Source: a candidate division SR1 bacterium
Lineage (GTDB): Bacteria > Patescibacteriota > JACMRA01
Assembly (NCBI GenBank): GCA_014377045.1
Contig: JACMQI010000028.1
Coordinates: 1 to 64,000, forward strand
Length of the DNA stretch: 64,000 nt
Reading direction: 5' to 3'
The position numbers and the translations under genes are program-made. The notes beneath the pieces are model-generated. The model searched no databases. It was not told the DNA's origin and was given only the letters and a program-made list of their open reading frames with translations. How positions within the stretch are numbered: position 1 is the stretch's first letter; every line of letters starts with the position of its first letter. Positions 1-64,000 of this stretch are shown here, piece by piece.

Positions 1-1
1 A

Positions 2-193
2 GGAGGTCTTGCAGTACTATTTCTGGTATACGGAGGTGTGAGATATCTTACTGCTTCTGACGAAAAAGCTGTAGGAACTGCACGCCAAATTATACAAAAC
101 GCTATTATTGGTTTAGTAATAGCTATCTTAGCATTTGCTATTATTTCTATAGTTACTAATTTACTTACTGGTCAGTTTATTGCTGGTTCATAA
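2..193 (+). CDS. TrbC/VirB2-like pilin, C-terminal part
   Basis: The window opens inside a reading frame that runs to TAA at 191-193, giving 63 residues. Two hydrophobic segments flank a short polar loop (TASDEKAVGTARQ), with the second starting around NAIIGLVIAILAFAI. This two-helix layout with a charged loop is what VirB2/TrbC-type pilins of conjugative and type IV secretion systems show, and CPR genomes carry many such pilin-like proteins. The N-terminal signal and first helix lie outside the window. A terminator follows about 45 nt downstream, so it is the last gene of its transcript. The other type IV component here, PrgI, is 36 kb away. Family assignment is by pattern only. Confidence 0.6.
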   Translation, partial: GGLAVLFLVYGGVRYLTASDEKAVGTARQIIQNAIIGLVIAILAFAIISIVTNLLTGQFIAGS

Positions 194-239
194 ACGGCAT
201 ATTAAGTAACTAGATTTTATATCAAAAACAAATATTTTT

Positions 240-262
240 CCAGCTTTTGCTGGTTTTCTTTT
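240..262 (+). terminator. Intrinsic terminator after the pilin gene
   Basis: CCAGC-TTTT-GCTGG is a perfect 5-bp stem with a 4-nt loop, followed by TTTTCTTTT. The end of the T tract runs straight into the TTGACT -35 box of the next gene. Confidence 0.8.
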
Positions 263-289
263 GACTTTTATTTATTTATTTTATATTAT
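261..289 (+). promoter_or_regulatory. Promoter of ftsB-like gene, leaderless type
   Basis: TTGACT (261-266), a 17-nt spacer and TATTAT (284-289). The ATG at 296 begins 6 nt after the -10 box, so the transcript would start at or next to the start codon, without a ribosome binding site. Confidence 0.65.
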
Positions 290-295
290 TATTTT

Positions 296-703
296 ATGAC
301 TATTAAAGAATTTTTTAGTATTCCATCTATTCGATTTAGTATCCATATTCTGATTGTTTTAGGTATAATGCTTAATATCTATCAAATTTATCGTATCGAT
401 AAGATACAGCAAGATCTCAATAAAGAAAAAAATATTTTAGGTATTCTCACGCAAGAAAATAATGATGCAAAAAATGAAAAAGATTATTACGGTAGCTATT
501 TATTTAAGGAAAAATACGCTAAAGATACTCAAGGTTACAAAATAAGGGGTGAAAATGTGGTCGACACTTCTCTTGTAGAGCCTGATAGTAATACAAATGA
601 TACCAACTATAAACCAACTGAAATTAAAAAAATAAAAACAAATTGGGAAAAGTGGTGGGACGTATTTTTCTTAGCTCCGATAAATCAAAAGGCTAGTCTT
701 TAA
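296..703 (+). CDS. FtsB/DivIC-like septum formation initiator protein
   Basis: A 135-residue bitopic membrane protein: short cytoplasmic N-terminus, one transmembrane helix (about residues 14-31), then a charged coiled coil (about 32-65). A small globular part follows with a KYAKDTQGYKIRGENVV stretch typical of the FtsB/DivIC family. These proteins link the division complex through FtsL and FtsQ/DivIB at the septum. The C-terminal tail contains NWEKWWDVFF. The gene has a leaderless-type promoter, and its 3' end overlaps the convergent miaA by 11 bp. Family is fairly secure; whether it acts as FtsB, FtsL or DivIC cannot be told. Confidence 0.75.
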   Translation: MTIKEFFSIPSIRFSIHILIVLGIMLNIYQIYRIDKIQQDLNKEKNILGILTQENNDAKNEKDYYGSYLFKEKYAKDTQGYKIRGENVVDTSLVEPDSNTNDTNYKPTEIKKIKTNWEKWWDVFFLAPINQKASL

Positions 704-1625
704 GCCTATTCAGTATATCTTGAGCAGAATCAATCCACATTATGGGTTGTTTTTTGAGCCATGTAAGTTGTCTTTGGGCGTAGTTTATGCTATGGGTAGT
801 CAGTTTATTAATGTACTCCGAGTAGGTAAGTTGGCCCATCAGGTATAAATACGTCATACGGTACTCCAGTCCTAAGTCTAGCAGTCTATCTTTTCCCAAA
901 AACTGTAAAGACTCGACTTCTTTGATCATTCCTTCATGTATTCTTTTTAAAATTCGCTGTTCTATCCTTTCATACAAGCTTTTTTGGTCAGTTTCGATAG
1001 CAAAGTTGTAAGTTTTTGTAAACATTGGTAGGACAATCGCTTTGCTCCAGTTATTTATGTTAGATTTGTATGTTAGTAGTTTATTTATGAGGCGACGCGA
1101 ATTTTGAAAATCGGAATCATTTAAGACCTGGTTTGGATAATACTCACTATACAGCTTTTGTAAATCTAATAAAGATTTTTTGCTAAGCTTAGTTTTTTCT
1201 TGATTATAGTCGTCTTCAAATTCTTCATCTAGCTTATTTAGCGTATATCTTTCAAGTATTGCCTTAATATATAGCCCTGTACCTCCACAGAGAATCAGAT
1301 AGTTAGGTAAGTCGTGATGCTGGCAAAAATGGCAAAAATCAGCCAAAAAATCAGTGAGACTGTATTGCTTAGTTGGATCAATACAATCGATGAAAAAATG
1401 TGGTATTTCCTGATACAAAAAAGTGTGGATGAGTTGGTTGTTGTGGACTATCATTTCCCAACTACCAGAGACTTTGCCCGTACCGAGATTTAGGTATTTG
1501 TAAATCTGTCTAGAGTCGCAGTTTATAATCCAGCAATCTTTTAATTCCTTGGCGAGATTAACTGCCATTTCTGATTTGCCACTAGAAGTTTGCCCTCCAA
1601 GGGCGATCAATGTTGTATGAATCAT
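693..1625 (-). CDS. miaA: tRNA dimethylallyltransferase (MiaA)
   Basis: 310 residues, normal for MiaA, which transfers a dimethylallyl group to N6 of A37 in tRNAs reading U-starting codons. The P-loop GGQTSSGKS lies at residues 10-18. The DSRQIYKYLNLGTGK block and the GGTGLYIKAI block around residues 115-125 are both MiaA signatures. The C-terminal YAQRQLTWLKKQP stretch is also characteristic. Upstream on the minus strand there is a TTGACA-N17-TAGTAT promoter about 36 nt before the ATG. No methylthiotransferase partner (MiaB) is nearby. The gene stands alone, convergent with the FtsB-like gene. Confidence 0.95.
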   Translation of the reverse strand: MIHTTLIALGGQTSSGKSEMAVNLAKELKDCWIINCDSRQIYKYLNLGTGKVSGSWEMIVHNNQLIHTFLYQEIPHFFIDCIDPTKQYSLTDFLADFCHFCQHHDLPNYLILCGGTGLYIKAILERYTLNKLDEEFEDDYNQEKTKLSKKSLLDLQKLYSEYYPNQVLNDSDFQNSRRLINKLLTYKSNINNWSKAIVLPMFTKTYNFAIETDQKSLYERIEQRILKRIHEGMIKEVESLQFLGKDRLLDLGLEYRMTYLYLMGQLTYSEYINKLTTHSINYAQRQLTWLKKQPIMWIDSAQDILNRLKD

Positions 1626-2007
1626 AAAAAAAGAAAAAACGTTTAAACGATTTCATACTAATGATATATTATTATTGTGTCAATATAAAACTTAAGATTT
1701 ATGCAAATTACAGATAATGAAGGGATCAAAGGAGTATTTAATTGATAGGTTTAGGTAGTAAATATTTTAATTTACAAAAGAAGACTCAAGATTATTTTCC
1801 TAAGCCGTGATGGATATATTATATTTAATTATCGTATATTTAGAATTTTATATTGATTCCAAATTACAAAAATAACGACGTTGTACAAAGTAAAAAGATG
1901 CCATTTATATTGCTAAAGGTAAAGGTTGGAAAATATAAATCTGGTATTCAATACTAAAAATTGCACACATTAATGCAGCTTGTATAGATGAGTAATCCTT
2001 GTATTGA

Positions 2008-2268
2008 TTAGACGCTATTAGTGTTTCGGGTACAAGTATTATCAATGCAAAAATTATTAATGGCAGTATTAGTAAGTGTTGAAGATATACCAGCTAAAAT
2101 ATAATGACTTAGTGAGTCGCTTGGCGAATGTGATAGTAGCCCACCTATAATCAAGGCTACTTTGTTTTTCAATTCAGCTCCATAGGAGGTCTCAATATTT
2201 GCTACGATCCGATATGCAAAGCTTCTGTAATACTTTTTTTTATCAATTTTTATGATACTAAGATTCAT
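2008..2268 (-). CDS. Small protein of unknown function, possibly degraded
   Basis: An 86-residue frame beginning with ATG and preceded by AGGAG about 10 nt upstream, one of the few good Shine-Dalgarno sequences here. I do not recognise the protein; it has no clear signal or membrane helix. Just past its stop, another frame stays open for about 38 codons (roughly 1914-2030) with similar composition, so the gene may once have been longer and now be frameshifted. The remaining gap from 1626 to about 1914 holds only the miaA promoter. The frame could also be chance. Confidence 0.35.
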   Translation of the reverse strand: MNLSIIKIDKKKYYRSFAYRIVANIETSYGAELKNKVALIIGGLLSHSPSDSLSHYILAGISSTLTNTAINNFCIDNTCTRNTNSV

Positions 2269-2388
2269 CGCTATAATACTCCTAAATAATGATTACCAGC
2301 GTATTTATTATATTTTTTCGGGCAAAACATCAAGACTAAATTGGAATAAAAACGAAAAATATTTGAAATAATAGTAAATTTGGTAAGC

Positions 2389-2417
2389 TTGACAAAGGAT
2401 TGGAATATGAGTAGTTT
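2389..2417 (+). promoter_or_regulatory. Promoter of the metal ABC transporter operon
   Basis: TTGACA (2389-2394), a 17-nt spacer and TAGTTT (2412-2417); ATG at 2426 is 8 nt after the -10 box, a leaderless arrangement. No obvious metalloregulator palindrome was seen. Confidence 0.6.
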
Positions 2418-2425
2418 ATGTCCCA

Positions 2426-3166
2426 ATGAACGACACGATTATTAAAGTTTCGCACTTAAAATATGCCTATAATGGTAATGCTGTGTTTGATGATCTAAGC
2501 TTTGAGATTCAAAAAGGCGATTATGTTGGGCTTATCGGCTCAAATGGAAGTGGCAAGACGACGCTATTACGCTTGATACTTGGTTTAATAACTAAACAAA
2601 AAGGAAGTATACAGATTTTTGGAAAAGAAATAGAAGGTTTCCAAGAACATACTAAGATTGGCTATATTCCGCAAAAAGTTGGTAGTATTGGTGTTGATTT
2701 TCCTGCTACTGTGCGAGAAGTTGTAGCTTCAAATTATAGTAAAAATAATACCGAAACCCTTTTACAGGCTCTTGATAGAGTTTTTGAGCTTTTTGAAATT
2801 GGTGATTTATCTTCTAGTCTTTTGGCTGATTTATCTGGTGGACAGTTACAACGAGTCTATATTGCTCGAAGTCTCATAAATAATCCTGAAATACTCATAT
2901 TTGACGAGCCTACTGTTGGAGTAGACAAAGAAAACCAGATAAATTTTTATCAATTTCTCAAAAAGGCCAATACTGAGTTTGGAATCACTATTTTGTTTGT
3001 AACTCACGATCTAGAAAGTATATCGGAGCAAGCAACTAAAGTTTTTTGTATCAATCAAGGAGTTTTTGAAGAGATTGGTTCAGATTTGCACAGTCATAGC
3101 AATTTACACACTACTGGATATGCTAATAGTCCGCTGGCAGACAAAATATATCATGTACATTCATAA
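2426..3166 (+). CDS. Metal (Zn/Mn-type) ABC transporter ATP-binding protein
   Basis: 246 residues, the usual size for ZnuC/MntB-type ATPases. Walker A GSNGSGKTT lies at residues 38-46, the signature LSGGQ at 137-141, Walker B ILIFDEPT at 157-164 and the switch histidine in FVTHDLES further on. It would energise uptake of divalent metal together with the permease that starts 2 nt after its stop. Family assignment rests on the ATPase motifs and on the partner being an ABC-3 family permease. The metal (zinc, manganese or iron) cannot be read from the sequence. No ZnuA-like binding protein lies next to it. Confidence 0.85.
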   Translation: MNDTIIKVSHLKYAYNGNAVFDDLSFEIQKGDYVGLIGSNGSGKTTLLRLILGLITKQKGSIQIFGKEIEGFQEHTKIGYIPQKVGSIGVDFPATVREVVASNYSKNNTETLLQALDRVFELFEIGDLSSSLLADLSGGQLQRVYIARSLINNPEILIFDEPTVGVDKENQINFYQFLKKANTEFGITILFVTHDLESISEQATKVFCINQGVFEEIGSDLHSHSNLHTTGYANSPLADKIYHVHS

Positions 3167-3168
3167 TT

Positions 3169-3966
3169 ATGCTAGAGATTTTTCAATATGAATTTATGCA
3201 ACGAGCCTTTTTGGCAGGCACTTTTGTCGCGGTGGTTGCACCACTTGTAGGACTTTTTTTGATTGTTCGAAGATATTCTGGACTAGCTGACACGATATCA
3301 CATATTTCTCTTGTGGGCGTGGCTACCAGTTTGTTTTTTGGTTTGGCGCCTATACCTATTTCAGTGATTTTATCGACTATTTGTGCCTATATTATAGACA
3401 AACTACGTGATAGTAAAAAAGTTTTTGGTGAGTCAGCCTTGGCTATCTTTACTTATGGAAGTCTTGGCTTGGTTTCAATCATTATCAGTACTGGAAGAGG
3501 ATTTAGCACAAATCTTGGGAGTTTTTTATTTGGAAGCGTACTGACTATTACAGTAGAAAACTTATGTTATATTATCCCACTTTGCATCTCTGTTTTATGT
3601 GCAGTTATCATCTGGTACCAAAAGTTTTTTGTGGTAAGTTTTGATCCTGAACTTGCAAAAATCAGTGGTGTGCGGGTAGGGGTATGGAACTTTTTGCTTA
3701 TATTGATGGCGTGTTTGGTTGTATCTAGTGGTATTTTAGTTGTAGGCGGGCTTCTTATAGGGGCCTTAATGATCATACCTGCTGTAACTAGTTTGCAGTT
3801 TAGGCTTAGTTTTCGAAACACTTTATTTTTGTCGAGCTTTTTTGCTGTTTGTTCGCTTTGGCTTGGCCTATTTGTGTCTTATTATTTCAATCTTCCAAGT
3901 GGTGGATCGGTAGTAATGATAAATATGATGTTTTTTGGACTAAGTTTGGCCGTAAATAGAGACTGA
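3169..3966 (+). CDS. Metal ABC transporter permease, ABC-3 (ZnuB/MntC-like) family
   Basis: 265 residues with about eight hydrophobic helices. The N-terminus has the family pattern FMQRAFLAGTFVAVVAPLVG and a first loop with ADTISHISLVGVA. A conserved GILVVGGLLIGALMIIPA segment follows near residue 190. It forms the membrane channel for the ATPase encoded immediately upstream, in the same transcript. The stop is TGA, which confirms that UGA terminates translation in this genome. No substrate-binding lipoprotein follows; the next gene is a converging pseudogene 24 bp away. Confidence 0.85.
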   Translation: MLEIFQYEFMQRAFLAGTFVAVVAPLVGLFLIVRRYSGLADTISHISLVGVATSLFFGLAPIPISVILSTICAYIIDKLRDSKKVFGESALAIFTYGSLGLVSIIISTGRGFSTNLGSFLFGSVLTITVENLCYIIPLCISVLCAVIIWYQKFFVVSFDPELAKISGVRVGVWNFLLILMACLVVSSGILVVGGLLIGALMIIPAVTSLQFRLSFRNTLFLSSFFAVCSLWLGLFVSYYFNLPSGGSVVMINMMFFGLSLAVNRD

Positions 3967-3990
3967 TGAAATATTTAAGTAAATTTTCTT

Positions 3991-5478
3991 TTATTTTTTA
4001 AATCCAAACAATGTGCTGAGCTCACCAAAAAGCCTTTTAAATTTAGCCTTGCCATTTTCTCCCATATCTATAAGTCTTTCAGCATGATTTTTAGCATTTT
4101 GGATTTTACCAAAGGTTTCGCTTATTATCTTAGGGTCTTCATTAAACTTGGCTTCAAAACTAAATGACTTTGAAAGAATTATTTTTTTCTTAAATTTCTT
4201 ATTATTGTCATACTTTTGCTTCATGTCTTTATCGGTTTTTTGTTTAATATCAAAACAATCTCGATAATACAAAATATCAGCATTTGGGAAAAAGTCACTA
4301 CCAAATTTGAAAATATCCTCAATATAAGCCATATTATTTAGATGGGAATCACCTTCATTACTGGGTGTTCTAAATAAAGTATCCTTGAAATACCATTTTG
4401 TATTGATTTTTCCAAGAAAAGCTTTTTCAGACTGAGCACAAAAAACTACAGTTGATGGAGTTAAATCCTCGATACCAGCTCCAAGCATAGTCGCTGCGAT
4501 ACCTTTAATATCCTTGCCACTACTTCCCTCAGGATTGAGACATTTCCCATCCTCGATCATGTAGACTTTTTGAGTAACGTTTCTACCAATTTTTGTTTTT
4601 TCTTCAACAAGCCTTGAAGCTGCACTTAAAATAAAAGGTGAGTGAGTAGCTACAATTATTTGAATCTTCAGTTTTTTAGTTAAAATATCGAAAATTAGTG
4701 GTAGTAATTTTTGAAATTTTGGATGTAATAATGTTTCAGGCTCTTAAATTATTAAAAATTCGAATTTGCTCCTATATACTAAATCATATATCTGTAAGAA
4801 CTGCAATAACATATATTCACCACTTGACTGATAATGATTTCTGTTATCAAAAGATTCATCAAATGCACTATTATTACTTTCTAAATTCAAGGTTGAAGCG
4901 AGATCAAAAATACTATTGAATTCTTTTTTTAGAATATCATCCCAAATTGTACTATCCTATATTAAAAATATTTGTAAATTTGTAGTTATTTCTACCATCA
5001 AAAATTGCATCATATGTTAATTCTTTAACACGGCTTTTAATCTCTTGATATTCTTTAATTGAGTCAATCCAAGAAGTTTTTAAATCAAATTTTGGTTTAT
5101 AGATTTCTTGATAGAACCCTTTTTCTATATCACATCTGTAATAAAAAGAACTATTACTCGAGAATATCAATATTGCTTTATCTGTAAATAAATTTACGTA
5201 ATTTTTGTCCCATTTTATATATTTTTTATTTGCATACATTCTCGTTTTGTTACTGGGTAGCTTATCTAAAATATTTCGATCGCCCCAATATTTTGTTGCT
5301 GTTAGGTTTATTAACTCAGCCTTTGATTCTGGTAATGAGTATCCAAAAATACAATCTATAACACTACTTTTACCACTTCCATTTTACCTACAAGATAGTT
5401 GATTTTGGCGAGGTTGTTGAGCTTGAGACCTTCTGAGCCTATTCGTTTGAAGTTTTTGATTTCGATACTCTCGAGCAT
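3991..5478 (-). pseudogene. Broken AAA-family ATPase (OLD/RecF-like)
   Basis: Joining three frames gives one continuous AAA ATPase of about 490 residues. It starts at ATG 5478 (MLESIEIKNFKRIG), and the P-loop should read VGKNGSGKSS. One base is missing after the first lysine codon, shifting the frame around 5380. A second frameshift lies near 4960. The region before Walker B (SSGEYMLLQFLQIYD, then FLII) is followed by TAA at 4744-4746 where a glutamate codon of the EEPE motif is expected. The final frame (to 3991) is intact. The intact family members are nucleotide-dependent DNA-binding or defence-type ATPases. Two frameshifts and one nonsense codon make it non-functional. Confidence 0.8.
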
Positions 5479-5488
5479 GTTTGTATTT

Positions 5489-5680
5489 TTAAATCCAATA
5501 AGCTGGCTTGTTAACTTTCTTATTCATTTTGTTTTGATATAAAACAAACTCCTCATGCTTCTCCGTTGCTCGAAGCAAGTTTAAGCTACGGCTGTGGTAC
5601 ATAAAAAAGGTCAAGACCATGCAAAGCTCGACTATACGCTCAAACAGTTGCCTGGTCAATAGTATAGGAAAGGCAGTTAT
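5489..5680 (-). pseudogene. Remnant of a small helical protein upstream of the AAA ATPase remnant
   Basis: Reading the minus strand, an open frame of about 55 codons ends at TAA 5489-5491 (LFERIVELCMVLTFFMYHSR, then a charged helix and NKPAYWI). It seems to continue upstream in another frame (LSYTIDQ), which implies one frameshift near 5665. The fragment is amphipathic and protein-like, but I do not recognise it. It sits 10 nt before the AAA ATPase remnant in the same direction, so the two may have been a gene pair. The rest of the gap to 5781 holds nothing clear. Confidence 0.3.
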
Positions 5681-5781
5681 GTTATTTTATAAGTAGAGAT
5701 ATAATGTCAGGAGGAGTATTTTTAGTTATAAATGTAAATTTTAAACTTGGCTAGTTTGTAAAAACTTTTTAGACTTGATTT

Positions 5782-6876
5782 ATGTCCAAAGTATCTCTTT
5801 GTATGATTGTGCGAAATGAAGAAATCATGCTGGAAAAAAGCCTTGCTAGTATAGTCGATATTGCTGATGAGATTATCATAGTAGACACTGGTTCTACAGA
5901 TCGAAGCCTAGAAATAGCCAAAAAATTTACTGATAAAGTTTATCATTTTGACTGGATTGATGACTTTGCCACCGCTCGCAACTATGCTCAAAGTTTGGCA
6001 AGTCAAAAGTATATCTTACGATGGGATGCCGATTGTCTGCTGAGACCAGGGGATATGAAAAAACTACTTGATGCTAAAGCCAAAGATTTTTTACACTCAG
6101 ATCTTTATTTTATGAATTATGTAGAAGGTTTTGAAATTGATTCAAATAATAATTATCAAGTCGCGATCAAAGAAAGTCTTTTCTTTTTTTATAAAAGACA
6201 ATATTTTCACTGGAAACATCCTATACACGAAGAATTATTAGGTAACGATGTTTCCTTTAAGCCTAAAATTGTTACAGATGACGATATTTATGTGATGCAT
6301 CACAGGAAAGAAAGTAAAAAAGACTGGAGAACTAAGCAAAATTTAGATATACTCAAGCATAATCTCAAGCCTAATAGCAAAAATTACGAGAGGATATTGT
6401 ATTTTTATGCTCGCGAGCTATATTTCGATAGTCAGTATAATGAGGCAATCAAATATTACAAAAAGTTATTAAAGTTGTCTACAACTGTAGATATAAAGGC
6501 TTATGTGCTTGAAAAGATACTTTTTTCATTATTCTATCAAGATGCATACGATAGAATTATAGAGTTTGTAAATGACCTAGAAGCTATCAAACACTCAAGA
6601 ATAACGCTATTAAAGGCAGATATTAGTTGTCTATTAGACCCTTTGCGAGCAAAAATTTACTATTTAGAGTATTTAGAAAACCCCTTTGAGTATTCTTTCA
6701 ATAGTTTTGAGTATGATGTGGAAAGATTTGAAATTCATCCATATATACAACTTGGTAAATTATCGATTCATGAAAGTAAGGTAGACGAAGCAAAAAAATA
6801 TCTAAATATTGCTTTAAATAAAAAATGCTCTACAACTACTTTGACGAAAATTAAAGCACTTTTAAAGTTTTGTTAG
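5782..6876 (+). CDS. Family 2 glycosyltransferase with TPR-like C-terminus
   Basis: 364 residues. The N-terminal GT-A domain (about 1-170) starts CMIVRNEEIMLEKSL, has IIVDTGSTDRS near 35-45 for nucleotide binding and RWDADCLLRPGD near 87-98 supplying the metal-binding DXD-like acidic pair. The C-terminal half consists of helical repeats of TPR character (YYKKLLKLSTTVDIKAYVLEK, YLNIALNKKC). Proteins with this order are SPBc2-type glycosyltransferases that move a sugar from a nucleotide donor, often in surface polymer or glycoprotein synthesis. It lies directly upstream of a secreted protein with its own promoter. Acceptor unknown. Confidence 0.85.
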   Translation: MSKVSLCMIVRNEEIMLEKSLASIVDIADEIIIVDTGSTDRSLEIAKKFTDKVYHFDWIDDFATARNYAQSLASQKYILRWDADCLLRPGDMKKLLDAKAKDFLHSDLYFMNYVEGFEIDSNNNYQVAIKESLFFFYKRQYFHWKHPIHEELLGNDVSFKPKIVTDDDIYVMHHRKESKKDWRTKQNLDILKHNLKPNSKNYERILYFYARELYFDSQYNEAIKYYKKLLKLSTTVDIKAYVLEKILFSLFYQDAYDRIIEFVNDLEAIKHSRITLLKADISCLLDPLRAKIYYLEYLENPFEYSFNSFEYDVERFEIHPYIQLGKLSIHESKVDEAKKYLNIALNKKCSTTTLTKIKALLKFC

Positions 6877-6886
6877 TAGCAATCTC

Positions 6887-6916
6887 TTGACAACCTGGCC
6901 ACAATGCATTTATAAT
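6887..6916 (+). promoter_or_regulatory. Promoter of the Ig-repeat surface protein gene
   Basis: TTGACA (6887-6892), an 18-nt spacer and a perfect TATAAT (6911-6916). The TTG of the -35 box is in frame with the downstream gene and would be miscalled as its start codon. Confidence 0.75.
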
Positions 6917-6940
6917 TACCTTTATAAAATACTTCTTGTG

Positions 6941-8311
6941 ATGCAAAAATACGACTACGCTTACTTATCCAACAAAGTAATATTTATTCTAATTTCTATT
7001 CTTGTGTTATCTCCAATAACTGGTATGACAAATAATAACTATAAAGTACTAGATCTGTTTGATGGTGTAGTAAATGTCAACGCTTCTACAGGAAATATAT
7101 CGCCACAGTACAGTTGTTATGGAAGCAATAGTTCCTACAGACAATATCCACATGTACCCACAGCAAGTAATTTACTTTTGTCAACTATAATAAGCACTCC
7201 AATATCGATCACTCCAGCAGTTATTCAAAATATTATTTCTCCTGCTTTACCATCAACCAATCCAGTGACTGGTTTTTGTGCTGAAGAAAAACTAAATTTT
7301 GGCACTTTAAATGTCAATGGTACTCCTCAAGTTATAAATTATCCTTTGACAAGTCTGTCTTATGATACATCTCATAACTTTAGATTTACTGATAACAACA
7401 TAACATATGCTCCTCCAATAGGTTTTAAAGGTGTAGCTTGTTTTTCTGCATATTATGACTATAAAATAACACAAGCAAGTTATGATGGAGATGTGAATTC
7501 TTATATAGATCGCTTTGGTAATCAAACTAATAACTATAATGATTATGAATCTACAAACATAGTACCTATCAAAATCCAAGTTGGTGGGTCTGCATCTACT
7601 ATTTGCGGCTCTGATCCTATAACTGGTGAAATTGGAAGTCCTTTCCCAAATATTTGGTCAGATGGCTTTAGTGGTTTTAATAACTTACAATATAGTTTCA
7701 AACTTACTGGATCTAATACCACTATTACTGGTAAAATTATGCAACAAGCTAATGATACTTATGGTAAATTCGTTCCAGATCCTGGACAAGTTATTCCTTC
7801 TGATGCTAAAACTGGATTGAATCAAGAAATGCCAGAATTAAACGATGGAAGCTTTCCTTTCCAAACCAACTTCTCTCCAGCTATTACATTGGGAGTACCA
7901 GTAGCGACTGCTACGAATCCTATAGCAGGTCAAGTTGGCAAATCTCTTTTCCCAACAATTAGTTTAATTGGTTCTAATTTACCTGAAGGTGCTGTAGTTA
8001 CTTTTACTCCAGCTGGTAGTAGCAAAATTATCACTGGTAAAATAATGGGAGGAAACTTTGTACCAGATGCTAGTCAGGTAGTACCAGAAGACGCAAAAAC
8101 AGGAAGTGCTAGGGGTATACTAAAGTTTGGAGTTATTCTAGCCTTGGAGGTACCAACAGATTTTACTACTATAGTTTCATCATCTGGTGATCCAGCTAAA
8201 ATTGTAATAACGGTTACTAATCCTATACTCATAAGAACTGGCGGCTCATCAGATGATTCCTATCTAAATTTATTTTCAGCTTTATTTAGTTTTTTTGGAA
8301 AAATACTTTAG
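6941..8311 (+). CDS. Secreted surface protein with Ig-like repeats and a C-terminal R-T-G-G segment
   Basis: Start set at ATG 6941 because the in-frame TTG at 6887 is the -35 box. 456 residues with an N-terminal hydrophobic signal (VIFILISILVLSPITG). The middle is Ser/Thr/Asn-rich. Two repeats of about 75 residues share a pattern: G-x-x-G-x-x-FP, then ITGKIM, then FVPD, then QV-x-P-x-DAKTG. The C-terminus has ILIRTGGSSDD followed by a short hydrophobic stretch, resembling the RSGG ends of the proteins at 49998 and 52450 but without a clear basic tail. Likely exported and cell-surface attached; ligand unknown. No convincing terminator was found before the convergent gene at 8503. Confidence 0.7.
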   Translation: MQKYDYAYLSNKVIFILISILVLSPITGMTNNNYKVLDLFDGVVNVNASTGNISPQYSCYGSNSSYRQYPHVPTASNLLLSTIISTPISITPAVIQNIISPALPSTNPVTGFCAEEKLNFGTLNVNGTPQVINYPLTSLSYDTSHNFRFTDNNITYAPPIGFKGVACFSAYYDYKITQASYDGDVNSYIDRFGNQTNNYNDYESTNIVPIKIQVGGSASTICGSDPITGEIGSPFPNIWSDGFSGFNNLQYSFKLTGSNTTITGKIMQQANDTYGKFVPDPGQVIPSDAKTGLNQEMPELNDGSFPFQTNFSPAITLGVPVATATNPIAGQVGKSLFPTISLIGSNLPEGAVVTFTPAGSSKIITGKIMGGNFVPDASQVVPEDAKTGSARGILKFGVILALEVPTDFTTIVSSSGDPAKIVITVTNPILIRTGGSSDDSYLNLFSALFSFFGKIL

Positions 8312-8502
8312 CTTTTATAAGTATATAGCATTGGATTAGTATTTTTTCAGTATACTAAACAAAATTTTAGTTTGGATATTTTAATTATACTCGAGCTATT
8401 TATATAATTTTTGTAAAAAAGTTTTATTTTATTTGTCTCTCAATTATTTTGTATAGTCTATAATTATTAGCTTACTCAGTTACCTATTTATTTAATAGAG
8501 TA

Positions 8503-10065
8503 CTAATAATTTGGTACTACTGTCCAAGTAACAGTTTGAGTATAGATTCCACCTAAAGTATTTCCAGATATTGCAGCTCTTTGATCTACTAAGATAGTAT
8601 TTGTAGTGTCGGTGTTTGCTGGTATGTTTGGTCCGTCACAGCTCAAAACAGTGGTTGGTGATACATAATTAAAAAGAACTGCATTTCCTGGTAGAGGATT
8701 AAAAGCTGTAGCTAAAACGTTTGTACCGTTTGTGCACGAACCAGGAGTTATGATAACGCCATATCCTTCTGTATTAGCTACTATATTAGTACCGCCACTT
8801 CCACCTGTTCCAGCAGTTGCATTCGCTACATTATTAGATTCAGAGATAAGTGGTCCAGATGTTCTGACTTGAATAGAGTATCCATTTCTTGCAGTAGTAG
8901 AGTATTTGATACGATACTGGCATGATCCAACTGAGATAATAGATAAATCACCAAAATCACATAAATTCGTAAAGTTAGCTGTATCTGTAGAATTTCGAAG
9001 TGTCAAAGAAATAGTATCTATTGGGCGTGCATTTGATGATATTGCTAGTGTCACTAATTCATTATATTTTATTAGTGCAAAATTTCGCATTCTGTGTTCA
9101 CGTGCACGAGAAGCAGTGGTTCTCCCTCCAAATCCAAAGTTAGTATTGGTAAGGGTAGGTGCAGTACCAAGTGTAGTGCTAACTCTTAAAGTGCTATTTT
9201 CATACAGTTCTTTGGTTGTTTGACTGTATGTAGCCTTCATTGATCTCCAAATACCATTTGCTATATTTGCATTAGTAGTCGCAAAAGTTGCTGTACCTGC
9301 ACATCCAGCACCAGCACCATTATAGCAAAAACGAGCGTTAAATTCATCAATATTAAAATGAGCTCCTCCTAGTCCTGCGGCATCCTCAGTTGTAGGCGTT
9401 GGTGTGTTATCAAAAGCATATTGCCATATTGCTTGACCACCAGTTGCAGTACCTACTGTACCAGTAAAAGTATCAAACCAAACTTTGTATCCTCTATTAG
9501 GGGCGACTCCAGGTATATATCCAGCATAGTTACAGTATCCAGCATTTGTAACTGCTGTACTCGGTGTAAGCTGAAGCCAGTTATTTACGCTATCCCATAC
9601 TGCTGATCCAGAAAGCGTGCAAGTAGGCGTTGCTGTAAACATCTCATACTTATCAAATACTGTGAGCGGGGTGGCGGTTGTGTTCAGAGTATTGTCGCCA
9701 AAAGTGATATAGTAAGTACTTGTCCCAACAGGTATCGAGGGAATGACGAAAACTACTGAAGTAAATGTTGTATTGCAGTTGAGAAATGCAAAAGTAAGTG
9801 GGGTTGCAAAGTCAGACCCATAGACTCGGATATCACCACAATTAGATTTCATGCGTCCTGCGATTATTTCAGTTGTCGTGTCAAATGTTGCATCGATAGG
9901 GTAGTTAGCTTGTATGCTGCCGATCGAATTTGTAACTGTAACAGTTTTAGTAATATAGCCTGCAGAAAAACTAGAAATATTGGTGTTACAAATAAATAAT
10001 AAGACTATAACGAACGTTGCAATATTTAATACACGATATATAGTTGTATATAACCTTGTATCCAT
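8503..10065 (-). CDS. Surface adhesin-like protein: DUF2341-like, lectin-like and WxL-like domains
   Basis: 520 residues. Signal peptide about 1-34. A DUF2341-like domain (about 37-130) shows AGRMKSNCGDIRVYG, the family's GxMRxDxxDIR pattern. A concanavalin-like sandwich follows (about 135-340: GGAHFNIDEF, GIWRSMKATYS, ELYENSTLRV). The C-terminal about 170 residues match the ends of the proteins at 10107 and 13705: CDFGDL, then RNGYSIQVRTSG, ending GIYTQTVTWTVVPNY. This order of an FG-type motif, G-aromatic-x-hydrophobic and a terminal G-x-Y-x-x-x-hydrophobic-W-T-hydrophobic strand resembles the WxL domain that binds peptidoglycan non-covalently. It is a paralogue of the next gene. Function inferred: cell-wall-bound carbohydrate-binding protein. 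Confidence 0.7.
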   Translation of the reverse strand: MDTRLYTTIYRVLNIATFVIVLLFICNTNISSFSAGYITKTVTVTNSIGSIQANYPIDATFDTTTEIIAGRMKSNCGDIRVYGSDFATPLTFAFLNCNTTFTSVVFVIPSIPVGTSTYYITFGDNTLNTTATPLTVFDKYEMFTATPTCTLSGSAVWDSVNNWLQLTPSTAVTNAGYCNYAGYIPGVAPNRGYKVWFDTFTGTVGTATGGQAIWQYAFDNTPTPTTEDAAGLGGAHFNIDEFNARFCYNGAGAGCAGTATFATTNANIANGIWRSMKATYSQTTKELYENSTLRVSTTLGTAPTLTNTNFGFGGRTTASRAREHRMRNFALIKYNELVTLAISSNARPIDTISLTLRNSTDTANFTNLCDFGDLSIISVGSCQYRIKYSTTARNGYSIQVRTSGPLISESNNVANATAGTGGSGGTNIVANTEGYGVIITPGSCTNGTNVLATAFNPLPGNAVLFNYVSPTTVLSCDGPNIPANTDTTNTILVDQRAAISGNTLGGIYTQTVTWTVVPNY

Positions 10066-10106
10066 ATTTATAGCAAGTATTTTGCTTTTCTCGTTTCATG
10101 TCAATA

Positions 10107-11642
10107 CTAGTAGTTTGGTACAACTGTCCAAGTCACAGTCTGAACATAAATACCTGCCGAAGTAAGGGAAGAAATCGCTATACGCTGATCCACAAGCACT
10201 GTGTTTGTGGTGTCGATTGTTATGGGTTGATTTGTGCTATTGCATGAAGTTATAGTTGTTGCGGTCGTGTAATTGAAGAGTACTGCATTACCTGAAGCTG
10301 GATTAAACGATGCTGCAGGGGTCATGGTTCCAGTACTACATGAGTTAGGGGTGATAATAACTCCATACATTTCAGTTCCAGCGACAATTAGTGTCCCGCC
10401 AACTCCACCTGTACCAGCAATAGCGTTTGTCACTGCAATAGCTCCATTGAGTAAATTCCCAGATGTTTTAACCTGCAAACTATATCCATTTTTAGCAATT
10501 GAAGTCACCTTTAGTCTATATTGACAACTAGCAACAGCCGAAGTGACCAAATCTCCAAAGTCACATATATTGTTGTACGGTACGGTATCAGTAGCATTTC
10601 TAATACTAAACGCTAAGTTATCCACAAGTGAAGTATACACCGATTCGCTATATTTCATTATTGCAAGAGCTCTAATTCTGTGAATATTATTTTGACCTCC
10701 AGTTCTACCTGCAAATCCAAAAAAAGTATTAGCTGTATTTACTGCATTAGTCGAAGTTGTTGCGTTGATCCTCAATTGTCCATCTTCGAACATTTTACGT
10801 GATGTTGGGTCGTAGCTTACTTTCATACTTCGCCAAACTCCATTACCTATAATTGTGTTTGCAAAAGAAGCATCGCACGTACCGTTATCTACAGTAGAGG
10901 TAGTAAAGCACATACGAGACTGAAATTCATCATAAGTAAAGTGTTGTCCACCTAACACAATATCTTCGGCTGTAGGTATGGCAGAGTCAAAAGCATATTG
11001 CCATGTAGAATCTGCACCAGTTCCACCTCCAGCATATGTTTGATAAAAAGCTCGGTATCCTTTCGTGGCTAAACTTGAAGAATAGCTATAATTACACGTT
11101 CCAGACTGATTATTAACAGCAGCAGTAAGAGCTAACCACTTATTTGTTGCATCCCATGTAGCACTACCACCAAGCGTACAAGTAGGGGGTGTTGCAGTTG
11201 ACATTTCATATTTGTCAAATACAGCAGTTGGATTGGCTGTCGTTATAGCTGGCGGGTCGTTATAATTTATATATTGAGTACTAAATCCTGTTGCTAAACT
11301 TGGTACTATATAAACCACAGATGTATACGTAGTATTACAACTCAACACTGCATATGTGAGTGAAGTCGTCAAACCGCTATCTGAGAACATGCGTATGTCG
11401 CCACAGTCAGATCGCATAGTACCTGAACTTATAAGTGTAGCAGTATTAAGTATATATTCTGTAGGATAGTTAGTTTGTGCTGATCCAAGACTATTTGATG
11501 TTTTTAAAGCTTGTGTAATACTTCCAATTGCGCGTACTTTCGGGGCAGGCAAGCCTAGTAATATTGTAGATAATGAGATTATTAATATTAATAAGATTAA
11601 GCGCGGCCCAATTCTATTTAAGTTCATATTCCTTAGTACCAT
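10107..11642 (-). CDS. Paralogous surface adhesin-like protein: DUF2341-like, lectin-like and WxL-like domains
   Basis: 511 residues with the same architecture as its downstream neighbour. Signal peptide about 1-38. DUF2341-like part with SSGTMRSDCGDIRMF. Lectin-like part (GGQHFTYDEFQSR, GVWRSMKVSYD, KMFEDGQLRI). The C-terminal WxL-like module has CDFGDL, KNGYSLQVKTSG and the end GIYVQTVTWTVVPNY. Two cysteines flank the CDFGDL segment. The frame begins 29 bp inside the upstream membrane-protein gene, suggesting translational coupling; an internal ATG at 11627 is an alternative start. The tandem arrangement and full-length similarity indicate duplication. Confidence 0.7.
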   Translation of the reverse strand: MVLRNMNLNRIGPRLILLILIISLSTILLGLPAPKVRAIGSITQALKTSNSLGSAQTNYPTEYILNTATLISSGTMRSDCGDIRMFSDSGLTTSLTYAVLSCNTTYTSVVYIVPSLATGFSTQYINYNDPPAITTANPTAVFDKYEMSTATPPTCTLGGSATWDATNKWLALTAAVNNQSGTCNYSYSSSLATKGYRAFYQTYAGGGTGADSTWQYAFDSAIPTAEDIVLGGQHFTYDEFQSRMCFTTSTVDNGTCDASFANTIIGNGVWRSMKVSYDPTSRKMFEDGQLRINATTSTNAVNTANTFFGFAGRTGGQNNIHRIRALAIMKYSESVYTSLVDNLAFSIRNATDTVPYNNICDFGDLVTSAVASCQYRLKVTSIAKNGYSLQVKTSGNLLNGAIAVTNAIAGTGGVGGTLIVAGTEMYGVIITPNSCSTGTMTPAASFNPASGNAVLFNYTTATTITSCNSTNQPITIDTTNTVLVDQRIAISSLTSAGIYVQTVTWTVVPNY

Positions 11643-12639
11643 AAACTACTTTGAAAGGATAAATATCTAGATTTTTATTATCTAAAGCAATAACTGCCAG
11701 CCAGTGGTATGCAGGCAACGCATTTGCTTTTTTGTCTGTTCTCCAACTAGCAGGGGCATTTTTAGTAACGCAAATGTCATTTCGTACAAGATTTATTGAA
11801 CCAGTGTTATCAATGGTAGTAGGTTCTACACCAGGAAAACCGTTGACGCAATTCCATAAAATATCAATTTGCGGATCGAACAAACCATTTTGATCACTGT
11901 CAATATAAATTTGCATCTTACTATCTTTATATTTTGAAACTAAGTCTACTGAAAGTGTTAATTTGGTTTCTTGAAGTTTTGCAATATTGAAAGACTCAAT
12001 TTTTATTTCGTCAATAGTAATCTCGCTTTCCTTTTTTGGCCATAACCTGACTAAGATCTGCTCATTAGTTGCAAGCGTATTGGGTAATATGACAGAGTAT
12101 TCGGCACTTTTTCCCTCAATTTGTCCAATAGATTTAACTATTTCATTTTTTTCATTATCTCGAATATCTATAGCTAGTTTATCTTCAGCTCCCATTTTAG
12201 CATTAAACACTATTTTATGTAAATAAGTACCTTGGGCAGGGATACCAGTAGCAAATGGACGTACAATAAATCCACAACCGTTGAGTATCGGCGGAATCTC
12301 AGGAGTAAAACAATTCGTTGTATTTTTACTTGATATACTTTGTTTTTTAAGTTCTAGCTGATAACCTATTTCACTAACCGCAGAATTGTTATAAAAGCTT
12401 GTAATTGAAGTACTATAATCTTGATTGATGTTTGGAATTACAGGTAATTGAACTAACTTACTATCACTTGCTAAAACAAGATTTTTCGATTGATATTCTT
12501 TGTATTGAAGGAATCCAAGAACTATTATATTAACAACTACTATAGTTACCAATATTAACGACATTAATTTAAATCGATTTTGTAATCCTTTTATCTCATC
12601 TTGTACTATATCTATCTTATTTGTAGAAACATTTTTCAT
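11614..12639 (-). CDS. Membrane-anchored extracellular protein of unknown function with a calcium-loop-like motif
   Basis: 341 residues. A short positive N-terminus and one transmembrane helix at about 24-44 place the remaining ~295 residues outside. I do not recognise the ectodomain. It contains DSDQNGLFD (about residue 249), which matches the DxDxNGxxD calcium-binding loop seen in dockerin and EF-hand-like repeats, and several cysteines that could pair. It lies 10 nt downstream of the DUF916-like gene and overlaps the start of the adhesin-like gene, so it belongs to the same operon. A role as a scaffold or partner for the wall-bound proteins is inference from position. Confidence 0.6.
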   Translation of the reverse strand: MKNVSTNKIDIVQDEIKGLQNRFKLMSLILVTIVVVNIIVLGFLQYKEYQSKNLVLASDSKLVQLPVIPNINQDYSTSITSFYNNSAVSEIGYQLELKKQSISSKNTTNCFTPEIPPILNGCGFIVRPFATGIPAQGTYLHKIVFNAKMGAEDKLAIDIRDNEKNEIVKSIGQIEGKSAEYSVILPNTLATNEQILVRLWPKKESEITIDEIKIESFNIAKLQETKLTLSVDLVSKYKDSKMQIYIDSDQNGLFDPQIDILWNCVNGFPGVEPTTIDNTGSINLVRNDICVTKNAPASWRTDKKANALPAYHWLAVIALDNKNLDIYPFKVVYGTKEYELK

Positions 12640-12648
12640 AGTTATATA

Positions 12649-13614
12649 CTATTTTCTATATTTTTTTATTGTCTTAAAGCCTAGCAAAATTATAATTAAT
12701 ACACCTAGTAAAAGTAAGGTAGTTTTGTATGGAGCAAAAATTATTTGTTTTTTAGTAGTAACGGATTGCGGGTTACTTCCTCCATCAGTAAAATCGAGCC
12801 TTATCTCTATATCGCGCTTTCCAAGCCATGGCAAGGCAAACGTACTTTGTTCATTACATTTTGTCAAAAATATATTATTTCCAAAACATTTGCTGTATGA
12901 TCGTTTTGCACCAGGAAGTATTAGATTATCCGATATAATAGAAGAAAGAGTAGTAATATTGTCCGAATTATCATCTATCAAAAATAGATTTCCAACAGGG
13001 CGATAAAAACTGGTTCCTTTGACCTCTACATCATAGTTTACATCTATTTTATCAAATAAAGGATCTATCCATGCTGGTGTAGCTGAAAAATTTTGGATAA
13101 GTGGCTGTTTAGTGCTATCACCCCCAATATTTACAAAAATAAGTGTAGCAATACGTGACTTCAAAACTACTGTATTTTTTCCATCTACATTTTGCACTTC
13201 ACTACCCCTCGGTTGATATGTAACTGCAAAGAATTTTGCTCCAGGGGATACCTCATCAGGAATAGTAATCTGGTATGTAACTTTAGTATTAATATTTTTC
13301 TTAAAATCTTGAGTTTTTGGTACTTTGAGCCAATAGCTAAAATCCTTTTCAGATTTGAAGGGAACTACATTTGCTGACCCAGGTATACTTCCTTCTTCAA
13401 AAGTTTCTATACTTGTATCTACCGTAAGTAGGTCAGTATCGGTATTGTTTTCGATATCATAATCGATACTGTAAGTTTTGCCAGGTACAACTTCAATTTC
13501 TTGAATCGGAGGAGAAACGATCAAACCTTGTGATGACGATTGGGCTTTAGTATTTACCAATGGATTGAATAAGAAACTAAAAATACATACAAAACTAAGA
13601 AACCTGGAAAACAT
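12649..13614 (-). CDS. DUF916/DUF3324-like membrane-anchored protein (WxL-interacting type)
   Basis: Start set at ATG 13614 because the TTG codons near 13659 form part of the -35 box; this also gives a good signal peptide (SFVCIFSFLFNPLVNTKAQ). 321 residues. The first domain starts IVSPPIQEIEVVPGKTYS and continues DIENNTDTDL, the DUF916 pattern of a Pro-Gly-Lys turn and an ENN strand. A second beta domain (about 165-280) sits where DUF3324 would be. A C-terminal transmembrane helix (TLLLLGVLIIILLGF) and basic tail (KTIKKYRK) follow. In Firmicutes such proteins are encoded beside WxL proteins and bind them. Here it lies between three proteins with WxL-like ends. Family is inferred by eye. Confidence 0.65.
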   Translation of the reverse strand: MFSRFLSFVCIFSFLFNPLVNTKAQSSSQGLIVSPPIQEIEVVPGKTYSIDYDIENNTDTDLLTVDTSIETFEEGSIPGSANVVPFKSEKDFSYWLKVPKTQDFKKNINTKVTYQITIPDEVSPGAKFFAVTYQPRGSEVQNVDGKNTVVLKSRIATLIFVNIGGDSTKQPLIQNFSATPAWIDPLFDKIDVNYDVEVKGTSFYRPVGNLFLIDDNSDNITTLSSIISDNLILPGAKRSYSKCFGNNIFLTKCNEQSTFALPWLGKRDIEIRLDFTDGGSNPQSVTTKKQIIFAPYKTTLLLLGVLIIILLGFKTIKKYRK

Positions 13615-13627
13615 ACACGTAAGGAAA

Positions 13628-13656
13628 ATATAATTATACTTAGTCAAACTTGTCAA
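13628..13656 (-). promoter_or_regulatory. Promoter of the DUF916-like gene cluster
   Basis: On the minus strand TTGACA (13656-13651), then 17 nt and TTATAT (13633-13628); a perfect TATAAT is also present 12 nt after the -35 box. The -35 box begins within the T tract of the preceding terminator. Confidence 0.5.
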
Positions 13657-13681
13657 CAAAACACCTCCAAAAGAGGAGGTG
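13655..13681 (-). terminator. Intrinsic terminator after the short WxL-like protein gene
   Basis: On the minus strand CACCTCC-TCTTTT-GGAGGTG is a 7-bp GC-rich stem followed by TTTTGTT. It separates the first gene of the block from the four downstream, so that gene can be expressed at a different (probably higher) level. Confidence 0.8.
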
Positions 13682-13704
13682 AAATATCAGAAAGTATGAG
13701 TTAT

Positions 13705-14703
13705 TTAGAATGAAGGGGCTACTGTATAAGTTACAGTTTGGGTATAAAGTCCAGCAGAAGTATTAGCTGAAATTGCAGCTTCGTGTCTTATTAATGTTGT
13801 ATTAGTAAGATCTGTAGCAGCAGGGCTGTTTGGCTTAGTAGCTGTTAATAGAGTTGCAGCAGTAGTATTTACATATGAAACATTGTTTGTTCCAGAATAA
13901 ACTGTTGCATTAGTTACAGTACCTCCAGAACCAGTGACAGAACCAGGTGTGATTTTAGCACCATATAGTTCAGTACCAGCAACTTGAGCAGTACCAGCAG
14001 TACCTACAGCAGCATTAGCGAAGTTATCAGTACCATTTGTAAAGTTACCAGTGGTATTTACATTGATAGTATAACCAGATCGAGCATTTGTAGTTACTTT
14101 AAGTCTGTAATCACAAAAACCAATAGCAGAGGTAGTAAGATCGCCCATATCACAAATATTAGTATTTGCAGTATCTGCAGTATTTCGAATTGCAAAAGCA
14201 AGCTGTAAAGGAACACGAGCACGAACTGAAACTACGTTAGCAGATCCTACATATTGAAAGTTAGCACCATAATCAACACCAGCATATACTTTGAAAGAAT
14301 TATTTGTAGCTGTTGAAGTGGTAGTCAAACCTGAAATAGTGATTGTTAAAGCGCCTGTAGGAATAGCAGTTGTAACTGTAGCAGTAAGAATAGTTTCTGT
14401 ACCTGAAGTTGTAATTGTAGTTGTTCCTACAACACCAGTAGAAACCGCAATAGCACCAGCACCAGTATATCCAGCAGTAGGGTAAGTAACCTGAACGGTA
14501 CCTCCAATAGCAATAGTAGCAGTAGTAGTAATAGCTAAGGTTGGAGTAGTGGCTGTAGAGACAGCGACAGCTGAAGGAGCAACTGTAACAGTGACACCAG
14601 CAGCGTGAGTATTCAGAGTAGTGTTAACGGCAAGTCCAGAGACAATGCCACATACAGCTAAAACCGAAAGAGAAAGACGAAAAAATTTGTTTGTTTGCAT
14701 CAT
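13705..14703 (-). CDS. Secreted Thr/Val-rich protein with C-terminal WxL-like domain
   Basis: 332 residues. Signal peptide about 1-34. A Thr/Ala/Val-rich beta region (about 35-165) follows with almost no charged residues. The C-terminal module (about 168-332) has NICDMGDL, ARSGYTINVNTTG and the end GLYTQTVTYTVAPSF, homologous to the ends of the two proteins at 8503 and 10107. It has a strong promoter and its own terminator, so it may be the most abundant product of the locus, possibly a surface-layer or wall-coating protein. It starts the minus-strand block and lacks the DUF2341/lectin part. Abundance and surface location are inferences from promoter quality and composition. Confidence 0.7.
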   Translation of the reverse strand: MMQTNKFFRLSLSVLAVCGIVSGLAVNTTLNTHAAGVTVTVAPSAVAVSTATTPTLAITTTATIAIGGTVQVTYPTAGYTGAGAIAVSTGVVGTTTITTSGTETILTATVTTAIPTGALTITISGLTTTSTATNNSFKVYAGVDYGANFQYVGSANVVSVRARVPLQLAFAIRNTADTANTNICDMGDLTTSAIGFCDYRLKVTTNARSGYTINVNTTGNFTNGTDNFANAAVGTAGTAQVAGTELYGAKITPGSVTGSGGTVTNATVYSGTNNVSYVNTTAATLLTATKPNSPAATDLTNTTLIRHEAAISANTSAGLYTQTVTYTVAPSF

Positions 14704-14746
14704 ATAATATATTTGTTTTTATTTACGTTATTTATCTAACTAAATA

Positions 14747-14775
14747 ATTATATATCATATTTTCGTTTTATGCAA
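14747..14775 (-). promoter_or_regulatory. Strong promoter of the short WxL-like protein gene
   Basis: On the minus strand TTGCAT (14775-14770), a 17-nt spacer and a perfect TATAAT (14752-14747). About 43 nt separate it from the ATG, one of the few genes here with a real 5' leader. Confidence 0.75.
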
Positions 14776-14863
14776 ATAATTCTTTTTTTACTTTCTATTC
14801 AATGAATTTTGGTAGGAGATAAAGGTATTTGACACCTATTTTGAATTTGTTTTTTTCCCAAAC

Positions 14864-15267
14864 ATGAATATTTTGCTTATTTTAGGCGTCAGTTTTTTAC
14901 AAATCATTATTGCGGTATTTTGGTTTAGTTCACCATTTTTGGAAAGTTTCGGATGGCAGTGACTGGTTTTGATAAGATGAATGAAGAGAAAAAAAGAAAC
15001 AGGAAAAAGTGTAGGGCTTTCGTACGTTATACAAGTGGTATTGCAAATTGTCGCATAGTCAGTTCTTTATAATAAATACAAATATTTCATGGCTTATCAT
15101 TTCTTTTTTAATATGGCTAGGTTCTATTTTCCCAATCGTAGTTCAAACTGAGCTTTAGATAAGCGGGGATAATAATATGAAGGTCAAGAAATTAGTAGTC
15201 GTCGCTAGTCAGTTACTTACTTATAACCACATTAATTGGTGGATTTATTTTTGGCTTATTTAGGTAA
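14864..15267 (+). pseudogene. Decayed DUF1761-like membrane protein
   Basis: A TTGACA box at 14829 precedes ATG 14864 (MNILLILGVSFLQ, then AVFWFSSPFLESFGW). After a TGA the sequence continues in other frames as TGFDKMNEEKKRN, ISWLIISFLIWLGSIFP and finally LITTLIGGFIFGLFR before TAA at 15265-15267. This order (WYSP-like motif after helix 1, a charged loop with TGxxxxxxxxKKxN, a WLGF-like helix and a final Gly-rich helix) matches the DUF1761 family of four-helix membrane proteins. At least two frameshifts and internal stops separate the pieces, so it is dead. Confidence 0.55.
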
Positions 15268-15279
15268 GTATACATACTT
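15266..15279 (+). promoter_or_regulatory. Palindromic operator-like site shared with 49528-49541
   Basis: AAGTATACATACTT is a 6-bp-arm inverted repeat that abuts and slightly overlaps the TTGACA box at 15278. The identical 14-mer occurs upstream of the small gene at 49563. A site shared by two small genes with similar leaders suggests a common regulator, but none is identified. Confidence 0.5.
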
Positions 15280-15306
15280 GACAAAAGCTTTAAAGTAGGT
15301 TATATA
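15278..15306 (+). promoter_or_regulatory. Promoter of the 165-residue unknown protein gene
   Basis: TTGACA (15278-15283), a 17-nt spacer and TATATA (15301-15306). Unlike most genes here it has a leader with an AGGAG ribosome binding site 7 nt before the ATG at 15345. Confidence 0.7.
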
Positions 15307-15344
15307 CTGTGTAGTAATTAACACTTTTTCACAGGAGAAAAACA

Positions 15345-15842
15345 ATGAATTCTAATGATTTTTTAGTTCAAGATTTCAAAATTGGAGAGACTACACAAGT
15401 ATTTGAGTATAACGGTAAAACGTACATTGCACTACTTGAGTATGATCCAAAACAAGATATGAGAGCATTTCTTTATATTTATGAAGGAAATACTATTCCT
15501 GAACAAAAGAGCAACTACGCTTTCCATGCTTGGATTTCTGCTTTAGCTGCTGATTATAGTGGTCGAGAAAATTCGACTTCCTGGTGCATCTCTCATGTAG
15601 TTGAAATTGATAAAACTTTACGTCCATTATTTCTTGACACAATGTTGAGAAGTTTTATGACACGACCTAAAAAAAGTTCAATTGCCAGCTTTTCAGTTGG
15701 TTCTCCAAAATGGATAATTACAATTAATTGGCTAAACAAATACAGACTCAATTGGGTGAATGACAATGTTATAATCACATCTAGACACTGGTCTATTTGT
15801 CCAGAAGAAACACCACTGAGCAAGCTACTTAACCTAGTTTAG
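15345..15842 (+). CDS. Soluble protein of unknown function, 165 residues
   Basis: No signal peptide or membrane helix; mixed alpha/beta composition with many aromatic residues. I do not recognise a family. The start is firm: promoter, AGGAG at 15333-15337 and ATG. The N-terminal part (FKIGETTQVFEYNGKTYIAL) loosely resembles the start of the small frame at 49563, and both share a 14-bp palindrome upstream. It is followed closely by an acetyltransferase gene. The Shine-Dalgarno and leader are atypical for the window and could mean recent acquisition or high expression. Confidence 0.65.
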   Translation: MNSNDFLVQDFKIGETTQVFEYNGKTYIALLEYDPKQDMRAFLYIYEGNTIPEQKSNYAFHAWISALAADYSGRENSTSWCISHVVEIDKTLRPLFLDTMLRSFMTRPKKSSIASFSVGSPKWIITINWLNKYRLNWVNDNVIITSRHWSICPEETPLSKLLNLV

Positions 15843-15927
15843 CTCAATGTTAAATTACTTCACAAGCTTTGTTATAAATACAAGGCTTGATTTTTTTATG
15901 ATTATAAATTTTACTTTCTATCAGATT

Positions 15928-16428
15928 ATGCCTACAATCCTAAGACTAGCTACAATTAGCGACTTACCACTTATTAAATACTGGGATAAAAAACCTTATA
16001 TTATATTTGCTTCTGGAGAAGATGCTGATGTAGTAAATAATGATTGGATAGATAAGCAACTCCGTAATCCGTCTAAATTTGTACAAGTATATATCGCTGA
16101 ACTTGATAGTAGAGAGATTGGTATGGTACAAGTTTGCGACCCTGCAAATGAAGAAACTCATTATTGGAGTAAGATAGGACAAGGACTTCGAGCTATTGAT
16201 ATTTGGTTAGGTGAGGAAAACGATTTGGGAAAAGGTTATGGCACAACCGTAATGAATCTGATTATTGCAAAATGTTTCGAAGACTCGTCAGTCAAGGCAA
16301 TTATAATTGATCCTTTAGTTATTAATAATCGAGCAATCAGGTTTTATAAAAGACTAGGTTTTAAATTTGTAGAAAACAAGTATTTTGAAAAAGATTATTG
16401 TGCAGTTTACAGATTAGATAGGTGTTAA
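15928..16428 (+). CDS. GNAT-family N-acetyltransferase, AAC(6')-like
   Basis: Start placed at ATG 15928, giving 166 residues that begin MPTILRLATISDLPLIKYWD, the usual opening of this family. An upstream in-frame ATG at 15847 would add 27 hydrophobic residues that do not fit. The acetyl-CoA binding motif A appears as DLGKGYGTTVMNLIIAKCF, followed by DPLVINNRAIRFYKRLGF, the motif-B arrangement typical of the aminoglycoside 6'-acetyltransferase/AacA4 branch. It could modify an aminoglycoside or another small amine; the substrate is not determinable. It converges with the DUF1993-like gene, 8 bp apart. Confidence 0.75.
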   Translation: MPTILRLATISDLPLIKYWDKKPYIIFASGEDADVVNNDWIDKQLRNPSKFVQVYIAELDSREIGMVQVCDPANEETHYWSKIGQGLRAIDIWLGEENDLGKGYGTTVMNLIIAKCFEDSSVKAIIIDPLVINNRAIRFYKRLGFKFVENKYFEKDYCAVYRLDRC

Positions 16429-16436
16429 TAGTGACA

Positions 16437-16952
16437 CTAATCGTCAAATTGTACTTCACCGATATAGTCGCCTTTTCCTATTTCAAAACCAAGATTTCTC
16501 AATATACCGTACGCGGTTACCAAATGAAAATAAAAATTCGGGATTCCAAAGTCACGCAAAAAATTATTTGGTTTTATTGTTTTGTCTGAAAATCTTGGCA
16601 TTAGAATTTTTCTTTCATCTGCTTGCTCTAAAGTACTTGCATTCACGTTCTGTGCAAATTCAACAGTAGTTTTAAGCCTTTGGATTAGTTGTGCAAGTGT
16701 GGTTTCAGTATCCTCCATTACTGGGGCTTCTATACCTGCTAGTTTGCTTACATGACCTTTGAGATTATCAGAAACTATCTGAATTTGCTTTACAAATGGT
16801 AACATATCAGGAGCTAGGCGAGCTTGAAGAATCTCTACATCTGACATGCCGTTTTCAGTTTTTAAAGAATCAGCTTTTTGTAAAATAACAATTATGGAAT
16901 TTGTACTTTTGACCATCATCTCGACAGAAAATTCATATATATTTTGTGACAT
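16437..16952 (-). CDS. DUF1993-family protein
   Basis: 171 residues, the usual size for DUF1993. It is a soluble helical-bundle protein beginning MSQNIYEFSVEMMVKSTNSI. The pattern LAPDMLPFVKQIQIVSDN around residues 47-64, a TLAQLIQRLKTTVEF helix and the C-terminal FLRDFGIPNFYFHLVTAYG with a conserved His are characteristic. The family is structurally related to DinB-like four-helix bundles, but its function is unknown. It stands alone and converges with the acetyltransferase gene. Confidence 0.8.
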   Translation of the reverse strand: MSQNIYEFSVEMMVKSTNSIIVILQKADSLKTENGMSDVEILQARLAPDMLPFVKQIQIVSDNLKGHVSKLAGIEAPVMEDTETTLAQLIQRLKTTVEFAQNVNASTLEQADERKILMPRFSDKTIKPNNFLRDFGIPNFYFHLVTAYGILRNLGFEIGKGDYIGEVQFDD

Positions 16953-17135
16953 ATCTATAATTAGATAGATTGACGACAGTCTGTCAATAGAAAATTATCG
17001 TATAATTTAATCTTATTTCCTAAGGCCAAAATTTCCTTAAATAATGCTAGTAGTTTGGAAAAATGATTCTTGACATTGCAGGATTTTTGTGATAACATTC
17101 AATAGAAACCCTTCGGTAAATAGTGAGCATATTAA

Positions 17136-17546
17136 ATGCGAAATTTTCTTCATAGAGTTTGGATAAATGCTAGGAGATTTTTTAAATGGGTATCAAATCA
17201 AAAGTTTACGAAAATAGCTTTACGGGAGTTACTCTCATTTATTATTGCTTTTTTCCTTGTACTCAGGTTTTTACATCTAGAATTTTTTGTATATTTTTCA
17301 ACTTTTCTAGGAGCTTATTTAATTTCACTGCTTACTGTAGAATGGGTGCTTACAATTGGTAAACGGAAGAATGACATTCTGACATGGGTATCTCGTGGTT
17401 TCACGTTATTCATAATATATCAGGCTGGACTATCAGTAGTAAATAATATAATGCCAAAGCCACACGATATTCACTATTATTATGCAGGTTTTATTGCAGG
17501 TATTTTAGGATATCTAGTTTCTACAGCTACTAAAAAAATCAAATAG
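17136..17546 (+). CDS. Small integral membrane protein of unknown function
   Basis: 136 residues with a basic N-terminal tail (HRVWINARRFFKW) and about four hydrophobic helices. The last is Gly-rich (AGFIAGILGYLVST) and ends in a Lys-rich tail. I do not recognise a family. It is monocistronic: a clear terminator hairpin begins 9 nt after the stop. The ATG at 17136 is preceded by AT-rich sequence without a Shine-Dalgarno. Confidence 0.55.
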   Translation: MRNFLHRVWINARRFFKWVSNQKFTKIALRELLSFIIAFFLVLRFLHLEFFVYFSTFLGAYLISLLTVEWVLTIGKRKNDILTWVSRGFTLFIIYQAGLSVVNNIMPKPHDIHYYYAGFIAGILGYLVSTATKKIK

Positions 17547-17554
17547 TTTAACTG

Positions 17555-17588
17555 GGGTCAAGAATTAAATTTCTGACCCATTATTTTG
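17555..17588 (+). terminator. Intrinsic terminator
   Basis: TGGGGTCAAGAA and TTTCTGACCCA form a long imperfect stem around a TTAAA loop, followed by TTATTTT. It ends the gene at 17136-17546. The sequence from here to 17734 contains nothing else recognisable. Confidence 0.7.
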
Positions 17589-17734
17589 CATGGAAAAATA
17601 TTTAACAAAAGATAGGATTGATTCGAAGCTCATTAGTAAAGGATCTACTAGAAAATTTAAAGTAAGTCATATTGGTATCATGCGTGATAAAGGCTAATTT
17701 AGTATAAAAAAACTACTTATATATGAGATAGTGT

Positions 17735-18510
17735 TTATTTAGTTGCCTTAAATTGTGATTCTTGACTCAACAAAATATAGGCTAAAGCCAATAAATTAGA
17801 TACAAAATGATAGCTAAAACTATACAATAATCCAAGTCTAATCCGTAAGGATTCTAAAATAATAGCAGAAGTGAATATTAGCAATTGTGCCAGTAACATA
17901 ACACGACCAGATACTCCTTGTTCGTAATTTGTAATAAGTAAGATAGCAAAAACGAAGCATGAAGATAAAATAGTGTGCCAGCATGTTGACTGATGAAATT
18001 GTGAAAGTTATGGATTTTACTTCCTATTAGAAAGTAGCTTAAAATAAAGCAAACGCTTAATACAACATATTGTATTAAAGTTGATATAGCTTCGTTTAAG
18101 TCAAATTCCAAAAACTCTATAACAAAAGTTAACATAAAATAGCTAAATAAGATAGTCACTATTCTAGCTATCAAAAAGCAACGACAAATTTATGTTTTTT
18201 GTCATCCATCTACGAAAGTAAAGCTTCTCTATAAGTAGACTAGATATTAAATATAGCAAAACTAACTGAATAGAAAATTCACTTATAACAGCATTGTTGA
18301 CGCTATATGACTCTTCTAAATTTGGAAATAAACTATAAAGATTTTCTAGATAATTGCTTTCAGAAATAAACTGGATTAGAATAATAAAAACGATGGCAAA
18401 TATTTTTGCAAATATTATCTTCGTTTTTTTAAATCTGAACGTATCAGAAAGTTTTTGAAATCAGTGAAAGTATCTATTATGTTTCAAACGAAATATATAG
18501 CTTTTCTCAT
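17735..18510 (-). pseudogene. Decayed CPBP-family intramembrane protease
   Basis: On the minus strand pieces in different frames join into a membrane protein of about 250 residues. It starts at ATG 18510 (MRKAIYFV), then KIIFAKIFAIVFIILIQFI, then ISSLLIEKLYFRRWM, which corresponds to the EExxxR motif of CPBP proteases with E-K in place of E-E. RIVTILFSYFML follows, then a frame change near 17930 into GRVMLLAQLLIFTSAIILE and YSFSYHFVSNLLALAY, matching the family's final HxxxN motif. A TGA and at least two frameshifts interrupt it, and the catalytic Glu pair is altered. A 98-codon piece (17878-18174) is open but not a whole gene. Confidence 0.6.
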
Positions 18511-18663
18511 TTATTCTACCTATATGTTTTACACACACACGATATATTCACATATTTTTGGTTTTATCAAACTAGTGTTTATCGAATATACTTATGTTTG
18601 ACATAATTTAGGAAGTGTTATATTATAACATTATTCTCAAGGTTTATTTTGGATTAGAATAAC

Positions 18664-19128
18664 ATGAATTTTTTATTTCATAAAAAGAAAGATTCTGAGT
18701 ACACACACAAAGATATAGCAATAAATATAAAATACATTGAAGTATTTATAAATTTGTTTATTATATTGACATGGTTTGTGTTACATCATTTATATGTACA
18801 TATCCTAACCACCCTAGATGTCCGGCAAATCGAATGCATTGAAGCCAAATCCACTCATGAAATATCTATAATTTCTCTTTCAGAAGATAAAATAGTGTGG
18901 GTTTCTGCTACAGATTTAGAAATAAAAAACTTTTGTGAGAAAAGGGCATATGATATTTATTGGGAAAATTATCAGATATCATTTCCGTTGACTCTGATGC
19001 TTGTTCTTACCATTAAATACTCGATTTTTAAGTTTAGCTTTGATATGATAAAATCAAAATTAAATGAGAAAGCAGTATCTATTAAACATTTAGGACACAT
19101 ACTCCAGACTAAAGAAAAAGATAAGTAA
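18664..19128 (+). CDS. Small membrane protein of unknown function
   Basis: 154 residues with two membrane segments (about 25-50 and 108-122), a Lys-rich N-terminus and an extracytoplasmic middle containing two cysteines (IECIEAK and KNFCEKR). No family recognised. It has its own terminator 8 nt after the stop, which supports it being a real gene. It converges on the alternative oxidase gene. Confidence 0.55.
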   Translation: MNFLFHKKKDSEYTHKDIAINIKYIEVFINLFIILTWFVLHHLYVHILTTLDVRQIECIEAKSTHEISIISLSEDKIVWVSATDLEIKNFCEKRAYDIYWENYQISFPLTLMLVLTIKYSIFKFSFDMIKSKLNEKAVSIKHLGHILQTKEKDK

Positions 19129-19136
19129 ATATGTCT

Positions 19137-19174
19137 AGCTCTAATTATTATAATATTAGGGCTTTATTTTATTT
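19137..19174 (+). terminator. Intrinsic terminator before the alternative oxidase gene end
   Basis: AGCTCTAAT and ATTAGGGCT pair (with one G-T) around an AT loop, followed by TTATTTTATTT. It ends the plus-strand gene at 19128. Confidence 0.6.
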
Positions 19175-19832
19175 AGGGTTTTTTAATTAGCTCGACACCA
19201 GGATTTTTTGAGGATAAACTAGTAAATGTGGAGCAATTTTGCATTTCCTTAGAATGTAAAACTTCATCGTTACGAATAGATTCAAAAACTTGGTATAGAT
19301 TCAATGATTCAGTTTTCTCAGGGGGTGATGTCATGCGAGTATGTGTAGAAAAAAAATAATCATGACATATTTTTGTGGCATTGGTTTGCTTAAGTACTGT
19401 TTCATGATCGTGTAAAAAACTTGTATAAGTGTCCGCTGCATGGGATTCTACAACTTCCATTAAATAATATCCTGAATTTGGAAAAAATAGATACAAAGCA
19501 CAATTTGTCCAAAAGTAGAAAACCCCAAGAGATCGCGCAAAAAACCTATTAATCCATAAATCATTACCACCTAGCTCTTCCATAATAAGTAGATGGTACT
19601 CTTCATTTACAGATTGGTGAAAATGCATGTTCATAAGCTCATAACTAGGATGCCTACCAATGGATTGATACAAGTGTAATACTGATAAATAGCTTATATA
19701 AGGTATGCGTGCAATAGTTTCAAGTACAAAAAATCTTCTATATCCATTTTTATATATAAGGTCCAGAAGAAAAAGTGTAATATTTACAATAATTTTTAGT
19801 ATTGAGTTGATTATCTTGGTGAGTGTGTGCAT
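19173..19832 (-). CDS. Alternative oxidase (AOX/PTOX-type di-iron quinol oxidase)
   Basis: 219 residues, compact like bacterial and plastid-type alternative oxidases, which oxidise quinol and reduce oxygen to water without pumping protons. The family core is intact: RRFFVLETIARIPYISYLS (E38), QSVNEEYHLLIMEELGGND (E77 and H80), VVESHAADTY (E129) and SIRNDEVLH (E190 and H193). All six predicted di-iron ligands are therefore present. Two hydrophobic segments (about 43-58 and 102-117) would form the monotopic membrane face. The promoter is TTGACG-N17-TATAAT 14 nt before the ATG. VKOR is divergent upstream. No quinone biosynthesis or other respiratory gene is in the window. Assignment is strong. 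Confidence 0.9.
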   Translation of the reverse strand: MHTLTKIINSILKIIVNITLFLLDLIYKNGYRRFFVLETIARIPYISYLSVLHLYQSIGRHPSYELMNMHFHQSVNEEYHLLIMEELGGNDLWINRFFARSLGVFYFWTNCALYLFFPNSGYYLMEVVESHAADTYTSFLHDHETVLKQTNATKICHDYFFSTHTRMTSPPEKTESLNLYQVFESIRNDEVLHSKEMQNCSTFTSLSSKNPGVELIKKP

Positions 19833-19846
19833 ATTTATTGCAAAGT

Positions 19847-19875
19847 ATTATAAACATCTTTAAAACAATCGTCAA
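19847..19875 (-). promoter_or_regulatory. Promoter of the alternative oxidase gene
   Basis: On the minus strand TTGACG (19875-19870), a 17-nt spacer and a perfect TATAAT (19852-19847), with ATG 14 nt further. This is among the best promoters in the window, implying real expression. Confidence 0.75.
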
Positions 19876-19924
19876 ATTTTTATGCTTGACCTCATTTATA
19901 AAGTTTATTAACCTTAATAACACT

Positions 19925-20530
19925 ATGGTACAAAGCATAAATAAATTTATTAAAAATCACTACTTAGCTATTCTGATAGTACTATTTGCTTCTATCGGTT
20001 TTACTGCAGCATTTACTCTTAGTGTTGAAAAAATCCATATCTTAATGAATCCAAATGAGGTTTTGCCATGTGATGTAAACGAAATCTTTAATTGTGCTAC
20101 AGTGATGCGCAGTCCATATGCTAGCATACTTGGAATTCCATGGTCTTTTTTTGGCATCGCTGGATACCCTGCAGTATTATTATTTGGTTTGTTTATGATA
20201 GAAAGACCCAAAATTAGTCGATGGTTGGGAGTTTTGGTAACTCTTGGAGTTTTGGGTGCATTTACTCTTTCTACTTATTTTGTTTGGTTATCGGCATATG
20301 TAATTGGTGTTTTTTGTCCATGGTGTTTATTATCTGCGATCAGCTCAACTGCAGCATTTTTCCTTATAGTTACTCATAATTTAAAAGAAAATAATTATAA
20401 TTTGTCTAATGATTGGGCGTTGTTTTTCCAAAAAAAGATAAAAGCAGGTTGGAATGTATTATTTACAATCGTTTGGTATATTGGTATGGTACTATTTGCA
20501 TATTTCCCATTTTGGTATGGCAGTAGGTAG
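19925..20530 (+). CDS. Vitamin K epoxide reductase (VKOR) family thiol oxidoreductase
   Basis: Start set at ATG 19925, giving 201 residues; an earlier in-frame codon at 19823 would overlap the AOX gene. There are five hydrophobic helices. The loop cysteines C49 and C57 (LPCD and IFNC) and the active CPWC pair at 131-134 are all present. Bacterial VKOR re-oxidises a DsbA-like oxidase and passes electrons to quinone, making disulfides in exported proteins. The cysteine-containing surface proteins of this window would be natural substrates. It leads an operon with the PAP2 phosphatase (25-nt gap). No DsbA-like domain is fused, and none is seen nearby. Confidence 0.85.
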   Translation: MVQSINKFIKNHYLAILIVLFASIGFTAAFTLSVEKIHILMNPNEVLPCDVNEIFNCATVMRSPYASILGIPWSFFGIAGYPAVLLFGLFMIERPKISRWLGVLVTLGVLGAFTLSTYFVWLSAYVIGVFCPWCLLSAISSTAAFFLIVTHNLKENNYNLSNDWALFFQKKIKAGWNVLFTIVWYIGMVLFAYFPFWYGSR

Positions 20531-20555
20531 GCTATTACTATAAGGTTTATATTCT

Positions 20556-21209
20556 ATGAAGGTTTTTTCTAAAAAGTTTGTTCAATCAGCATTAATTGGG
20601 TTTTTTTTGTTGTTCCTTATTTATTTGACTCGTGAAGTTTTAGAGCGCGAAACTAGCAATGTCGATACGACTGTTTATAATTTTATGATTAGTTTTCGTA
20701 GTTCACATTTAACTTTTATAATGATCGCGATATCTTTTATTGGTGAGCAAATTGCAGTATTAATGGCTGTTTTATTGATACTTTTTTATATTCTCAAAAG
20801 AAAATTTATGGATGGTTTGTTGACATTTTTGGCTATTTTTTTAGCATCGACTGTTACGTATTTTCTTAAGATTATTACTGCTCGTTCTCGGCCTGATATG
20901 ATGTTTAGACTAGCCACTGAAAACAACTTTAGTTTTCCTTCTGGTCATGCAACCATTGCATTTACGGTGTATCCCATATTACTTATTATGTTTTGGAGAT
21001 CAATGCAGAGTAAAGGAAAATCTATGTCAGTATTAACTTACATTTTGGTTGGAATACTGACATTGATACCTATTCTTGTAGGTATTTCACGTCTATATTT
21101 AGGTGTGCATTTTTTTTCAGATGTACTCGCTGGTACTATTATAGGGCTATTTTTTAGTTATTTATTCGCTATCACATCAAAACATTCTATATATTCTAAA
21201 ACAAACTAA
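20556..21209 (+). CDS. PAP2-family membrane phosphatase (undecaprenyl-pyrophosphatase type)
   Basis: 217 residues with about six helices and the three PAP2 motifs: KIITARSRP (about 107-115), FPSGHAT (about 127-133) and SRLYLGVHFFSDVLAG (about 174-189) with the catalytic histidines. Such enzymes dephosphorylate lipid pyrophosphates, most often undecaprenyl-pyrophosphate, on the outer face of the membrane. With DgkA and the sugar transferase in this window it fits recycling of the lipid carrier. Second gene of the VKOR operon. Confidence 0.85.
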   Translation: MKVFSKKFVQSALIGFFLLFLIYLTREVLERETSNVDTTVYNFMISFRSSHLTFIMIAISFIGEQIAVLMAVLLILFYILKRKFMDGLLTFLAIFLASTVTYFLKIITARSRPDMMFRLATENNFSFPSGHATIAFTVYPILLIMFWRSMQSKGKSMSVLTYILVGILTLIPILVGISRLYLGVHFFSDVLAGTIIGLFFSYLFAITSKHSIYSKTN

Positions 21210-21217
21210 GTGCAATT

Positions 21218-21448
21218 ATGATTAAAAAAATAAACTCATTCATGGATAAATCGTTTTGGAAACATGTTCACAAGACTGTTCAAAAGTTCGATAACTACCA
21301 TCCACTGGCTCGAATAATTATTGGTACAGGACTAGTAGTATTGGGAGTTATCGGTATTATTTTACCAGTTATGCCAGGCTGGATATTCTTGATTCCTGGA
21401 ATAATTTTGGTATTTCCGTTTACTAAAAAATGGTTTGGTAAAAACTAA
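21218..21448 (+). CDS. PGPGW/DUF454-like small membrane protein
   Basis: 76 residues; a charged N-terminal helix is followed by two hydrophobic segments with the pattern GVIGIILPVMPGWIFLIPG. This is the turn motif (PVMPGW) of the PGPGW family of putative two-helix membrane proteins of unknown role. It begins 8 nt after the PAP2 stop and is probably the last gene of the VKOR-PAP2 operon. Confidence 0.7.
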   Translation: MIKKINSFMDKSFWKHVHKTVQKFDNYHPLARIIIGTGLVVLGVIGIILPVMPGWIFLIPGIILVFPFTKKWFGKN

Positions 21449-21656
21449 TTTTTTTAGCTAGCTATTATTAATTTTGAAGTAAGTATCATGATATTGAAAA
21501 AAATGAAGCAACAATATATCAAATAAAAATCAGTATAATAAAATCTACTGCACTAATCGGTTATACCTATTTATGATTATATGATGAGCTTATACAAGCA
21601 TATATAAAACATGCTACTCCTACTAAGGGGATTCCCAAATACAATGTTTAATAGTA

Positions 21657-21784
21657 TTATTCGTCACGCTTTGTAAGCTCTTCACTTTGATTTGATAATA
21701 CATATAAACCTCCAAAAAATAATACTGTATCAACTACCATTGCAAATAATAAACATACGACAAAAACTTTGCAATTTTTTTCAT
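21657..21784 (-). pseudogene. Possible remnant of a tiny membrane protein
   Basis: Within the 21449-21870 gap, a minus-strand ATG (21784) starts MKKIAKF. After a one-base shift the frame reads CLLFAMVVDTVLFFGG, then a polar tail SNQSEELTKRDE and TAA. This looks like a 40-residue single-helix protein with one frameshift, but may be chance. Nothing else was recognised in the gap. Confidence 0.25.
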
Positions 21785-21870
21785 TTTATTGATTTTCGAA
21801 GGTGTAGTTTTGTAATATGATTTATAATTAATGTTGGCAACAAACTTAATCAACTATAAAATTAACTTCC

Positions 21871-23181
21871 CTACGGAGCCAAACGATTGACATCTCTGGG
21901 AAATAGTGTAGCCTCTTTGACGCTTGCGAGTCCTATAAATTTCTGTACTAGTCTCTCAAAGCCCATTCCAAATCCTCCATGCATTGGCATACCGTATTTG
22001 AATGCCGCTACATAGTATTTGAATCCTTCTGATTCTGGATCTAATCCTTTGGCTTTAATCTGCTCTAGTAATATATCGTAGCGGTGTTCTCGTAGTGGTA
22101 CAGTCGCAATTTCTACACCACGAAATAGTAAATCAGCTCGATAGGTAACTTCAGGTTTGTCAGGATTTACCATGTGATAAAAAGCTTTTTCACTAGAGGG
22201 AAATTCGGTTACAAATACTGCATCCGATCCCCAATTTTTGTTGCTATACTCACATATCCAGCGTTCTTCTTCTGGGCTTGGATCTTTTTCACCACGGAGG
22301 TCTTTTTTAGTTTTTTCAAAGTAAAGTGCATGGAGATTATCTACTGTGATTTGTGGATATTTGCTTGGTAATAGAGGTTTTATAGCCCCAAGTAGATTTA
22401 AATCACCTTCATAGTGTGTCCAAATATAGTCGCTAATACTGTTTAGTAAATTGTTTGTTATATCCCATACGTCTTGTACACTGTTTACAAAGCCAAGCTC
22501 CATATCGATAGTCGTAAATTCGGTCATATGGCGGGTAGTGAAACTAGGCTCAGCACGATACGTAGCACCAATTTCGAATACACGCTCGAAAACTCCCACC
22601 ATCATTTGCTTATAAAACTGAGCAGATTGGGCTAGTGAAGCAGTTTGACCAAAATAGTCCAATGTAAATACTTCAGATCCACCCTCAGTAGCACCAGCAA
22701 GGAGCTTTGGGGAGCGAAATTCAGTAAAATCATTTTTGTGAAAGAATTCTCTAGCTCCACGTGAAACACCATCTTGAACACGAAAAATAGCACGTTCTTT
22801 GAGGTTACGTAGTGTCAAATAGCGATAACCAAATAGTGTATCATAGTTATCAGGGTTATGGCTTATGTTTTTGTCTACTTCAATAGGTGGTACTTCAGTA
22901 ATAGGTACCTCAATAGTTACTTTTGGATCATGAATCTCGGCACCATTGCTTGCTCTAGGCTCTTCTTTAACCATTCCAGTAACACTAATGATAGTTCCGC
23001 TTTGTAGCCCTTTTAATTTACTAGACTCTTCGCTCATGTCGTCTACAATCTGAATCAAACCCTGCCTATCTCTTATTACTAAAAAAGTAAGATTACCCAT
23101 TTCGCGTTTTTTGTGGAGCCAGCCTGAGACCGTAGCTTCTTGACCGATATGTTTACTAAGTTCGTTTGATAAAATACGCAT
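21871..23181 (-). CDS. aspS: Aspartyl-tRNA synthetase, archaeal/short type (probably non-discriminating)
   Basis: 436 residues, the length of the archaeal-type AspRS rather than the ~590-residue bacterial type with its insertion domain. An N-terminal OB-fold (about 1-105) begins IGQEATVSGWLHKKREMGN. Class II motif 2 is around YRAEPSFTTRHMTEF and motif 3 is GFGMGFERL near the C-terminus. The histidine in GWLHKK falls where discriminating archaeal enzymes carry tryptophan, so it likely also charges tRNA-Asn and would need GatCAB (known for the family; the residue reading is mine). Single-gene transcription unit. Confidence 0.9.
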   Translation of the reverse strand: MRILSNELSKHIGQEATVSGWLHKKREMGNLTFLVIRDRQGLIQIVDDMSEESSKLKGLQSGTIISVTGMVKEEPRASNGAEIHDPKVTIEVPITEVPPIEVDKNISHNPDNYDTLFGYRYLTLRNLKERAIFRVQDGVSRGAREFFHKNDFTEFRSPKLLAGATEGGSEVFTLDYFGQTASLAQSAQFYKQMMVGVFERVFEIGATYRAEPSFTTRHMTEFTTIDMELGFVNSVQDVWDITNNLLNSISDYIWTHYEGDLNLLGAIKPLLPSKYPQITVDNLHALYFEKTKKDLRGEKDPSPEEERWICEYSNKNWGSDAVFVTEFPSSEKAFYHMVNPDKPEVTYRADLLFRGVEIATVPLREHRYDILLEQIKAKGLDPESEGFKYYVAAFKYGMPMHGGFGMGFERLVQKFIGLASVKEATLFPRDVNRLAP

Positions 23182-23424
23182 AAATTTACTATAATTTAAG
23201 AAAAATAAGGAAATATCTGATTTATGTCAATAAAAAATGTTTAGATTATTTTATAGTATGATAACTTTTTCCTAGTTTCAAAATCGATACTTTAATTGCA
23301 TCAAAAATAATATTACTAAAATATAAACTAGTAAATTTCTATTATATTTTGAATTTGGATCGATTATTAATTTTTTGCATTTGCTATAAACAAAAATATT
23401 GTGTAATATGATGACATCCTAATT

Positions 23425-23640
23425 ATGTCCCGTAACAACAGAAAAAGTAAGCAAGTTTTACAAGAAAATATTACAAAAATAAAGATACCGTTTAATAAAA
23501 CTATTTTGTTTAAAGTATTTAGTATTATAATATTACTAACTTTGTTTCTTGTGCCAACTTTGAGTCTCTTGATCAATTTTATCAACCCATCTACGAATTC
23601 TACAAATGTGAAAACACAAAGTATACGAGTAAAAAACTAA
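23425..23640 (+). CDS. Small single-helix membrane protein
   Basis: 71 residues: Lys/Arg-rich N-terminus (MSRNNRKSKQ), one transmembrane helix (about 32-50, VFSIIILLTLFLVPTL) and a short polar tail. A TATGAT box lies 11 nt before the ATG, in line with the leaderless style of this genome. No family recognised. Too short and plain to assign. Confidence 0.45.
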   Translation: MSRNNRKSKQVLQENITKIKIPFNKTILFKVFSIIILLTLFLVPTLSLLINFINPSTNSTNVKTQSIRVKN

Positions 23641-23647
23641 ATCCAAT

Positions 23648-23676
23648 TTGACAAAAGATTTTGGTTTAATTATGCT
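23648..23676 (+). promoter_or_regulatory. Promoter of the His-rich membrane protein gene
   Basis: TTGACA (23648-23653), a 17-nt spacer and TATGCT (23671-23676). ATG is at 23697. Confidence 0.65.
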
Positions 23677-23696
23677 AAGTAATAAATTACATTAAT

Positions 23697-24260
23697 ATGA
23701 CAAAGCAAAATAAAACAATAAAAGAAGAAGTTCACACTCATGGTGATTCTAAGCACACTAAGCACAACACAGGCCATGATTCTAATGATAAAAACAACCT
23801 TTTTACCCAAATAGATGATTATCTTCATGATTTTTTGGTGGAGCGAGCACCAGATCTACCAAATAACGTCAAAGAAACGTTTGTCAAGTTCATGCCTATC
23901 ATTAACATGCTGATGATATTTTCTACAGTTTTCGCATCATTTATATCAATTTATTCTGTAGTACTCTTACAGCAAATGGCTACTTTCTCTTCTGGTATAT
24001 TTGGATATGGTTACTTAGGTCAAAATAATGCTCTCGCAAGCGGTCTTAATATTGCTGTTTATGGTTTTGTACTTTATTTTCTTGTCAAAGCGCAAACAGG
24101 CTTGCAACCAAAAAACTATTCTGCATGGAAATATTTGGTTTTTGCACAACTTATCAATACGATAATTGCAGTATTGAGTTTTTCACTTCCGTGGTTACTT
24201 GGAAATTTAATTACATTATACGTTCTATATCAAATTAAAACTTATTATAAGGAAAAATAG
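23697..24260 (+). CDS. Membrane protein with His-rich N-terminus, unknown function
   Basis: 187 residues. The first 35 are polar and His-rich (VHTHGDSKHTKHNTGHD), which could bind metal. A short amphipathic helix follows, then four hydrophobic segments (about 62-88, 105-122, 137-155 and 158-175). I do not recognise the family. It has a good promoter and a large terminator, so it is expressed alone. A metal-related role is only a guess from the histidines. Confidence 0.55.
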   Translation: MTKQNKTIKEEVHTHGDSKHTKHNTGHDSNDKNNLFTQIDDYLHDFLVERAPDLPNNVKETFVKFMPIINMLMIFSTVFASFISIYSVVLLQQMATFSSGIFGYGYLGQNNALASGLNIAVYGFVLYFLVKAQTGLQPKNYSAWKYLVFAQLINTIIAVLSFSLPWLLGNLITLYVLYQIKTYYKEK

Positions 24261-24278
24261 TTATTACTAACTTAATTA

Positions 24279-24338
24279 CGCTAATATTAAAAATATTATT
24301 TCTCTAATAGTATTTTAGTATTAGCGAATTTTATTTTT
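24279..24338 (+). terminator. Large hairpin terminator
   Basis: CGCTAATATTAAAAATA (24279-24295) pairs with an almost complementary arm ending at TATTAGCG (24326), then AATTTTATTTTT. It ends the preceding gene. From here to 24610 I see nothing recognisable. Confidence 0.65.
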
Positions 24339-24609
24339 AGCTGGAATATTTGGATATATGGAATATACGAGATTAGAAATAATCTATCTATTTCAAACAA
24401 ATTTTTTAGTTTGTTCTTGTTATTAGATAGTTTTGGTCCAAATGTTAGATCTATTTTGTCTAAAATATACTATCAAGGTTTTAAAACGACTACTAATATA
24501 GTTAAGAAATTCGCTTAAGTTTAAAATTGGATTTAGACTACCTTTTTATATTATTTTTGTATTTAATATTTATTTTAGCATAAAAAATGAAGTGAAAGTA
24601 GTTAAACTA

Positions 24610-24888
24610 TTACCTCAAAGTACATAAAATAAAAAAAGTTGATAGAAACAGACAATTAGTTTTGGTCCAGCCTAAAAGTTTTATTGATATTTGCAGATTT
24701 ATACTATCCTCAGCAATAGTTGTATGCCCCAAACCAAAGTAAACTGTACAACTAATGACTTCATCTTGACATGCAAAATTAAATTTTTTAACAATATTTA
24801 TAAATCTTCAGTAATTTTTATTACTTGTTATTTTATAATCTACTAAAATGCTACATTGATTCCATCTTGATTTTCCTATTTCTAGAAT
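24610..24888 (-). pseudogene. Possible decayed Cys-containing protein with terminal membrane helix
   Basis: A minus-strand frame stays open from about 24888 to TAA at 24610-24612 except for one TGA. It reads ILEIGKSRWNQCSILVDYK, then KNY, TGA, RFINIVKKFNFACQDEVISC, then VYFGLGHTTIAEDSINLQ and a hydrophobic end. Composition and the paired cysteines look protein-like, and the TGA could be a decayed Trp codon. I cannot name a family. It could be chance in AT-rich DNA. Confidence 0.25.
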
Positions 24889-25000
24889 TCATAAGTTTTA
24901 GCTAATCGACTCGGAATTCTGTTAAACTTAATTAACACTTGTATTTTGTACAAAAGAATTATACTATATATAAAATATTTGCAAGAGTGAAATATTAATT

Positions 25001-26920
25001 TTATAAACTTTCAATTGGTTCAATTCCGAGCAGTATTAAACAATAAGCGATATGAATCTTAATCCTAAAACATAGGTGGAGTAGGGCATCTTTTCGATGA
25101 CTGTCTTCTTCACGGGCTACCGAGTATTCAGCATACCAGCTATTGACCATCGTTGTAAACTCATAGAGATAGTTACATAAAATATGTGGTTTCAGATTAT
25201 CTATTACACCCTCTAAAGCATAGGGAAGTTGATATATTTTTTTTAGAATTTCAACTTCAGTCGGATTAAGCATTATGATATTTTCTGGATCCAATTTATT
25301 TGTTGTTTCATTTTTTCTCAGAATATTTGAGATACGTGCAAGAGTATAGAGCTGATATACTCCAGTATTACCCTCAAATTTAGTAACTTGTTTGACATCA
25401 AAAATGATATCTTGGTCTCGATCTTTACTCAAATCTTGCCATTTTAGCGCTGCTACAGCTATTTTTTGAACTTTTTGATTAAACTCTGGATTAATTTTTA
25501 CTTCTGGATTTTTTTCAATTAGAACGCTTTCAACTTCTTTTTCAAGCAAATTTTTTACCGTCTCAAAAAGTAGTACAGTCCCTTTTCGCGTACTCATAGC
25601 TCCTTCCGGTAAGCTCATAAATCCAAAACTTACATGATTTAGGCTGTCTTGAGATAAGGCTTGCAATGCTGTATCAGTTTGCTTTTGAGTTAAAAGCCCA
25701 AACGGTCGATCGCCATAATAACCGCTTTGAATTATTTTTTGTATTACTTTGAAGCTTTGCTGGAATGTGTGGTTTTGCCTGTTATCTGCAATAGATATAT
25801 GAATAGAAGTATTAAACGATCCCGCCCATACAAATCTAGCCAGCACATCACGAGCAGCATAGATGCTGTACCCATCAGATGAAACCAAATAGCATCTACC
25901 AAGTCCATCTCCTTCTAAATCAGCATAAATCGCGTCACCTTCAGTTTTGATAAAATCTAAACCAGCAAACTCTTTTGATGACGCATTTGCTAGATTACGT
26001 ATTTCTTTCATAAAGTACTGATAAAATGATTCTCCAATGATAACATCAAATTGACCATTTTTGTGATTATTATTATACTGCCAAAGACCTTCTTTACCTC
26101 GAAATTGTTCTAAATCTATATCATTTTCTCTGCTTAGCTGATCATCTGAGAGCACATTGAGTCCTAAGTAACCTTCGGCAGAAGTGTAGCTCTTTATCGA
26201 AACATCAATAATTTTCCTCCAAGTAGATTCGATCTCTCCGTTAGGATTGTTTCCAAAATCTAGCTCTAATTCACGAGCAGTAACTTGACATTCTTTTTTT
26301 ATTTCATCGTTAGTTTCTGTCAGCTCGTTTACTCTTACATATATTTTTTGTAGAACATTTACTGTTTCATCAGAGTTTTCATTGTTCCAGTCAATACCAT
26401 TTAGTCCTAGACCAAGCTTCTCAATATGTGAGACTCCCCAAATCAAAAATCCAAACTGTATACCCCAGTCACCCAAATGATTGTTTGTAATAACATTGAT
26501 ATATTTTAATGATAGAATCCTTCGAAGCGACTCTCCAATATTGGCTGTACGAATATTTCCAATGTGCATTTTTTTACCTACATTTGGTGAAAAATATTCA
26601 AGCAAAATTTTAGAAGTATTTGTTGGGCTAATTGTATCAACTTTATTTTTATAAAAATAATTTTGTAGACCTTTTTCATTAAAATCTATATTTATGTACG
26701 GTCCAAGTGCAGTAGCTACAAAATCTAAATTCTGTGATTCAAAAAATTGTTGAATTTCGCTAGCAAGATTAACGGCTACTTCTTGAGGGCTCTTTTTCAG
26801 CTCCTTAGCTAATAAAAATGCTTGATTTGTGGTCAGTATTCCCTTAGTTAAATCGGGTGGTAAATTCCAATTGTATGGAAATTTGGTAGCTAGTTGCTCG
26901 GTCAATTGCGTAATAAGCAT
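25001..26920 (-). CDS. argS: Arginyl-tRNA synthetase
   Basis: 639 residues, somewhat longer than typical ArgRS (~550-590). The N-terminal additional domain (about 1-100) that contacts the tRNA D-loop is present. The class I HIGH-like motif appears as KKMHIGNIRTANIGESLRR. The region corresponding to KMSKS reads MSTRKGTVLLFE, as usual for ArgRS. The C-terminal DALR-type anticodon-binding helix bundle ends the protein. A TTGACA-like promoter lies upstream, divergent from rpoB. Single gene. Confidence 0.92.
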   Translation of the reverse strand: MLITQLTEQLATKFPYNWNLPPDLTKGILTTNQAFLLAKELKKSPQEVAVNLASEIQQFFESQNLDFVATALGPYINIDFNEKGLQNYFYKNKVDTISPTNTSKILLEYFSPNVGKKMHIGNIRTANIGESLRRILSLKYINVITNNHLGDWGIQFGFLIWGVSHIEKLGLGLNGIDWNNENSDETVNVLQKIYVRVNELTETNDEIKKECQVTARELELDFGNNPNGEIESTWRKIIDVSIKSYTSAEGYLGLNVLSDDQLSRENDIDLEQFRGKEGLWQYNNNHKNGQFDVIIGESFYQYFMKEIRNLANASSKEFAGLDFIKTEGDAIYADLEGDGLGRCYLVSSDGYSIYAARDVLARFVWAGSFNTSIHISIADNRQNHTFQQSFKVIQKIIQSGYYGDRPFGLLTQKQTDTALQALSQDSLNHVSFGFMSLPEGAMSTRKGTVLLFETVKNLLEKEVESVLIEKNPEVKINPEFNQKVQKIAVAALKWQDLSKDRDQDIIFDVKQVTKFEGNTGVYQLYTLARISNILRKNETTNKLDPENIIMLNPTEVEILKKIYQLPYALEGVIDNLKPHILCNYLYEFTTMVNSWYAEYSVAREEDSHRKDALLHLCFRIKIHIAYCLILLGIEPIESL

Positions 26921-27046
26921 GATAAATGTCAGGTGAATATTTGTTATAATAATATAGATACTAATCTTTTTATACTATAATTGTCAATAGAATGAGATTT
27001 TTTAAAGCATTTTGGCACAATTACTACTCTTTATAAGATTTATTTC

Positions 27047-27076
27047 TTGACAACATACAACCAATGTGTCTTAATA
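27047..27076 (+). promoter_or_regulatory. Promoter of rpoB
   Basis: TTGACA (27047-27052) followed after 18 nt by TTAATA (27071-27076); ATG is at 27089. The TTG of the -35 box is in frame with rpoB and would give a false 14-residue N-terminal extension. Confidence 0.65.
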
Positions 27077-27088
27077 AATGTATTTTCT

Positions 27089-30000
27089 ATGGCAATTCAA
27101 ACTTATACACGTAGTACATTTGGTGTTAAAAAAGATCAGTTTCCTGTTCCGAATTTAAACAGCATGCAATTAGAGTCATACCAAAATTTTTGGAAAAATG
27201 ATCTAGCAAATATATTATCAGAATTTAGTCCTATAGAAGACACTGCGGGAGGTAGATGGAAAGTCGACCTCGGTCCAGAGTTTTATCTTGAAGCTGATCC
27301 TGAAATAAATGAATACAAAGCTCTTTTAAATAGTTCTAGTTTTTCTGCGCCGTTCTACATAAATGTAACTGTAGAAAATTTAGTCACTAAAGAAAAAAAG
27401 ACTCAACGGGTATTTGTTGGTAAAGTGCCATTGATGTCACAAAAAGGTAACTTTATCATTAACGGTGTACAGAAGATAGTCGTTAGTCAGATTGTTAAAT
27501 CTCCTGGTGTTATATTTACCCGCGAATTAGAAAAAGGTGTATTTTCATATGCAGCTAAAATTATTCCTAGCCGCGGTATTTGGATTGACTTTGTCACTGC
27601 GGCCGATGGTTGTATTTATGCTCGTATCGATAGAAAGAAAAAGTTTCCTGCTACTCAATTACTCAAAATCTTTGGTATTGTAAATGATCAAGAAATTATT
27701 GATTTATTTAAAGGTATTGATAATGATGAAAAAGTTAGTTTTATTCAAGCTACGCTAGCTAAAGATGGAACACAAAGTATTGAAGAGGCTGTAAATTCTA
27801 TTTATAAAAAAATTCGTCCAGGTGATATCGTATCGATTGAACAAGGTAGAAAATATATCATTAGTTTATTTGAAGAGCCATCTAAATACGATTTTGGTGC
27901 TGTAGGTCGTCATATGTTTGACCAAAGACTTGGTTTTGAATCTGAATCCACAAAAGGTTGGACTTATAAAAAAACTCTTGGTTATAATGAAGTCTTAGCT
28001 ACAATGAAAGAGCTTGTTAAGATGTCAGTACAGAAGACTGAGCCAGATTCTATTGATTCGCTAAGCAACCGAAGGGTTCGTGGAGTAGGTGAGTGGTTAG
28101 GTAATACTTTTAAAGCTGGTTTATCTCGCGTAGTTAAAAACACTAGAGATAAAATGAATATCAACGAGGATAATAGTTTTACACCTGCTCAATTAGTCAA
28201 TATGAGGCCTCTTGCAGCTATGATTGAAGATTTCTTCAATACTTCTCAGCTTTCTCGTTTCATGGATCAAACTAATATTTTATCTGAGATGGATCAGCGC
28301 CAATTTATGACATGTTCAGGTCCAGGTGGTTTGACCCGTGAGAGAGCAGGTTTTGATGTTCGCGATGTACATCCTTCTCATTATGGTCGATTGTGTCCTG
28401 TTAACACTCCTGAAGGTCCAGCTTTTGGGTTAAATGTTCACGCAGCTATTTATTCAAGAGTAAACAAATTAGGATTTCTAGAAACACCATATCTCAGAGT
28501 TAAAAGTTCTATAAAAGCTTCTGATCCTTCTCTTATCTCCCGAGTTATTTCAGATGATGTAATAGTTAAAGGTAAGAAAGTTGCTAAGTCTGGAACTTTA
28601 GTAAGTCAAAAAGTTTTAGGTGATTTGCAAGATGCTGGTGACATTGAAGTACCAGTTAAGCGTCACGTTTCAAATGAAATAGTATGGTTATCAAGTCAGG
28701 ATGAGCTTAAATATGTAATCTCAGAGCATATAACTGAAATCGACGAATTAGGTAATATATTAATTGATACAGTTGGTGCTCGCCGTGATGGTAATCCATT
28801 CCAAGCATCTATCGAGGATATTGATCTTATGGATGTTGCTTCAAACCAGATTTTGAGCCTTTCTACTTGTATGGTTCCATTTATTTCGCAAACCGATGGT
28901 TACCGTGTGTTGATGGGAACTAACCAACAAGGACAAGCGTTGCCTTTAATCAAGCCTGAGCAACCAATTGTAGCTACTGGATTCGAGAAAATTGCTGCAC
29001 GTGATAGTGGTTATATGGTCGTCAGTGAGGTAGATGGTGAAATCATAAGCTCCAACGGTCAACGTGTAATTGTTCGTGAAGAAAAAACTGGAAAAGAGTT
29101 CACTCATTGGGTCCTTAAATACTTGCCATCAAACGATCACTCTACAATTAACCAAAATGTAAAAGTCAAGTACGGAGAGAAAGTCAAAAAAGGTGATGTG
29201 TTAATTGAAGGATTTGGTATTAAAAATGGAGAATTTGCTATCGGTCAAAATGTTCGTGTTGCATTTCTACCATTTAAAGGATACAACTATGAAGATGCGA
29301 TTATTATTTCTGAGCGTGTCGTACAAAGAGATAAATTTACTTCAACACATATCTATGAATTAGTTACAGATGTTCACGAAACTAGACTTGGCGATGAAGA
29401 AATTACACGAGATATTCCAAATGTTGCAACAGATAAGCTTCGTAACTTAGACGAAAGTGGTATTATTAGATTAGGTGCATATGTAGAATCTGGTGATATT
29501 CTGGTAGGTAAAATTACTCCAAAAGGTGAAGTAGATCTATCTCCTGAAGATAAATTAATTCGTGTATTATTTGGTGAATACTCACGAGATGTAAAAGATA
29601 GTTCATTGTATCTAGAGCATGGTCTTTCTGGAAAAGTTATTTCTATAAGATTATTTGAGCGTGAAAAAGGTGATTCACTTCCTAGTGATGTCATTAAGAG
29701 AGTGCATATTTGGCTTGCAACTACCAGAAAACTCAAACCAGGCGACAAAATGGCTGGACGTCATGGAAACAAAGGTGTTGTATCTGTCGTACTTCCTGTT
29801 GAAGATATGCCATATACGGTAGATGGTGAACCAGTCGATGTAGTATTAAATCCACTCGGTGTAGTGGCACGTATGAACTTGGGTCAGTTACTTGAAACTC
29901 ACCTTGGCTTAGCATGTGTAAAAAACGGTATTTTAGCTCAAACACAGCCGTTAAATGAAATTTCGATAGAGACCATTCAGGATGAATTAGAACAAGCTGG

Positions 30001-30490
30001 TTTTCCAAGAAATGGAATGTTAGAACTTTGGGACGGACAAAGTGGAGAAAAGTTTGATCGTCCAGTTACTGTAGGTCATTTATATCTTAATAAACTCCAT
30101 CACTTAGTTGATGATAAAGTTCATACTCGATCTACAGGGCCATACTCACTTGTTACACAGCAACCGCTTGGTGGTAGAAGTCATTCAGGTGGACAGAGAT
30201 TCGGAGAGATGGAGGTGTGGGCTTTTGAAGCATATGGTGCCGCTTATGCTCTACAAGAAATGTTGACAATTAAGTCGGATGATGTGAAAGGTAGAGATGC
30301 AGCATATGAGTCAATTATCAAAGATAAACCTATCAATGCACCAAATTTACCAGGATCATTTATTGTTCTTGCAAATGAACTTACCGCTCTTGGTATCAAG
30401 GTCAACGCATCTGTTACAGAATCCGATGAATATAATAGAGTAGATGAAAATCTTGCTTTATCTGTAGATCAAGGCGATTTAGAAAAGTAA
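27089..30490 (+). CDS. rpoB: DNA-directed RNA polymerase beta subunit
   Basis: Start moved to ATG 27089 (MAIQTYTRSTFG); the earlier TTG at 27047 is the -35 box. 1133 residues, in the usual range for bacterial RpoB without large insertions. The rifampicin-region core SQLSRFMDQTNILSEMDQ is present, as are GLTRERAGFDVRDVHPSHYG, the GDKMAGRHGNKGVVS loop and the C-terminal GQRFGEMEVWAFEAYGAA region that meets beta'. It forms the catalytic core together with RpoC. Unusually, rpoC does not follow: a terminator lies 27 nt after the stop and the next gene is a sugar transferase. Confidence 0.97.
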   Translation: MAIQTYTRSTFGVKKDQFPVPNLNSMQLESYQNFWKNDLANILSEFSPIEDTAGGRWKVDLGPEFYLEADPEINEYKALLNSSSFSAPFYINVTVENLVTKEKKTQRVFVGKVPLMSQKGNFIINGVQKIVVSQIVKSPGVIFTRELEKGVFSYAAKIIPSRGIWIDFVTAADGCIYARIDRKKKFPATQLLKIFGIVNDQEIIDLFKGIDNDEKVSFIQATLAKDGTQSIEEAVNSIYKKIRPGDIVSIEQGRKYIISLFEEPSKYDFGAVGRHMFDQRLGFESESTKGWTYKKTLGYNEVLATMKELVKMSVQKTEPDSIDSLSNRRVRGVGEWLGNTFKAGLSRVVKNTRDKMNINEDNSFTPAQLVNMRPLAAMIEDFFNTSQLSRFMDQTNILSEMDQRQFMTCSGPGGLTRERAGFDVRDVHPSHYGRLCPVNTPEGPAFGLNVHAAIYSRVNKLGFLETPYLRVKSSIKASDPSLISRVISDDVIVKGKKVAKSGTLVSQKVLGDLQDAGDIEVPVKRHVSNEIVWLSSQDELKYVISEHITEIDELGNILIDTVGARRDGNPFQASIEDIDLMDVASNQILSLSTCMVPFISQTDGYRVLMGTNQQGQALPLIKPEQPIVATGFEKIAARDSGYMVVSEVDGEIISSNGQRVIVREEKTGKEFTHWVLKYLPSNDHSTINQNVKVKYGEKVKKGDVLIEGFGIKNGEFAIGQNVRVAFLPFKGYNYEDAIIISERVVQRDKFTSTHIYELVTDVHETRLGDEEITRDIPNVATDKLRNLDESGIIRLGAYVESGDILVGKITPKGEVDLSPEDKLIRVLFGEYSRDVKDSSLYLEHGLSGKVISIRLFEREKGDSLPSDVIKRVHIWLATTRKLKPGDKMAGRHGNKGVVSVVLPVEDMPYTVDGEPVDVVLNPLGVVARMNLGQLLETHLGLACVKNGILAQTQPLNEISIETIQDELEQAGFPRNGMLELWDGQSGEKFDRPVTVGHLYLNKLHHLVDDKVHTRSTGPYSLVTQQPLGGRSHSGGQRFGEMEVWAFEAYGAAYALQEMLTIKSDDVKGRDAAYESIIKDKPINAPNLPGSFIVLANELTALGIKVNASVTESDEYNRVDENLALSVDQGDLEK

Positions 30491-30516
30491 TAAATTAATA
30501 ATTTAAATATTTATTT

Positions 30517-30538
30517 CTCTCCTTTTGGAGAGTTTTTT
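30517..30538 (+). terminator. Intrinsic terminator of rpoB
   Basis: CTCTCC-TTTT-GGAGAG is a perfect 6-bp stem with a 4-nt loop followed by TTTTTT. It ends rpoB as a single-gene unit. Confidence 0.92.
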
Positions 30539-30645
30539 GATAATAACTTTTAATTTAAATTTTATAGTTTAACTTTATTCAAAGAAAACTTGACTAAACT
30601 AGTCTATTAAAGTATAGAACTTAGATTATTGAATTTATATCAAAT

Positions 30646-32091
30646 ATGCTTCCCCGACCTGTCCTTCGAAATATATGGAAAACAGCATTTCTACCCGTTA
30701 TAGATTATATTTCTATTCTATTTGGTTCTTTCCTTGTTTATCTCGTAAGGTATAGATGGTATAGTTCAACTTCCTTTGACCGAGAAAATGTTCTTCGAGG
30801 TACAGATTATATTGTGACTGCACTAGGAGTGGCGTTTTTCATTATACTTGTATTTGCATTTCTTGGTATGTATGAGCTAAAAGTTAAGAAGTCAGCTTGG
30901 AAACAGCTATTAAATATTGTGCTTGGTATTTTTTCTGTGCTTTTACCTTTGATTTTTTTCTACCTTTTTAATGACAATACTCGTGTAAATGTTCTCAATG
31001 GGTTAGTTGTTAGTAGGTTTATATTAGCTACAGGGGGATTTTTTATTTTATATTCAGTTTTGGTTGGAAGACTTTTATTTTGGATTATAGAGCAAGTTTT
31101 ATATTACTTTAATATTGGTAAAATGAATGTAGCTGTTATTGGAAGTGATGATAATCAAATAATAAATTATCTTGAAAACAAGAATAATATTAATAAAGTC
31201 TATAATTTTCATGAGTTAAATGAACAAGTGTATAATAAAATCGATTTGCTAATTACAAAAGGCTATCTATCAGAAATTTATATTTACTCTAAACACAATA
31301 AGTACGAAGTCAAGCTGGCATCCATTGCTGAAATAAAAAAAGTGTCATTTTTATATGTACCCTTTGGCTTTAATCAATTTTCCGCATTTGCTAAAGAGCC
31401 GACTTTAATAAACCAAGAGTTATTTTTGCAAGTAAAACATACTAATTTAGATGGATGGTATCTAGTATTGAAAAGAGTTTTTGATGTTATATTTTCTAGT
31501 ATATTTATCCTCGTTTTTAGCTGGCTTTACTTGCTAATCATAATTGCTATCAAGCTTGATTCACCTGGAAGTGTATTTTATAAAAATGAACGAGTTGGCC
31601 CAAATGGAAAAGTTTTTGCTTTGTTTAAATTTAGGCGTTTTAAGCAAGAGTTTTGTACTACAGAAAAAAACGAACAAGCTTTAAAAATAGAACAAGAGCT
31701 CATAGCTAAGCAGAATATGAGAGATAGTGGCGGGCCTTTGTATAAGATAAAGGACGACCCTCGTATGTCGCGAGTGGGTAAGTTTTTAGAAAAAACTAGT
31801 TTAGATGAATTACCTCAATTTATCAATGTTTTTTTGGGGAGTTTGTCCGTTGTTGGGCCACGACCTCATCAGCCCCGTGAAGTTGCCAAATATGAATCAC
31901 ATCATTTTAAGGTTCTTAATATTAAGCCTGGTATTACTGGCTATGCACAGGTAAATGGTCGCAGTGATTTGCCGTTTGAAAAAGAGGTTTATTTTGATAC
32001 TTACTATGTTGAGCATTGGAGCTTTTGGCTTGATATGTGGATTGTAGTTCAAACGCCAATTGTTATGTTTTTTAAAAAACACAAAGCTTAA
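30646..32091 (+). CDS. Polyprenyl-phosphate sugar-1-phosphate transferase (WbaP/CpsE-like)
   Basis: 481 residues. Four or five N-terminal helices (about 10-150) and a cytoplasmic nucleotide-binding-like region (VAVIGSDDNQ) precede the catalytic bacterial sugar-transferase domain (about 275-481). That domain begins KRVFDVIFSSIFIL, then FYKNERVGPNGKVFALFKFR, KTSLDELPQFINVFLG, SVVGPRPHQPREV and KPGITGYAQVNGRS. It attaches the first sugar phosphate to undecaprenyl phosphate and so starts a surface polysaccharide or glycan unit. It connects to the O-antigen-ligase-like and LCP proteins of this window. Sugar specificity unknown. Confidence 0.9.
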   Translation: MLPRPVLRNIWKTAFLPVIDYISILFGSFLVYLVRYRWYSSTSFDRENVLRGTDYIVTALGVAFFIILVFAFLGMYELKVKKSAWKQLLNIVLGIFSVLLPLIFFYLFNDNTRVNVLNGLVVSRFILATGGFFILYSVLVGRLLFWIIEQVLYYFNIGKMNVAVIGSDDNQIINYLENKNNINKVYNFHELNEQVYNKIDLLITKGYLSEIYIYSKHNKYEVKLASIAEIKKVSFLYVPFGFNQFSAFAKEPTLINQELFLQVKHTNLDGWYLVLKRVFDVIFSSIFILVFSWLYLLIIIAIKLDSPGSVFYKNERVGPNGKVFALFKFRRFKQEFCTTEKNEQALKIEQELIAKQNMRDSGGPLYKIKDDPRMSRVGKFLEKTSLDELPQFINVFLGSLSVVGPRPHQPREVAKYESHHFKVLNIKPGITGYAQVNGRSDLPFEKEVYFDTYYVEHWSFWLDMWIVVQTPIVMFFKKHKA

Positions 32092-32198
32092 TTTGTCTAA
32101 ACTTCATACTACAAAAATTCTGTTATTGTTGACATTTGACAAAAAATATATATGGAGTAAATATGTATATCAACTAAAACAGTTTCCAAATTATTAAG

Positions 32199-32417
32199 AT
32201 GGTTTATTTCATAGAAAAAGCAACTTGTTTTCTAACTTATATATACTTTATTTCTTTTATTACGGGAACAATACTTGGAGTAAGAGAGCTGCTAATTCAA
32301 ATCAACTTAGTTTTGAGAAATAAGAAAAAAAGTAATCGTTATGTTGTATTTATTTCAATATGTATGATATTTTACTTTGGCACTCTTTCTGCAATTTGTT
32401 ATCAAGCCTTATCTTAA
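32199..32417 (+). CDS. Small two-helix membrane protein
   Basis: 72 residues with two hydrophobic segments (about 8-30 and 48-68) joined by a basic loop (RNKKKSNR). No family recognised. A TTGACA element lies about 65 nt upstream and a clear terminator 18 nt downstream, which supports it as a real gene. Confidence 0.5.
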   Translation: MVYFIEKATCFLTYIYFISFITGTILGVRELLIQINLVLRNKKKSNRYVVFISICMIFYFGTLSAICYQALS

Positions 32418-32434
32418 TAATATCGCTTATTTAG

Positions 32435-32461
32435 TACCTTGCAATAAAAGGTATTTTTTTT
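32435..32461 (+). terminator. Intrinsic terminator
   Basis: TACCTT pairs with AAGGTA across a short loop, followed by eight T residues. It ends the small gene at 32417. Confidence 0.75.
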
Positions 32462-32530
32462 CATTAAAAATAAAATAGTTATTCAAGTTAGTTATAAATA
32501 AACTCATTATTAGACTAAAAAGGTGTTATT

Positions 32531-32884
32531 TTAATGATTTAATTTTCCAACTAAAGAATGAATAACTGATAGACTAAAAGTGATTATCAATGCTGTAAAA
32601 AATTTGTCTGTAGTGGTACCAGATAAGTCGACACCTCTTATAGTGTTTGCCACTACTGCGATTGTTAAAATATTTATAAGCCCATGAAATAAGCCTAAAG
32701 TTAAAAAATTAATAGGAAAGGTGAGAAATTTTATCACTGGAATTACTGTAAAATTAAGAAGCGTTAATACTACAATGAACATAAATGCTGCAGAAAATCC
32801 AGTTACTTCAAAAGTAGGTAATAAACTCGATAAGATCAAAATAGTAAGAACATTGGTAATAAAGTAAAGTATAATTAGGAGCAT
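32531..32884 (-). CDS. Holin-IV/YvlD-type four-helix membrane protein
   Basis: 117 residues with four hydrophobic helices and the family pattern LLNFTVIPVIKFLTFPINFLTLGLF in the middle. This is the profile of the so-called phage holin family 4 / YvlD proteins, widespread chromosomal membrane proteins without proven holin activity. No phage genes are nearby, so a cellular role is more likely. Single gene. Confidence 0.8.
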   Translation of the reverse strand: MLLIILYFITNVLTILILSSLLPTFEVTGFSAAFMFIVVLTLLNFTVIPVIKFLTFPINFLTLGLFHGLINILTIAVVANTIRGVDLSGTTTDKFFTALIITFSLSVIHSLVGKLNH

Positions 32885-32994
32885 AAAACTAGAGTACTAG
32901 TTAAATAATTGATTATAAATGATAAAGTTGTCAAATGTATCTTGACAAAGCCTAAAAATAAGTATACAAAAGTATATATTTACTGACTATTTAT

Positions 32995-33891
32995 ATGTTT
33001 TTTATTAATTTTTTTCTGATTATTTTAATTGTGGTAATGATATACATTTTAGTCAATGGTATCAGAATAGTAAAACAACAAACCATGTTAATTGTGGAGC
33101 GTTTGGGTCAGTATAATAGGGTTCTAAGGCCTGGATTTAACATTATCATCCCTATTTTTGAAAGCATCGTTTATACTCTGAATTTGCGTACTCAAAATTT
33201 AGACTTTTCTATAGTCGCAATTACAAGCGATAAAGTCACTATTACTTTAGATACATCTCTTATTTACCAAGTTTTACCAAATGAAGCATATGCTGTTGCT
33301 TACAATCTACAAAATCCAGTACAAGTAATTAAAACTACTGTAGAAAACTCTATTAGAGCATATGTAGCTAAACAAAGCCATGAAGAAATACTAGAAAAGC
33401 GAGACGAACTGACGATTTATTTGATAGATCATCTTACAGATCAAATGCTTAATTGGGGTTACCAAATCAATAATTTTCAAATTAAAGATGTCGTCTTACC
33501 AAGTGCAATTACCGATGCTATGAGTAGTGTGGTTGCAAGTAAAAGGCTTCAAGAAGCTGCTGAAAACCAAGCCAATGCTGAGTATATAAAAGTAGTGCGT
33601 GCTGCTGAAGCTCAAAAAGAAACTCGGGTTTTACAAGGTGAAGGACTAGCTGGTGAAAGAAAAGCAATTATTAATGGTTTGGCTGAATCAATACAGGATT
33701 TAACACAGGCAACAGGAACTTCAAGTGAATCTGTTTTGAATATAGTGATGTTAAATCAGTACATAGACATGTTACGAACAGTTGGTCGCGACGAGACAGG
33801 CAATAGTAAGATAGTGTTCCTTAATTCAAATCCATCAGGAATGTCAAGCATTGTACAAGAATTATCCTCAATGATCGATATAAAAAGATAA
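32995..33891 (+). CDS. SPFH/band-7 (stomatin-like) membrane protein
   Basis: 298 residues. One N-terminal transmembrane helix (about 2-22), the SPFH domain (about 23-190: VERLGQYNRVLRPGFN, LRTQNLDFS, VENSIRAYVAKQSHEEIL) and a coiled-coil region with many Ala/Glu (LQEAAENQANAEYIKVVRAAEAQ), then a short C-terminal tail. Such proteins oligomerise in membranes and affect protease activity or membrane domains. No NfeD partner gene is adjacent. TTGACA (32942-32947) with TATACA further on is the likely promoter. Confidence 0.9.
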   Translation: MFFINFFLIILIVVMIYILVNGIRIVKQQTMLIVERLGQYNRVLRPGFNIIIPIFESIVYTLNLRTQNLDFSIVAITSDKVTITLDTSLIYQVLPNEAYAVAYNLQNPVQVIKTTVENSIRAYVAKQSHEEILEKRDELTIYLIDHLTDQMLNWGYQINNFQIKDVVLPSAITDAMSSVVASKRLQEAAENQANAEYIKVVRAAEAQKETRVLQGEGLAGERKAIINGLAESIQDLTQATGTSSESVLNIVMLNQYIDMLRTVGRDETGNSKIVFLNSNPSGMSSIVQELSSMIDIKR

Positions 33892-34014
33892 TGCCATGCT
33901 TAAGGCAAAAAATCACTAAAATCATAATGTTATTTAGAAAGCTAGCTTGACGAGATTCTGGAATTTACACTAATATCTAAAAATTACTCTATATTAGAAC
34001 TTCTAGAACCATAT

Positions 34015-35574
34015 ATGCCGACATCATTTAAAAGCACTGCTGAAAACATGAAAGGATTTGAAAATGATTTATTAAGGGAAAACATAAATGACAATGAGAG
34101 CAATTTTACTATAATTGACATAGATACTGTAAAGATAAAGCCAAACAAAATTGACACTGATAATTCTGAAATCAAAGAAAATAAACCTAAGAAATCTAGA
34201 TTCTCAATGAGTAAAATATCATCAGTATTTATTTTGCTTATAAGCATAATACTTATAGGATCGTTTATTTTTGCATATTCAATGATATCAAATAGTAACA
34301 ATTACTTGGGAAATAGTCAAAATACTGATTTTTTCTCTCAATTAGGTCAAATAGGTAGTATTCTCAATATCAGTAAGCGTACTCAGCTAAAGGGTGAAGA
34401 GGAAGGTAGAACTAACTTTCTTTTGATCGGTAAAGATGCTACAGGAGTTGGACTCACAGATACACTAATGGTTGCTTCATATTTTTATAAAGAACAAAAA
34501 ATTACTACATTCAATATTCCACGAGATTTTGTTTATGCAGATAGTCAAAGTGGGGGTAGCGGAAAAATCAATGGACTATATACACTAGCTGAGGAAATGA
34601 AGACTGGAGACGGAGAAAGGTATTTGGCAGAATTTTTTGGAAAAGAGTTTGGTATTACTATACATTATTGGTCATCTATCAATTTTGATGGAGTGAGAGA
34701 AATTGTGGATGCGGTAGGTGGTATAGATATAAATGTAGATAATGAATTTACTGATTGCAATTATCCCAAAGATGATTATAGTGGTCTTATTCGCCCTTGT
34801 CCTACATTTAAAACAGGAAATCAAAAAATGGATGGAAAGACAGCTCTTATCTATGCAAGGAGTAGGTATTCAGAAAGTATAGAAGGGGGAGATTTTGCAC
34901 GTGGTAGAAGACAAAGTATCGTAGTCAAAAGCCTACTCGATAAGATCAAATCACAAAATTTATTTGAAAATGCTACTAAAATTACAACATACTTAAATAT
35001 AATAAACAAAAACTTTAAAACTTCTCTAAAATTAGATGAATTGGCGGCTTTTGGTCAGATATTAAAAGATAATCCAAATATCAAAGATAACTATATCACT
35101 AATGTTTGGCAAGTAGGAAATGGATTTATATGCGAACGATCCACACCAACTATTTCACAAAATGGTTATTGTGATGGCGCTTTTCTTGGAGGATCTGGCT
35201 CGTCAGTAAGTAGGAATAAAGCAAGAAATTTTGTTCAAAATATACTTCAAAGTTCTGTTTTAGGTGTGTTACTTGAAGCTAAGGTTATAGTGCTTGGAAA
35301 TCAAAGTTTTGATACAGATAAAATTTATAATGATATTATAAGTCTAGGTTTCACAGATATAAATCTAAATAATAATTATTCAAAGATAAAATCCGCAACA
35401 GTAACGAGCATAGAAACTGTTAAAATCTATATAACTGATCCTAAAATTAAAGAGCTTTTCGATAAATTAGATAAAAAGCCACAAACTAAGTATGAAATAT
35501 TAACAAAAATACCTGAAGATATCGTTATACCAACTACTTATAAAGATGCCAAGGTGATTATTTGGGTAAGTTAA
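34015..35574 (+). CDS. LytR-CpsA-Psr (LCP) family glycopolymer transferase
   Basis: 519 residues. A charged cytoplasmic N-terminus (about 1-68), one transmembrane helix (about 71-92) and the LCP domain (about 125-310) with NFLLIGKDA, LTDTLMVASYF, TFNIPRDF, AVGGIDINVDNEF and ARSRYSESIEGGDFARGRRQ, whose arginines and aspartates bind the pyrophosphate. A LytR_C-like domain (about 415-519) completes it. LCP enzymes transfer lipid-linked glycopolymers to peptidoglycan or proteins outside the membrane. Together with the sugar transferase and O-antigen-ligase-like protein this suggests a wall-linked glycan. Ends 5 bp before the convergent PrgI gene. Confidence 0.9.
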   Translation: MPTSFKSTAENMKGFENDLLRENINDNESNFTIIDIDTVKIKPNKIDTDNSEIKENKPKKSRFSMSKISSVFILLISIILIGSFIFAYSMISNSNNYLGNSQNTDFFSQLGQIGSILNISKRTQLKGEEEGRTNFLLIGKDATGVGLTDTLMVASYFYKEQKITTFNIPRDFVYADSQSGGSGKINGLYTLAEEMKTGDGERYLAEFFGKEFGITIHYWSSINFDGVREIVDAVGGIDINVDNEFTDCNYPKDDYSGLIRPCPTFKTGNQKMDGKTALIYARSRYSESIEGGDFARGRRQSIVVKSLLDKIKSQNLFENATKITTYLNIINKNFKTSLKLDELAAFGQILKDNPNIKDNYITNVWQVGNGFICERSTPTISQNGYCDGAFLGGSGSSVSRNKARNFVQNILQSSVLGVLLEAKVIVLGNQSFDTDKIYNDIISLGFTDINLNNNYSKIKSATVTSIETVKIYITDPKIKELFDKLDKKPQTKYEILTKIPEDIVIPTTYKDAKVIIWVS

Positions 35575-35579
35575 AAAAC

Positions 35580-36248
35580 CTATTTTTCCTCAAAGTAATT
35601 TGTTTCAGGTATGTTAGCTACTTCGCTTTCAATTGGTTTGATAGTTTCTCTTTTGTTGATAAGTAATGACTGAGTATATCTGTGGTTTTGGTTTTGTGGA
35701 AGCATAGCATTTAAACTGTTTTGAGAGATTTCATTTGCCACTGTATTTTTCATAACTGATTGAAGTGCATTTCTTTGACCTACATCTATGGTAATACCAA
35801 GTTGGCGTATTCTTTCTGCTTTCATTTTAGTACTATGATTCTCAAAATTATTTTCATCAGTTGAAGTCTGTGCCACTCTTTCATTCCACTCTTTGCTGAT
35901 TTTTTCATATGTCAATTTAGAAAGGTGCTCGTCTAGATCTGAATTATCGGCTACGCGAGTATACACCATAAGCCTTGGTTTTAAAAAGTAAATAATCAAT
36001 TTTAGAATATAAATTTCGCTATCTCTTCCATTATATTTTCCAAATGCTAAGTATCCAAAAAGAGCAATTACAGGAAAAACGGGCACAATTCCATATAATC
36101 CTATACTAGGAATAATAGATTGCACAACTGTGAACAAAAGGAAGCTAAGAATTCCTCCAAATAATGCGTAGCCAAACTGTCGAACGTTCAGAGGTCCAAA
36201 TATTTTGTCTCCAGAGTCAAGGAACTGTGGTATGTGATATGATGCCAT
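35580..36248 (-). CDS. PrgI-family protein, type IV secretion-associated
   Basis: Start placed at ATG 36248 (MASYHIPQFLDSGDKIFGP), since an ATG three codons earlier lies 1 nt from the -10 box. 222 residues; two transmembrane helices (about 25-45 and 48-68) after the conserved IPQFLDSGDKIFGPLNVRQF start. A cytoplasmic tail of about 140 polar residues follows. PrgI proteins are VirB3-like inner-membrane parts of Gram-positive type IV secretion and are frequent in CPR, usually beside a VirB4 ATPase. None is adjacent here. The pilin end at the left edge may belong to the same machinery. Confidence 0.8.
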   Translation of the reverse strand: MASYHIPQFLDSGDKIFGPLNVRQFGYALFGGILSFLLFTVVQSIIPSIGLYGIVPVFPVIALFGYLAFGKYNGRDSEIYILKLIIYFLKPRLMVYTRVADNSDLDEHLSKLTYEKISKEWNERVAQTSTDENNFENHSTKMKAERIRQLGITIDVGQRNALQSVMKNTVANEISQNSLNAMLPQNQNHRYTQSLLINKRETIKPIESEVANIPETNYFEEK

Positions 36249-36258
36249 ATATGGCATT

Positions 36259-36287
36259 AGTATACTTTATGTTTTGGTTTTGGGCAA
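36259..36287 (-). promoter_or_regulatory. Promoter of the PrgI gene, leaderless type
   Basis: On the minus strand TTGCCC (36287-36282), a 17-nt spacer and TATACT (36264-36259); the chosen ATG is 10 nt further. Confidence 0.6.
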
Positions 36288-36304
36288 GAGATAGGTGTAC
36301 ACTA

Positions 36305-36333
36305 TTGACTATTTATAGATTTTATGCTAGTAA
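36305..36333 (+). promoter_or_regulatory. Promoter of rsmA, leaderless type
   Basis: TTGACT (36305-36310), a 17-nt spacer and TAGTAA (36328-36333); the GTG start at 36340 is 6 nt after the -10 box. Confidence 0.6.
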
Positions 36334-36339
36334 TAGGTT

Positions 36340-37152
36340 GTGAACTCTTATCAAGTGACTCCGAAACGTAAGTTTGGTCAGAATTTTTTGGTTAATACTG
36401 CTGTGAAGCAAAAAGTATTTGATAAAGTTGATGCGATATTAGATCTTTATCCTGATTATGATATTTTAGAAGTAGGGCCTGGGCAGGGCGATCTAACTGA
36501 GCACTTGGTCACTACTACACGAAAAGTTACCGCACTTGAAATAGACGATGAAGCTAAACAAGTAGTACAAGATCGGTTTTCGCCTGTAACAAAATTTCAA
36601 GTTTTGTTAGCTGATGCTACTGAAGAGTTGATTAATAATACCAACAAGTTATTTCATGACAAGACTATATTGATTTCCAATTTACCTTATAACATAGGCT
36701 CTCGTTTGCTAGTTGATCTCGCTATTTACGCTCCTAAGACACCTTTTCTGGTTATTTTGCAAAACGAAGTAGCTCGGAAACCTTTAATTCAATCAGACTT
36801 TACTTTGATGGGGGGATGGCTTAGCATGTTCTGGGATTACAAGTATCAATTCAAAATCTCACCAGGAAGTTTTTATCCTGCACCGAAAGTATATTCTGCC
36901 CTTGTAATGGGAATCCCTAAACCTAATGATAGCGACCAAAATAAGCGTACTAAATTGCTCGAAATATTCAAAAAACTAAATAGTAACCCAAATAAAACAC
37001 TTGTAAATAATCTAAAAAATCTAGACTGGGAAAAACCCCATATAAATCGTTTTTTTGGCGAAACTAATTTTGATGTCACCACAAGACTAACTTGGAAAAA
37101 TTATCAATGCATACTAGAATCAGTATATGACTTTATTCAAAAATTATCATAA
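36340..37152 (+). CDS. rsmA: 16S rRNA (adenine1518/1519-N6)-dimethyltransferase
   Basis: 270 residues, standard for RsmA/KsgA. GTG start at 36340 fits the promoter position and gives MNSYQVTPKRKFGQNFLVN, the family opening (KxxGQNFL). The SAM motif I is DILEVGPGQGDLTEHL, the acidic loop ALEIDDE, and the catalytic motif IV is ISNLPYNIGS. FYPAPKVYSALV near residue 180 is the conserved post-catalytic signature. It methylates two adjacent adenosines near the 3' end of 16S rRNA during small-subunit maturation. The last 26 bp overlap the following membrane protein gene. Confidence 0.95.
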   Translation: MNSYQVTPKRKFGQNFLVNTAVKQKVFDKVDAILDLYPDYDILEVGPGQGDLTEHLVTTTRKVTALEIDDEAKQVVQDRFSPVTKFQVLLADATEELINNTNKLFHDKTILISNLPYNIGSRLLVDLAIYAPKTPFLVILQNEVARKPLIQSDFTLMGGWLSMFWDYKYQFKISPGSFYPAPKVYSALVMGIPKPNDSDQNKRTKLLEIFKKLNSNPNKTLVNNLKNLDWEKPHINRFFGETNFDVTTRLTWKNYQCILESVYDFIQKLS

Positions 37153-38359
37153 ATATTTTTTAAAGGGTATCGCGATAGCACTTATATTTACTTTATACAT
37201 AAGTAGAAAAGTGAATCTAAGTACTTTTTGGTATAATGAGCGAACAAACAATTATTTAGATATTGTGATTGAGACAAGATACATTTTTATAGTTTTTTTT
37301 TCATTGGCAATTTTTTGCTATATATATGGAGTGAAGAGGTGGATTACGCTTTGTGTATCAATTTTATCATTTTTACTTGGCGGTCTTTCAATATTTAATT
37401 CGTTAGTTTTTCATAGATTAGAAAGATTATTTTTGATTGCGGGTCTAATAATTGGTGTTTATATTTGGATAAAATATATAAAACCTGCTTCTTCGCGAGC
37501 TGCCATCACTCTTACTTATTTGGTTTTTATTTTGCCATTATTATTTGACCATTTTCTTATAAGTGAAACAGGCGGTGTATTTCTACTGATTTACTTGGGT
37601 ATTATAGGATATTTAGCTAAAATAAACTCCGCAATAGTAAAGCCATTACTTTACGCTTTGATAATATTTCTGGGCATAAATTTTCTAACTATGATTATTC
37701 AGGTTTTATCTAGTCACTCGATTGGATTATCTATACTTGGAGAAGTAAGTTTAAACATGCAAACACAGAAGGGATTAGCAACAGAGTTTATATCTGGTCA
37801 TCAGTTCTTACGTGGTTATGGTTTATTCATTCATCCTAATATTGCAGGTTTTGTAGGATCTTTATCATTATTGTTTTTTGTATTTTTTGATTTTTCTGAT
37901 GAACAAATCAAACGAATAGGTAAGTATTTTGCTATTGGAATTATGTTTTTAAGCTTTAGTAGGATAGCTTGGATTAGTGGTTTAATAGTTTTTTGGTATG
38001 TTTTAAGTAGTAGTAAAGTATCAAGTAAACTAAAATATTTTATAATGACTTTTGGTTCGCTAATTACGTCTCTTATTTTTATAGCTCGCTATAATTTTAG
38101 CGATGTTTATCGGTTTACCGATATTCAAAAATATTTCGAAGCATATGGGCAAACAACAGTTTTACAAAAACTATTTGGGGTTGGACTTGGTGCCTATCCA
38201 TTTTTTCTTAAAAGTAAATTTCCAAACTTAGCGTCATGGCAGTACGAGCCGGTACACAATTCATTATTATTAATTTTTATAGAATTTGGCGGGTTGTCGA
38301 TTTTGATAATGTCGACGTTACTATACACGCTATTTTTCATGAAATCAAAAAAAGATTAG
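37127..38359 (+). CDS. O-antigen ligase/polymerase-like (Wzy_C-type) membrane protein
   Basis: 410 residues with about 11-12 hydrophobic helices. The conserved region GYGLFIHPNIAGFVGSLSLL near residue 225 and the late segment LFGVGLGAYPFFLK, then YEPVHNSLLLIFIEFGG, match the O-antigen ligase (Wzy_C) superfamily, including the periplasmic-loop His. These proteins polymerise or ligate lipid-linked sugars. The start overlaps rsmA by 26 bp, suggesting translational coupling although the functions differ. Substrate unknown. Confidence 0.8.
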   Translation: MTLFKNYHKYFLKGIAIALIFTLYISRKVNLSTFWYNERTNNYLDIVIETRYIFIVFFSLAIFCYIYGVKRWITLCVSILSFLLGGLSIFNSLVFHRLERLFLIAGLIIGVYIWIKYIKPASSRAAITLTYLVFILPLLFDHFLISETGGVFLLIYLGIIGYLAKINSAIVKPLLYALIIFLGINFLTMIIQVLSSHSIGLSILGEVSLNMQTQKGLATEFISGHQFLRGYGLFIHPNIAGFVGSLSLLFFVFFDFSDEQIKRIGKYFAIGIMFLSFSRIAWISGLIVFWYVLSSSKVSSKLKYFIMTFGSLITSLIFIARYNFSDVYRFTDIQKYFEAYGQTTVLQKLFGVGLGAYPFFLKSKFPNLASWQYEPVHNSLLLIFIEFGGLSILIMSTLLYTLFFMKSKKD

Positions 38360-38401
38360 TATAATTTCAACTAGTTATATTCATACTTAACGTAGTAAAA
38401 T

Positions 38402-38811
38402 TAAAGTAATACAAAACTAATTCGTGCTAACTTATTTGTAGGGTTTTTCAAAATACATGATAAACCAGTATATAACACTAAATTAGATACAGCAATTAAT
38501 AAGATTTATTCTTGCTTTAATGTTTCGAATTCTAAATACTAGTTATATATTTGTATCTACGACACAGTTGTCAATCTTAATTACTTAGTTTCTTTCGCTA
38601 TCTATGAGTCAAATAACATTATTTTTGTAATTTTACCAATAAACCTATGATTTGGTGAAATCATTTTATCTTGAATGGTAAATATGATTTGGTCACCAAT
38701 ATTTATACTTCAGCTAACTTGATTACACATTTGCAAACTTTACTTTAAATTAAATAATGGAGTTAAGTCAATGGTAAGCTTTAAATTTTCAACCACTTTA
38801 CAAAAACTTTA
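38402..38811 (+). pseudogene. Possible decayed gene interrupted only by nonsense codons
   Basis: One frame from about 38402 to TAA at 38809-38811 (roughly 136 codons) contains only one TAG and three TGA codons and no TAA, unusual in such AT-rich DNA. Segments read LFVGFFKIHDKPVYNTKLD, VVNLNYLVSFAIYESNN and MVNMIWSPIFILQL. No start codon or family was recognised. It follows the O-antigen-ligase-like gene and may be a lost downstream gene. The TGA positions could be former Trp codons. Confidence 0.25.
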
Positions 38812-38825
38812 AAACTCAATATTAT
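38797..38825 (+). promoter_or_regulatory. Promoter of trpS, leaderless type
   Basis: TTTACA (38797-38802), a 17-nt spacer and TATTAT (38820-38825); ATG at 38835 is 9 nt after the -10 box. No T-box, attenuator or leader peptide precedes it. Confidence 0.6.
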
Positions 38826-38834
38826 CATGTTATT

Positions 38835-39875
38835 ATGTCACAAAAAACTATTTTGACTGGCCTTCAAGCAAATTCTACTTTCCACATTGGTAATTATGTT
38901 GGAGCTATTTTACCCATGATAAATGCACAGAAAAATCTAGGTGCAGATGATATGTTCTTAATGTTTGTACCTGATCTACATTCATTTACACTACCTATAA
39001 ATCATGCCAATTTTTATCAACAAATTTTAGATAATGTAAAAATTTACTTAGCAGCTGGTATAAATCCAGGTTTATCAAATACATTACTTTATAGGCAAAG
39101 TTTTGTTCCTGCTCATAGCGAACTTGCTTGGATATTATCTTGTTTTAGCTACATGGGCGAGATGGGTAGAATGACTCAGTATAAAGATAAATCAGAAAAA
39201 CATGACAATATATCTGTTGGTCTTTTTACCTATCCTATACTAATGGCAGCTGATATTTTGCTCTATGGCGCTCAGTATATTCCTCTTGGTGACGACCAAA
39301 AACAGCATATTGAAATAGCTCGCGATATTGCAATTAGAATGAACAATAAATTTGAATTACAAGCTCCTAATGGTTTATTTACGTTACCAAAACCTTGGAA
39401 AGAGCAATTAGACTTCATGGGTGTAAGCGAAGGTATTCGCATTCGCTCTCTCAGTAATCCAGAGAAAAAAATGAGTAAGTCAACGATAGATCCTAAAGGT
39501 ACGATACTACTTTCAGATACACCACAAGATGCTGCTAAAAAAATTATGTCTGCACAAACTGATACAATAGGTGAGATTCATTGGGACTGGGAAAATCAAC
39601 CTGGTGTGACTAATTTATTACAACTTTACTATCTCTTTGGCATAGAAACTAGAGAAGAAGCGATAAATTATTGGACAGGTAAAACTCGATATGGCGATCT
39701 TAAAAAAGAGGTAGCAGATAAAATAGAAACCTTTTTGATCGATATGCAAGCTAAAACAAGAGTTATACAAGATAAAGAGGTGGAAACTATACTTATAAAT
39801 GGTGAGCTACAAGCAAATTTAATATCTAAAAAAACACTAAACAGAGTACAGAAGGTCTTAGGACTAAGAAGATAA
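38835..39875 (+). CDS. trpS: Tryptophanyl-tRNA synthetase
   Basis: 346 residues, normal for bacterial TrpRS. The class I HIGH-like motif appears as STFHIGNYVG (about 14-23) following TGLQAN. The MGRMTQYKDKSEKH segment and GDDQKQHIEIARDIA helix are typical of TrpRS. The KMSKS loop is intact (EKKMSKSTIDPKG). It charges tRNA-Trp. Single-gene unit. Confidence 0.95.
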   Translation: MSQKTILTGLQANSTFHIGNYVGAILPMINAQKNLGADDMFLMFVPDLHSFTLPINHANFYQQILDNVKIYLAAGINPGLSNTLLYRQSFVPAHSELAWILSCFSYMGEMGRMTQYKDKSEKHDNISVGLFTYPILMAADILLYGAQYIPLGDDQKQHIEIARDIAIRMNNKFELQAPNGLFTLPKPWKEQLDFMGVSEGIRIRSLSNPEKKMSKSTIDPKGTILLSDTPQDAAKKIMSAQTDTIGEIHWDWENQPGVTNLLQLYYLFGIETREEAINYWTGKTRYGDLKKEVADKIETFLIDMQAKTRVIQDKEVETILINGELQANLISKKTLNRVQKVLGLRR

Positions 39876-39930
39876 CTTATTAGACTGAAAAAATATAAAG
39901 ATTGTGGTTATCTAGAATTAACTTACTTAA

Positions 39931-40746
39931 TTAGATACTAAGGTTATTTTTATCCATGTAGTTTGTAAACCATCGCACTTCTACAAAATTTGTTTCTTTA
40001 TTTTTTGGTTTTGGATAATTGACAATAATTTCACGTTCATTACCTGGTAACAAACCTCCAAGTTGATACATTCCGATTCCAATTATTTCTTGTCTGCTAT
40101 CTCTGAGAAGGTACAATACGTTTAGAGATCCTATAGTTATTAGGTCATTATTTTTTAAAACTGCTCGTATTCTTATTTCCTGAAGTGATTCAATAGGGGT
40201 AAAGCTAGTCGTTGTTACGATTACATTTGGTTCTTGAAAAAGCCTTCCAAGATTTGGGTTATACGGACTTTCTACAGTTTGTGGATCTTCAACAATTTTT
40301 ATTTTTGCAGCTTTTGCGTCAACGTTGCTCGCAATTATAAATGTACTACTTGCAGGTAAAAGATAGGATCGCATAACATTTTGTTTTATAATTACATTAT
40401 CTTTATCTAGAACCTGAAGATTATAAACCCATGGATTTAGACCAAATTCAGTATTTACTTTATTATCAATAGGTACATAGAGATCCTTTAGACCGTTTGC
40501 TAGCTCTATAGTTTTAGTCTCGCCAACAGTATAAGTAGCTTTTTTCTTTGATACTTCTTGTACAATCTTTTTCCCGTTAAACCAGGTATTCTTGTATAAT
40601 CCAGAAGTTAAGCCTCCCAAGTAAAACATTGGATACGATAGTAGTATTGCAATTACGCCTAAAATTAGAATAGCTTTTCTTATTCCTCCTTTAAAATAGG
40701 ATCGGAAATTTTTTGCATTATATCCTAAACTGTCGCCAAAAGCCAT
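39931..40746 (-). CDS. Membrane-anchored extracytoplasmic protein of unknown function
   Basis: 271 residues. The N-terminus (about 1-22) is cytoplasmic and one transmembrane helix (about 24-45, AILILGVIAILLSYPMFYLGG) follows. The remainder is a beta-rich ectodomain with two apparent Ig-like parts (about 65-165 and 170-271, the latter with NEREIIVNYPKP). I do not recognise a named family. Single gene, facing the trpS end. Confidence 0.55.
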   Translation of the reverse strand: MAFGDSLGYNAKNFRSYFKGGIRKAILILGVIAILLSYPMFYLGGLTSGLYKNTWFNGKKIVQEVSKKKATYTVGETKTIELANGLKDLYVPIDNKVNTEFGLNPWVYNLQVLDKDNVIIKQNVMRSYLLPASSTFIIASNVDAKAAKIKIVEDPQTVESPYNPNLGRLFQEPNVIVTTTSFTPIESLQEIRIRAVLKNNDLITIGSLNVLYLLRDSRQEIIGIGMYQLGGLLPGNEREIIVNYPKPKNKETNFVEVRWFTNYMDKNNLSI

Positions 40747-40924
40747 ATTTAATTGAAATATTGAAATATTGATAATATATTGTCAAATAACACGATATTT
40801 ATTTATACGAAGTCAAAAATTTATTTACAAAATATAAAGCTATTAAATATACTAATATAAACGTAAACAAAATTACAGAACAAATAGTAATTAAGCTTAA
40901 TAAAAATCTTTATAATTATATAAG

Positions 40925-41623
40925 CAAATATTGGAATAACAAACTAAACTATTATTGGCAGGGGTGGCATAAGCTGTCATTTTATTTACAAGAAAAAAAG
41001 GGGTCCAGTAAGTTCGATTAAAATATCAAATTTAGGGTCTAGTAACGGTCGATTTCTTTCTTGTATTCTAAATTTCCTTATACTGATATAGACTATACGG
41101 GTCTTGACAATGCTGATTTTAGATGGTTGATATTTCATCCTAAAAATCTATACAAGTTAGTTTCATAAATCAAGATTGGTTACAAGAAGATTGGTACTTA
41201 AACGATACATACGATATCATTGTAGCCTTTGGGATTATTCATCGCATACCTGGTGAAAAGTTATTATATACTTTTTTTAATAATGCTATCAAATCTTTAA
41301 CAGATAACGAGCTGATTATTCTCACTACTTGTCAGCACATGTTACTTAGTAGATTACAAAAATGTGTACTCGATAGTAAAAGAAAACTAGATTTCTTAAA
41401 AAAATTTGGTATTGATAAAAACGAATTGATAGTTGGAGATAACTTTCTTGATTTGACAGTGGGTGAATACGGAGTGAGGTTTTCTGATTATTTTGAAGAA
41501 GATTAAGTTTGTGAAATATTTGATAAATATAAATTAAATCTACTTGATATTTATTTGGATGATGATCGAGAACAAAATCGTAATTAATATTTTGTGGTAA
41601 AAAAATCAAGTAAACTCCAATAA
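40925..41623 (+). pseudogene. Decayed class I SAM methyltransferase (TRM9-like)
   Basis: Pieces in successive frames give a methyltransferase of about 230 residues. SKYWNNKLNYYWQGWHKLSF is the N-terminal helix; NLGSSNGRFLSC corresponds to SAM motif I. YTGLDNADFRWLIFHPKNLY, TYDIIVAFGIIHRIPGEK and LTDNELIILTTCQ correspond to the acidic loop, the HHIPG-like motif and the later strand. GEYGVRFSDYFEED and VVKKSSKLQ close it at TAA 41621-41623. At least two frameshifts and several stops interrupt it. Order and motifs resemble the TRM9/ALKBH8-type methyltransferases acting on the wobble uridine; the substrate is inferred only from this. Confidence 0.55.
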
Positions 41624-41742
41624 AAAAATTCTCTAAAACATTGTATTTTAGATAAGTAAGCTATCTTAGAATTGTCTAAGTAACATTTTTTTATATCAGC
41701 TAGATTAGCTTAAGTCGTTGTATATACAATGTTAAATTTTTA

Positions 41743-43365
41743 CTACATTTTGTCAAGATATATTCTAGATCTATAACCCTCGAGTAATACATTTGTTTGT
41801 TCGTCAAAGCCTAACTCGATAATTTTATCAACCAGTGATTTTTGTTTGTCATATATATACCACTCGCCATCATAATTTACTTTTTGTAGAGCTTCATCTA
41901 TAATTTGTGCATAGTTTCGACCCATCAGAATAATCAGGTCTATCTTTAGTGTAGAAAGTTTTGTCGCCAATAAATTATGGGTCTCTTCAGCCTGTTCACC
42001 AAGTTCAAGTATATCATCTAACACGAGTATCTTTTTACCTTCAAAATCAGTCAATAGATCTATAGCATTGATAACTCCATTGATATTTGCATTATATGAA
42101 TCGTTGATGAGGTTCCCCCAAGGTTTTTTGATCACTTCCAGTGCTCCAGGTGTAGATGGGAGTTTATAAATAATATCTTTTATACTTTCCATTGATATAC
42201 CAAAATCTAAAGCAATAGCAATAGCTCCAACTAGATTTTCAATATTTCCGCTACTCATTAGATTTGTAACAAGATTAGTTTTTTGGTTATTTTTATTAAA
42301 TGTAAAAGTAGTTTGGAAATGCTTTGTTTTCAGATTTGTACCATAAACTTTTCTATCTTTTTTAAGGCCATATGACACTTCTTCGATACCCTTAGGTATA
42401 GCTATTTTATGGCACATTTGTGAATCCATGTTGATATAAACTTTGCTACCATTTGGCAAGAAATCTATAGATTCAGATTCGGCTTCTATGACATTTTTCT
42501 CACTTCCAAATAGTATCAGGTGCTGATTGTTTAGACCTGTTATGATAGAAGTTGTGGGATCTAGAAATACACAAGTATCAATACCATCACCTTTTTTATA
42601 GGCTCCTATTTCAGCTATCAATATTTCAGTTTCGGGGTTTAGCGATATTACCTGCCTTGCTAAACTAAGATTGGTATTTTGATTTTTTAGAGATTTTACT
42701 ATTTTGAATTTAGAACTCAAAAGCTCGTATAAGATGTCTTTTGTGGTAGTTTTTCCGTAGCTTCCTGAGACTGCAATTACTTTTAGATTTTTGAGCTTTT
42801 TGCGTTTGGTTTTAGCCTCTTCTATGATTTGTTTTTTCTTGCGTATTTCAATTGGTTTGATGATTAGGCTACTAAAAAGTATGATAAAAGGTATAGTAAA
42901 GAGTGCAAATAGTTCGTAAACTATAGTTATCGGAAATGGCTGATTGGAGACATAAAGTATCAAGATGGCTATGAATATCAAGCAAGTAGTAAAAATAGCA
43001 ATCATCTTAGAGCTAAATTTAGGCACAAGGAGTGTGCGTTTTATAAGTTTGATGATAGAAACTGTTGCATCAACCCAAAATAGCACATTTACAATCAATA
43101 TGATAGCAAAAGCCAAAGTAAATGCAAATGGTTTATCAATCAAACGGTAACTAAAGAGTATGTAGTCTGAAATAAAAATTCCGAGGCAGATAAAATACCC
43201 GCGAGTAAAACGATCCCACAAAAAGCCTTTTGATTCTGGCGTGTTGATATAATCAAGAGTTTTATCGAGTCTATATTCTTTTTTTTGCCAAAGATAGAGA
43301 TAGGCCAAAAGACGCTTGACGAGCACGACTGTCCAAGAAAAATAAAAATACATAAAACTGAGCAT
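41743..43365 (-). CDS. Mur ligase-family protein (MurF-like) with N-terminal membrane domain
   Basis: 540 residues. The first about 180 contain five hydrophobic helices, absent from ordinary soluble MurF. The ligase part (about 190-540) has the ATP loop AVSGSYGKTTTKD, the EIGAYKKGDGI metal region, INMDSQ, GNIENLVGAIAIALDFG and NDSYNANINGVINAI, which corresponds to the MurF DAYNANP motif. It probably adds a D-Ala-D-Ala-type dipeptide or another amino acid to a nucleotide or lipid-linked wall precursor at the membrane. The natural fusion suggests action on a lipid-bound substrate; that is inference. Single gene. Confidence 0.8.
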   Translation of the reverse strand: MLSFMYFYFSWTVVLVKRLLAYLYLWQKKEYRLDKTLDYINTPESKGFLWDRFTRGYFICLGIFISDYILFSYRLIDKPFAFTLAFAIILIVNVLFWVDATVSIIKLIKRTLLVPKFSSKMIAIFTTCLIFIAILILYVSNQPFPITIVYELFALFTIPFIILFSSLIIKPIEIRKKKQIIEEAKTKRKKLKNLKVIAVSGSYGKTTTKDILYELLSSKFKIVKSLKNQNTNLSLARQVISLNPETEILIAEIGAYKKGDGIDTCVFLDPTTSIITGLNNQHLILFGSEKNVIEAESESIDFLPNGSKVYINMDSQMCHKIAIPKGIEEVSYGLKKDRKVYGTNLKTKHFQTTFTFNKNNQKTNLVTNLMSSGNIENLVGAIAIALDFGISMESIKDIIYKLPSTPGALEVIKKPWGNLINDSYNANINGVINAIDLLTDFEGKKILVLDDILELGEQAEETHNLLATKLSTLKIDLIILMGRNYAQIIDEALQKVNYDGEWYIYDKQKSLVDKIIELGFDEQTNVLLEGYRSRIYLDKM

Positions 43366-43469
43366 ACTATCATTGTATATGTTCTATACATATTGTCAAT
43401 CTAAAGACGATAAAATTTTTCTCATAAATCTCTTGACAAAAAAAATTTGTTTTTACATACGATTATACC

Positions 43470-43546
43470 ACACAAAATAGTATTTTCTTGTTAAAATAGC
43501 TAAGTGCATCACCAATTTACATTTTATCAAATCTGGAGCAATAAAA
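43470..43546 (+). repeat. Conserved 5' region of cassette copy A (pairs with 59074-59151)
   Basis: This 77-bp leader matches the one at 59074-59151. The core TCTTGTTAAAATAGCTAAG plus TGCAT is identical in both. Both leaders carry a GGAG-type ribosome binding site before the start codon. It probably holds the promoter and 5' leader shared by the two cassettes; exact -35/-10 boxes are not certain. Confidence 0.7.
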
Positions 43547-43762
43547 ATGTCAAATTTCTGGAATATTCTTGCAGACAAAACTGGCGATACCTCTATTGGT
43601 GACACTAAAGGTCTAATCGACAAAGCAGAAGACGACCAAAAGGCTGATGATGACGGTAAATCTAACGAAGAGTGGGGAAACAACTCTCATCACGGTGGTA
43701 TTGCAGGTCATACTGTAGCAGACAAAGGCGACTACGGTGCTACCATAAGCTACTCTCGGTAA
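43547..43762 (+). CDS. Small acidic protein of the duplicated TIKI/TraB cassette (copy A)
   Basis: 71 residues, rich in Asp, Gly, Asn and Lys, no signal or membrane segment, probably disordered outside a short N-terminal helix. It is homologous to the 69-residue protein at 59152: both begin with NFW, then ILADKT and SIGDT, and share an EWGN or QWGN element. GGAG lies 8 nt upstream. A terminator follows, then a TIKI/TraB-like gene. Function unknown; the constant pairing suggests a small partner, substrate or inhibitor of that protein. Confidence 0.7.
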   Translation: MSNFWNILADKTGDTSIGDTKGLIDKAEDDQKADDDGKSNEEWGNNSHHGGIAGHTVADKGDYGATISYSR

Positions 43763-43810
43763 TAGCTGGTAAAATCAGGCTAAATTTACTAAAAACAAAT
43801 TATTAACATT

Positions 43811-43842
43811 TGGGGCTATACACAGTTTTAGCCCACTTTTTT
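43811..43842 (+). terminator. Terminator/attenuator abutting the TIKI/TraB-like start codon (copy A)
   Basis: GGGCTA pairs with TAGCCC across a TACACAGTTT loop, followed by CTTTTTT and then directly ATG at 43843. The hairpin and T tract are conserved in copy B. The second gene can thus be expressed only by read-through or from an internal promoter. Confidence 0.8.
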
Positions 43843-44721
43843 ATGAAACAAATCTTATTTCACATCATTCGCATATTATTTTTAAGAAAAGGAATCTGGA
43901 TTCGCTTTTTCTATAATCAAAGAACTAGGAAACTAGTATACAAGAGTTTCTATAAAGAAATATTTACAAAAAATCAAAAGCAATTATTGTATTTAGGGGA
44001 GATACACACTCAAGACCCAGGTTCAGTGTATATCAAGAATATTTGGAACTCTTTTAAAGATTTTAAACCTGATTGCATTGTGTATGAACAGTACATCCGA
44101 CAACAGAGTTGGGTCGATACAAGAGAGGGTAGGATGAATGATGTTTTGCTTGATAATTCTATGATAGATAAGTTAATTAGATTTTATGGAGAGACAGGAT
44201 ATGCTGATTATCTAGGTAGAAGAAGTAATAATACGACTGTGATGATCGAACCAAGTGGTGAAGAGATTTTTGACCATTTACTCAAATACTATAAGAAAGA
44301 AGAAGTTTTTCTATTTTACTGTCTTAAATACCTGAAGCACAATAATAAAGGGATCAAAAATAATCCTGAAACTTTAGAGCAGTGTTTTATTGATTATCAT
44401 AGACAGCACAACGATTTGATATTTGCTAAAACTGGGATTATGATAACAAAAGAAAACTTTTTATATTATGAAAAAAAGCTTCTTAATCACTCTTTTGATC
44501 TATATAGTAAAGAAGTCAATCAATTGGTGAACGAAGAAGATCTCAGTAAATATGTAACTCAAAAAATTGCTAAATCAGAACTATATTTCAGGGATACAAA
44601 AATAGTAGAAGGTATCTATGAATTAACCAAAAAATATAACAAAATAGCTGTTGTTTATGGTAATACGCACTATCTATCCCAACGAAAAGTCATCAAAGAG
44701 ATGTATAGATGGTTGGTATAA
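43843..44721 (+). CDS. TIKI/TraB-superfamily protein (copy A)
   Basis: Start placed at ATG 43843; the earlier in-frame TTG at 43810 lies inside the terminator stem. 292 residues. After a basic, partly hydrophobic N-terminus (about 1-45), LLYLGEIHTQDPGS, KPDCIVYEQYIRQQSW, then the late ELYFRDTKIVEGIYELTKKY and IAVVYGNTHYLSQRKVI follow. The GxxH, VxE, RD and second GxxH motifs are those of the TIKI/TraB/PrgY superfamily, which includes metalloproteases and the enterococcal pheromone-shutdown protein PrgY. It pairs with the small acidic gene upstream. Activity and substrate are unknown. Confidence 0.7.
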   Translation: MKQILFHIIRILFLRKGIWIRFFYNQRTRKLVYKSFYKEIFTKNQKQLLYLGEIHTQDPGSVYIKNIWNSFKDFKPDCIVYEQYIRQQSWVDTREGRMNDVLLDNSMIDKLIRFYGETGYADYLGRRSNNTTVMIEPSGEEIFDHLLKYYKKEEVFLFYCLKYLKHNNKGIKNNPETLEQCFIDYHRQHNDLIFAKTGIMITKENFLYYEKKLLNHSFDLYSKEVNQLVNEEDLSKYVTQKIAKSELYFRDTKIVEGIYELTKKYNKIAVVYGNTHYLSQRKVIKEMYRWLV

Positions 44722-44746
44722 TGGATTTATTTTTTAAAAAAGTGAA

Positions 44747-44905
44747 ATATTGGACATTAAACACGTAACAAATGGCTGTTACTGGATCATAGGCCAAAAA
44801 GTGATACTGTGGGATGCTGTGACACCAAAAGCAGTATTAATTGATAATTTAGTCATGGTAGGGCTTATAAAATCTAGTTTTGATATGATTTATGATAATT
44901 TGTAG
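44747..44905 (+). pseudogene. N-terminal fragment of a metallo-beta-lactamase-fold protein
   Basis: A frame without an ATG reads ILDIKHVTNGCYWIIGQKVI, then LWDAVTPKAV and ends at TAG 44903-44905. The spacing resembles the first strands of MBL-fold hydrolases (NxYxIxG, then LIDTGTP, then the helix before the HxHxDH motif). The metal site itself is missing. Probably a truncated remnant. Confidence 0.35.
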
Positions 44906-45537
44906 ATATAAAAAAGCGGACATTAGATTTATCCTCGTATCATTTAATGTAAGTTATTTGCTAAAATTTCATTCAAATAGATACTGATTATCAATTTCAT
45001 TCACTTCAAGAGTTTTGTAAACCATTAGGTACTCAGAAAATTCGCTAAAAATAGAAATTTTAAATTTAGTAATTGTTACTTTGAGGTCACTTAAAAAAAT
45101 CAAAGCTGGTAATTGAAAAAATATTTCCATCCTTAATCTTAAATCTTTGCTAATTATATCTATGTCTTGAGGATTATAAATAAAAAGATTTAGGTACCAA
45201 TTCAATCAAAATTTTGTAACAGGTGCAATTATTTCCGTAACCGAATATAAACTCCAGATTTTCTGAATTCGATGAATGTATTTTTTTAGAAGCTATTTAA
45301 GATGCTTTTTAATTTCTACACTTTTAAATAATTTTGTTTTTTAAATACGATTCTGGGAAATACTTAAATAACATTTCTTAATATGTGAGTCTTTTTGACT
45401 TGAAAACTCGCTTAGATATTGAGGATAATCTAAAACACTATTAGCTTTTAGCATGAAATGTTTTCTCCGTAATGTGCTATTAATAAAACTATAGCAGCAG
45501 TATAAATGTATTGATTTGTCAATAATTGTTTAATTCT
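44906..45537 (+). other. Gene-poor stretch
   Basis: No convincing gene. A minus-strand frame of 78 codons (44969-45205, beginning MNWYLNLF) exists, and just upstream of it another frame reads SENLEFIFGYGNNCTCYKIL. Together they could be a frameshifted remnant, but no family is recognised and neither has a ribosome site. Confidence 0.3.
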
Positions 45538-46113
45538 TTATATATTTTTGGAAAAATACTCTTTTGAAGCTATAAAAGTTTCGATGACTTGGAATGCTAA
45601 AAATACAAGTGTTATTATTTGTAAAAAAAGAAAGTTTCCATTAAAAAGTAATAATGCTACCATACTGTAGCTAATTGTTGTAGTTACAAATGATATTATG
45701 GCAACAGGTATCATTTTAGTTGTTTTGGAAGCAAGAATGCTGGTGAGATAAATACCGCTAGCACATGCAGCATATAAAAAAAACTCATTGGGATAGCTAG
45801 AAGAGGTGAGTTTCGTCAGACCCATAATCATAAACCATATTTGAGCAGCTAATGTGAGAGAGTGAAAGACCAGAAAAAACCACAAATTTTTACTAATACT
45901 GCGATCAATAAAATTGAATCCAGATAAAAAACTTTTCACTAAAAAAAAGAAACACCCGACTATTATATAGATAGGATAATAATAGTCATTTGTTTTAAAA
46001 CTACTATTGATAATAGTTATCTGCATAGCACTGATAGTGACAAACAGGACAAATATACCACTAAAAAAAGTATGGCTAGATAGCAAAGATAGGATTTTAT
46101 GTTTTAGATTCAT
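45538..46113 (-). CDS. Integral membrane protein of unknown function
   Basis: 191 residues with about six hydrophobic helices evenly spaced and few conserved-looking polar residues. No family recognised. The C-terminus (IETFIASKEYFSKNI) is charged. It lies alone between a gene-poor stretch and tRNA-Cys. Confidence 0.55.
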   Translation of the reverse strand: MNLKHKILSLLSSHTFFSGIFVLFVTISAMQITIINSSFKTNDYYYPIYIIVGCFFFLVKSFLSGFNFIDRSISKNLWFFLVFHSLTLAAQIWFMIMGLTKLTSSSYPNEFFLYAACASGIYLTSILASKTTKMIPVAIISFVTTTISYSMVALLLFNGNFLFLQIITLVFLAFQVIETFIASKEYFSKNI

Positions 46114-46166
46114 ATAGACTTGAGATGATAAAATATATAGACTTATGGAGTAAGTAAAGTGTGTAC

Positions 46167-46195
46167 TTGACTTTTTTCTTTTAAATGACTATAGC
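46167..46195 (+). promoter_or_regulatory. Promoter of tRNA-Cys
   Basis: TTGACT (46167-46172), a 17-nt spacer and TATAGC (46190-46195), about 37 nt before the mature tRNA end. Confidence 0.6.
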
Positions 46196-46232
46196 TTATA
46201 TGTTGATACGTGTCAATAAATATTATTTTTTG

Positions 46233-46306
46233 GGCGTCTTGGCCGATCGGTTAGGCAGAGGTCTGCAAAACCTTGTAGAGCGGTTCGACTCCGCTAGATG
46301 CCTCCA
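46233..46306 (+). tRNA. tRNA-Cys (anticodon GCA), CCA encoded
   Basis: The acceptor stem GGCGTCT pairs with AGATGCC, followed by TCCA. The D arm has GGTTAGGCAG, and the anticodon loop CTGCAAA lies between AGGT and ACCT, giving GCA. The T arm GCGG-TTCGACT-CCGC is standard. The 3' CCA is part of the gene. It has its own promoter and terminator and is the only tRNA seen in the window. Confidence 0.95.
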
Positions 46307-46325
46307 ATATTTTTTATCCTATATT

Positions 46326-46348
46326 TAAGCCACGAAGGCTTATTTTTT
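46326..46348 (+). terminator. Intrinsic terminator of tRNA-Cys
   Basis: TAAGCC-ACGAA-GGCTTA is a perfect 6-bp stem with a 5-nt loop followed by TTTTTT. Confidence 0.8.
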
Positions 46349-46463
46349 GTATTTATACTATAAGTAAAACTATATATTAAACTATCACTTTGTGTTTATT
46401 ATATAACATAAATAGGCGGTTCAACTATTCTTTATAAATTTGATTTTAAAGTTTTAAATAGCA

Positions 46464-46503
46464 ACAAAAAACATCTCTTACTAATAATTATAGTAAGAGA
46501 TGT
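46464..46503 (-). terminator. Intrinsic terminator of the small secreted protein gene
   Basis: ACATCTCTTACT and AGTAAGAGATGT form a perfect 12-bp stem with a 9-nt loop. On the minus strand it is followed by TTTTTTGTTGC, and it ends the gene at 46534-46956. Confidence 0.85.
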
Positions 46504-46533
46504 ATACGATATTATCCAGCTATTTTAATTTCA

Positions 46534-46956
46534 TTAGTGCAGGGGAAAAGTTCCTTTAGCAACGATTGTTTGATTTTCGTCTGCATTGACACAGAGTTGT
46601 GCTTCAGGATGCTTTAGACATAAATATCCTTCCCGTGTAGCGGCCCACTCTGAAGTAGCTTTCGACCGAATATTGCGGATTTTTATTGTTAAACCATTTG
46701 CAGGATCAATATAAACATAAATTCGTTCGCCATTGCGAGTTAAAACTATGTTTTTTAGAGATCCTTTTAAGCTTCCTGAAATGTATCGTGTAATTTTCAT
46801 TCCGCATGTAGCAATAGGCTTGTCAGGTGTATAGCACTGTACAGTGCTATATTCAACATCGTCTATTTGATTGGCTGTTTGAGAGTGTACTTGTATACAG
46901 TATGAAGACGCTAGTGCAGAAGAAACTAATGCTGCAATTTGTGTAAATAATTTCAC
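46534..46956 (-). CDS. Small secreted cysteine-containing protein, unknown function
   Basis: 140 residues. A signal peptide (KLFTQIAALVSSALASSYC, probable cleavage near HSQT) is followed by a compact beta-rich domain with four cysteines (VQCYTPD, ATCGMK, YLCLKH, LCVNAD), likely two disulfides, which VKOR-dependent oxidation could form. No family recognised. It has its own strong terminator. Confidence 0.6.
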   Translation of the reverse strand: MKLFTQIAALVSSALASSYCIQVHSQTANQIDDVEYSTVQCYTPDKPIATCGMKITRYISGSLKGSLKNIVLTRNGERIYVYIDPANGLTIKIRNIRSKATSEWAATREGYLCLKHPEAQLCVNADENQTIVAKGTFPLH

Positions 46957-47025
46957 TTACTTCAGTTGGATTTGTATGAAACAGATTACATATTATAAGA
47001 TTTGAATATTATTGTCAACTAATTA

Positions 47026-47063
47026 TAAAAAATAGCTGCCAAAGCTTATAATTACTTTGGCAG
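47026..47063 (-). terminator. Intrinsic terminator of the MscS-like gene
   Basis: CTGCCAAAG and CTTTGGCAG form a perfect 9-bp stem with a 10-nt loop; on the minus strand CTATTTTTT follows. It ends the gene at 47096-47938. Confidence 0.85.
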
Positions 47064-47095
47064 TTTATTGTGAGTTTTATGTTAGAAAATAACGA

Positions 47096-47938
47096 TTAGA
47101 TAATATTAGTCATTGGCTTTTGACCACTCTGTGTGAATGCTGAGTAGGGTAGGAACTTCTGCTCGCCACCTTCCAATATAACTCCTAAAAGTGTAATACT
47201 GCTGATTTTACCAGCAATACCTGATACGTTGACAGTTTGACCTTTTTTATAGTACTGCGACAAGACAAGTCCAGTAATAACATTTTGCATGATACCAATA
47301 GAGCCAAATCCTGTGCTTATTGTAAGTGTCGCAACAATACCAATAATAATAGCAGTAAGATTTGTAGCTATAATACTAACGTTGAATCCAATTTGATTAA
47401 GGGCAATGATTGAGCCTAAAATAATAATCAAGGCTTGTGCAACAAAGTCAAGATATTTTGAGAATTTTTGAGCTCCAAGATTTGTTGATGCTATTCGGAC
47501 AGTCTCGCCAACAAAATTAGCAGCTGCAACAGATAAGATGAATATGATAACTGCTGCAATAATGTTCGGAATATATGCGATGATAGTATTAATTGCAGTC
47601 GTTACTGCTCCTAATTGAAGTGTGTTAGCTATTGCAACTATAAATATAAGTAGAATAATCCAATAAATTATACTAGGAATGATATTGTCAAAGACAGTAC
47701 CTTTTCCACCTATCATATCAACCAACTTTTTGATACCATTTGATTGTGTAAGGCGATTAAAACCAAACATATGTAGTAATCTACGAGTGATTTCAGCAGC
47801 AACGTTAGCAACTAGGAGTCCAATAATTAGAAGTAATAATGAGATAATTAGGTTAGGTAAGAAATTCCCGAAACTTCTTCCAAGGTCTGCAACAGAATCG
47901 GTAAATGAATCTGAAAGACGTGATGTAAAGTTAGACAT
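47096..47938 (-). CDS. MscS-type small-conductance channel-like protein (conserved TM helix family)
   Basis: 280 residues. Four or five helices: the first (FLPNLIISLLLLIIGLLVANV) begins the conserved TM-helix repeat and FIPNIIAAVIIFILSV-like sequence repeats it (about 115-135). The Gly/Ala-rich pore-like helix (ATLTISTGFGSIGIMQNVITG, about 205-225) is followed by a short beta domain (GQTVNVSGIAGKISSITLLGVIL). This resembles CmpX/MscS-like proteins of bacteria, involved in membrane-tension response. The large C-terminal cytosolic vestibule of MscS is absent. Confidence 0.8.
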   Translation of the reverse strand: MSNFTSRLSDSFTDSVADLGRSFGNFLPNLIISLLLLIIGLLVANVAAEITRRLLHMFGFNRLTQSNGIKKLVDMIGGKGTVFDNIIPSIIYWIILLIFIVAIANTLQLGAVTTAINTIIAYIPNIIAAVIIFILSVAAANFVGETVRIASTNLGAQKFSKYLDFVAQALIIILGSIIALNQIGFNVSIIATNLTAIIIGIVATLTISTGFGSIGIMQNVITGLVLSQYYKKGQTVNVSGIAGKISSITLLGVILEGGEQKFLPYSAFTQSGQKPMTNII

Positions 47939-48027
47939 ATTATAATAAACAATTTAAAAACACAGCAAAATACTGTTATTATATGCAGACGAGAGAAACT
48001 TTTTTTGTCAACCAAATTTTTTAACAA

Positions 48028-49428
48028 TTATTTATTTAAACCAATTATATCGAACAACCAATTCAGATTTACATGTCTCATATCAAAATTTTCTAAGACT
48101 ATTTGTGTATTTTTTACACCTTTATCTTTGAGTTGCTTTATCAGACTATCCGTCATTACTTTTGGGCCACAAAGTAGAAAATATTTGTTTTTTAAATCGC
48201 CAATTTTATCTTGTATTTTCTCAATAGTTAAAAATCCATCCCTTTGAACATTATATAGTGTATAACTATGTCCTCGTAATATACAATCAGTGTCGCAGCT
48301 AATATGACTTTGGATCATACTGTTTCTAATATTATCGTCACAGATAGCCTCAGCCTCAGACTTTACGCTATAAAATAAATGCACTTTTGAATATTTTATT
48401 CCATTATTCGTGTTTTCATGATTTAAAGCCGCGTCCCAAATGCTAAGAAACGGTGTAACACCTATACCGCCACCGATACAAACACAGTCTTTGTCGCCTC
48501 GCAAAAACTTCTCACCTAAATTACCATATGGTCCATATATCAATGCTTTTTCACCTACTTCTAATGATAGAATATTTTTTGTGTCATCGCCAAGTACTTT
48601 AATTCCAAACATGATTGTTCCTTCTGGGTTTGGTGCACAGGCTATAGAGTACGGATGAGACTGGCTATCAAAACCTAAACTTTGAAACTTCACAAATGCA
48701 AACTGTCCTGGTTTATGTCTCAAAACTTTGCTTGAATTAGGTGTGAGCTTTATTTCTATCATATCTTCGTATTTTTCAATCTGAGTTATAGTGTACTCAA
48801 AGCATGGCCCAAAGATAGGGTACAAAAATTTGATATAAATACCGCAAAATGTTGCATATATAAACCAGCTATACATCCAAATTGCAAGTAGGGGATATTT
48901 AGATATATCGGCAGTAACCAGTAAAATATGTAAAACACCAACGATATAAAATAGAGTCATGAACTCATGAGATTTTTTCCAAATATGATAAGGTATTTTA
49001 TTATTTTGTATCATCAGGATAAGACTTATAAGTAACGCAATTGCAGCGATTCCAAAATTAAATCCTGCATTTTGTATACTATCAAACTCATATAATCCAA
49101 AGTAAGCTACAAATTTAGCAGTATTTGGAAGATTGTGTAGTGCAAGAAATATAGGGTGAAGCAAGATAAGACAAAAACCAAATATACCTAGCCATTTGTG
49201 AGCCGTATAGACTTTATCAAGGCCACCAAACAAGTTTTCTATTGTTTTAAATCGAGCAGAAAGAATCATACTCCAGCTAAATAGAATAATAGCAGTGAGT
49301 GAGCTTGTTTTAGACAGGTACTTATAATTGTCGATAAACCAATCATTATAGAACCATTTTGACCCAAGCCAAAGACCAAGGGTTATCATCACACTAAATA
49401 AAATAATCAATAGTCCTTTTAGTTTCAT
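48028..49428 (-). CDS. Ferric-reductase-like flavocytochrome (NOX/FRE type)
   Basis: 466 residues. Six N-terminal helices (about 5-215) contain paired histidines for heme in HKWLGIFGFCLILLHP and KSHEFMTLFYIVGVLHILL. An FAD-binding barrel (about 220-320) has HKPGQFAFVKF and SHPYSIA. A NAD(P)H-binding domain has CIGGGIGVTPFLSIWDA, and the end carries LLCGPKVM and a final hydrophobic segment. It would move electrons from NAD(P)H through FAD and heme across the membrane to an acceptor such as iron or oxygen. It could be linked to the alternative oxidase, but the genes are 28 kb apart. Confidence 0.85.
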   Translation of the reverse strand: MKLKGLLIILFSVMITLGLWLGSKWFYNDWFIDNYKYLSKTSSLTAIILFSWSMILSARFKTIENLFGGLDKVYTAHKWLGIFGFCLILLHPIFLALHNLPNTAKFVAYFGLYEFDSIQNAGFNFGIAAIALLISLILMIQNNKIPYHIWKKSHEFMTLFYIVGVLHILLVTADISKYPLLAIWMYSWFIYATFCGIYIKFLYPIFGPCFEYTITQIEKYEDMIEIKLTPNSSKVLRHKPGQFAFVKFQSLGFDSQSHPYSIACAPNPEGTIMFGIKVLGDDTKNILSLEVGEKALIYGPYGNLGEKFLRGDKDCVCIGGGIGVTPFLSIWDAALNHENTNNGIKYSKVHLFYSVKSEAEAICDDNIRNSMIQSHISCDTDCILRGHSYTLYNVQRDGFLTIEKIQDKIGDLKNKYFLLCGPKVMTDSLIKQLKDKGVKNTQIVLENFDMRHVNLNWLFDIIGLNK

Positions 49429-49524
49429 CTATAATGAGTGTATCATAGGTTTTTGCTTTGAGCAAACTAGTGTAGAAACTTAAGTAAAATTGCTTTACAA
49501 AGAATAAAGTACGAATTTATTTAG

Positions 49525-49544
49525 ATAAAGTATACATACTTTAT
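49525..49544 (+). promoter_or_regulatory. Palindromic operator-like site upstream of the 57-codon gene
   Basis: ATAAAGTAT-AC-ATACTTTAT has 9-nt perfect arms. Its 14-bp core (49528-49541) is identical to the site at 15266-15279. It sits 18 nt before the ATG at 49563, where a bound repressor would block transcription or translation start. Confidence 0.5.
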
Positions 49545-49562
49545 TTCACCAGAGAAACAATA

Positions 49563-49736
49563 ATGACAACTCAGCTTGAAAACTGTTGCTTTTATAAGCA
49601 AATCTTCAAGGTGTTTGGCGTTTATGAACTTCATGGACAATGGCTTTCAATTATATCATATGATTATTATAAAACAAATGAGCCTACAAAAATTCAAGTA
49701 CTACACACTGCATTTTTATATCAGGATGAGACTTAG
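49563..49736 (+). CDS. Small protein (57 residues), unknown, possible truncated relative of the 15345 protein
   Basis: ATG 49563 to TAG 49736, too short for most gene finders. The leader just before the ATG (TTTCACCAGAGAAACAATA) resembles that of the gene at 15345 (TTTCACAGGAGAAAAACA), and both share the same palindrome. The protein has FKVFGVYELHGQW, loosely like FKIGETTQVFEYNGK of that protein. It may be a truncated copy. No family recognised. The rest of the gap (49737-49997) holds only a TTGACA element (49948-49953) for the next gene. Confidence 0.4.
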   Translation: MTTQLENCCFYKQIFKVFGVYELHGQWLSIISYDYYKTNEPTKIQVLHTAFLYQDET

Positions 49737-49997
49737 GGTTTAATTTTAATATTAGAAACACATCTCTTACTCCAATTAGTGTTTTCTATGATAATACAGT
49801 CAATATTTGGAAATTTTAAAACAAAGAATGTAGTTCAAATAAACATATCAGTTACGACATGACTATTCTTATCTAAGTTTAATTACTGTTAATTTGACTA
49901 ATTTCAATTATGTTTTATAATGTAGTGATTTTTTTGTTGGAATTCTCTTGACAAATTTGTACTAGTTTGTGAATGTAGAGTCAATTAATTTTTCTTT

Positions 49998-50960
49998 ATG
50001 TCGAAGTTTATATTTAAGCCATTTGTGGTAATGGTTCTAGCATTTTTTGTTATGATTTTTCTTGTTTCTACCACGATTTCACTACCTACCTTTGCAGTAA
50101 ACTTTGATTTTGCTCATATTATTGTAGTCGATAATACATCTACAAAAGATCTGAATTTATGTGTAAATAATAAATTTGTTTCTCTAAATAACAACGAATA
50201 TTCGGTTAATCCTGGCAAAACTGATATAAAAGTCTTTTTCGGAAAAGCTGAACTTGGTGTTAATTGTGACAATCCATATAATCAATTTAAAAAAGTATTT
50301 GAAGTAAATCCCGATATTGGTCCTGACGAGATATTTACTATTACAGCATCAGGAAAAGCAGATTTAACAGCAGTTATCAATCACAATAAAACTGTTCTTA
50401 TAAAAGAAACCGAGATATTAAATATGCAAGAACCTACTAGTATTATTTCTTGGAAAGGGATTGACAAGTCCTCTGTAAAAAATAAAAATGAAATTTGTCT
50501 CAATAATAAAGTAGTAATGGAAGATAAAGTTAATAGTCGTGAGATAACGGTAAGACCTGGTTTTTACAATATTTCTTTTGAGTACGATCAAAGCGGTGAC
50601 ATTTGTAATCCTGTTTTACCGCAATCAGAAGATCACACATTAGAACTAAATATTGGCTGCGAATGTGACAAAAAATATGAGATTACAGTACAAAGAGATG
50701 ACGATTATTCTAAAGCTAGGTATCAAGGGTTGAGCTTTAATACCCAAATAACCGAAAAAAAAATAGAGACTCTTATTCCACCAGTAAAGCTTATACCAGT
50801 AATTTCTAAACCAATTCCGCCTCCAGCTACAAAAATAATTCCATCAATGACAGTTCGCTCAGGAGGGGGAAATAATTTATTTATGATAATATCTTTTTTA
50901 TCAATAACTATCGTATCAGCTTGTTTTATTTCTAAAAGAAAAACTATCAAGTGGAGCTAA
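49998..50960 (+). CDS. Surface protein with RSGG-TM-basic C-terminus (paralogue of 52450)
   Basis: 320 residues. A signal peptide (about 1-34) is followed by two similar beta domains (about 36-130 and 145-245). Each contains a LCVNNKFV- or ICLNNKVV-like strand and a PGKTDIKVFF- or PGFYNISFEY-like strand, plus cysteines. A Pro-rich linker (IPPVKLIPVISKPIPPP) precedes MTVRSGGGNN, a transmembrane helix (LFMIISFLSITIVSACF) and a basic tail (KRKTIKWS). The tripartite end resembles sorting signals such as GlyGly-CTERM or LPXTG, though no matching protease is in the window. Convergent with the next gene, 2 bp apart. Confidence 0.65.
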   Translation: MSKFIFKPFVVMVLAFFVMIFLVSTTISLPTFAVNFDFAHIIVVDNTSTKDLNLCVNNKFVSLNNNEYSVNPGKTDIKVFFGKAELGVNCDNPYNQFKKVFEVNPDIGPDEIFTITASGKADLTAVINHNKTVLIKETEILNMQEPTSIISWKGIDKSSVKNKNEICLNNKVVMEDKVNSREITVRPGFYNISFEYDQSGDICNPVLPQSEDHTLELNIGCECDKKYEITVQRDDDYSKARYQGLSFNTQITEKKIETLIPPVKLIPVISKPIPPPATKIIPSMTVRSGGGNNLFMIISFLSITIVSACFISKRKTIKWS

Positions 50961-50962
50961 AT

Positions 50963-52171
50963 TTACCATAGTTTAGTTGTCCCGAGCTTTTTTAGTCCTT
51001 CTAGTAGACTTATTTTGTTTGGATCTTTTTCTTTTAGTATTTGTTGAGAAAAGTTGCTAAGTTGAGCTGCTCTTAAGGGTTCTGCATTTGTCCAATTTAT
51101 TTCTGACATTGCGGTTTGTTTTGTACTATAGAGCAATCCTTCGATAAGTTCATTCATCACTGGAGTTACCCTTTCTTGATAACTGCGTATTTTGTTAGCA
51201 TCAGCAAGAACAGTATTTGATTGTTTTTCTTCCTTAAGTGGATTAAGTAAAGGCGAGTCTTCTAAAAATATTTTTAGAAGTAGAGGTTTAGATCCATTAC
51301 CAACTGATTCTACTAATTTTTTTGCCTGCTCTAAAGTTGTATTGGGATTTAACAGTAAATTTTTTGCAGTTTCTGGAAGACTATGGTTATTTCGAGAGGT
51401 CATATTATTTGCTATGAATATTTTTTCTCGTCCATTATATTCGTATTTTGTATCTTGTTTTATAGTATTGATTATAGTATTTATAACTTCTCCGTCTCTT
51501 GTTTCAGATGCAGTCATAACAAGATCGTGATAAGGAGATATTGATTTATCCACTTCGTATTTGTACCTACCTTCTGCCTTATTGATTAGGTGTTGTCTAC
51601 GCTCCATATTTGTGAGTATATCAAACTCTGTACTTCTGATTTTTGCTTTTATTTTAGTTAAATTATCTCTATCACTATCAGAAAGTATCAACTCGGGGTT
51701 TAATTCAATTGCAGATTCTTGAACATGTAAGTATTTTTCTAATATAGCCTTTGTATTTTTCAATCCCAATATGGTATTATCATGAGCTTCGATTTTTTGT
51801 CCTATTTCGGCTAGTTCATCTTTTCTTCGATCTTCCATAGAAAGACTGCTTGACGCTACAATCTCTGCCAAATCTGATTCAGCTATATCTAGAATACTAT
51901 CGTGATTTACTATTTCACCACTTGTGTTTACACTTACCTCCGAAGTTACACTTTCATTAAAGTTTTCATCAATAATTTCTGCATCAATAATTTCATGATC
52001 AACAGTGTATACTTCTGTTTGTTGCCGTAAAGGAGGTATTTGAATAGACTTAATATTGTTTTGTAGCCTTCTAACTACTTTGTCATCTTGGGTTTCAAAT
52101 ACTGAACTTGTTGTAAATGGTATTGGTTTTTGACGTCCTTTGAATGTATTAAAGTTATTTCCTTGTTCCAT
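50963..52171 (-). CDS. Cytoplasmic protein of unknown function with helical core
   Basis: 402 residues, no signal or membrane segment. The first about 100 residues are acidic and low-complexity (DAEIIDENFNESVTSEVSV). A coiled-coil region (about 115-205: RRKDELAEIGQKIEAHDNT, LKNTKAILEKYLHVQE) follows, then a helical C-terminal domain. I do not recognise a family. It may be a structural or regulatory protein. Single gene between the two RSGG proteins. Confidence 0.55.
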   Translation of the reverse strand: MEQGNNFNTFKGRQKPIPFTTSSVFETQDDKVVRRLQNNIKSIQIPPLRQQTEVYTVDHEIIDAEIIDENFNESVTSEVSVNTSGEIVNHDSILDIAESDLAEIVASSSLSMEDRRKDELAEIGQKIEAHDNTILGLKNTKAILEKYLHVQESAIELNPELILSDSDRDNLTKIKAKIRSTEFDILTNMERRQHLINKAEGRYKYEVDKSISPYHDLVMTASETRDGEVINTIINTIKQDTKYEYNGREKIFIANNMTSRNNHSLPETAKNLLLNPNTTLEQAKKLVESVGNGSKPLLLKIFLEDSPLLNPLKEEKQSNTVLADANKIRSYQERVTPVMNELIEGLLYSTKQTAMSEINWTNAEPLRAAQLSNFSQQILKEKDPNKISLLEGLKKLGTTKLW

Positions 52172-52402
52172 AAATATATGTATTTGTCTTTGTAATTATT
52201 TTAATTGTATCATAAGTTTTAGATTGTGTAAATTTAAACTTATACTCAAATAAACAGACTTCAGAAGCCAAAGAGTATTTTTTAATCTATTCAAATATTT
52301 TTAATATTATAAAATAACTCATAGATTTTGCTTAACGCTTAATAAATTTGATGACAATATAAAAGACTTTATTTGTACTGTGTATACGATCTAAAAAAGT
52401 AC

Positions 52403-52431
52403 TTGACAAGTGTGTAAATATGTGATATGTT
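52403..52431 (+). promoter_or_regulatory. Promoter of the second RSGG protein gene
   Basis: TTGACA (52403-52408), a 17-nt spacer and TATGTT (52426-52431); ATG is at 52450. Confidence 0.7.
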
Positions 52432-52449
52432 AATAGTATCTTAATTCGT

Positions 52450-53487
52450 ATGTTTAATGCAATAATTAAGTCATTTGCAGTAATGGCTATAGGTATGTTT
52501 ACCTTTGGTTTTCTTGTTACTACTGCTACTTTAAATACATTCGCAACTACTGTTGCACAACAATCGATTATCACATTTGAAGATAAATCCACAACAAAAA
52601 ATCTTAGTGTGTGTGTAAATAATACATTTGTCACTACTCCATTTTCTACAAAACCAGGTTCAACAAATGTTAAAGCTTATTATGGAAATCTCAGCGGTGC
52701 CACTACATGTGACGTAGCAAGTATCCAAAAAAACAAAGTATTTGAAATAACTAAAGATCTTACTGATGGCCAGACTCTACAAATAGTAGCTGAAGGCACT
52801 GCAACCCTCACAGGTTCTAAGCAAACAGTAAAACCAGTACTACTTAGTACTACTGATTTACCAGGAATTTTATCACAAAATACCGTTTCATGGAAAGCAA
52901 TCGCAGGTAGCAGCGTTAAATATAAAGATGCAATCTGTATGGATGAATTCTTGATTAAAGAAGACGCTATAGGATCCATGAAAAGTAAGGTCATACACAG
53001 CGATGTGCCCCGAAGTTTCTCTTTTGATTTTTCACGAAACGGAGCTTTTTGTACTGCATCTGATTTGAGCCCTAAATTAGATATTGATATTCATTGTGGT
53101 TGTGAAGGTGCTAAGCTTTATGAAATTGGTCTCGAAACTATAATTGATAACTCAAACATTAGTTACACAGGTTTGATATTTACAACTAAAGTCATAAACC
53201 GAGAAGTTGTTCCAGTTCTATCACCTAAACCAACTCCAACTCCAACACCAATTCCATTAAAACCTGTAGTTCCTGTTCCTGTGATTCCTACATCCCCAGT
53301 TGTCGCCATAGCACCAGTCAAGTCTATCGAAACCGCTCCATCTTTAGCTTCAGCCCCATTGGCACAAGCTCAGACAGTTACAGTTCGTTCTGGTGGAAGC
53401 AATATTTTTGCAATCGTTTCAATTATTCTTACAATTGGATCTCTAGCTTATTTTGCAACTAAAACCAAAAAATTCCAAATTAGTTAA
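52450..53487 (+). CDS. Surface protein with RSGG-TM-basic C-terminus (paralogue of 49998)
   Basis: 345 residues. Signal peptide (about 1-33, MAIGMFTFGFLVTTATLNTFA). Two beta domains with LSVCVNNTFV and the later ICMDEFLIKEDA strands, and a CGCEG-type Cys pair near residue 218, match the protein at 49998 along its length. A Pro/Thr/Val-rich linker (about 255-300, TPTPTPIP repeats) leads to VTVRSGGSN, a transmembrane helix (IFAIVSIILTIGSLAYFA) and a basic tail (TKTKKFQIS). Promoter and terminator are both clear, so it is a monocistronic, probably well expressed surface protein. Confidence 0.7.
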   Translation: MFNAIIKSFAVMAIGMFTFGFLVTTATLNTFATTVAQQSIITFEDKSTTKNLSVCVNNTFVTTPFSTKPGSTNVKAYYGNLSGATTCDVASIQKNKVFEITKDLTDGQTLQIVAEGTATLTGSKQTVKPVLLSTTDLPGILSQNTVSWKAIAGSSVKYKDAICMDEFLIKEDAIGSMKSKVIHSDVPRSFSFDFSRNGAFCTASDLSPKLDIDIHCGCEGAKLYEIGLETIIDNSNISYTGLIFTTKVINREVVPVLSPKPTPTPTPIPLKPVVPVPVIPTSPVVAIAPVKSIETAPSLASAPLAQAQTVTVRSGGSNIFAIVSIILTIGSLAYFATKTKKFQIS

Positions 53488-53510
53488 TTCTTATTAATTT
53501 ACTATATTTT

Positions 53511-53536
53511 AGCCTAGCTTTCGAGCTAGGTTTTTT
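53511..53536 (+). terminator. Intrinsic terminator of the second RSGG protein gene
   Basis: CCTAGCT-TTCG-AGCTAGG is a perfect 7-bp stem with a UUCG tetraloop followed by TTTTTT. Confidence 0.92.
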
Positions 53537-53715
53537 GTTGTGAAACTAATTATTGGAGCAGAAATAAGCGTATGAGAGAACCTCTTTAAAGTGGGATTAA
53601 AAGTAATATATATGATTTCTTAAAAGTCCAAATAAAAAAATAAATATTATTTTTAGTGCGACTGCTATATGAAATAGCTCTATCAGCTCGTGCTTAACTA
53701 AAGATTAAAATCTTA

Positions 53716-53744
53716 TTGACAAATTATACCTATTGATGTATGTT
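53716..53744 (+). promoter_or_regulatory. Promoter of dgkA, leaderless type
   Basis: TTGACA (53716-53721), a 17-nt spacer and TATGTT (53739-53744). Because the -10 box overlaps the upstream in-frame ATG codon (53736), translation must begin further down, at GTG 53751. Confidence 0.7.
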
Positions 53745-53750
53745 TCAGGT

Positions 53751-54137
53751 GTGAATCTACCAAAAAAATACACAGACTACAATATTTATAAAAGTACTAC
53801 ATACGCTTTTAATGGTATTCGTTTAGCATTTTTACGTGAATATAATCTCGGTCTTCAACTAATTATTGGGCTGGTTGCTGCTGGCATTAGTCTTTATTAC
53901 ACTCAATGGCTTTTTGCTTTTTTAAACCTAGTAATGATGGGTGTGATAATTAGCTTAGAAATGATGAATACTGCTTTTGAAACACTGTGTGACCTAGTCA
54001 ATCTTGAATTTGACCATCGCATTAAAACCGTCAAAGATATAGCTGCAGCAAGTGTGTTGACATCTGCCCTTGTGTGGCTTATTCTCATAGTTTTTGAAGC
54101 TGTTATTATCATGATGCAGATTGGCATCGTCAAATAG
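53751..54137 (+). CDS. dgkA: Diacylglycerol/undecaprenol kinase
   Basis: Start set at GTG 53751, 6 nt after the -10 box, giving 128 residues that begin NLPKKYTDYNIYKSTTYAF. Three transmembrane helices and the DgkA signature ISLEMMNTAFETLCDLV (E-x-x-NTA-x-E) are present, with KTVKDIAAASV following. In Gram-positive-like bacteria this enzyme phosphorylates undecaprenol to regenerate the lipid carrier. It complements the PAP2 phosphatase and sugar transferase in the window. Likely co-transcribed with glyA, 25 nt downstream. Confidence 0.85.
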   Translation: MNLPKKYTDYNIYKSTTYAFNGIRLAFLREYNLGLQLIIGLVAAGISLYYTQWLFAFLNLVMMGVIISLEMMNTAFETLCDLVNLEFDHRIKTVKDIAAASVLTSALVWLILIVFEAVIIMMQIGIVK

Positions 54138-54162
54138 ATTATTATAAATTTAGACTATTTTT

Positions 54163-55413
54163 ATGAATCACTTATCTACCCTAACTAAACAAGAGTTTAA
54201 CAGGCAAAAAAATACCTTGAATCTTATTGCGTCAGAGAATTATCCATCGCCAAAAGTCTTAGAGTTATTGGGGTCAGTTTGGTCCAACAAATATGGGGAA
54301 GGATATCCTGGGAAACGCTACTACGCGGGAAATGAAAATACTGACGAAATGGAAAAATATGTACAAGATTTGGCACTTCGTGTATTTGATAAGACTGATA
54401 GTTATGGTGTCAACGTCCAAGTGCTTAGTGGCTCTCCAGCAAATAGTACAGTATATTTAGCTATGCTTAGTTCTGGTGACACTATTATGAGTCTTAATCT
54501 AGCTAATGGCGGTCACTTATCTCATCTACACGAAACGTCTAACTACAACAAATTTTTTAAACATGTCACTTACGATGTCGTAAATATAGGGGACAATACG
54601 TTTGAAATAGATATAGAAAACTTTAAAAATACATTGGAAACTTATAAACCAAAATTGGTTATTGTAGGTTTTTCCGCATATCCACGAGGCTATAAATTTA
54701 GTGAAATGTGCAAGCTTGCACACAAGTCAGGTAGTTTAGTTTTGGCTGATATAGCTCATATTAATGGCCTAGTAGCAGCAGGTTTGCATGACAGTCCGTT
54801 TGGTGAAGGTGATGAATTTGCAGATTTTGTTTCTATGACTACTCATAAGACACTTCGAGGTCCTAGAGGTGCCCTATTGTTTGCTAAAAAAGAATATATT
54901 ACAGATATAAATAAGACTATTTTCCCAGGTACAAATGGAGGTCCTCATTTTCACCAAATAGCTGCAACTGGTCAATGTCTGCTGGAAATTTTAGGAGAGG
55001 ATAAGTATCCAGATAATATTGATTTCATAACTTACTCAAAATTAGTATTAAGTACGTGTAAAGAATTTGAAAATACACTAAAAGGCCGTGGATTAGAAAT
55101 TATTAGTTCTACTCAAACACACTTAGCGCTAGTAAAACTGCCCAGTGATTCGGACAGCATTGTATTTCAACAGAAGTTAGAAAGAGTTGGTATAATCAGC
55201 AATAGAAATATGATACCTTTTGATACTAAATCAGCTTGGAGACCCTCAGGTATGCGATTTGGTACAGCAGCACTTACAAGTCGTGGATTAGATATAAATG
55301 GAGCAAAAAAAATAGCAAATATGATAGTAGATACCCTATTTGACACGAAAGATGAATCCACTATTACTAAAGAAGTACTAGAACTAGCACAGAGTTTAAA
55401 TTGGTGGTATTAG
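54163..55413 (+). CDS. glyA: Serine hydroxymethyltransferase
   Basis: 416 residues, standard length. N-terminal LNLIASENYPSPKVLE, the YGEGYPGKRYYAGNENTDEME substrate/PLP region and the PLP-binding lysine in TTHKTLRGPRG (K229) are all present, as is the C-terminal WRPSGMRFGTAALTSRG. It interconverts serine and glycine with folate one-carbon units and supplies carbon for nucleotide synthesis. No other folate gene is adjacent. It converges with the next gene, 1 bp apart. Confidence 0.95.
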   Translation: MNHLSTLTKQEFNRQKNTLNLIASENYPSPKVLELLGSVWSNKYGEGYPGKRYYAGNENTDEMEKYVQDLALRVFDKTDSYGVNVQVLSGSPANSTVYLAMLSSGDTIMSLNLANGGHLSHLHETSNYNKFFKHVTYDVVNIGDNTFEIDIENFKNTLETYKPKLVIVGFSAYPRGYKFSEMCKLAHKSGSLVLADIAHINGLVAAGLHDSPFGEGDEFADFVSMTTHKTLRGPRGALLFAKKEYITDINKTIFPGTNGGPHFHQIAATGQCLLEILGEDKYPDNIDFITYSKLVLSTCKEFENTLKGRGLEIISSTQTHLALVKLPSDSDSIVFQQKLERVGIISNRNMIPFDTKSAWRPSGMRFGTAALTSRGLDINGAKKIANMIVDTLFDTKDESTITKEVLELAQSLNWWY

Positions 55414-55414
55414 T

Positions 55415-56950
55415 TTATAATTTTCTTTGATTGTGATACTCTTCTCCAGTCAAGAGGATAATTCTAGGTTGATTAGCTTCCTGATCTCGATACACAATAA
55501 TTCTATCATCATTATTAATATTGATTTTTATAGCTTCTTTTAACATTTTTTCTCCAATTACCATAATGGGCACTCTTTGATGGCTTCTTTTAGATCCTAA
55601 TTTTTTGCTATTTATGGCGTATACGATAAGTTTATCTAAATTTTCTACACTCTTATTTATATTTATAAATTCAATTAGCGAAATTATAAACTCCATTTGA
55701 CTTATACCAAGGTGTTGTGACTTGATAAAATTAAATGAATTTTTAGATCCGTACGCAGCTGAGAGTAGTGGGGTAATAGCAAGGGTTAGTTTTTGTTTCA
55801 AGAGAATATTTTCACTTAAATCTGGACTTCGTAAAATTTCGGATTCTGTATCTTTAACCTTAGCTATTTTTTTTTCATTTTGTTTTTGTGGAGTATTCCA
55901 GGCATTTTCTTTGTCCCAGTCTTTATTGCAACTATTATAGCTTTCCCTATAAACCTGTGCTTTGGTCCGTTGAAATTGTTTTAAAAGTTTGATTTTAATG
56001 TTGGTATCTTGGGTATTTTGGATTTCTGCAATCTGTGCTTGAACTTTTTTTTCAACTTTTTTTTCTACGGTAAAGTATTTGTCGAGCTGTTGAATGAGCT
56101 TAAATAATAATTGCATATTATCATTTATTGTCTCCAAGCTTGCTTTTTCATATTTATTATTATAGGCAAGGGGCAATCCATATTTTACAATATGAGTATT
56201 CCCATTAATAAAAGGAATAGTATAAATTTTTAATAATATTAATTCAAATTCAGTAAGGTTAAGATAAAAATCTTCAGGTATATCTTCGGTTTCTATAATT
56301 AAAGCTATCCAGCTATTAGTTAAAATTGTCATCTCTGTACCTTCTAATTTTTTAACACTTTCGATTAAATTATATCTTTCGGGACTATAAAACATTATGT
56401 TTTTACCTAGATTGCTTATTGCACTCGTTAATTTTGATACTTTGTCGATTGTTATTTTTTGATCACGCATCATCGTGATGCCTAAAAAGTTACAATCTTG
56501 CCCTTGTAATTCAATTTGAGGTATTGCCTGATCTACTTTTTGACTGCTAATGAAAATGTTAAAAGTCGAAATAATCATGGTTAACTTAAACAAAGAAACT
56601 AAGATACTTTTACTATTGTAACTTACAGTATCTAAGGATTCTAAGGTTTTTTTTAGATCATCTAAAACAATCGAATATGTTAAAAATTCGTTGCTTTTTA
56701 TTTCTAATTTTGGATTTGTAGCGTTATACTTTTGGTCAATTATTCTACTTGAATCTTTCTCTAAATCGTCGAGATACTCTACAGTCTTATAGAAAAAATC
56801 CAATAAGGCTTCTTTGTGTTGCTCAATATATTTCAGAGTAATGTCTAATAAGTTAGACTCATTTTCGATACCTTGAAATTCAGGAATCTTTTCCTGTATA
56901 TTTGTTTGAAAATTTTCTGATTTTGCTCTTTGTGTGATAGTTTGTATCAT
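55415..56950 (-). CDS. Large cytoplasmic helical protein of unknown function
   Basis: 511 residues, mostly predicted helix, Ile/Lys/Glu/Asn-rich, without signal or membrane helix. One Gln/Lys-rich coiled segment (VEKKVEKKVQAQIAEIQN, about 303-320) is followed by a disordered stretch. A small terminal domain (VPIMVIGEKMLKEAIKINI, IVYRDQEANQPRIILLTGEEY) could be a separate fold. Family not recognised. Size and position beside glyA and ung give no functional clue. Confidence 0.55.
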   Translation of the reverse strand: MIQTITQRAKSENFQTNIQEKIPEFQGIENESNLLDITLKYIEQHKEALLDFFYKTVEYLDDLEKDSSRIIDQKYNATNPKLEIKSNEFLTYSIVLDDLKKTLESLDTVSYNSKSILVSLFKLTMIISTFNIFISSQKVDQAIPQIELQGQDCNFLGITMMRDQKITIDKVSKLTSAISNLGKNIMFYSPERYNLIESVKKLEGTEMTILTNSWIALIIETEDIPEDFYLNLTEFELILLKIYTIPFINGNTHIVKYGLPLAYNNKYEKASLETINDNMQLLFKLIQQLDKYFTVEKKVEKKVQAQIAEIQNTQDTNIKIKLLKQFQRTKAQVYRESYNSCNKDWDKENAWNTPQKQNEKKIAKVKDTESEILRSPDLSENILLKQKLTLAITPLLSAAYGSKNSFNFIKSQHLGISQMEFIISLIEFININKSVENLDKLIVYAINSKKLGSKRSHQRVPIMVIGEKMLKEAIKININNDDRIIVYRDQEANQPRIILLTGEEYHNQRKL

Positions 56951-57043
56951 ATAGTATGATCGTCATACTGCACCGTACCACATATATTCCAGTATTGCAA
57001 ATTTATATTAATCATATTGAGAAAGGTTACTTATTAAACAATA

Positions 57044-57721
57044 TTACCACGAAATTATTTTTTCATCATGCTCAATTAGAAAATCGTTTGTTTGTTTAAA
57101 ATGATTATTTCCAAAAAAACCTTTATCTGCTGAAAATGGGGAAGGATGAGCAGACTCAAGTACTAGGTGGTTCGCTGACAAGCTTTCTATAATCAGTTTT
57201 TTACTTTGTGCAAACTTACCCCATAACAAAAATACTACATGTGATTTTTCACGTGAAATAATTTGGATTACTTCATTTGTAAAGATATCCCACCCAAATT
57301 TACTATGAGAGTTTGGTTCACCAGACCTAACAGTTAACGTATTATTCAATAGTAGCACACCTTGAGTTGCCCATCTTGTCAGATCAGGATCATTGAGATA
57401 AGGGTAATTGTTATAACTAAATTCAGTTATGATTTCTTTGTAAATATTTTGAAGACTAGGCGGTACTCGATTACCAGGTTTTGTAGAAAAGGCTAGTCCA
57501 TCTGCTACTCCAGGAGTGTGATACGGGTCCTGACCCAAAATAACTACCTTAACATAATCAAAAGGAGTAAGATCAAATGCACGAAAAATATTTTGTGGAT
57601 CTGGAAAAACCTTTGATTTAGCGTATTCTTCTTTTACCTGCGATGTTAATAATGTAAAATAAGGCTTTTCAAATTCATTTTCTAGCACTTTCAACCATGA
57701 AGGATTTATTTTAACTGACAT
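57044..57721 (-). CDS. ung: Uracil-DNA glycosylase
   Basis: 225 residues, family 1 UDG. The catalytic water-activating motif GQDPYH is at 63-68 within KVVILGQDPYHTPGVADGLAFS. LLLNNTLTVRSGEPNSH contains the uracil-recognition Asn, and the C-terminal ESAHPSPFSADKGF has the second catalytic His and the intercalation loop. It removes uracil from DNA after cytosine deamination or misincorporation. Lies divergent from dnaN. Confidence 0.95.
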   Translation of the reverse strand: MSVKINPSWLKVLENEFEKPYFTLLTSQVKEEYAKSKVFPDPQNIFRAFDLTPFDYVKVVILGQDPYHTPGVADGLAFSTKPGNRVPPSLQNIYKEIITEFSYNNYPYLNDPDLTRWATQGVLLLNNTLTVRSGEPNSHSKFGWDIFTNEVIQIISREKSHVVFLLWGKFAQSKKLIIESLSANHLVLESAHPSPFSADKGFFGNNHFKQTNDFLIEHDEKIISW

Positions 57722-57817
57722 GGTATAAATTCAATAGCTATCATTAGTTTCGTCAAGCAAAATTTTATTTGATTTTTATTTGACAAAATCTTATATGCAT
57801 GGTTTCAATACAAAGGT

Positions 57818-58993
57818 ATGTCATTTGTAAGTTTCAATCAAAAAGACCTAGCAAAGGTTTTGACTAACTGTAATCTAATCAGTCCAAGAAAAAGTGAAAT
57901 TGAACTATTTACTTATACTAAAGTATTTATAGGAGCAGAGTCAGCTGAATTTACTTCTATTAATTCTACAATATATTTTAATACCGCACTTCAGTTTGGC
58001 AGAAGTGAAATCAAAGAGAAAGACGGCCTTTCATTTCTTATCAAAACTGATCTTATCTCAAATGCAGTAAATTTAATTTCTGATGATATGGTGGGTCTGG
58101 AGATTGATCTAGAAAAAAATACTTTGATAGTGCAGGGCGCTTCTAGTAAACATACACTGCGAACCAGTGTTCAAAATATTGATGATTTTGTAGTACCTCA
58201 AGTCTTAGAAGCTGAGATAATTGCAAAAATGAAAGTTAATACACAAGATATTTTAGAAGCAAATAAAGTTGCGTTTACATCTGTTGGTAATCCGAAAGTG
58301 GTTTATCAACCAGAATTTCTTAATATTTGTTATACGCTTTTAAAAGACCAAAACCAAGTTATTGTTGTATCTACTGATAGATATCGCATGGGAAGAACGA
58401 CCGTATCAGCTGTATTTGAAAGCTATAACGGAGACGAAGAAATACCAGTAAACTTCCTCATAAATCCAAAAAATATCCATTTGATAGCTAATTGTGTAGT
58501 GCTCGAAGAAAACTTAGAATTTCTTTTTGGAAAAGATTACTTGACTGTAACTGTTGGTCCTAACGAGCTTACCATGCGTTATGGAGATGGTAAATTCCCT
58601 GATTACGACAAGATCATTCCTAATAGTTTCAGTTGTTCATTTTATGTCAACACCAAAGACACATTACAAGCTCTCAAACAAGTATATTTTGCTGCGAGGT
58701 CCAATGTTATAAATAAAAATGTCAATATAACAATCTCACCAACAAATAAAAAAATTACTTTGGTTAGCAAAACTGATGATGGAAATAGTAGTGAAAGTAC
58801 TATAAATATGGAAAACTATGAAGGTGTAACAGACGACTGGACACAGTCTTTCAATGCTGACTACCTTATAGACTATATTTCAACTGTAAATACCGATACT
58901 ATATTATGGGAATCAAATCCAGGTAAACCATCTGTGCTTTCTCCAGCAAAAGAAAGAGAAAGACAGCTTTGTTTGGTGAGTGGATTAAGGTAA
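57818..58993 (+). CDS. dnaN: DNA polymerase III beta sliding clamp
   Basis: 391 residues with three repeated clamp domains. Recognisable parts include FLIKTDLISNAVNLISDD, VSTDRYRMGRTTVS (the conserved TDxxRL-type motif), FLINPKNIHLIAN and the final ILWESNPGKPSVLSPAKE, corresponding to the usual PxxIxP-like end of domain III. It diverges slightly from textbook DnaN but the order is right. It forms the replicative clamp. TTGACA (57780-57785) precedes it. dnaA is not adjacent, so an origin is not indicated here. Confidence 0.85.
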   Translation: MSFVSFNQKDLAKVLTNCNLISPRKSEIELFTYTKVFIGAESAEFTSINSTIYFNTALQFGRSEIKEKDGLSFLIKTDLISNAVNLISDDMVGLEIDLEKNTLIVQGASSKHTLRTSVQNIDDFVVPQVLEAEIIAKMKVNTQDILEANKVAFTSVGNPKVVYQPEFLNICYTLLKDQNQVIVVSTDRYRMGRTTVSAVFESYNGDEEIPVNFLINPKNIHLIANCVVLEENLEFLFGKDYLTVTVGPNELTMRYGDGKFPDYDKIIPNSFSCSFYVNTKDTLQALKQVYFAARSNVINKNVNITISPTNKKITLVSKTDDGNSSESTINMENYEGVTDDWTQSFNADYLIDYISTVNTDTILWESNPGKPSVLSPAKERERQLCLVSGLR

Positions 58994-59073
58994 AATTGAA
59001 AATCATTATACTGAGTACTAAAAAAATTATACTTAACAAAAAGAAATATTTTGTTTTTCTTGCAACCGTACTA

Positions 59074-59151
59074 ACACAAAGTAGTTTTTTCTTGTTAAAA
59101 TAGCTAAGTGCATTACAAATACAAACTTTATCAAAATACGGAGAAACAAAA
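59074..59151 (+). repeat. Conserved 5' region of cassette copy B (pairs with 43470-43546)
   Basis: Second copy of the shared leader, with the TCTTGTTAAAATAGCTAAG plus TGCAT core and CGGAG before the GTG start. The similarity extends through the gene, the terminator and the TIKI/TraB-like gene. Confidence 0.7.
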
Positions 59152-59361
59152 GTGGCAAATTTTTGGGATATTCTTGCAGACAAAACAAGTGATGCCTCTA
59201 TTGGTGACACATCTGAACAAATTAAACAAGCTGAAGATGATGCAAAAAAAGGTATTGGCACTAAAACCAACGAACAGTGGGGAAACGAATCTGTAGGTGG
59301 ATCCAATGTGGCAGACTCTAGCGACCATGGCAATACTTCTGGTTATACCTATAGCGGCTAA
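59152..59361 (+). CDS. Small acidic protein of the duplicated TIKI/TraB cassette (copy B)
   Basis: 69 residues from GTG at 59152 (an ATG in copy A). Begins with ANFW, then DILADKT and SIGDT, then Glu/Asp/Lys-rich sequence, NEQWGN and a Gly/Ser-rich end. Homologous to the protein at 43547. It remains intact although the partner gene downstream is broken, which suggests the small protein is still maintained or the break is recent. GGAG lies upstream. Confidence 0.65.
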   Translation: MANFWDILADKTSDASIGDTSEQIKQAEDDAKKGIGTKTNEQWGNESVGGSNVADSSDHGNTSGYTYSG

Positions 59362-59399
59362 TTTCAAGTTTGCCAACTTACAATAAAATCACTAACATT

Positions 59400-59430
59400 T
59401 GGGGCTAAACACAGTTTGGCCCATTTTTTT
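59400..59430 (+). terminator. Terminator/attenuator abutting the start codon (copy B)
   Basis: TGGGGC pairs with GGCCCA across a TAAACACAGTTT loop, followed by TTTTTTT and directly ATG at 59431. Same structure and loop core (ACACAGTTT) as 43811-43842. Confidence 0.8.
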
Positions 59431-60308
59431 ATGAAACAAATTCTATTTTATATTACCCGCGTATTATTTCTAAAAAAAGGAATTTGGATACGCTTTTATT
59501 TTAATCAAAAATTTAAGGATTTCTATAACAAGACTTTTTTAAGGAAATATTTACTAAAAATAAAAAGCAGTTGATGTATTTAGGTACACTGCATATTCGC
59601 GATCCAAATTCAGAGCAGGTCAAAAATATATGGGATAACTTTAAAGACTTTAAACCTGATTGTATTGTATACGAGCAGTACATACGACCACAAAGCTGGG
59701 TTGATCTCAGAGAAAGTAGGATGAAAGAAGTTTTGCTCGATGACACTATGGTACCTAAGCTAATAAGGTTCTATGGTTAGTCGGGATTTGCTGATTATTT
59801 AGGTAGAAAGAATCATAGTATTACTATAATGATTGAGCCAAAGGCAGAAGATATTTTTGATCATTTACTCAAATATTACAAAAAAGAAGAAGTTTTTCTA
59901 TATCATTGTCTTAAATTTTTAAAAGCAAATAATCAAGATCTTAAAGGTAAACCTGGAGCCTTGGAGGAGTTTTTTAGTATACATGGCGAGGAATACAACT
60001 CAATAGTGTATACAAAAACAGGGATTGAGATAACCAAAGAAAACTTTTATTTTTACTACAAAAAAATTCTTAATCATCAGTTGAGCGTCTATAGTGTAGG
60101 ACTATGGCAATTTATGGATACCAATAAGTTTAACAAATTTATTACACAAAAAATTCAAAAATCAGAACTGTATTTCAGAGATACAAAAATTGTAGAGGGT
60201 ATATATGAATTGACCAAAAAATACGATAGAATAGCTGTGGTTTATGGTAATACCCATTATTTATCTCAACGAAAAGTCATCAAAGATATGTATAGATGGT
60301 TAGTGTGA
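59431..60308 (+). pseudogene. Broken TIKI/TraB-superfamily gene (copy B)
   Basis: ATG 59431 starts MKQILFYITRVLFLKKGIWI. A frameshift near 59540 moves the reading into KNKKQLMYLGTLHIRDPNSE and on to RFYG, where TAG (59778-59780) replaces the glutamate codon of copy A (GETGYADY). The rest (MIEPKAEDIFDHLLKYYK to VVYGNTHYLSQRKV) is intact and about 70 percent like copy A by eye. One frameshift and one nonsense codon, both recent-looking. The stop is at 60306-60308 (TGA). Confidence 0.8.
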
Positions 60309-60358
60309 TAAATCGGCTTTATAGAATCTAGTTATGTTTGCTGTATTTATATTTTAAT

Positions 60359-61171
60359 TTATTTCAATACCTTTTTCAATATTTCGTACAATACCTTTTT
60401 AGCATATAAATGTATCCCGTGGTTGATATCTTCTAACATATATACGTGATTTTGCGGTATTTGTCTGCGTATGATATCTAGTTGCCAGATAGGTGTATAG
60501 TTGTCTTTCTTGCCCCAAATTATGATAGTGTGGCATTTGATATGAGGTAGTATACTTGTCAAATCTTCACGAACTACAATAGCCATGATGTCTTTCATTA
60601 TACCTTCTGTTTTTAGATAATCACTGGAGCCAAGCAGTTTGTACCAAACTTTACGAGACTTTTCTACTATTTTTTTGAGACCTACTTTTTCTAAATTTTG
60701 CTTACCAAAAGTTGTGATTTTTTGAGTTAATCGTTGTTTTGAGGATAAAGGAGGTCTGACGATAGCTGGTGCGAGTAAGATAAGCTCACTACACAAATTA
60801 GGCGATTGTGAGGCGATGATACTGGCTATAGCTCCTCCAAATGAGTGCCCCATAAGGCAAGCTTTCTTTATATCAAGTTTTTCCAAAATATTTGTGATGC
60901 AATTTGCATAGTCTTCAGCATTCCAAATTCTTTTTGGTTGCTCGCTCTCACCCATGCCAGGTAGATCAGGAGCTATGATCCTGTAATCTGGATGCTGAAG
61001 TGCTAGCTTACCCATAATTTCTTGCCATGTTTCAGCACCTCCTTGATTCCAACCGTGTAGGATTATCAAAGTTTTAGATTGATTTATTTTTACAGTTGGT
61101 GAAATTTCTCTATAGAAAACTGTGAGATTATTTATAGATATTTCTTTAAAATTTAAGGTAACTGAAGGCAT
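60359..61171 (-). CDS. Alpha/beta-fold hydrolase
   Basis: 270 residues. The fold's landmarks appear in order: LIILHGWNQGGAETW (oxyanion loop), IIAPDLPGMGESEQP, the nucleophile elbow LMGHSFGGAIAS (Ser of GHSFGG), the acidic residue in WGKKDNYTPIW, and the catalytic His in EDINHGIHLY. It is a cytosolic esterase/lipase-like hydrolase with unknown substrate. The promoter is TTGACA-N17-TAGCAT with ATG 8 nt after the -10 box. Confidence 0.85.
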   Translation of the reverse strand: MPSVTLNFKEISINNLTVFYREISPTVKINQSKTLIILHGWNQGGAETWQEIMGKLALQHPDYRIIAPDLPGMGESEQPKRIWNAEDYANCITNILEKLDIKKACLMGHSFGGAIASIIASQSPNLCSELILLAPAIVRPPLSSKQRLTQKITTFGKQNLEKVGLKKIVEKSRKVWYKLLGSSDYLKTEGIMKDIMAIVVREDLTSILPHIKCHTIIIWGKKDNYTPIWQLDIIRRQIPQNHVYMLEDINHGIHLYAKKVLYEILKKVLK

Positions 61172-61179
61172 CTAGTAGT

Positions 61180-61208
61180 ATGCTAAAAAATCAAATGTTG
61201 TTTGTCAA
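61180..61208 (-). promoter_or_regulatory. Promoter of the alpha/beta hydrolase gene, leaderless type
   Basis: On the minus strand TTGACA (61208-61203), a 17-nt spacer and TAGCAT (61185-61180), 8 nt before the ATG. Confidence 0.65.
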
Positions 61209-61338
61209 CAATACCAAGATTTAAATTACTTTGACAAAATCTAGCCCTAATGTTTAACTTAAATTTATAATAACTTTTTTGATACCTTCTACAAAATTCA
61301 AGGTAGGTATTAATCAATTTTTTTTGATAAAAATATAT

Positions 61339-62751
61339 ATGGCGATACCAAATAATACAAAGCAAAACCAAAATCAAGTAGTTCAGGCACAACCTCCTGC
61401 TGATATGGACGCAGAGAAAGCATTATTAGGATCTATCCTTCTTAACTCGCAAATTTTGCAAGATGTAGGTGACAAGTTGAAAGGTGAGTATTTTTATGAT
61501 CCCCGTCATTCTATAGTTTATTTAGCGATGGTAGAGCTTTGGTCAACCAGTAGGCCGGTAGACGTTATATCAGTACTAGAGTATCTTCACAATACAGAAT
61601 CACTAAACAAAGTTTCAAGTGGAACGGTAGATAAAGAATTTCTTCTTGAGCTTATAAGTAAAACTTCACTTTCGACCAGCCATATTCATACAAGCGATTT
61701 GATTAAAAATAAGTTTGTTTTGCGTACGATTATTCAAGTAGGTGATGAAATTAAAAATCTTGCGTATCTTCAAAAAGACCATCCATTCGAAATTCTAGAC
61801 GATGCTCAAAAACAGCTTTTTGATATTTCTAAAAATAATATGGAAAAAGAATTTGTTTCTATAACAGAGGTTCTTAAAGATACATTTGAGCGTATTTCTC
61901 AGCTCCATGATAATGATGTAGAGTTTCGTGGAGTTCCAACTGGTTTTATCGATCTGGATAATATTTTGGGAGGTCTTCATAGTTCGGATTTGCTTATAAT
62001 TGCAGCACGTCCCTCTATGGGTAAAACTTCACTTGCACTTGAACTTATAAAGCATGTTGCAGTTGTCCAAAAAGTAGGTGTGGCTTTCTTTAGTTTAGAA
62101 ATGAGTAAAGATCAGTTGGTTGATAAGCTCGTGTCTTCTACTTCAGGAGTATCCTTAGGTAAGATACGTAGTGGACATTTGTCAGATGATCCAGCGAATA
62201 ATGAGTTTATAAGGCTAGGGCAGGCGATAGGACAGCTCGATCAGGCACCGATTTGGATTGATGATAACGGAGCTCTTAATATTTTAGAGCTTCGTACTAA
62301 GGCTAGACGTTTAAAATCTAAATATAACGTAGGGTTGATTGTAATTGACTATTTACAATTAATGTCAGGAAAAAATACTAATTATAGCGGTAATCGTGTG
62401 CAAGAAGTTTCTGATATTTCTCGAGGCTTAAAAATGCTTGCTAAGGAGCTACAAATTCCTATAATTGCATTGTCGCAGCTTTCTCGTTCGGTAGACAGTC
62501 GTGAAGATAAGAGACCTATGCTTTCAGATCTTCGAGAATCTGGATCCATCGAACAAGACGCCGACATAGTTATGTTTATTCATCGTGAAGAAATGTATCA
62601 CAAAGAAACTAAGAAAAAAGGCATTGGAGATTTGCTTATATCCAAACATCGAAACGGTGAGACAGGAGCAATCGAGCTAGCATGGATACCAGCTCTTGCT
62701 ACATTTGGAAATTTACATGGTGCAAGAACGAGTCGTAGGGTAAATGAATAA
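61339..62751 (+). CDS. dnaB: Replicative DNA helicase
   Basis: Start placed at ATG 61339 (MAIPNNTKQNQNQ), since an earlier in-frame TTG at 61279 adds an atypical hydrophobic segment. 470 residues. The N-terminal primase-interacting domain begins DMDAEKALLGSILLN. The RecA-like motor contains ARPSMGKTSLALEL (Walker A), FFSLEMSKDQLVDKL, IVIDYLQLMSG (Walker B) and LSQLSRSVDSREDKRPMLSDL, with the arginine finger near the end (RNGETGAIELAW). It unwinds DNA at the replication fork. A terminator follows. Confidence 0.95.
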   Translation: MAIPNNTKQNQNQVVQAQPPADMDAEKALLGSILLNSQILQDVGDKLKGEYFYDPRHSIVYLAMVELWSTSRPVDVISVLEYLHNTESLNKVSSGTVDKEFLLELISKTSLSTSHIHTSDLIKNKFVLRTIIQVGDEIKNLAYLQKDHPFEILDDAQKQLFDISKNNMEKEFVSITEVLKDTFERISQLHDNDVEFRGVPTGFIDLDNILGGLHSSDLLIIAARPSMGKTSLALELIKHVAVVQKVGVAFFSLEMSKDQLVDKLVSSTSGVSLGKIRSGHLSDDPANNEFIRLGQAIGQLDQAPIWIDDNGALNILELRTKARRLKSKYNVGLIVIDYLQLMSGKNTNYSGNRVQEVSDISRGLKMLAKELQIPIIALSQLSRSVDSREDKRPMLSDLRESGSIEQDADIVMFIHREEMYHKETKKKGIGDLLISKHRNGETGAIELAWIPALATFGNLHGARTSRRVNE

Positions 62752-62796
62752 AAATGTTTTAAAAATTAATCCTCTTTATAATTTAGTATAAAATAA

Positions 62797-62834
62797 ATCG
62801 CTTGTAGAACTTAATCTCAAGCGATGCTTTTTTA
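62797..62834 (+). terminator. Terminator of dnaB, overlapping the end of the convergent small gene
   Basis: ATCGCTTG pairs with CAAGCGAT around a 13-nt loop, followed by GCTTTTTT. The T tract overlaps the stop of the minus-strand gene at 62832. Confidence 0.75.
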
Positions 62835-63083
62835 ACTCAAATACAGGAGGTTAGCTGGTACCACGCATTTATGTTTGATCGTTCGTACAATAAACTCTAC
62901 TTGATAAGATTGAATATCACAGGAAGCGAACCCTTCAATTATCGCTCGTTGTGATTTGAGAGTAGTTTTAACTTCCCCTTGATTATTTTTATAGCTTATG
63001 CCCGCAGGTATAGTAACTATTTGACCAGACAAAAAAGGTTTCTGTACAAAAGGACTAAAAGACAGGGCCAGTTGCATTTGCAT
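62832..63083 (-). CDS. Small protein of unknown function
   Basis: 83 residues, soluble, beta-rich composition (IVTIPAGISYKNNQGEVK, YQVEFIVRTIKHKCVVP). A promoter with TTGACA-N17-TAATAC lies upstream. Family not recognised; the protein-like sequence and promoter argue for a real gene. The first ATG is used; an ATG two codons later is possible. Confidence 0.5.
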   Translation of the reverse strand: MQMQLALSFSPFVQKPFLSGQIVTIPAGISYKNNQGEVKTTLKSQRAIIEGFASCDIQSYQVEFIVRTIKHKCVVPANLLYLS

Positions 63084-63204
63084 ATTATTCCATAAGAAAT
63101 ACTGTTCATAGTATTAAGTATATTATCATTCACTGTCAAATCAAATTTATAGGTTTTTGCCAATCTTTGATATATAAGCTATACTACAATAAATACAAAT
63201 AGAT

Positions 63205-63828
63205 ATGAAACAAAAATATAAACAGTTAGTTTATTTATGTGTGATTTTTATTTTCACATTAGCGGTAATTAGCATGTGTGTATTTTCATATTTTGCCTTA
63301 CAAAAAATACAAGATTTGTCCAAAGTAACGTTTGAAGGTATCGTTATTGCAACAAACTCCGAACCCATTAATAATGCAAATATTAAAGTAGAAGATAAAT
63401 ATACTAAATCTGATTATAATGGAAAATATAGTATAAGCGATTTAAAATGGGGTTGGAATCAAGTAACTATAGAGGCAGATAACTATGTATCTTTTCAAAC
63501 ACAAGTCTACTTGCCCTTTGGTAAAACATCTTATCAAAAAACATATTTAGAAGGGGTAAACTATACTATATTAAAAGGATCTATTATTAGCGAAGATTCA
63601 AATTATCTTGCTCAAAACATACAAAATATTGTAATAAAAATTAATTCACTTGCAGTGCCTTTAAATGTAGACGGTACTTTTGAAACTGATAAAATTGCTA
63701 TTCAAAAAGTTAGTATTTTGATACAAGCTTCATTTTATGAGGATTTCTATAGAACGATTGATTTAAAAAGTGGTGTAACTGATATTGGAGATATTATTCT
63801 TACTAAGAAAGTGATAGTTCAAGACTAA
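63205..63828 (+). CDS. Membrane-anchored protein with carboxypeptidase-regulatory-like domain
   Basis: 207 residues. One N-terminal transmembrane segment (about 8-30) is followed by a beta-sandwich with TFEGIVIATNSEPINNANIKV and YTKSDYNGKYSISDLKWG, the layout of CarboxypepD_reg-like / CNA-B-type domains. A second, weaker repeat (LKGSIISEDSN, IVIKINSLAVPLNVDGTFET) follows. Faces outside, function unknown. Convergent with the MscS-like gene, 1 bp apart. Confidence 0.65.
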   Translation: MKQKYKQLVYLCVIFIFTLAVISMCVFSYFALQKIQDLSKVTFEGIVIATNSEPINNANIKVEDKYTKSDYNGKYSISDLKWGWNQVTIEADNYVSFQTQVYLPFGKTSYQKTYLEGVNYTILKGSIISEDSNYLAQNIQNIVIKINSLAVPLNVDGTFETDKIAIQKVSILIQASFYEDFYRTIDLKSGVTDIGDIILTKKVIVQD

Positions 63829-63829
63829 A

Positions 63830-64000
63830 TTAGTGACTGATTGTAGGATGCGGTGCATCAAACTCTGTATAATTACGATCAAGGTCTTCTCGTCTAACAA
63901 TACGACTTGTTGGATAAGCAAGTTCAATCTTATTATGTTTGAAATCTTTAAGAATTTGAAGTGAAATCTTCTCACTTATTTCTCTATAAGTACCAAGTCT
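63830..64000 (-). CDS. Mechanosensitive channel (MscS family), C-terminal end
   Basis: 56 codons before TAA at 63830-63832, reading in from the right edge. KISLQILKDFKHNKIELAYP, then TSRIVRREDL, has the final alpha/beta layer of MscS channels (helix, then I-x-x-AYPT strand). The membrane part lies outside the window. Separate from the MscS-like gene at 47096. Confidence 0.65.
   Translation of the reverse strand, partial: RLGTYREISEKISLQILKDFKHNKIELAYPTSRIVRREDLDRNYTEFDAPHPTISH

Follow-up and report, generated by a model that had tools for sequence, protein, structure and literature searches.

Pam pilin-like C-terminal domains and a WxLIP-related membrane adapter in a surface-protein locus of a candidate division SR1 bacterium

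Which kind of surface system is encoded at positions 8503-14703 of the window, the entire 64,000-nucleotide stretch of DNA analysed here, which comes from a very small bacterium of the Candidate Phyla Radiation (candidate division SR1)? An earlier note regarded this block as a divergent WxL locus, in which three secreted proteins carry a wall-binding module and a membrane-anchored protein is their partner. The ORF list of the window comprises five block genes, all on the minus strand and at coordinates that agree with that note (proteins are named below after the lowest position of their genes). 13705 (13705..14703) is predicted to be a secreted pilin-type protein of 332 aa with a Sec signal, an N-terminal beta domain and a C-terminal Pam-pilin-C domain (residues ~160-332). 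12649 (12649..13614, 321 aa) is a putative adapter of the WxLIP/DUF916 family with signal peptide, two Ig-like beta domains, a C-terminal transmembrane (TM) helix and a basic tail. Between 12649 and 10107 lies 11614 (11614..12639), which is part of the block and had gone unmentioned; it encodes a predicted membrane-anchored extracytoplasmic protein of 341 aa with an N-terminal TM segment. 10107 (10107..11642, 511 aa) and its paralogue 8503 (8503..10065, 520 aa) are putative secreted adhesin-type subunits ending in a Pam-pilin-C domain (residues 357-511 and 366-520, respectively); 10107 additionally contains DUF2341 and a lectin-like domain. The four genes from 12649 to 8503 are closely packed, with gaps of 9 and 41 bases and one overlap of 29 bases. 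3' of the 13705 gene, a terminator-like hairpin (13662..13681, minus strand) is directly followed by a promoter-like TTGACA-18-TATATT (13656-13627, minus strand), both being consensus matches only and such sites not exceeding in number the expectation from shuffled sequence. Arranged in this way, the two sites suggest a transcription unit of its own for 13705, which is probable, and a start of 12649 at ATG 13614. Because of the promoter-like site, this start codon is more likely than TTG 13659. Convergent with the operon, a secreted 456-aa protein with two internal repeats and without family match is encoded on the plus strand (6941-8311).

That 8503, 10107 and 13705 have a common C-terminal module was borne out by pairwise comparison of their last 170 residues: 8503 and 10107 are 61% identical (E 4e-72), 10107 and 13705 49% (E 4e-42) and 8503 and 13705 47% (E 4e-41). 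The motifs were found as described, namely CDFGDL or CDMGDL, then GYSIQV, GYSLQV or GYTINV, and a terminal strand; the modules end in GIYTQTVTWTVVPNY, GIYVQTVTWTVVPNY and GLYTQTVTYTVAPSF, the last of these being the end of 13705. A peptide-pattern search of the genome contigs for close relatives of the module yielded none. In the NCBIfam search, 13705 was matched by NF058581 (E 2.6e-7, 30.8 bits, cut-off 55), the model CPR_Pam_pilin_C, named 'Pam pilus system pilin subunit'. When the whole genome was searched with this model, the three window proteins matched and no other (E 2.4e-8, 2.0e-7 and 1.4e-6, with 2e-7 for 10107 and 1.4e-6 for 8503). Their scores of 28-34 bits are below the cut-off of 55, and the alignments span model positions 2, 4 or 5 to 148 of 148. 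As an independent check, pilin domains of other families served to build an HMM, the window's own family of genomes being left out. From 70 ORFs, this HMM picked exactly the three proteins (E 7e-21 for 13705, 1e-14 and 1e-13 for the other two). Judged by sequence, these proteins are secreted subunits with a common Pam pilin C-terminal domain, and their module appears to be a divergent member of NF058581 and not a WxL domain. A match to a pilin domain is one of the outcomes that the earlier note had named as speaking against its own reading. Two conserved Cys residues are located 13-14 residues apart (C..DFGDL...C.YR) in the pilin-C domains of the window (8503-14166). This Cys pair is kept in the window's family of genomes and in some others, and a disulfide in the first hairpin is possible.

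The note had drawn a parallel between the module and the WxL wall-binding domain, with two places corresponding to the W-x-L motifs. The first of them reads G-Y-[ST]-[IL]-x-V; at the second, two of the proteins have W-T-V and the remaining one Y-T-V. The parallel was not upheld: Pfam WxL (PF13731) does not match any window protein at E <= 10, and an HMM of patescibacterial WxL proteins and the pilin-C HMM do not find each other. Together, the Pfam null result and the missing cross-match rule out direct WxL membership of the module. Comparison by hhalign aligned the last 33 columns only, with a probability of 66-73%, unrelated control pairs reaching at most 16%. Since the HMMs do not cross-match and the alignment is confined to these columns, common descent of pilin-C and WxL modules is possible at most. 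The sole PF13731 match in the genome is found on another contig (C33). The block itself is not classified as a WxL locus.

The N-terminal parts of the subunits differ. In Pfam, PF10102 (DUF2341) matches 10107 with 24.4 bits and 8503 with 25.1 bits, both over the cut-off, and 10107 shows a lectin L-type match below the cut-off (E 1.6e-4). PDB sequence searches with the pilins, the lectin-like head and patescibacterial WxL proteins did not return useful matches. The AF2 model of 13705 (pLDDT 84.9) is beta-rich and consists of two domains; Foldseek of the whole model retrieved generic two-Ig-domain matches only, e.g. integrins, and is therefore uninformative on the C-terminal domain. Free-standing homologues of 13705 are encoded in sister genomes (L052, 49% identity, and L030). 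A beta-rich two-domain protein that probably has its own transcription unit and occurs free-standing elsewhere would fit an abundant S-layer protein, with 13705 forming the lattice and the adapter serving as anchoring or quality-control factor. We regard this as improbable: The same C-terminal domain is found on lectin-headed paralogues whose genes share an operon with the adapter gene, and the family is curated as pilin.

12649 is the putative partner protein of the block. It is itself without Pfam match, and NCBIfam holds no model for its family. PF06030 (WxLIP_PGBD, formerly DUF916) matches 17 of 21 members of the adapter family at E <= 1 (best 1.5e-8). When the family profile was compared with the whole PDB, the best matches were the Enterococcus faecium WxLIP structures 9i25_C and 9i1y (E 4.5e-5 and 6.6e-5), with both domains covered. 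The AF2 model of 12649 (pLDDT 76.5) shows two beta domains followed by a terminal helix. Foldseek of this model placed CfaA, a pilus chaperone, WxLIP (9i1y/9i25) and CsuC at the top and RbmA and FimC lower, with TM-scores of 0.3-0.6 that are low to modest in a fold class, Ig-like, which matches widely. According to AF2 and Foldseek, 12649 has the layout of a WxLIP, in which a signal peptide is followed by two Ig-like domains in tandem and a TM helix at the C-terminus. A basic residue occupies the position of Arg238 in 18 of 20 family members. Relatives of 12649 were not detected on viral contigs. The two beta domains (predicted beta sandwiches), C-terminal helix and basic tail of the earlier note are retained, with a predicted signal peptide in front. 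Of the proposed relationship to DUF916/DUF3324, the DUF916 part is supported by superfamily and fold; DUF3324 was not among the families listed. Family profiles and models indicate that 12649 is a genuine relative of the WxLIP/DUF916 superfamily, and the models suggest that it is chaperone-like in shape.

Does such an adapter accompany the pilin-C domain elsewhere? By iterated HMM search, a homologue of 12649 was found beside the pilins of almost every Pam locus that was fetched. Across a sample of 287 genomes of Patescibacteria, NF058581 matched in 76 (26%), 15 of them above the cut-off. The adapter family was found in 134 (47%) and is commoner than the pilin domain. Among the 101 best-scoring pilin-C places listed, an adapter gene lies within 5 kb in 84 and on the same strand in 83; given a few adapters per megabase, pairing by chance is expected in a few percent. 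Gene neighbourhood indicates that the 12649-type membrane-anchored adapter goes with the pilin-C domain across Patescibacteria. The surplus of adapters is in part due to true WxL proteins: PF13731 matches in 15 of the 287 genomes, most of 14 fetched patescibacterial WxL loci have an adapter gene nearby, and 16 of 18 small secreted proteins from these loci match Pfam WxL. True WxL-type loci are present in Patescibacteria, this genome included. In the WxL-type loci L070-L083, large multi-TM proteins were observed near small WxL and adapter genes in L074, L075, L077, L078, L080, L081 and L083. They could be glycosyltransferases.

In the genome of the window, two further adapter genes were found on other contigs. 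On C33, an adapter (L061:4882-5964) adjoins a protein that is at least 788 aa long and is matched over its last 160 residues by the HMM of patescibacterial WxL proteins (E 1.4e-20). The adapter-family HMM built without the window and L061 members finds both 12649 (E 2.7e-35) and the L061 member (4.7e-20). The C33 WxL-type locus extends over L061:4882-8341, the large protein has an SdrD-B-like domain, and its gene reaches the contig end. C9 carries a third adapter, which comes after a secreted protein of 482 aa that ends in AGDYRSSIIQTVTVG. The display module at this place is not matched by the pilin-C HMM, nor by that for WxL. In this locus (L178:3866-7776), the adapter is encoded between the 482-aa protein and a membrane-anchored protein of 351 aa. 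The pilin-C module (C15) and the WxL domain (C33, with an adapter of its own) thus coexist in one genome as two distinct families, and the adapters of both belong to one superfamily.

A WxL-like display without polymers has to be weighed at this point. Here, the modules would bind peptidoglycan and 12649 would lock them as WxLIP does, yielding single wall-bound adhesins. The adapter superfamily, its proximity to real patescibacterial WxL proteins and the weak profile similarity of the last strand of the module to WxL are in line with it. In addition, Mur-ligase and LytR-CpsA-Psr genes occur in the window, so that a wall is probable. One anchored partner with small- and large-headed subunits also resembles the composition of WxL clusters (PMC10599100). 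However, Pfam does not recognize the module as WxL, a family curated as pilin does match it, the two HMMs do not cross-match, and the genome has a true WxL locus apart from this block. Compared with the WxL/WxLIP (DUF916-DUF3324) clusters of Firmicutes, the block is alike in its adapter, by profile and fold, and in the final beta strand (last 33 columns in hhalign), but differs in the subunit module, which continues past the WxL-like strand to end xPx[FY]. Taken together, we consider display of this type rather unlikely.

The pilin reading directs attention to the C-terminus. In 51 distinct pilins, Gly is found at -15, i.e. 14 residues ahead of the last residue, and Tyr or Phe at -13 in 51/51, and the terminal residue is Phe or Tyr in 48/51; since these pilins were chosen with an HMM that includes the Gly and aromatic columns, what is informative is their constant distance from the carboxyl end and not their presence as such. 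The combination of Gly -15 with a terminal aromatic occurs in 0 of 241 other ORFs of at least 150 aa from the same loci. The G-x-Y strand is shared by patescibacterial WxL proteins, which end three or four residues sooner. In pilins of chaperone-usher systems, Gly occupies the position 14 residues from the C-terminus, and an aromatic residue that the chaperone reads is conserved near the end. Chaperone-usher pili (CfaA-CfaB, CsuC-CsuA/B) and the locus are comparable in this register and in the top structural matches of the adapter, among them CfaA and CsuC. In contrast to them, the adapter is predicted to be membrane-anchored, and an outer membrane with usher is not expected in the lineage of this genome, which we take to be monoderm. 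The likeness lies in register and fold, and that in register may be convergence.

The same C-termini bear on the suggestion that the subunits are sortase-linked or type IV pilus proteins. Three sortase-like genes are present in the genome, and Saccharibacteria commonly have type IV pili (PMC12206443). By contrast, the subunits end in a beta strand and a terminal aromatic residue, show neither an LPXTG-type signal nor a TM helix at the C-terminus, and carry Sec signals instead of class III pilin leaders. The contig of the window is devoid of sortase genes. The sortase route was rejected, as sortase-like genes lie elsewhere in the genome and the subunits have no sortase signal. The C-terminal sequences largely refute both variants, and we attach next to no weight to them.

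The block is a real surface-assembly locus and probably a divergent member of the recently named Pam kind. More precisely, we read it as a Pam-type pilus/adhesin locus, reduced and divergent, in which a WxLIP-like membrane chaperone holds the subunits, with a probability of roughly 0.6. The last beta strand of a subunit would end exactly at the carboxyl terminus (Gly -15, Tyr -13, Phe/Tyr -1). After Sec export, the two-domain adapter might bind this strand as a chaperone binds that of a chaperone-usher pilin and keep the subunit at the membrane until its transfer into a fibre or surface layer, polymerization being likewise conjectural. 13705 is the probable major subunit and, with a probable transcription unit of its own, could form an abundant shaft. 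10107 and 8503 with their lectin-like heads may act as tip or side adhesins for glycans of hosts or surfaces. 11614 is a likely accessory of the adapter because a relative of it is fused to an adapter in a sister genome (locus L051, 6485-8116; E 3.8e-108 in the iterated search). Pfam and NCBIfam returned no family match for 11614. As a candidate for PamR it was dismissed, the hhalign probability being 0.4%.

Like the Pam pilus system (NF058581, PamT NF058579, PamR NF058578), the block combines a homologous C-terminal pilin domain with pilin genes directly beside a two-domain, C-terminally anchored adapter. Unlike it, the window proteins score under the NF058581 cut-off, two subunits are lectin-headed with DUF2341, and 11614 is unrelated to PamR by profile. 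In canonical Pam loci, the subunits are recognized together with PamT and PamR. PamT did not match 13705, and PamR had no match in any of the six genomes of the order, the genome of the window being 86% complete. In this 86% complete genome, a Pam-associated F1-like ATPase was not found either; its only ATPase alpha/beta-like matches are distant ones on C25 and C27. In other Patescibacteria, the Pam pilin clusters L043, L044, L046, L047, L048 and L057 adjoin F1-ATPase-like genes as well as genes for stalk-like and membrane proteins. L046 encodes ATPase-like alpha, beta and gamma subunits. Since alpha and beta are recognized strongly by named families and yet remain below their cut-offs, the ATPase beside Pam pilin clusters may be a dedicated one.

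Profile and fold comparisons indicate that Pam-type and WxL-type systems have a common adapter superfamily with a pilus-chaperone-like fold. This points to an assembly principle common to two surface systems that had been regarded as separate, and links a widespread system to a structurally solved Gram-positive partner protein. The rule proposed is that the C-terminus of a subunit goes into a membrane-bound adapter. A broader idea, which we put forward tentatively and with more doubt than confidence, is that Pam pili of Patescibacteria and WxL systems of Firmicutes branched from a single ancient pathway of monoderms. In such a pathway, a membrane-anchored, chaperone-shaped WxLIP/DUF916 protein would receive Sec-exported subunits by their conserved C-terminal beta strand, as an usher-free counterpart of the chaperone-usher route, and this genome would run at least two versions, pilin-type (C15) and WxL-type (C33). 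All this bears on how Patescibacteria attach to hosts. If the adapter is a chaperone, WxLIP of Enterococcus and Lactobacillus would be worth re-examining as an assembly factor, beyond its role as a binder of host or peptidoglycan.

With regard to the taxon, RpoB encoded in the window is closest to that of 'Candidatus Gracilibacteria' RU_4_5 (79%). Gracilibacteria are known for reassignment of TGA. Among the window ORFs of at least 200 aa, 24 stop with TAA, 13 with TAG and 1 with TGA, which is nearly unused, and under table 11 the reading frames of long genes, rpoB among them, are open.
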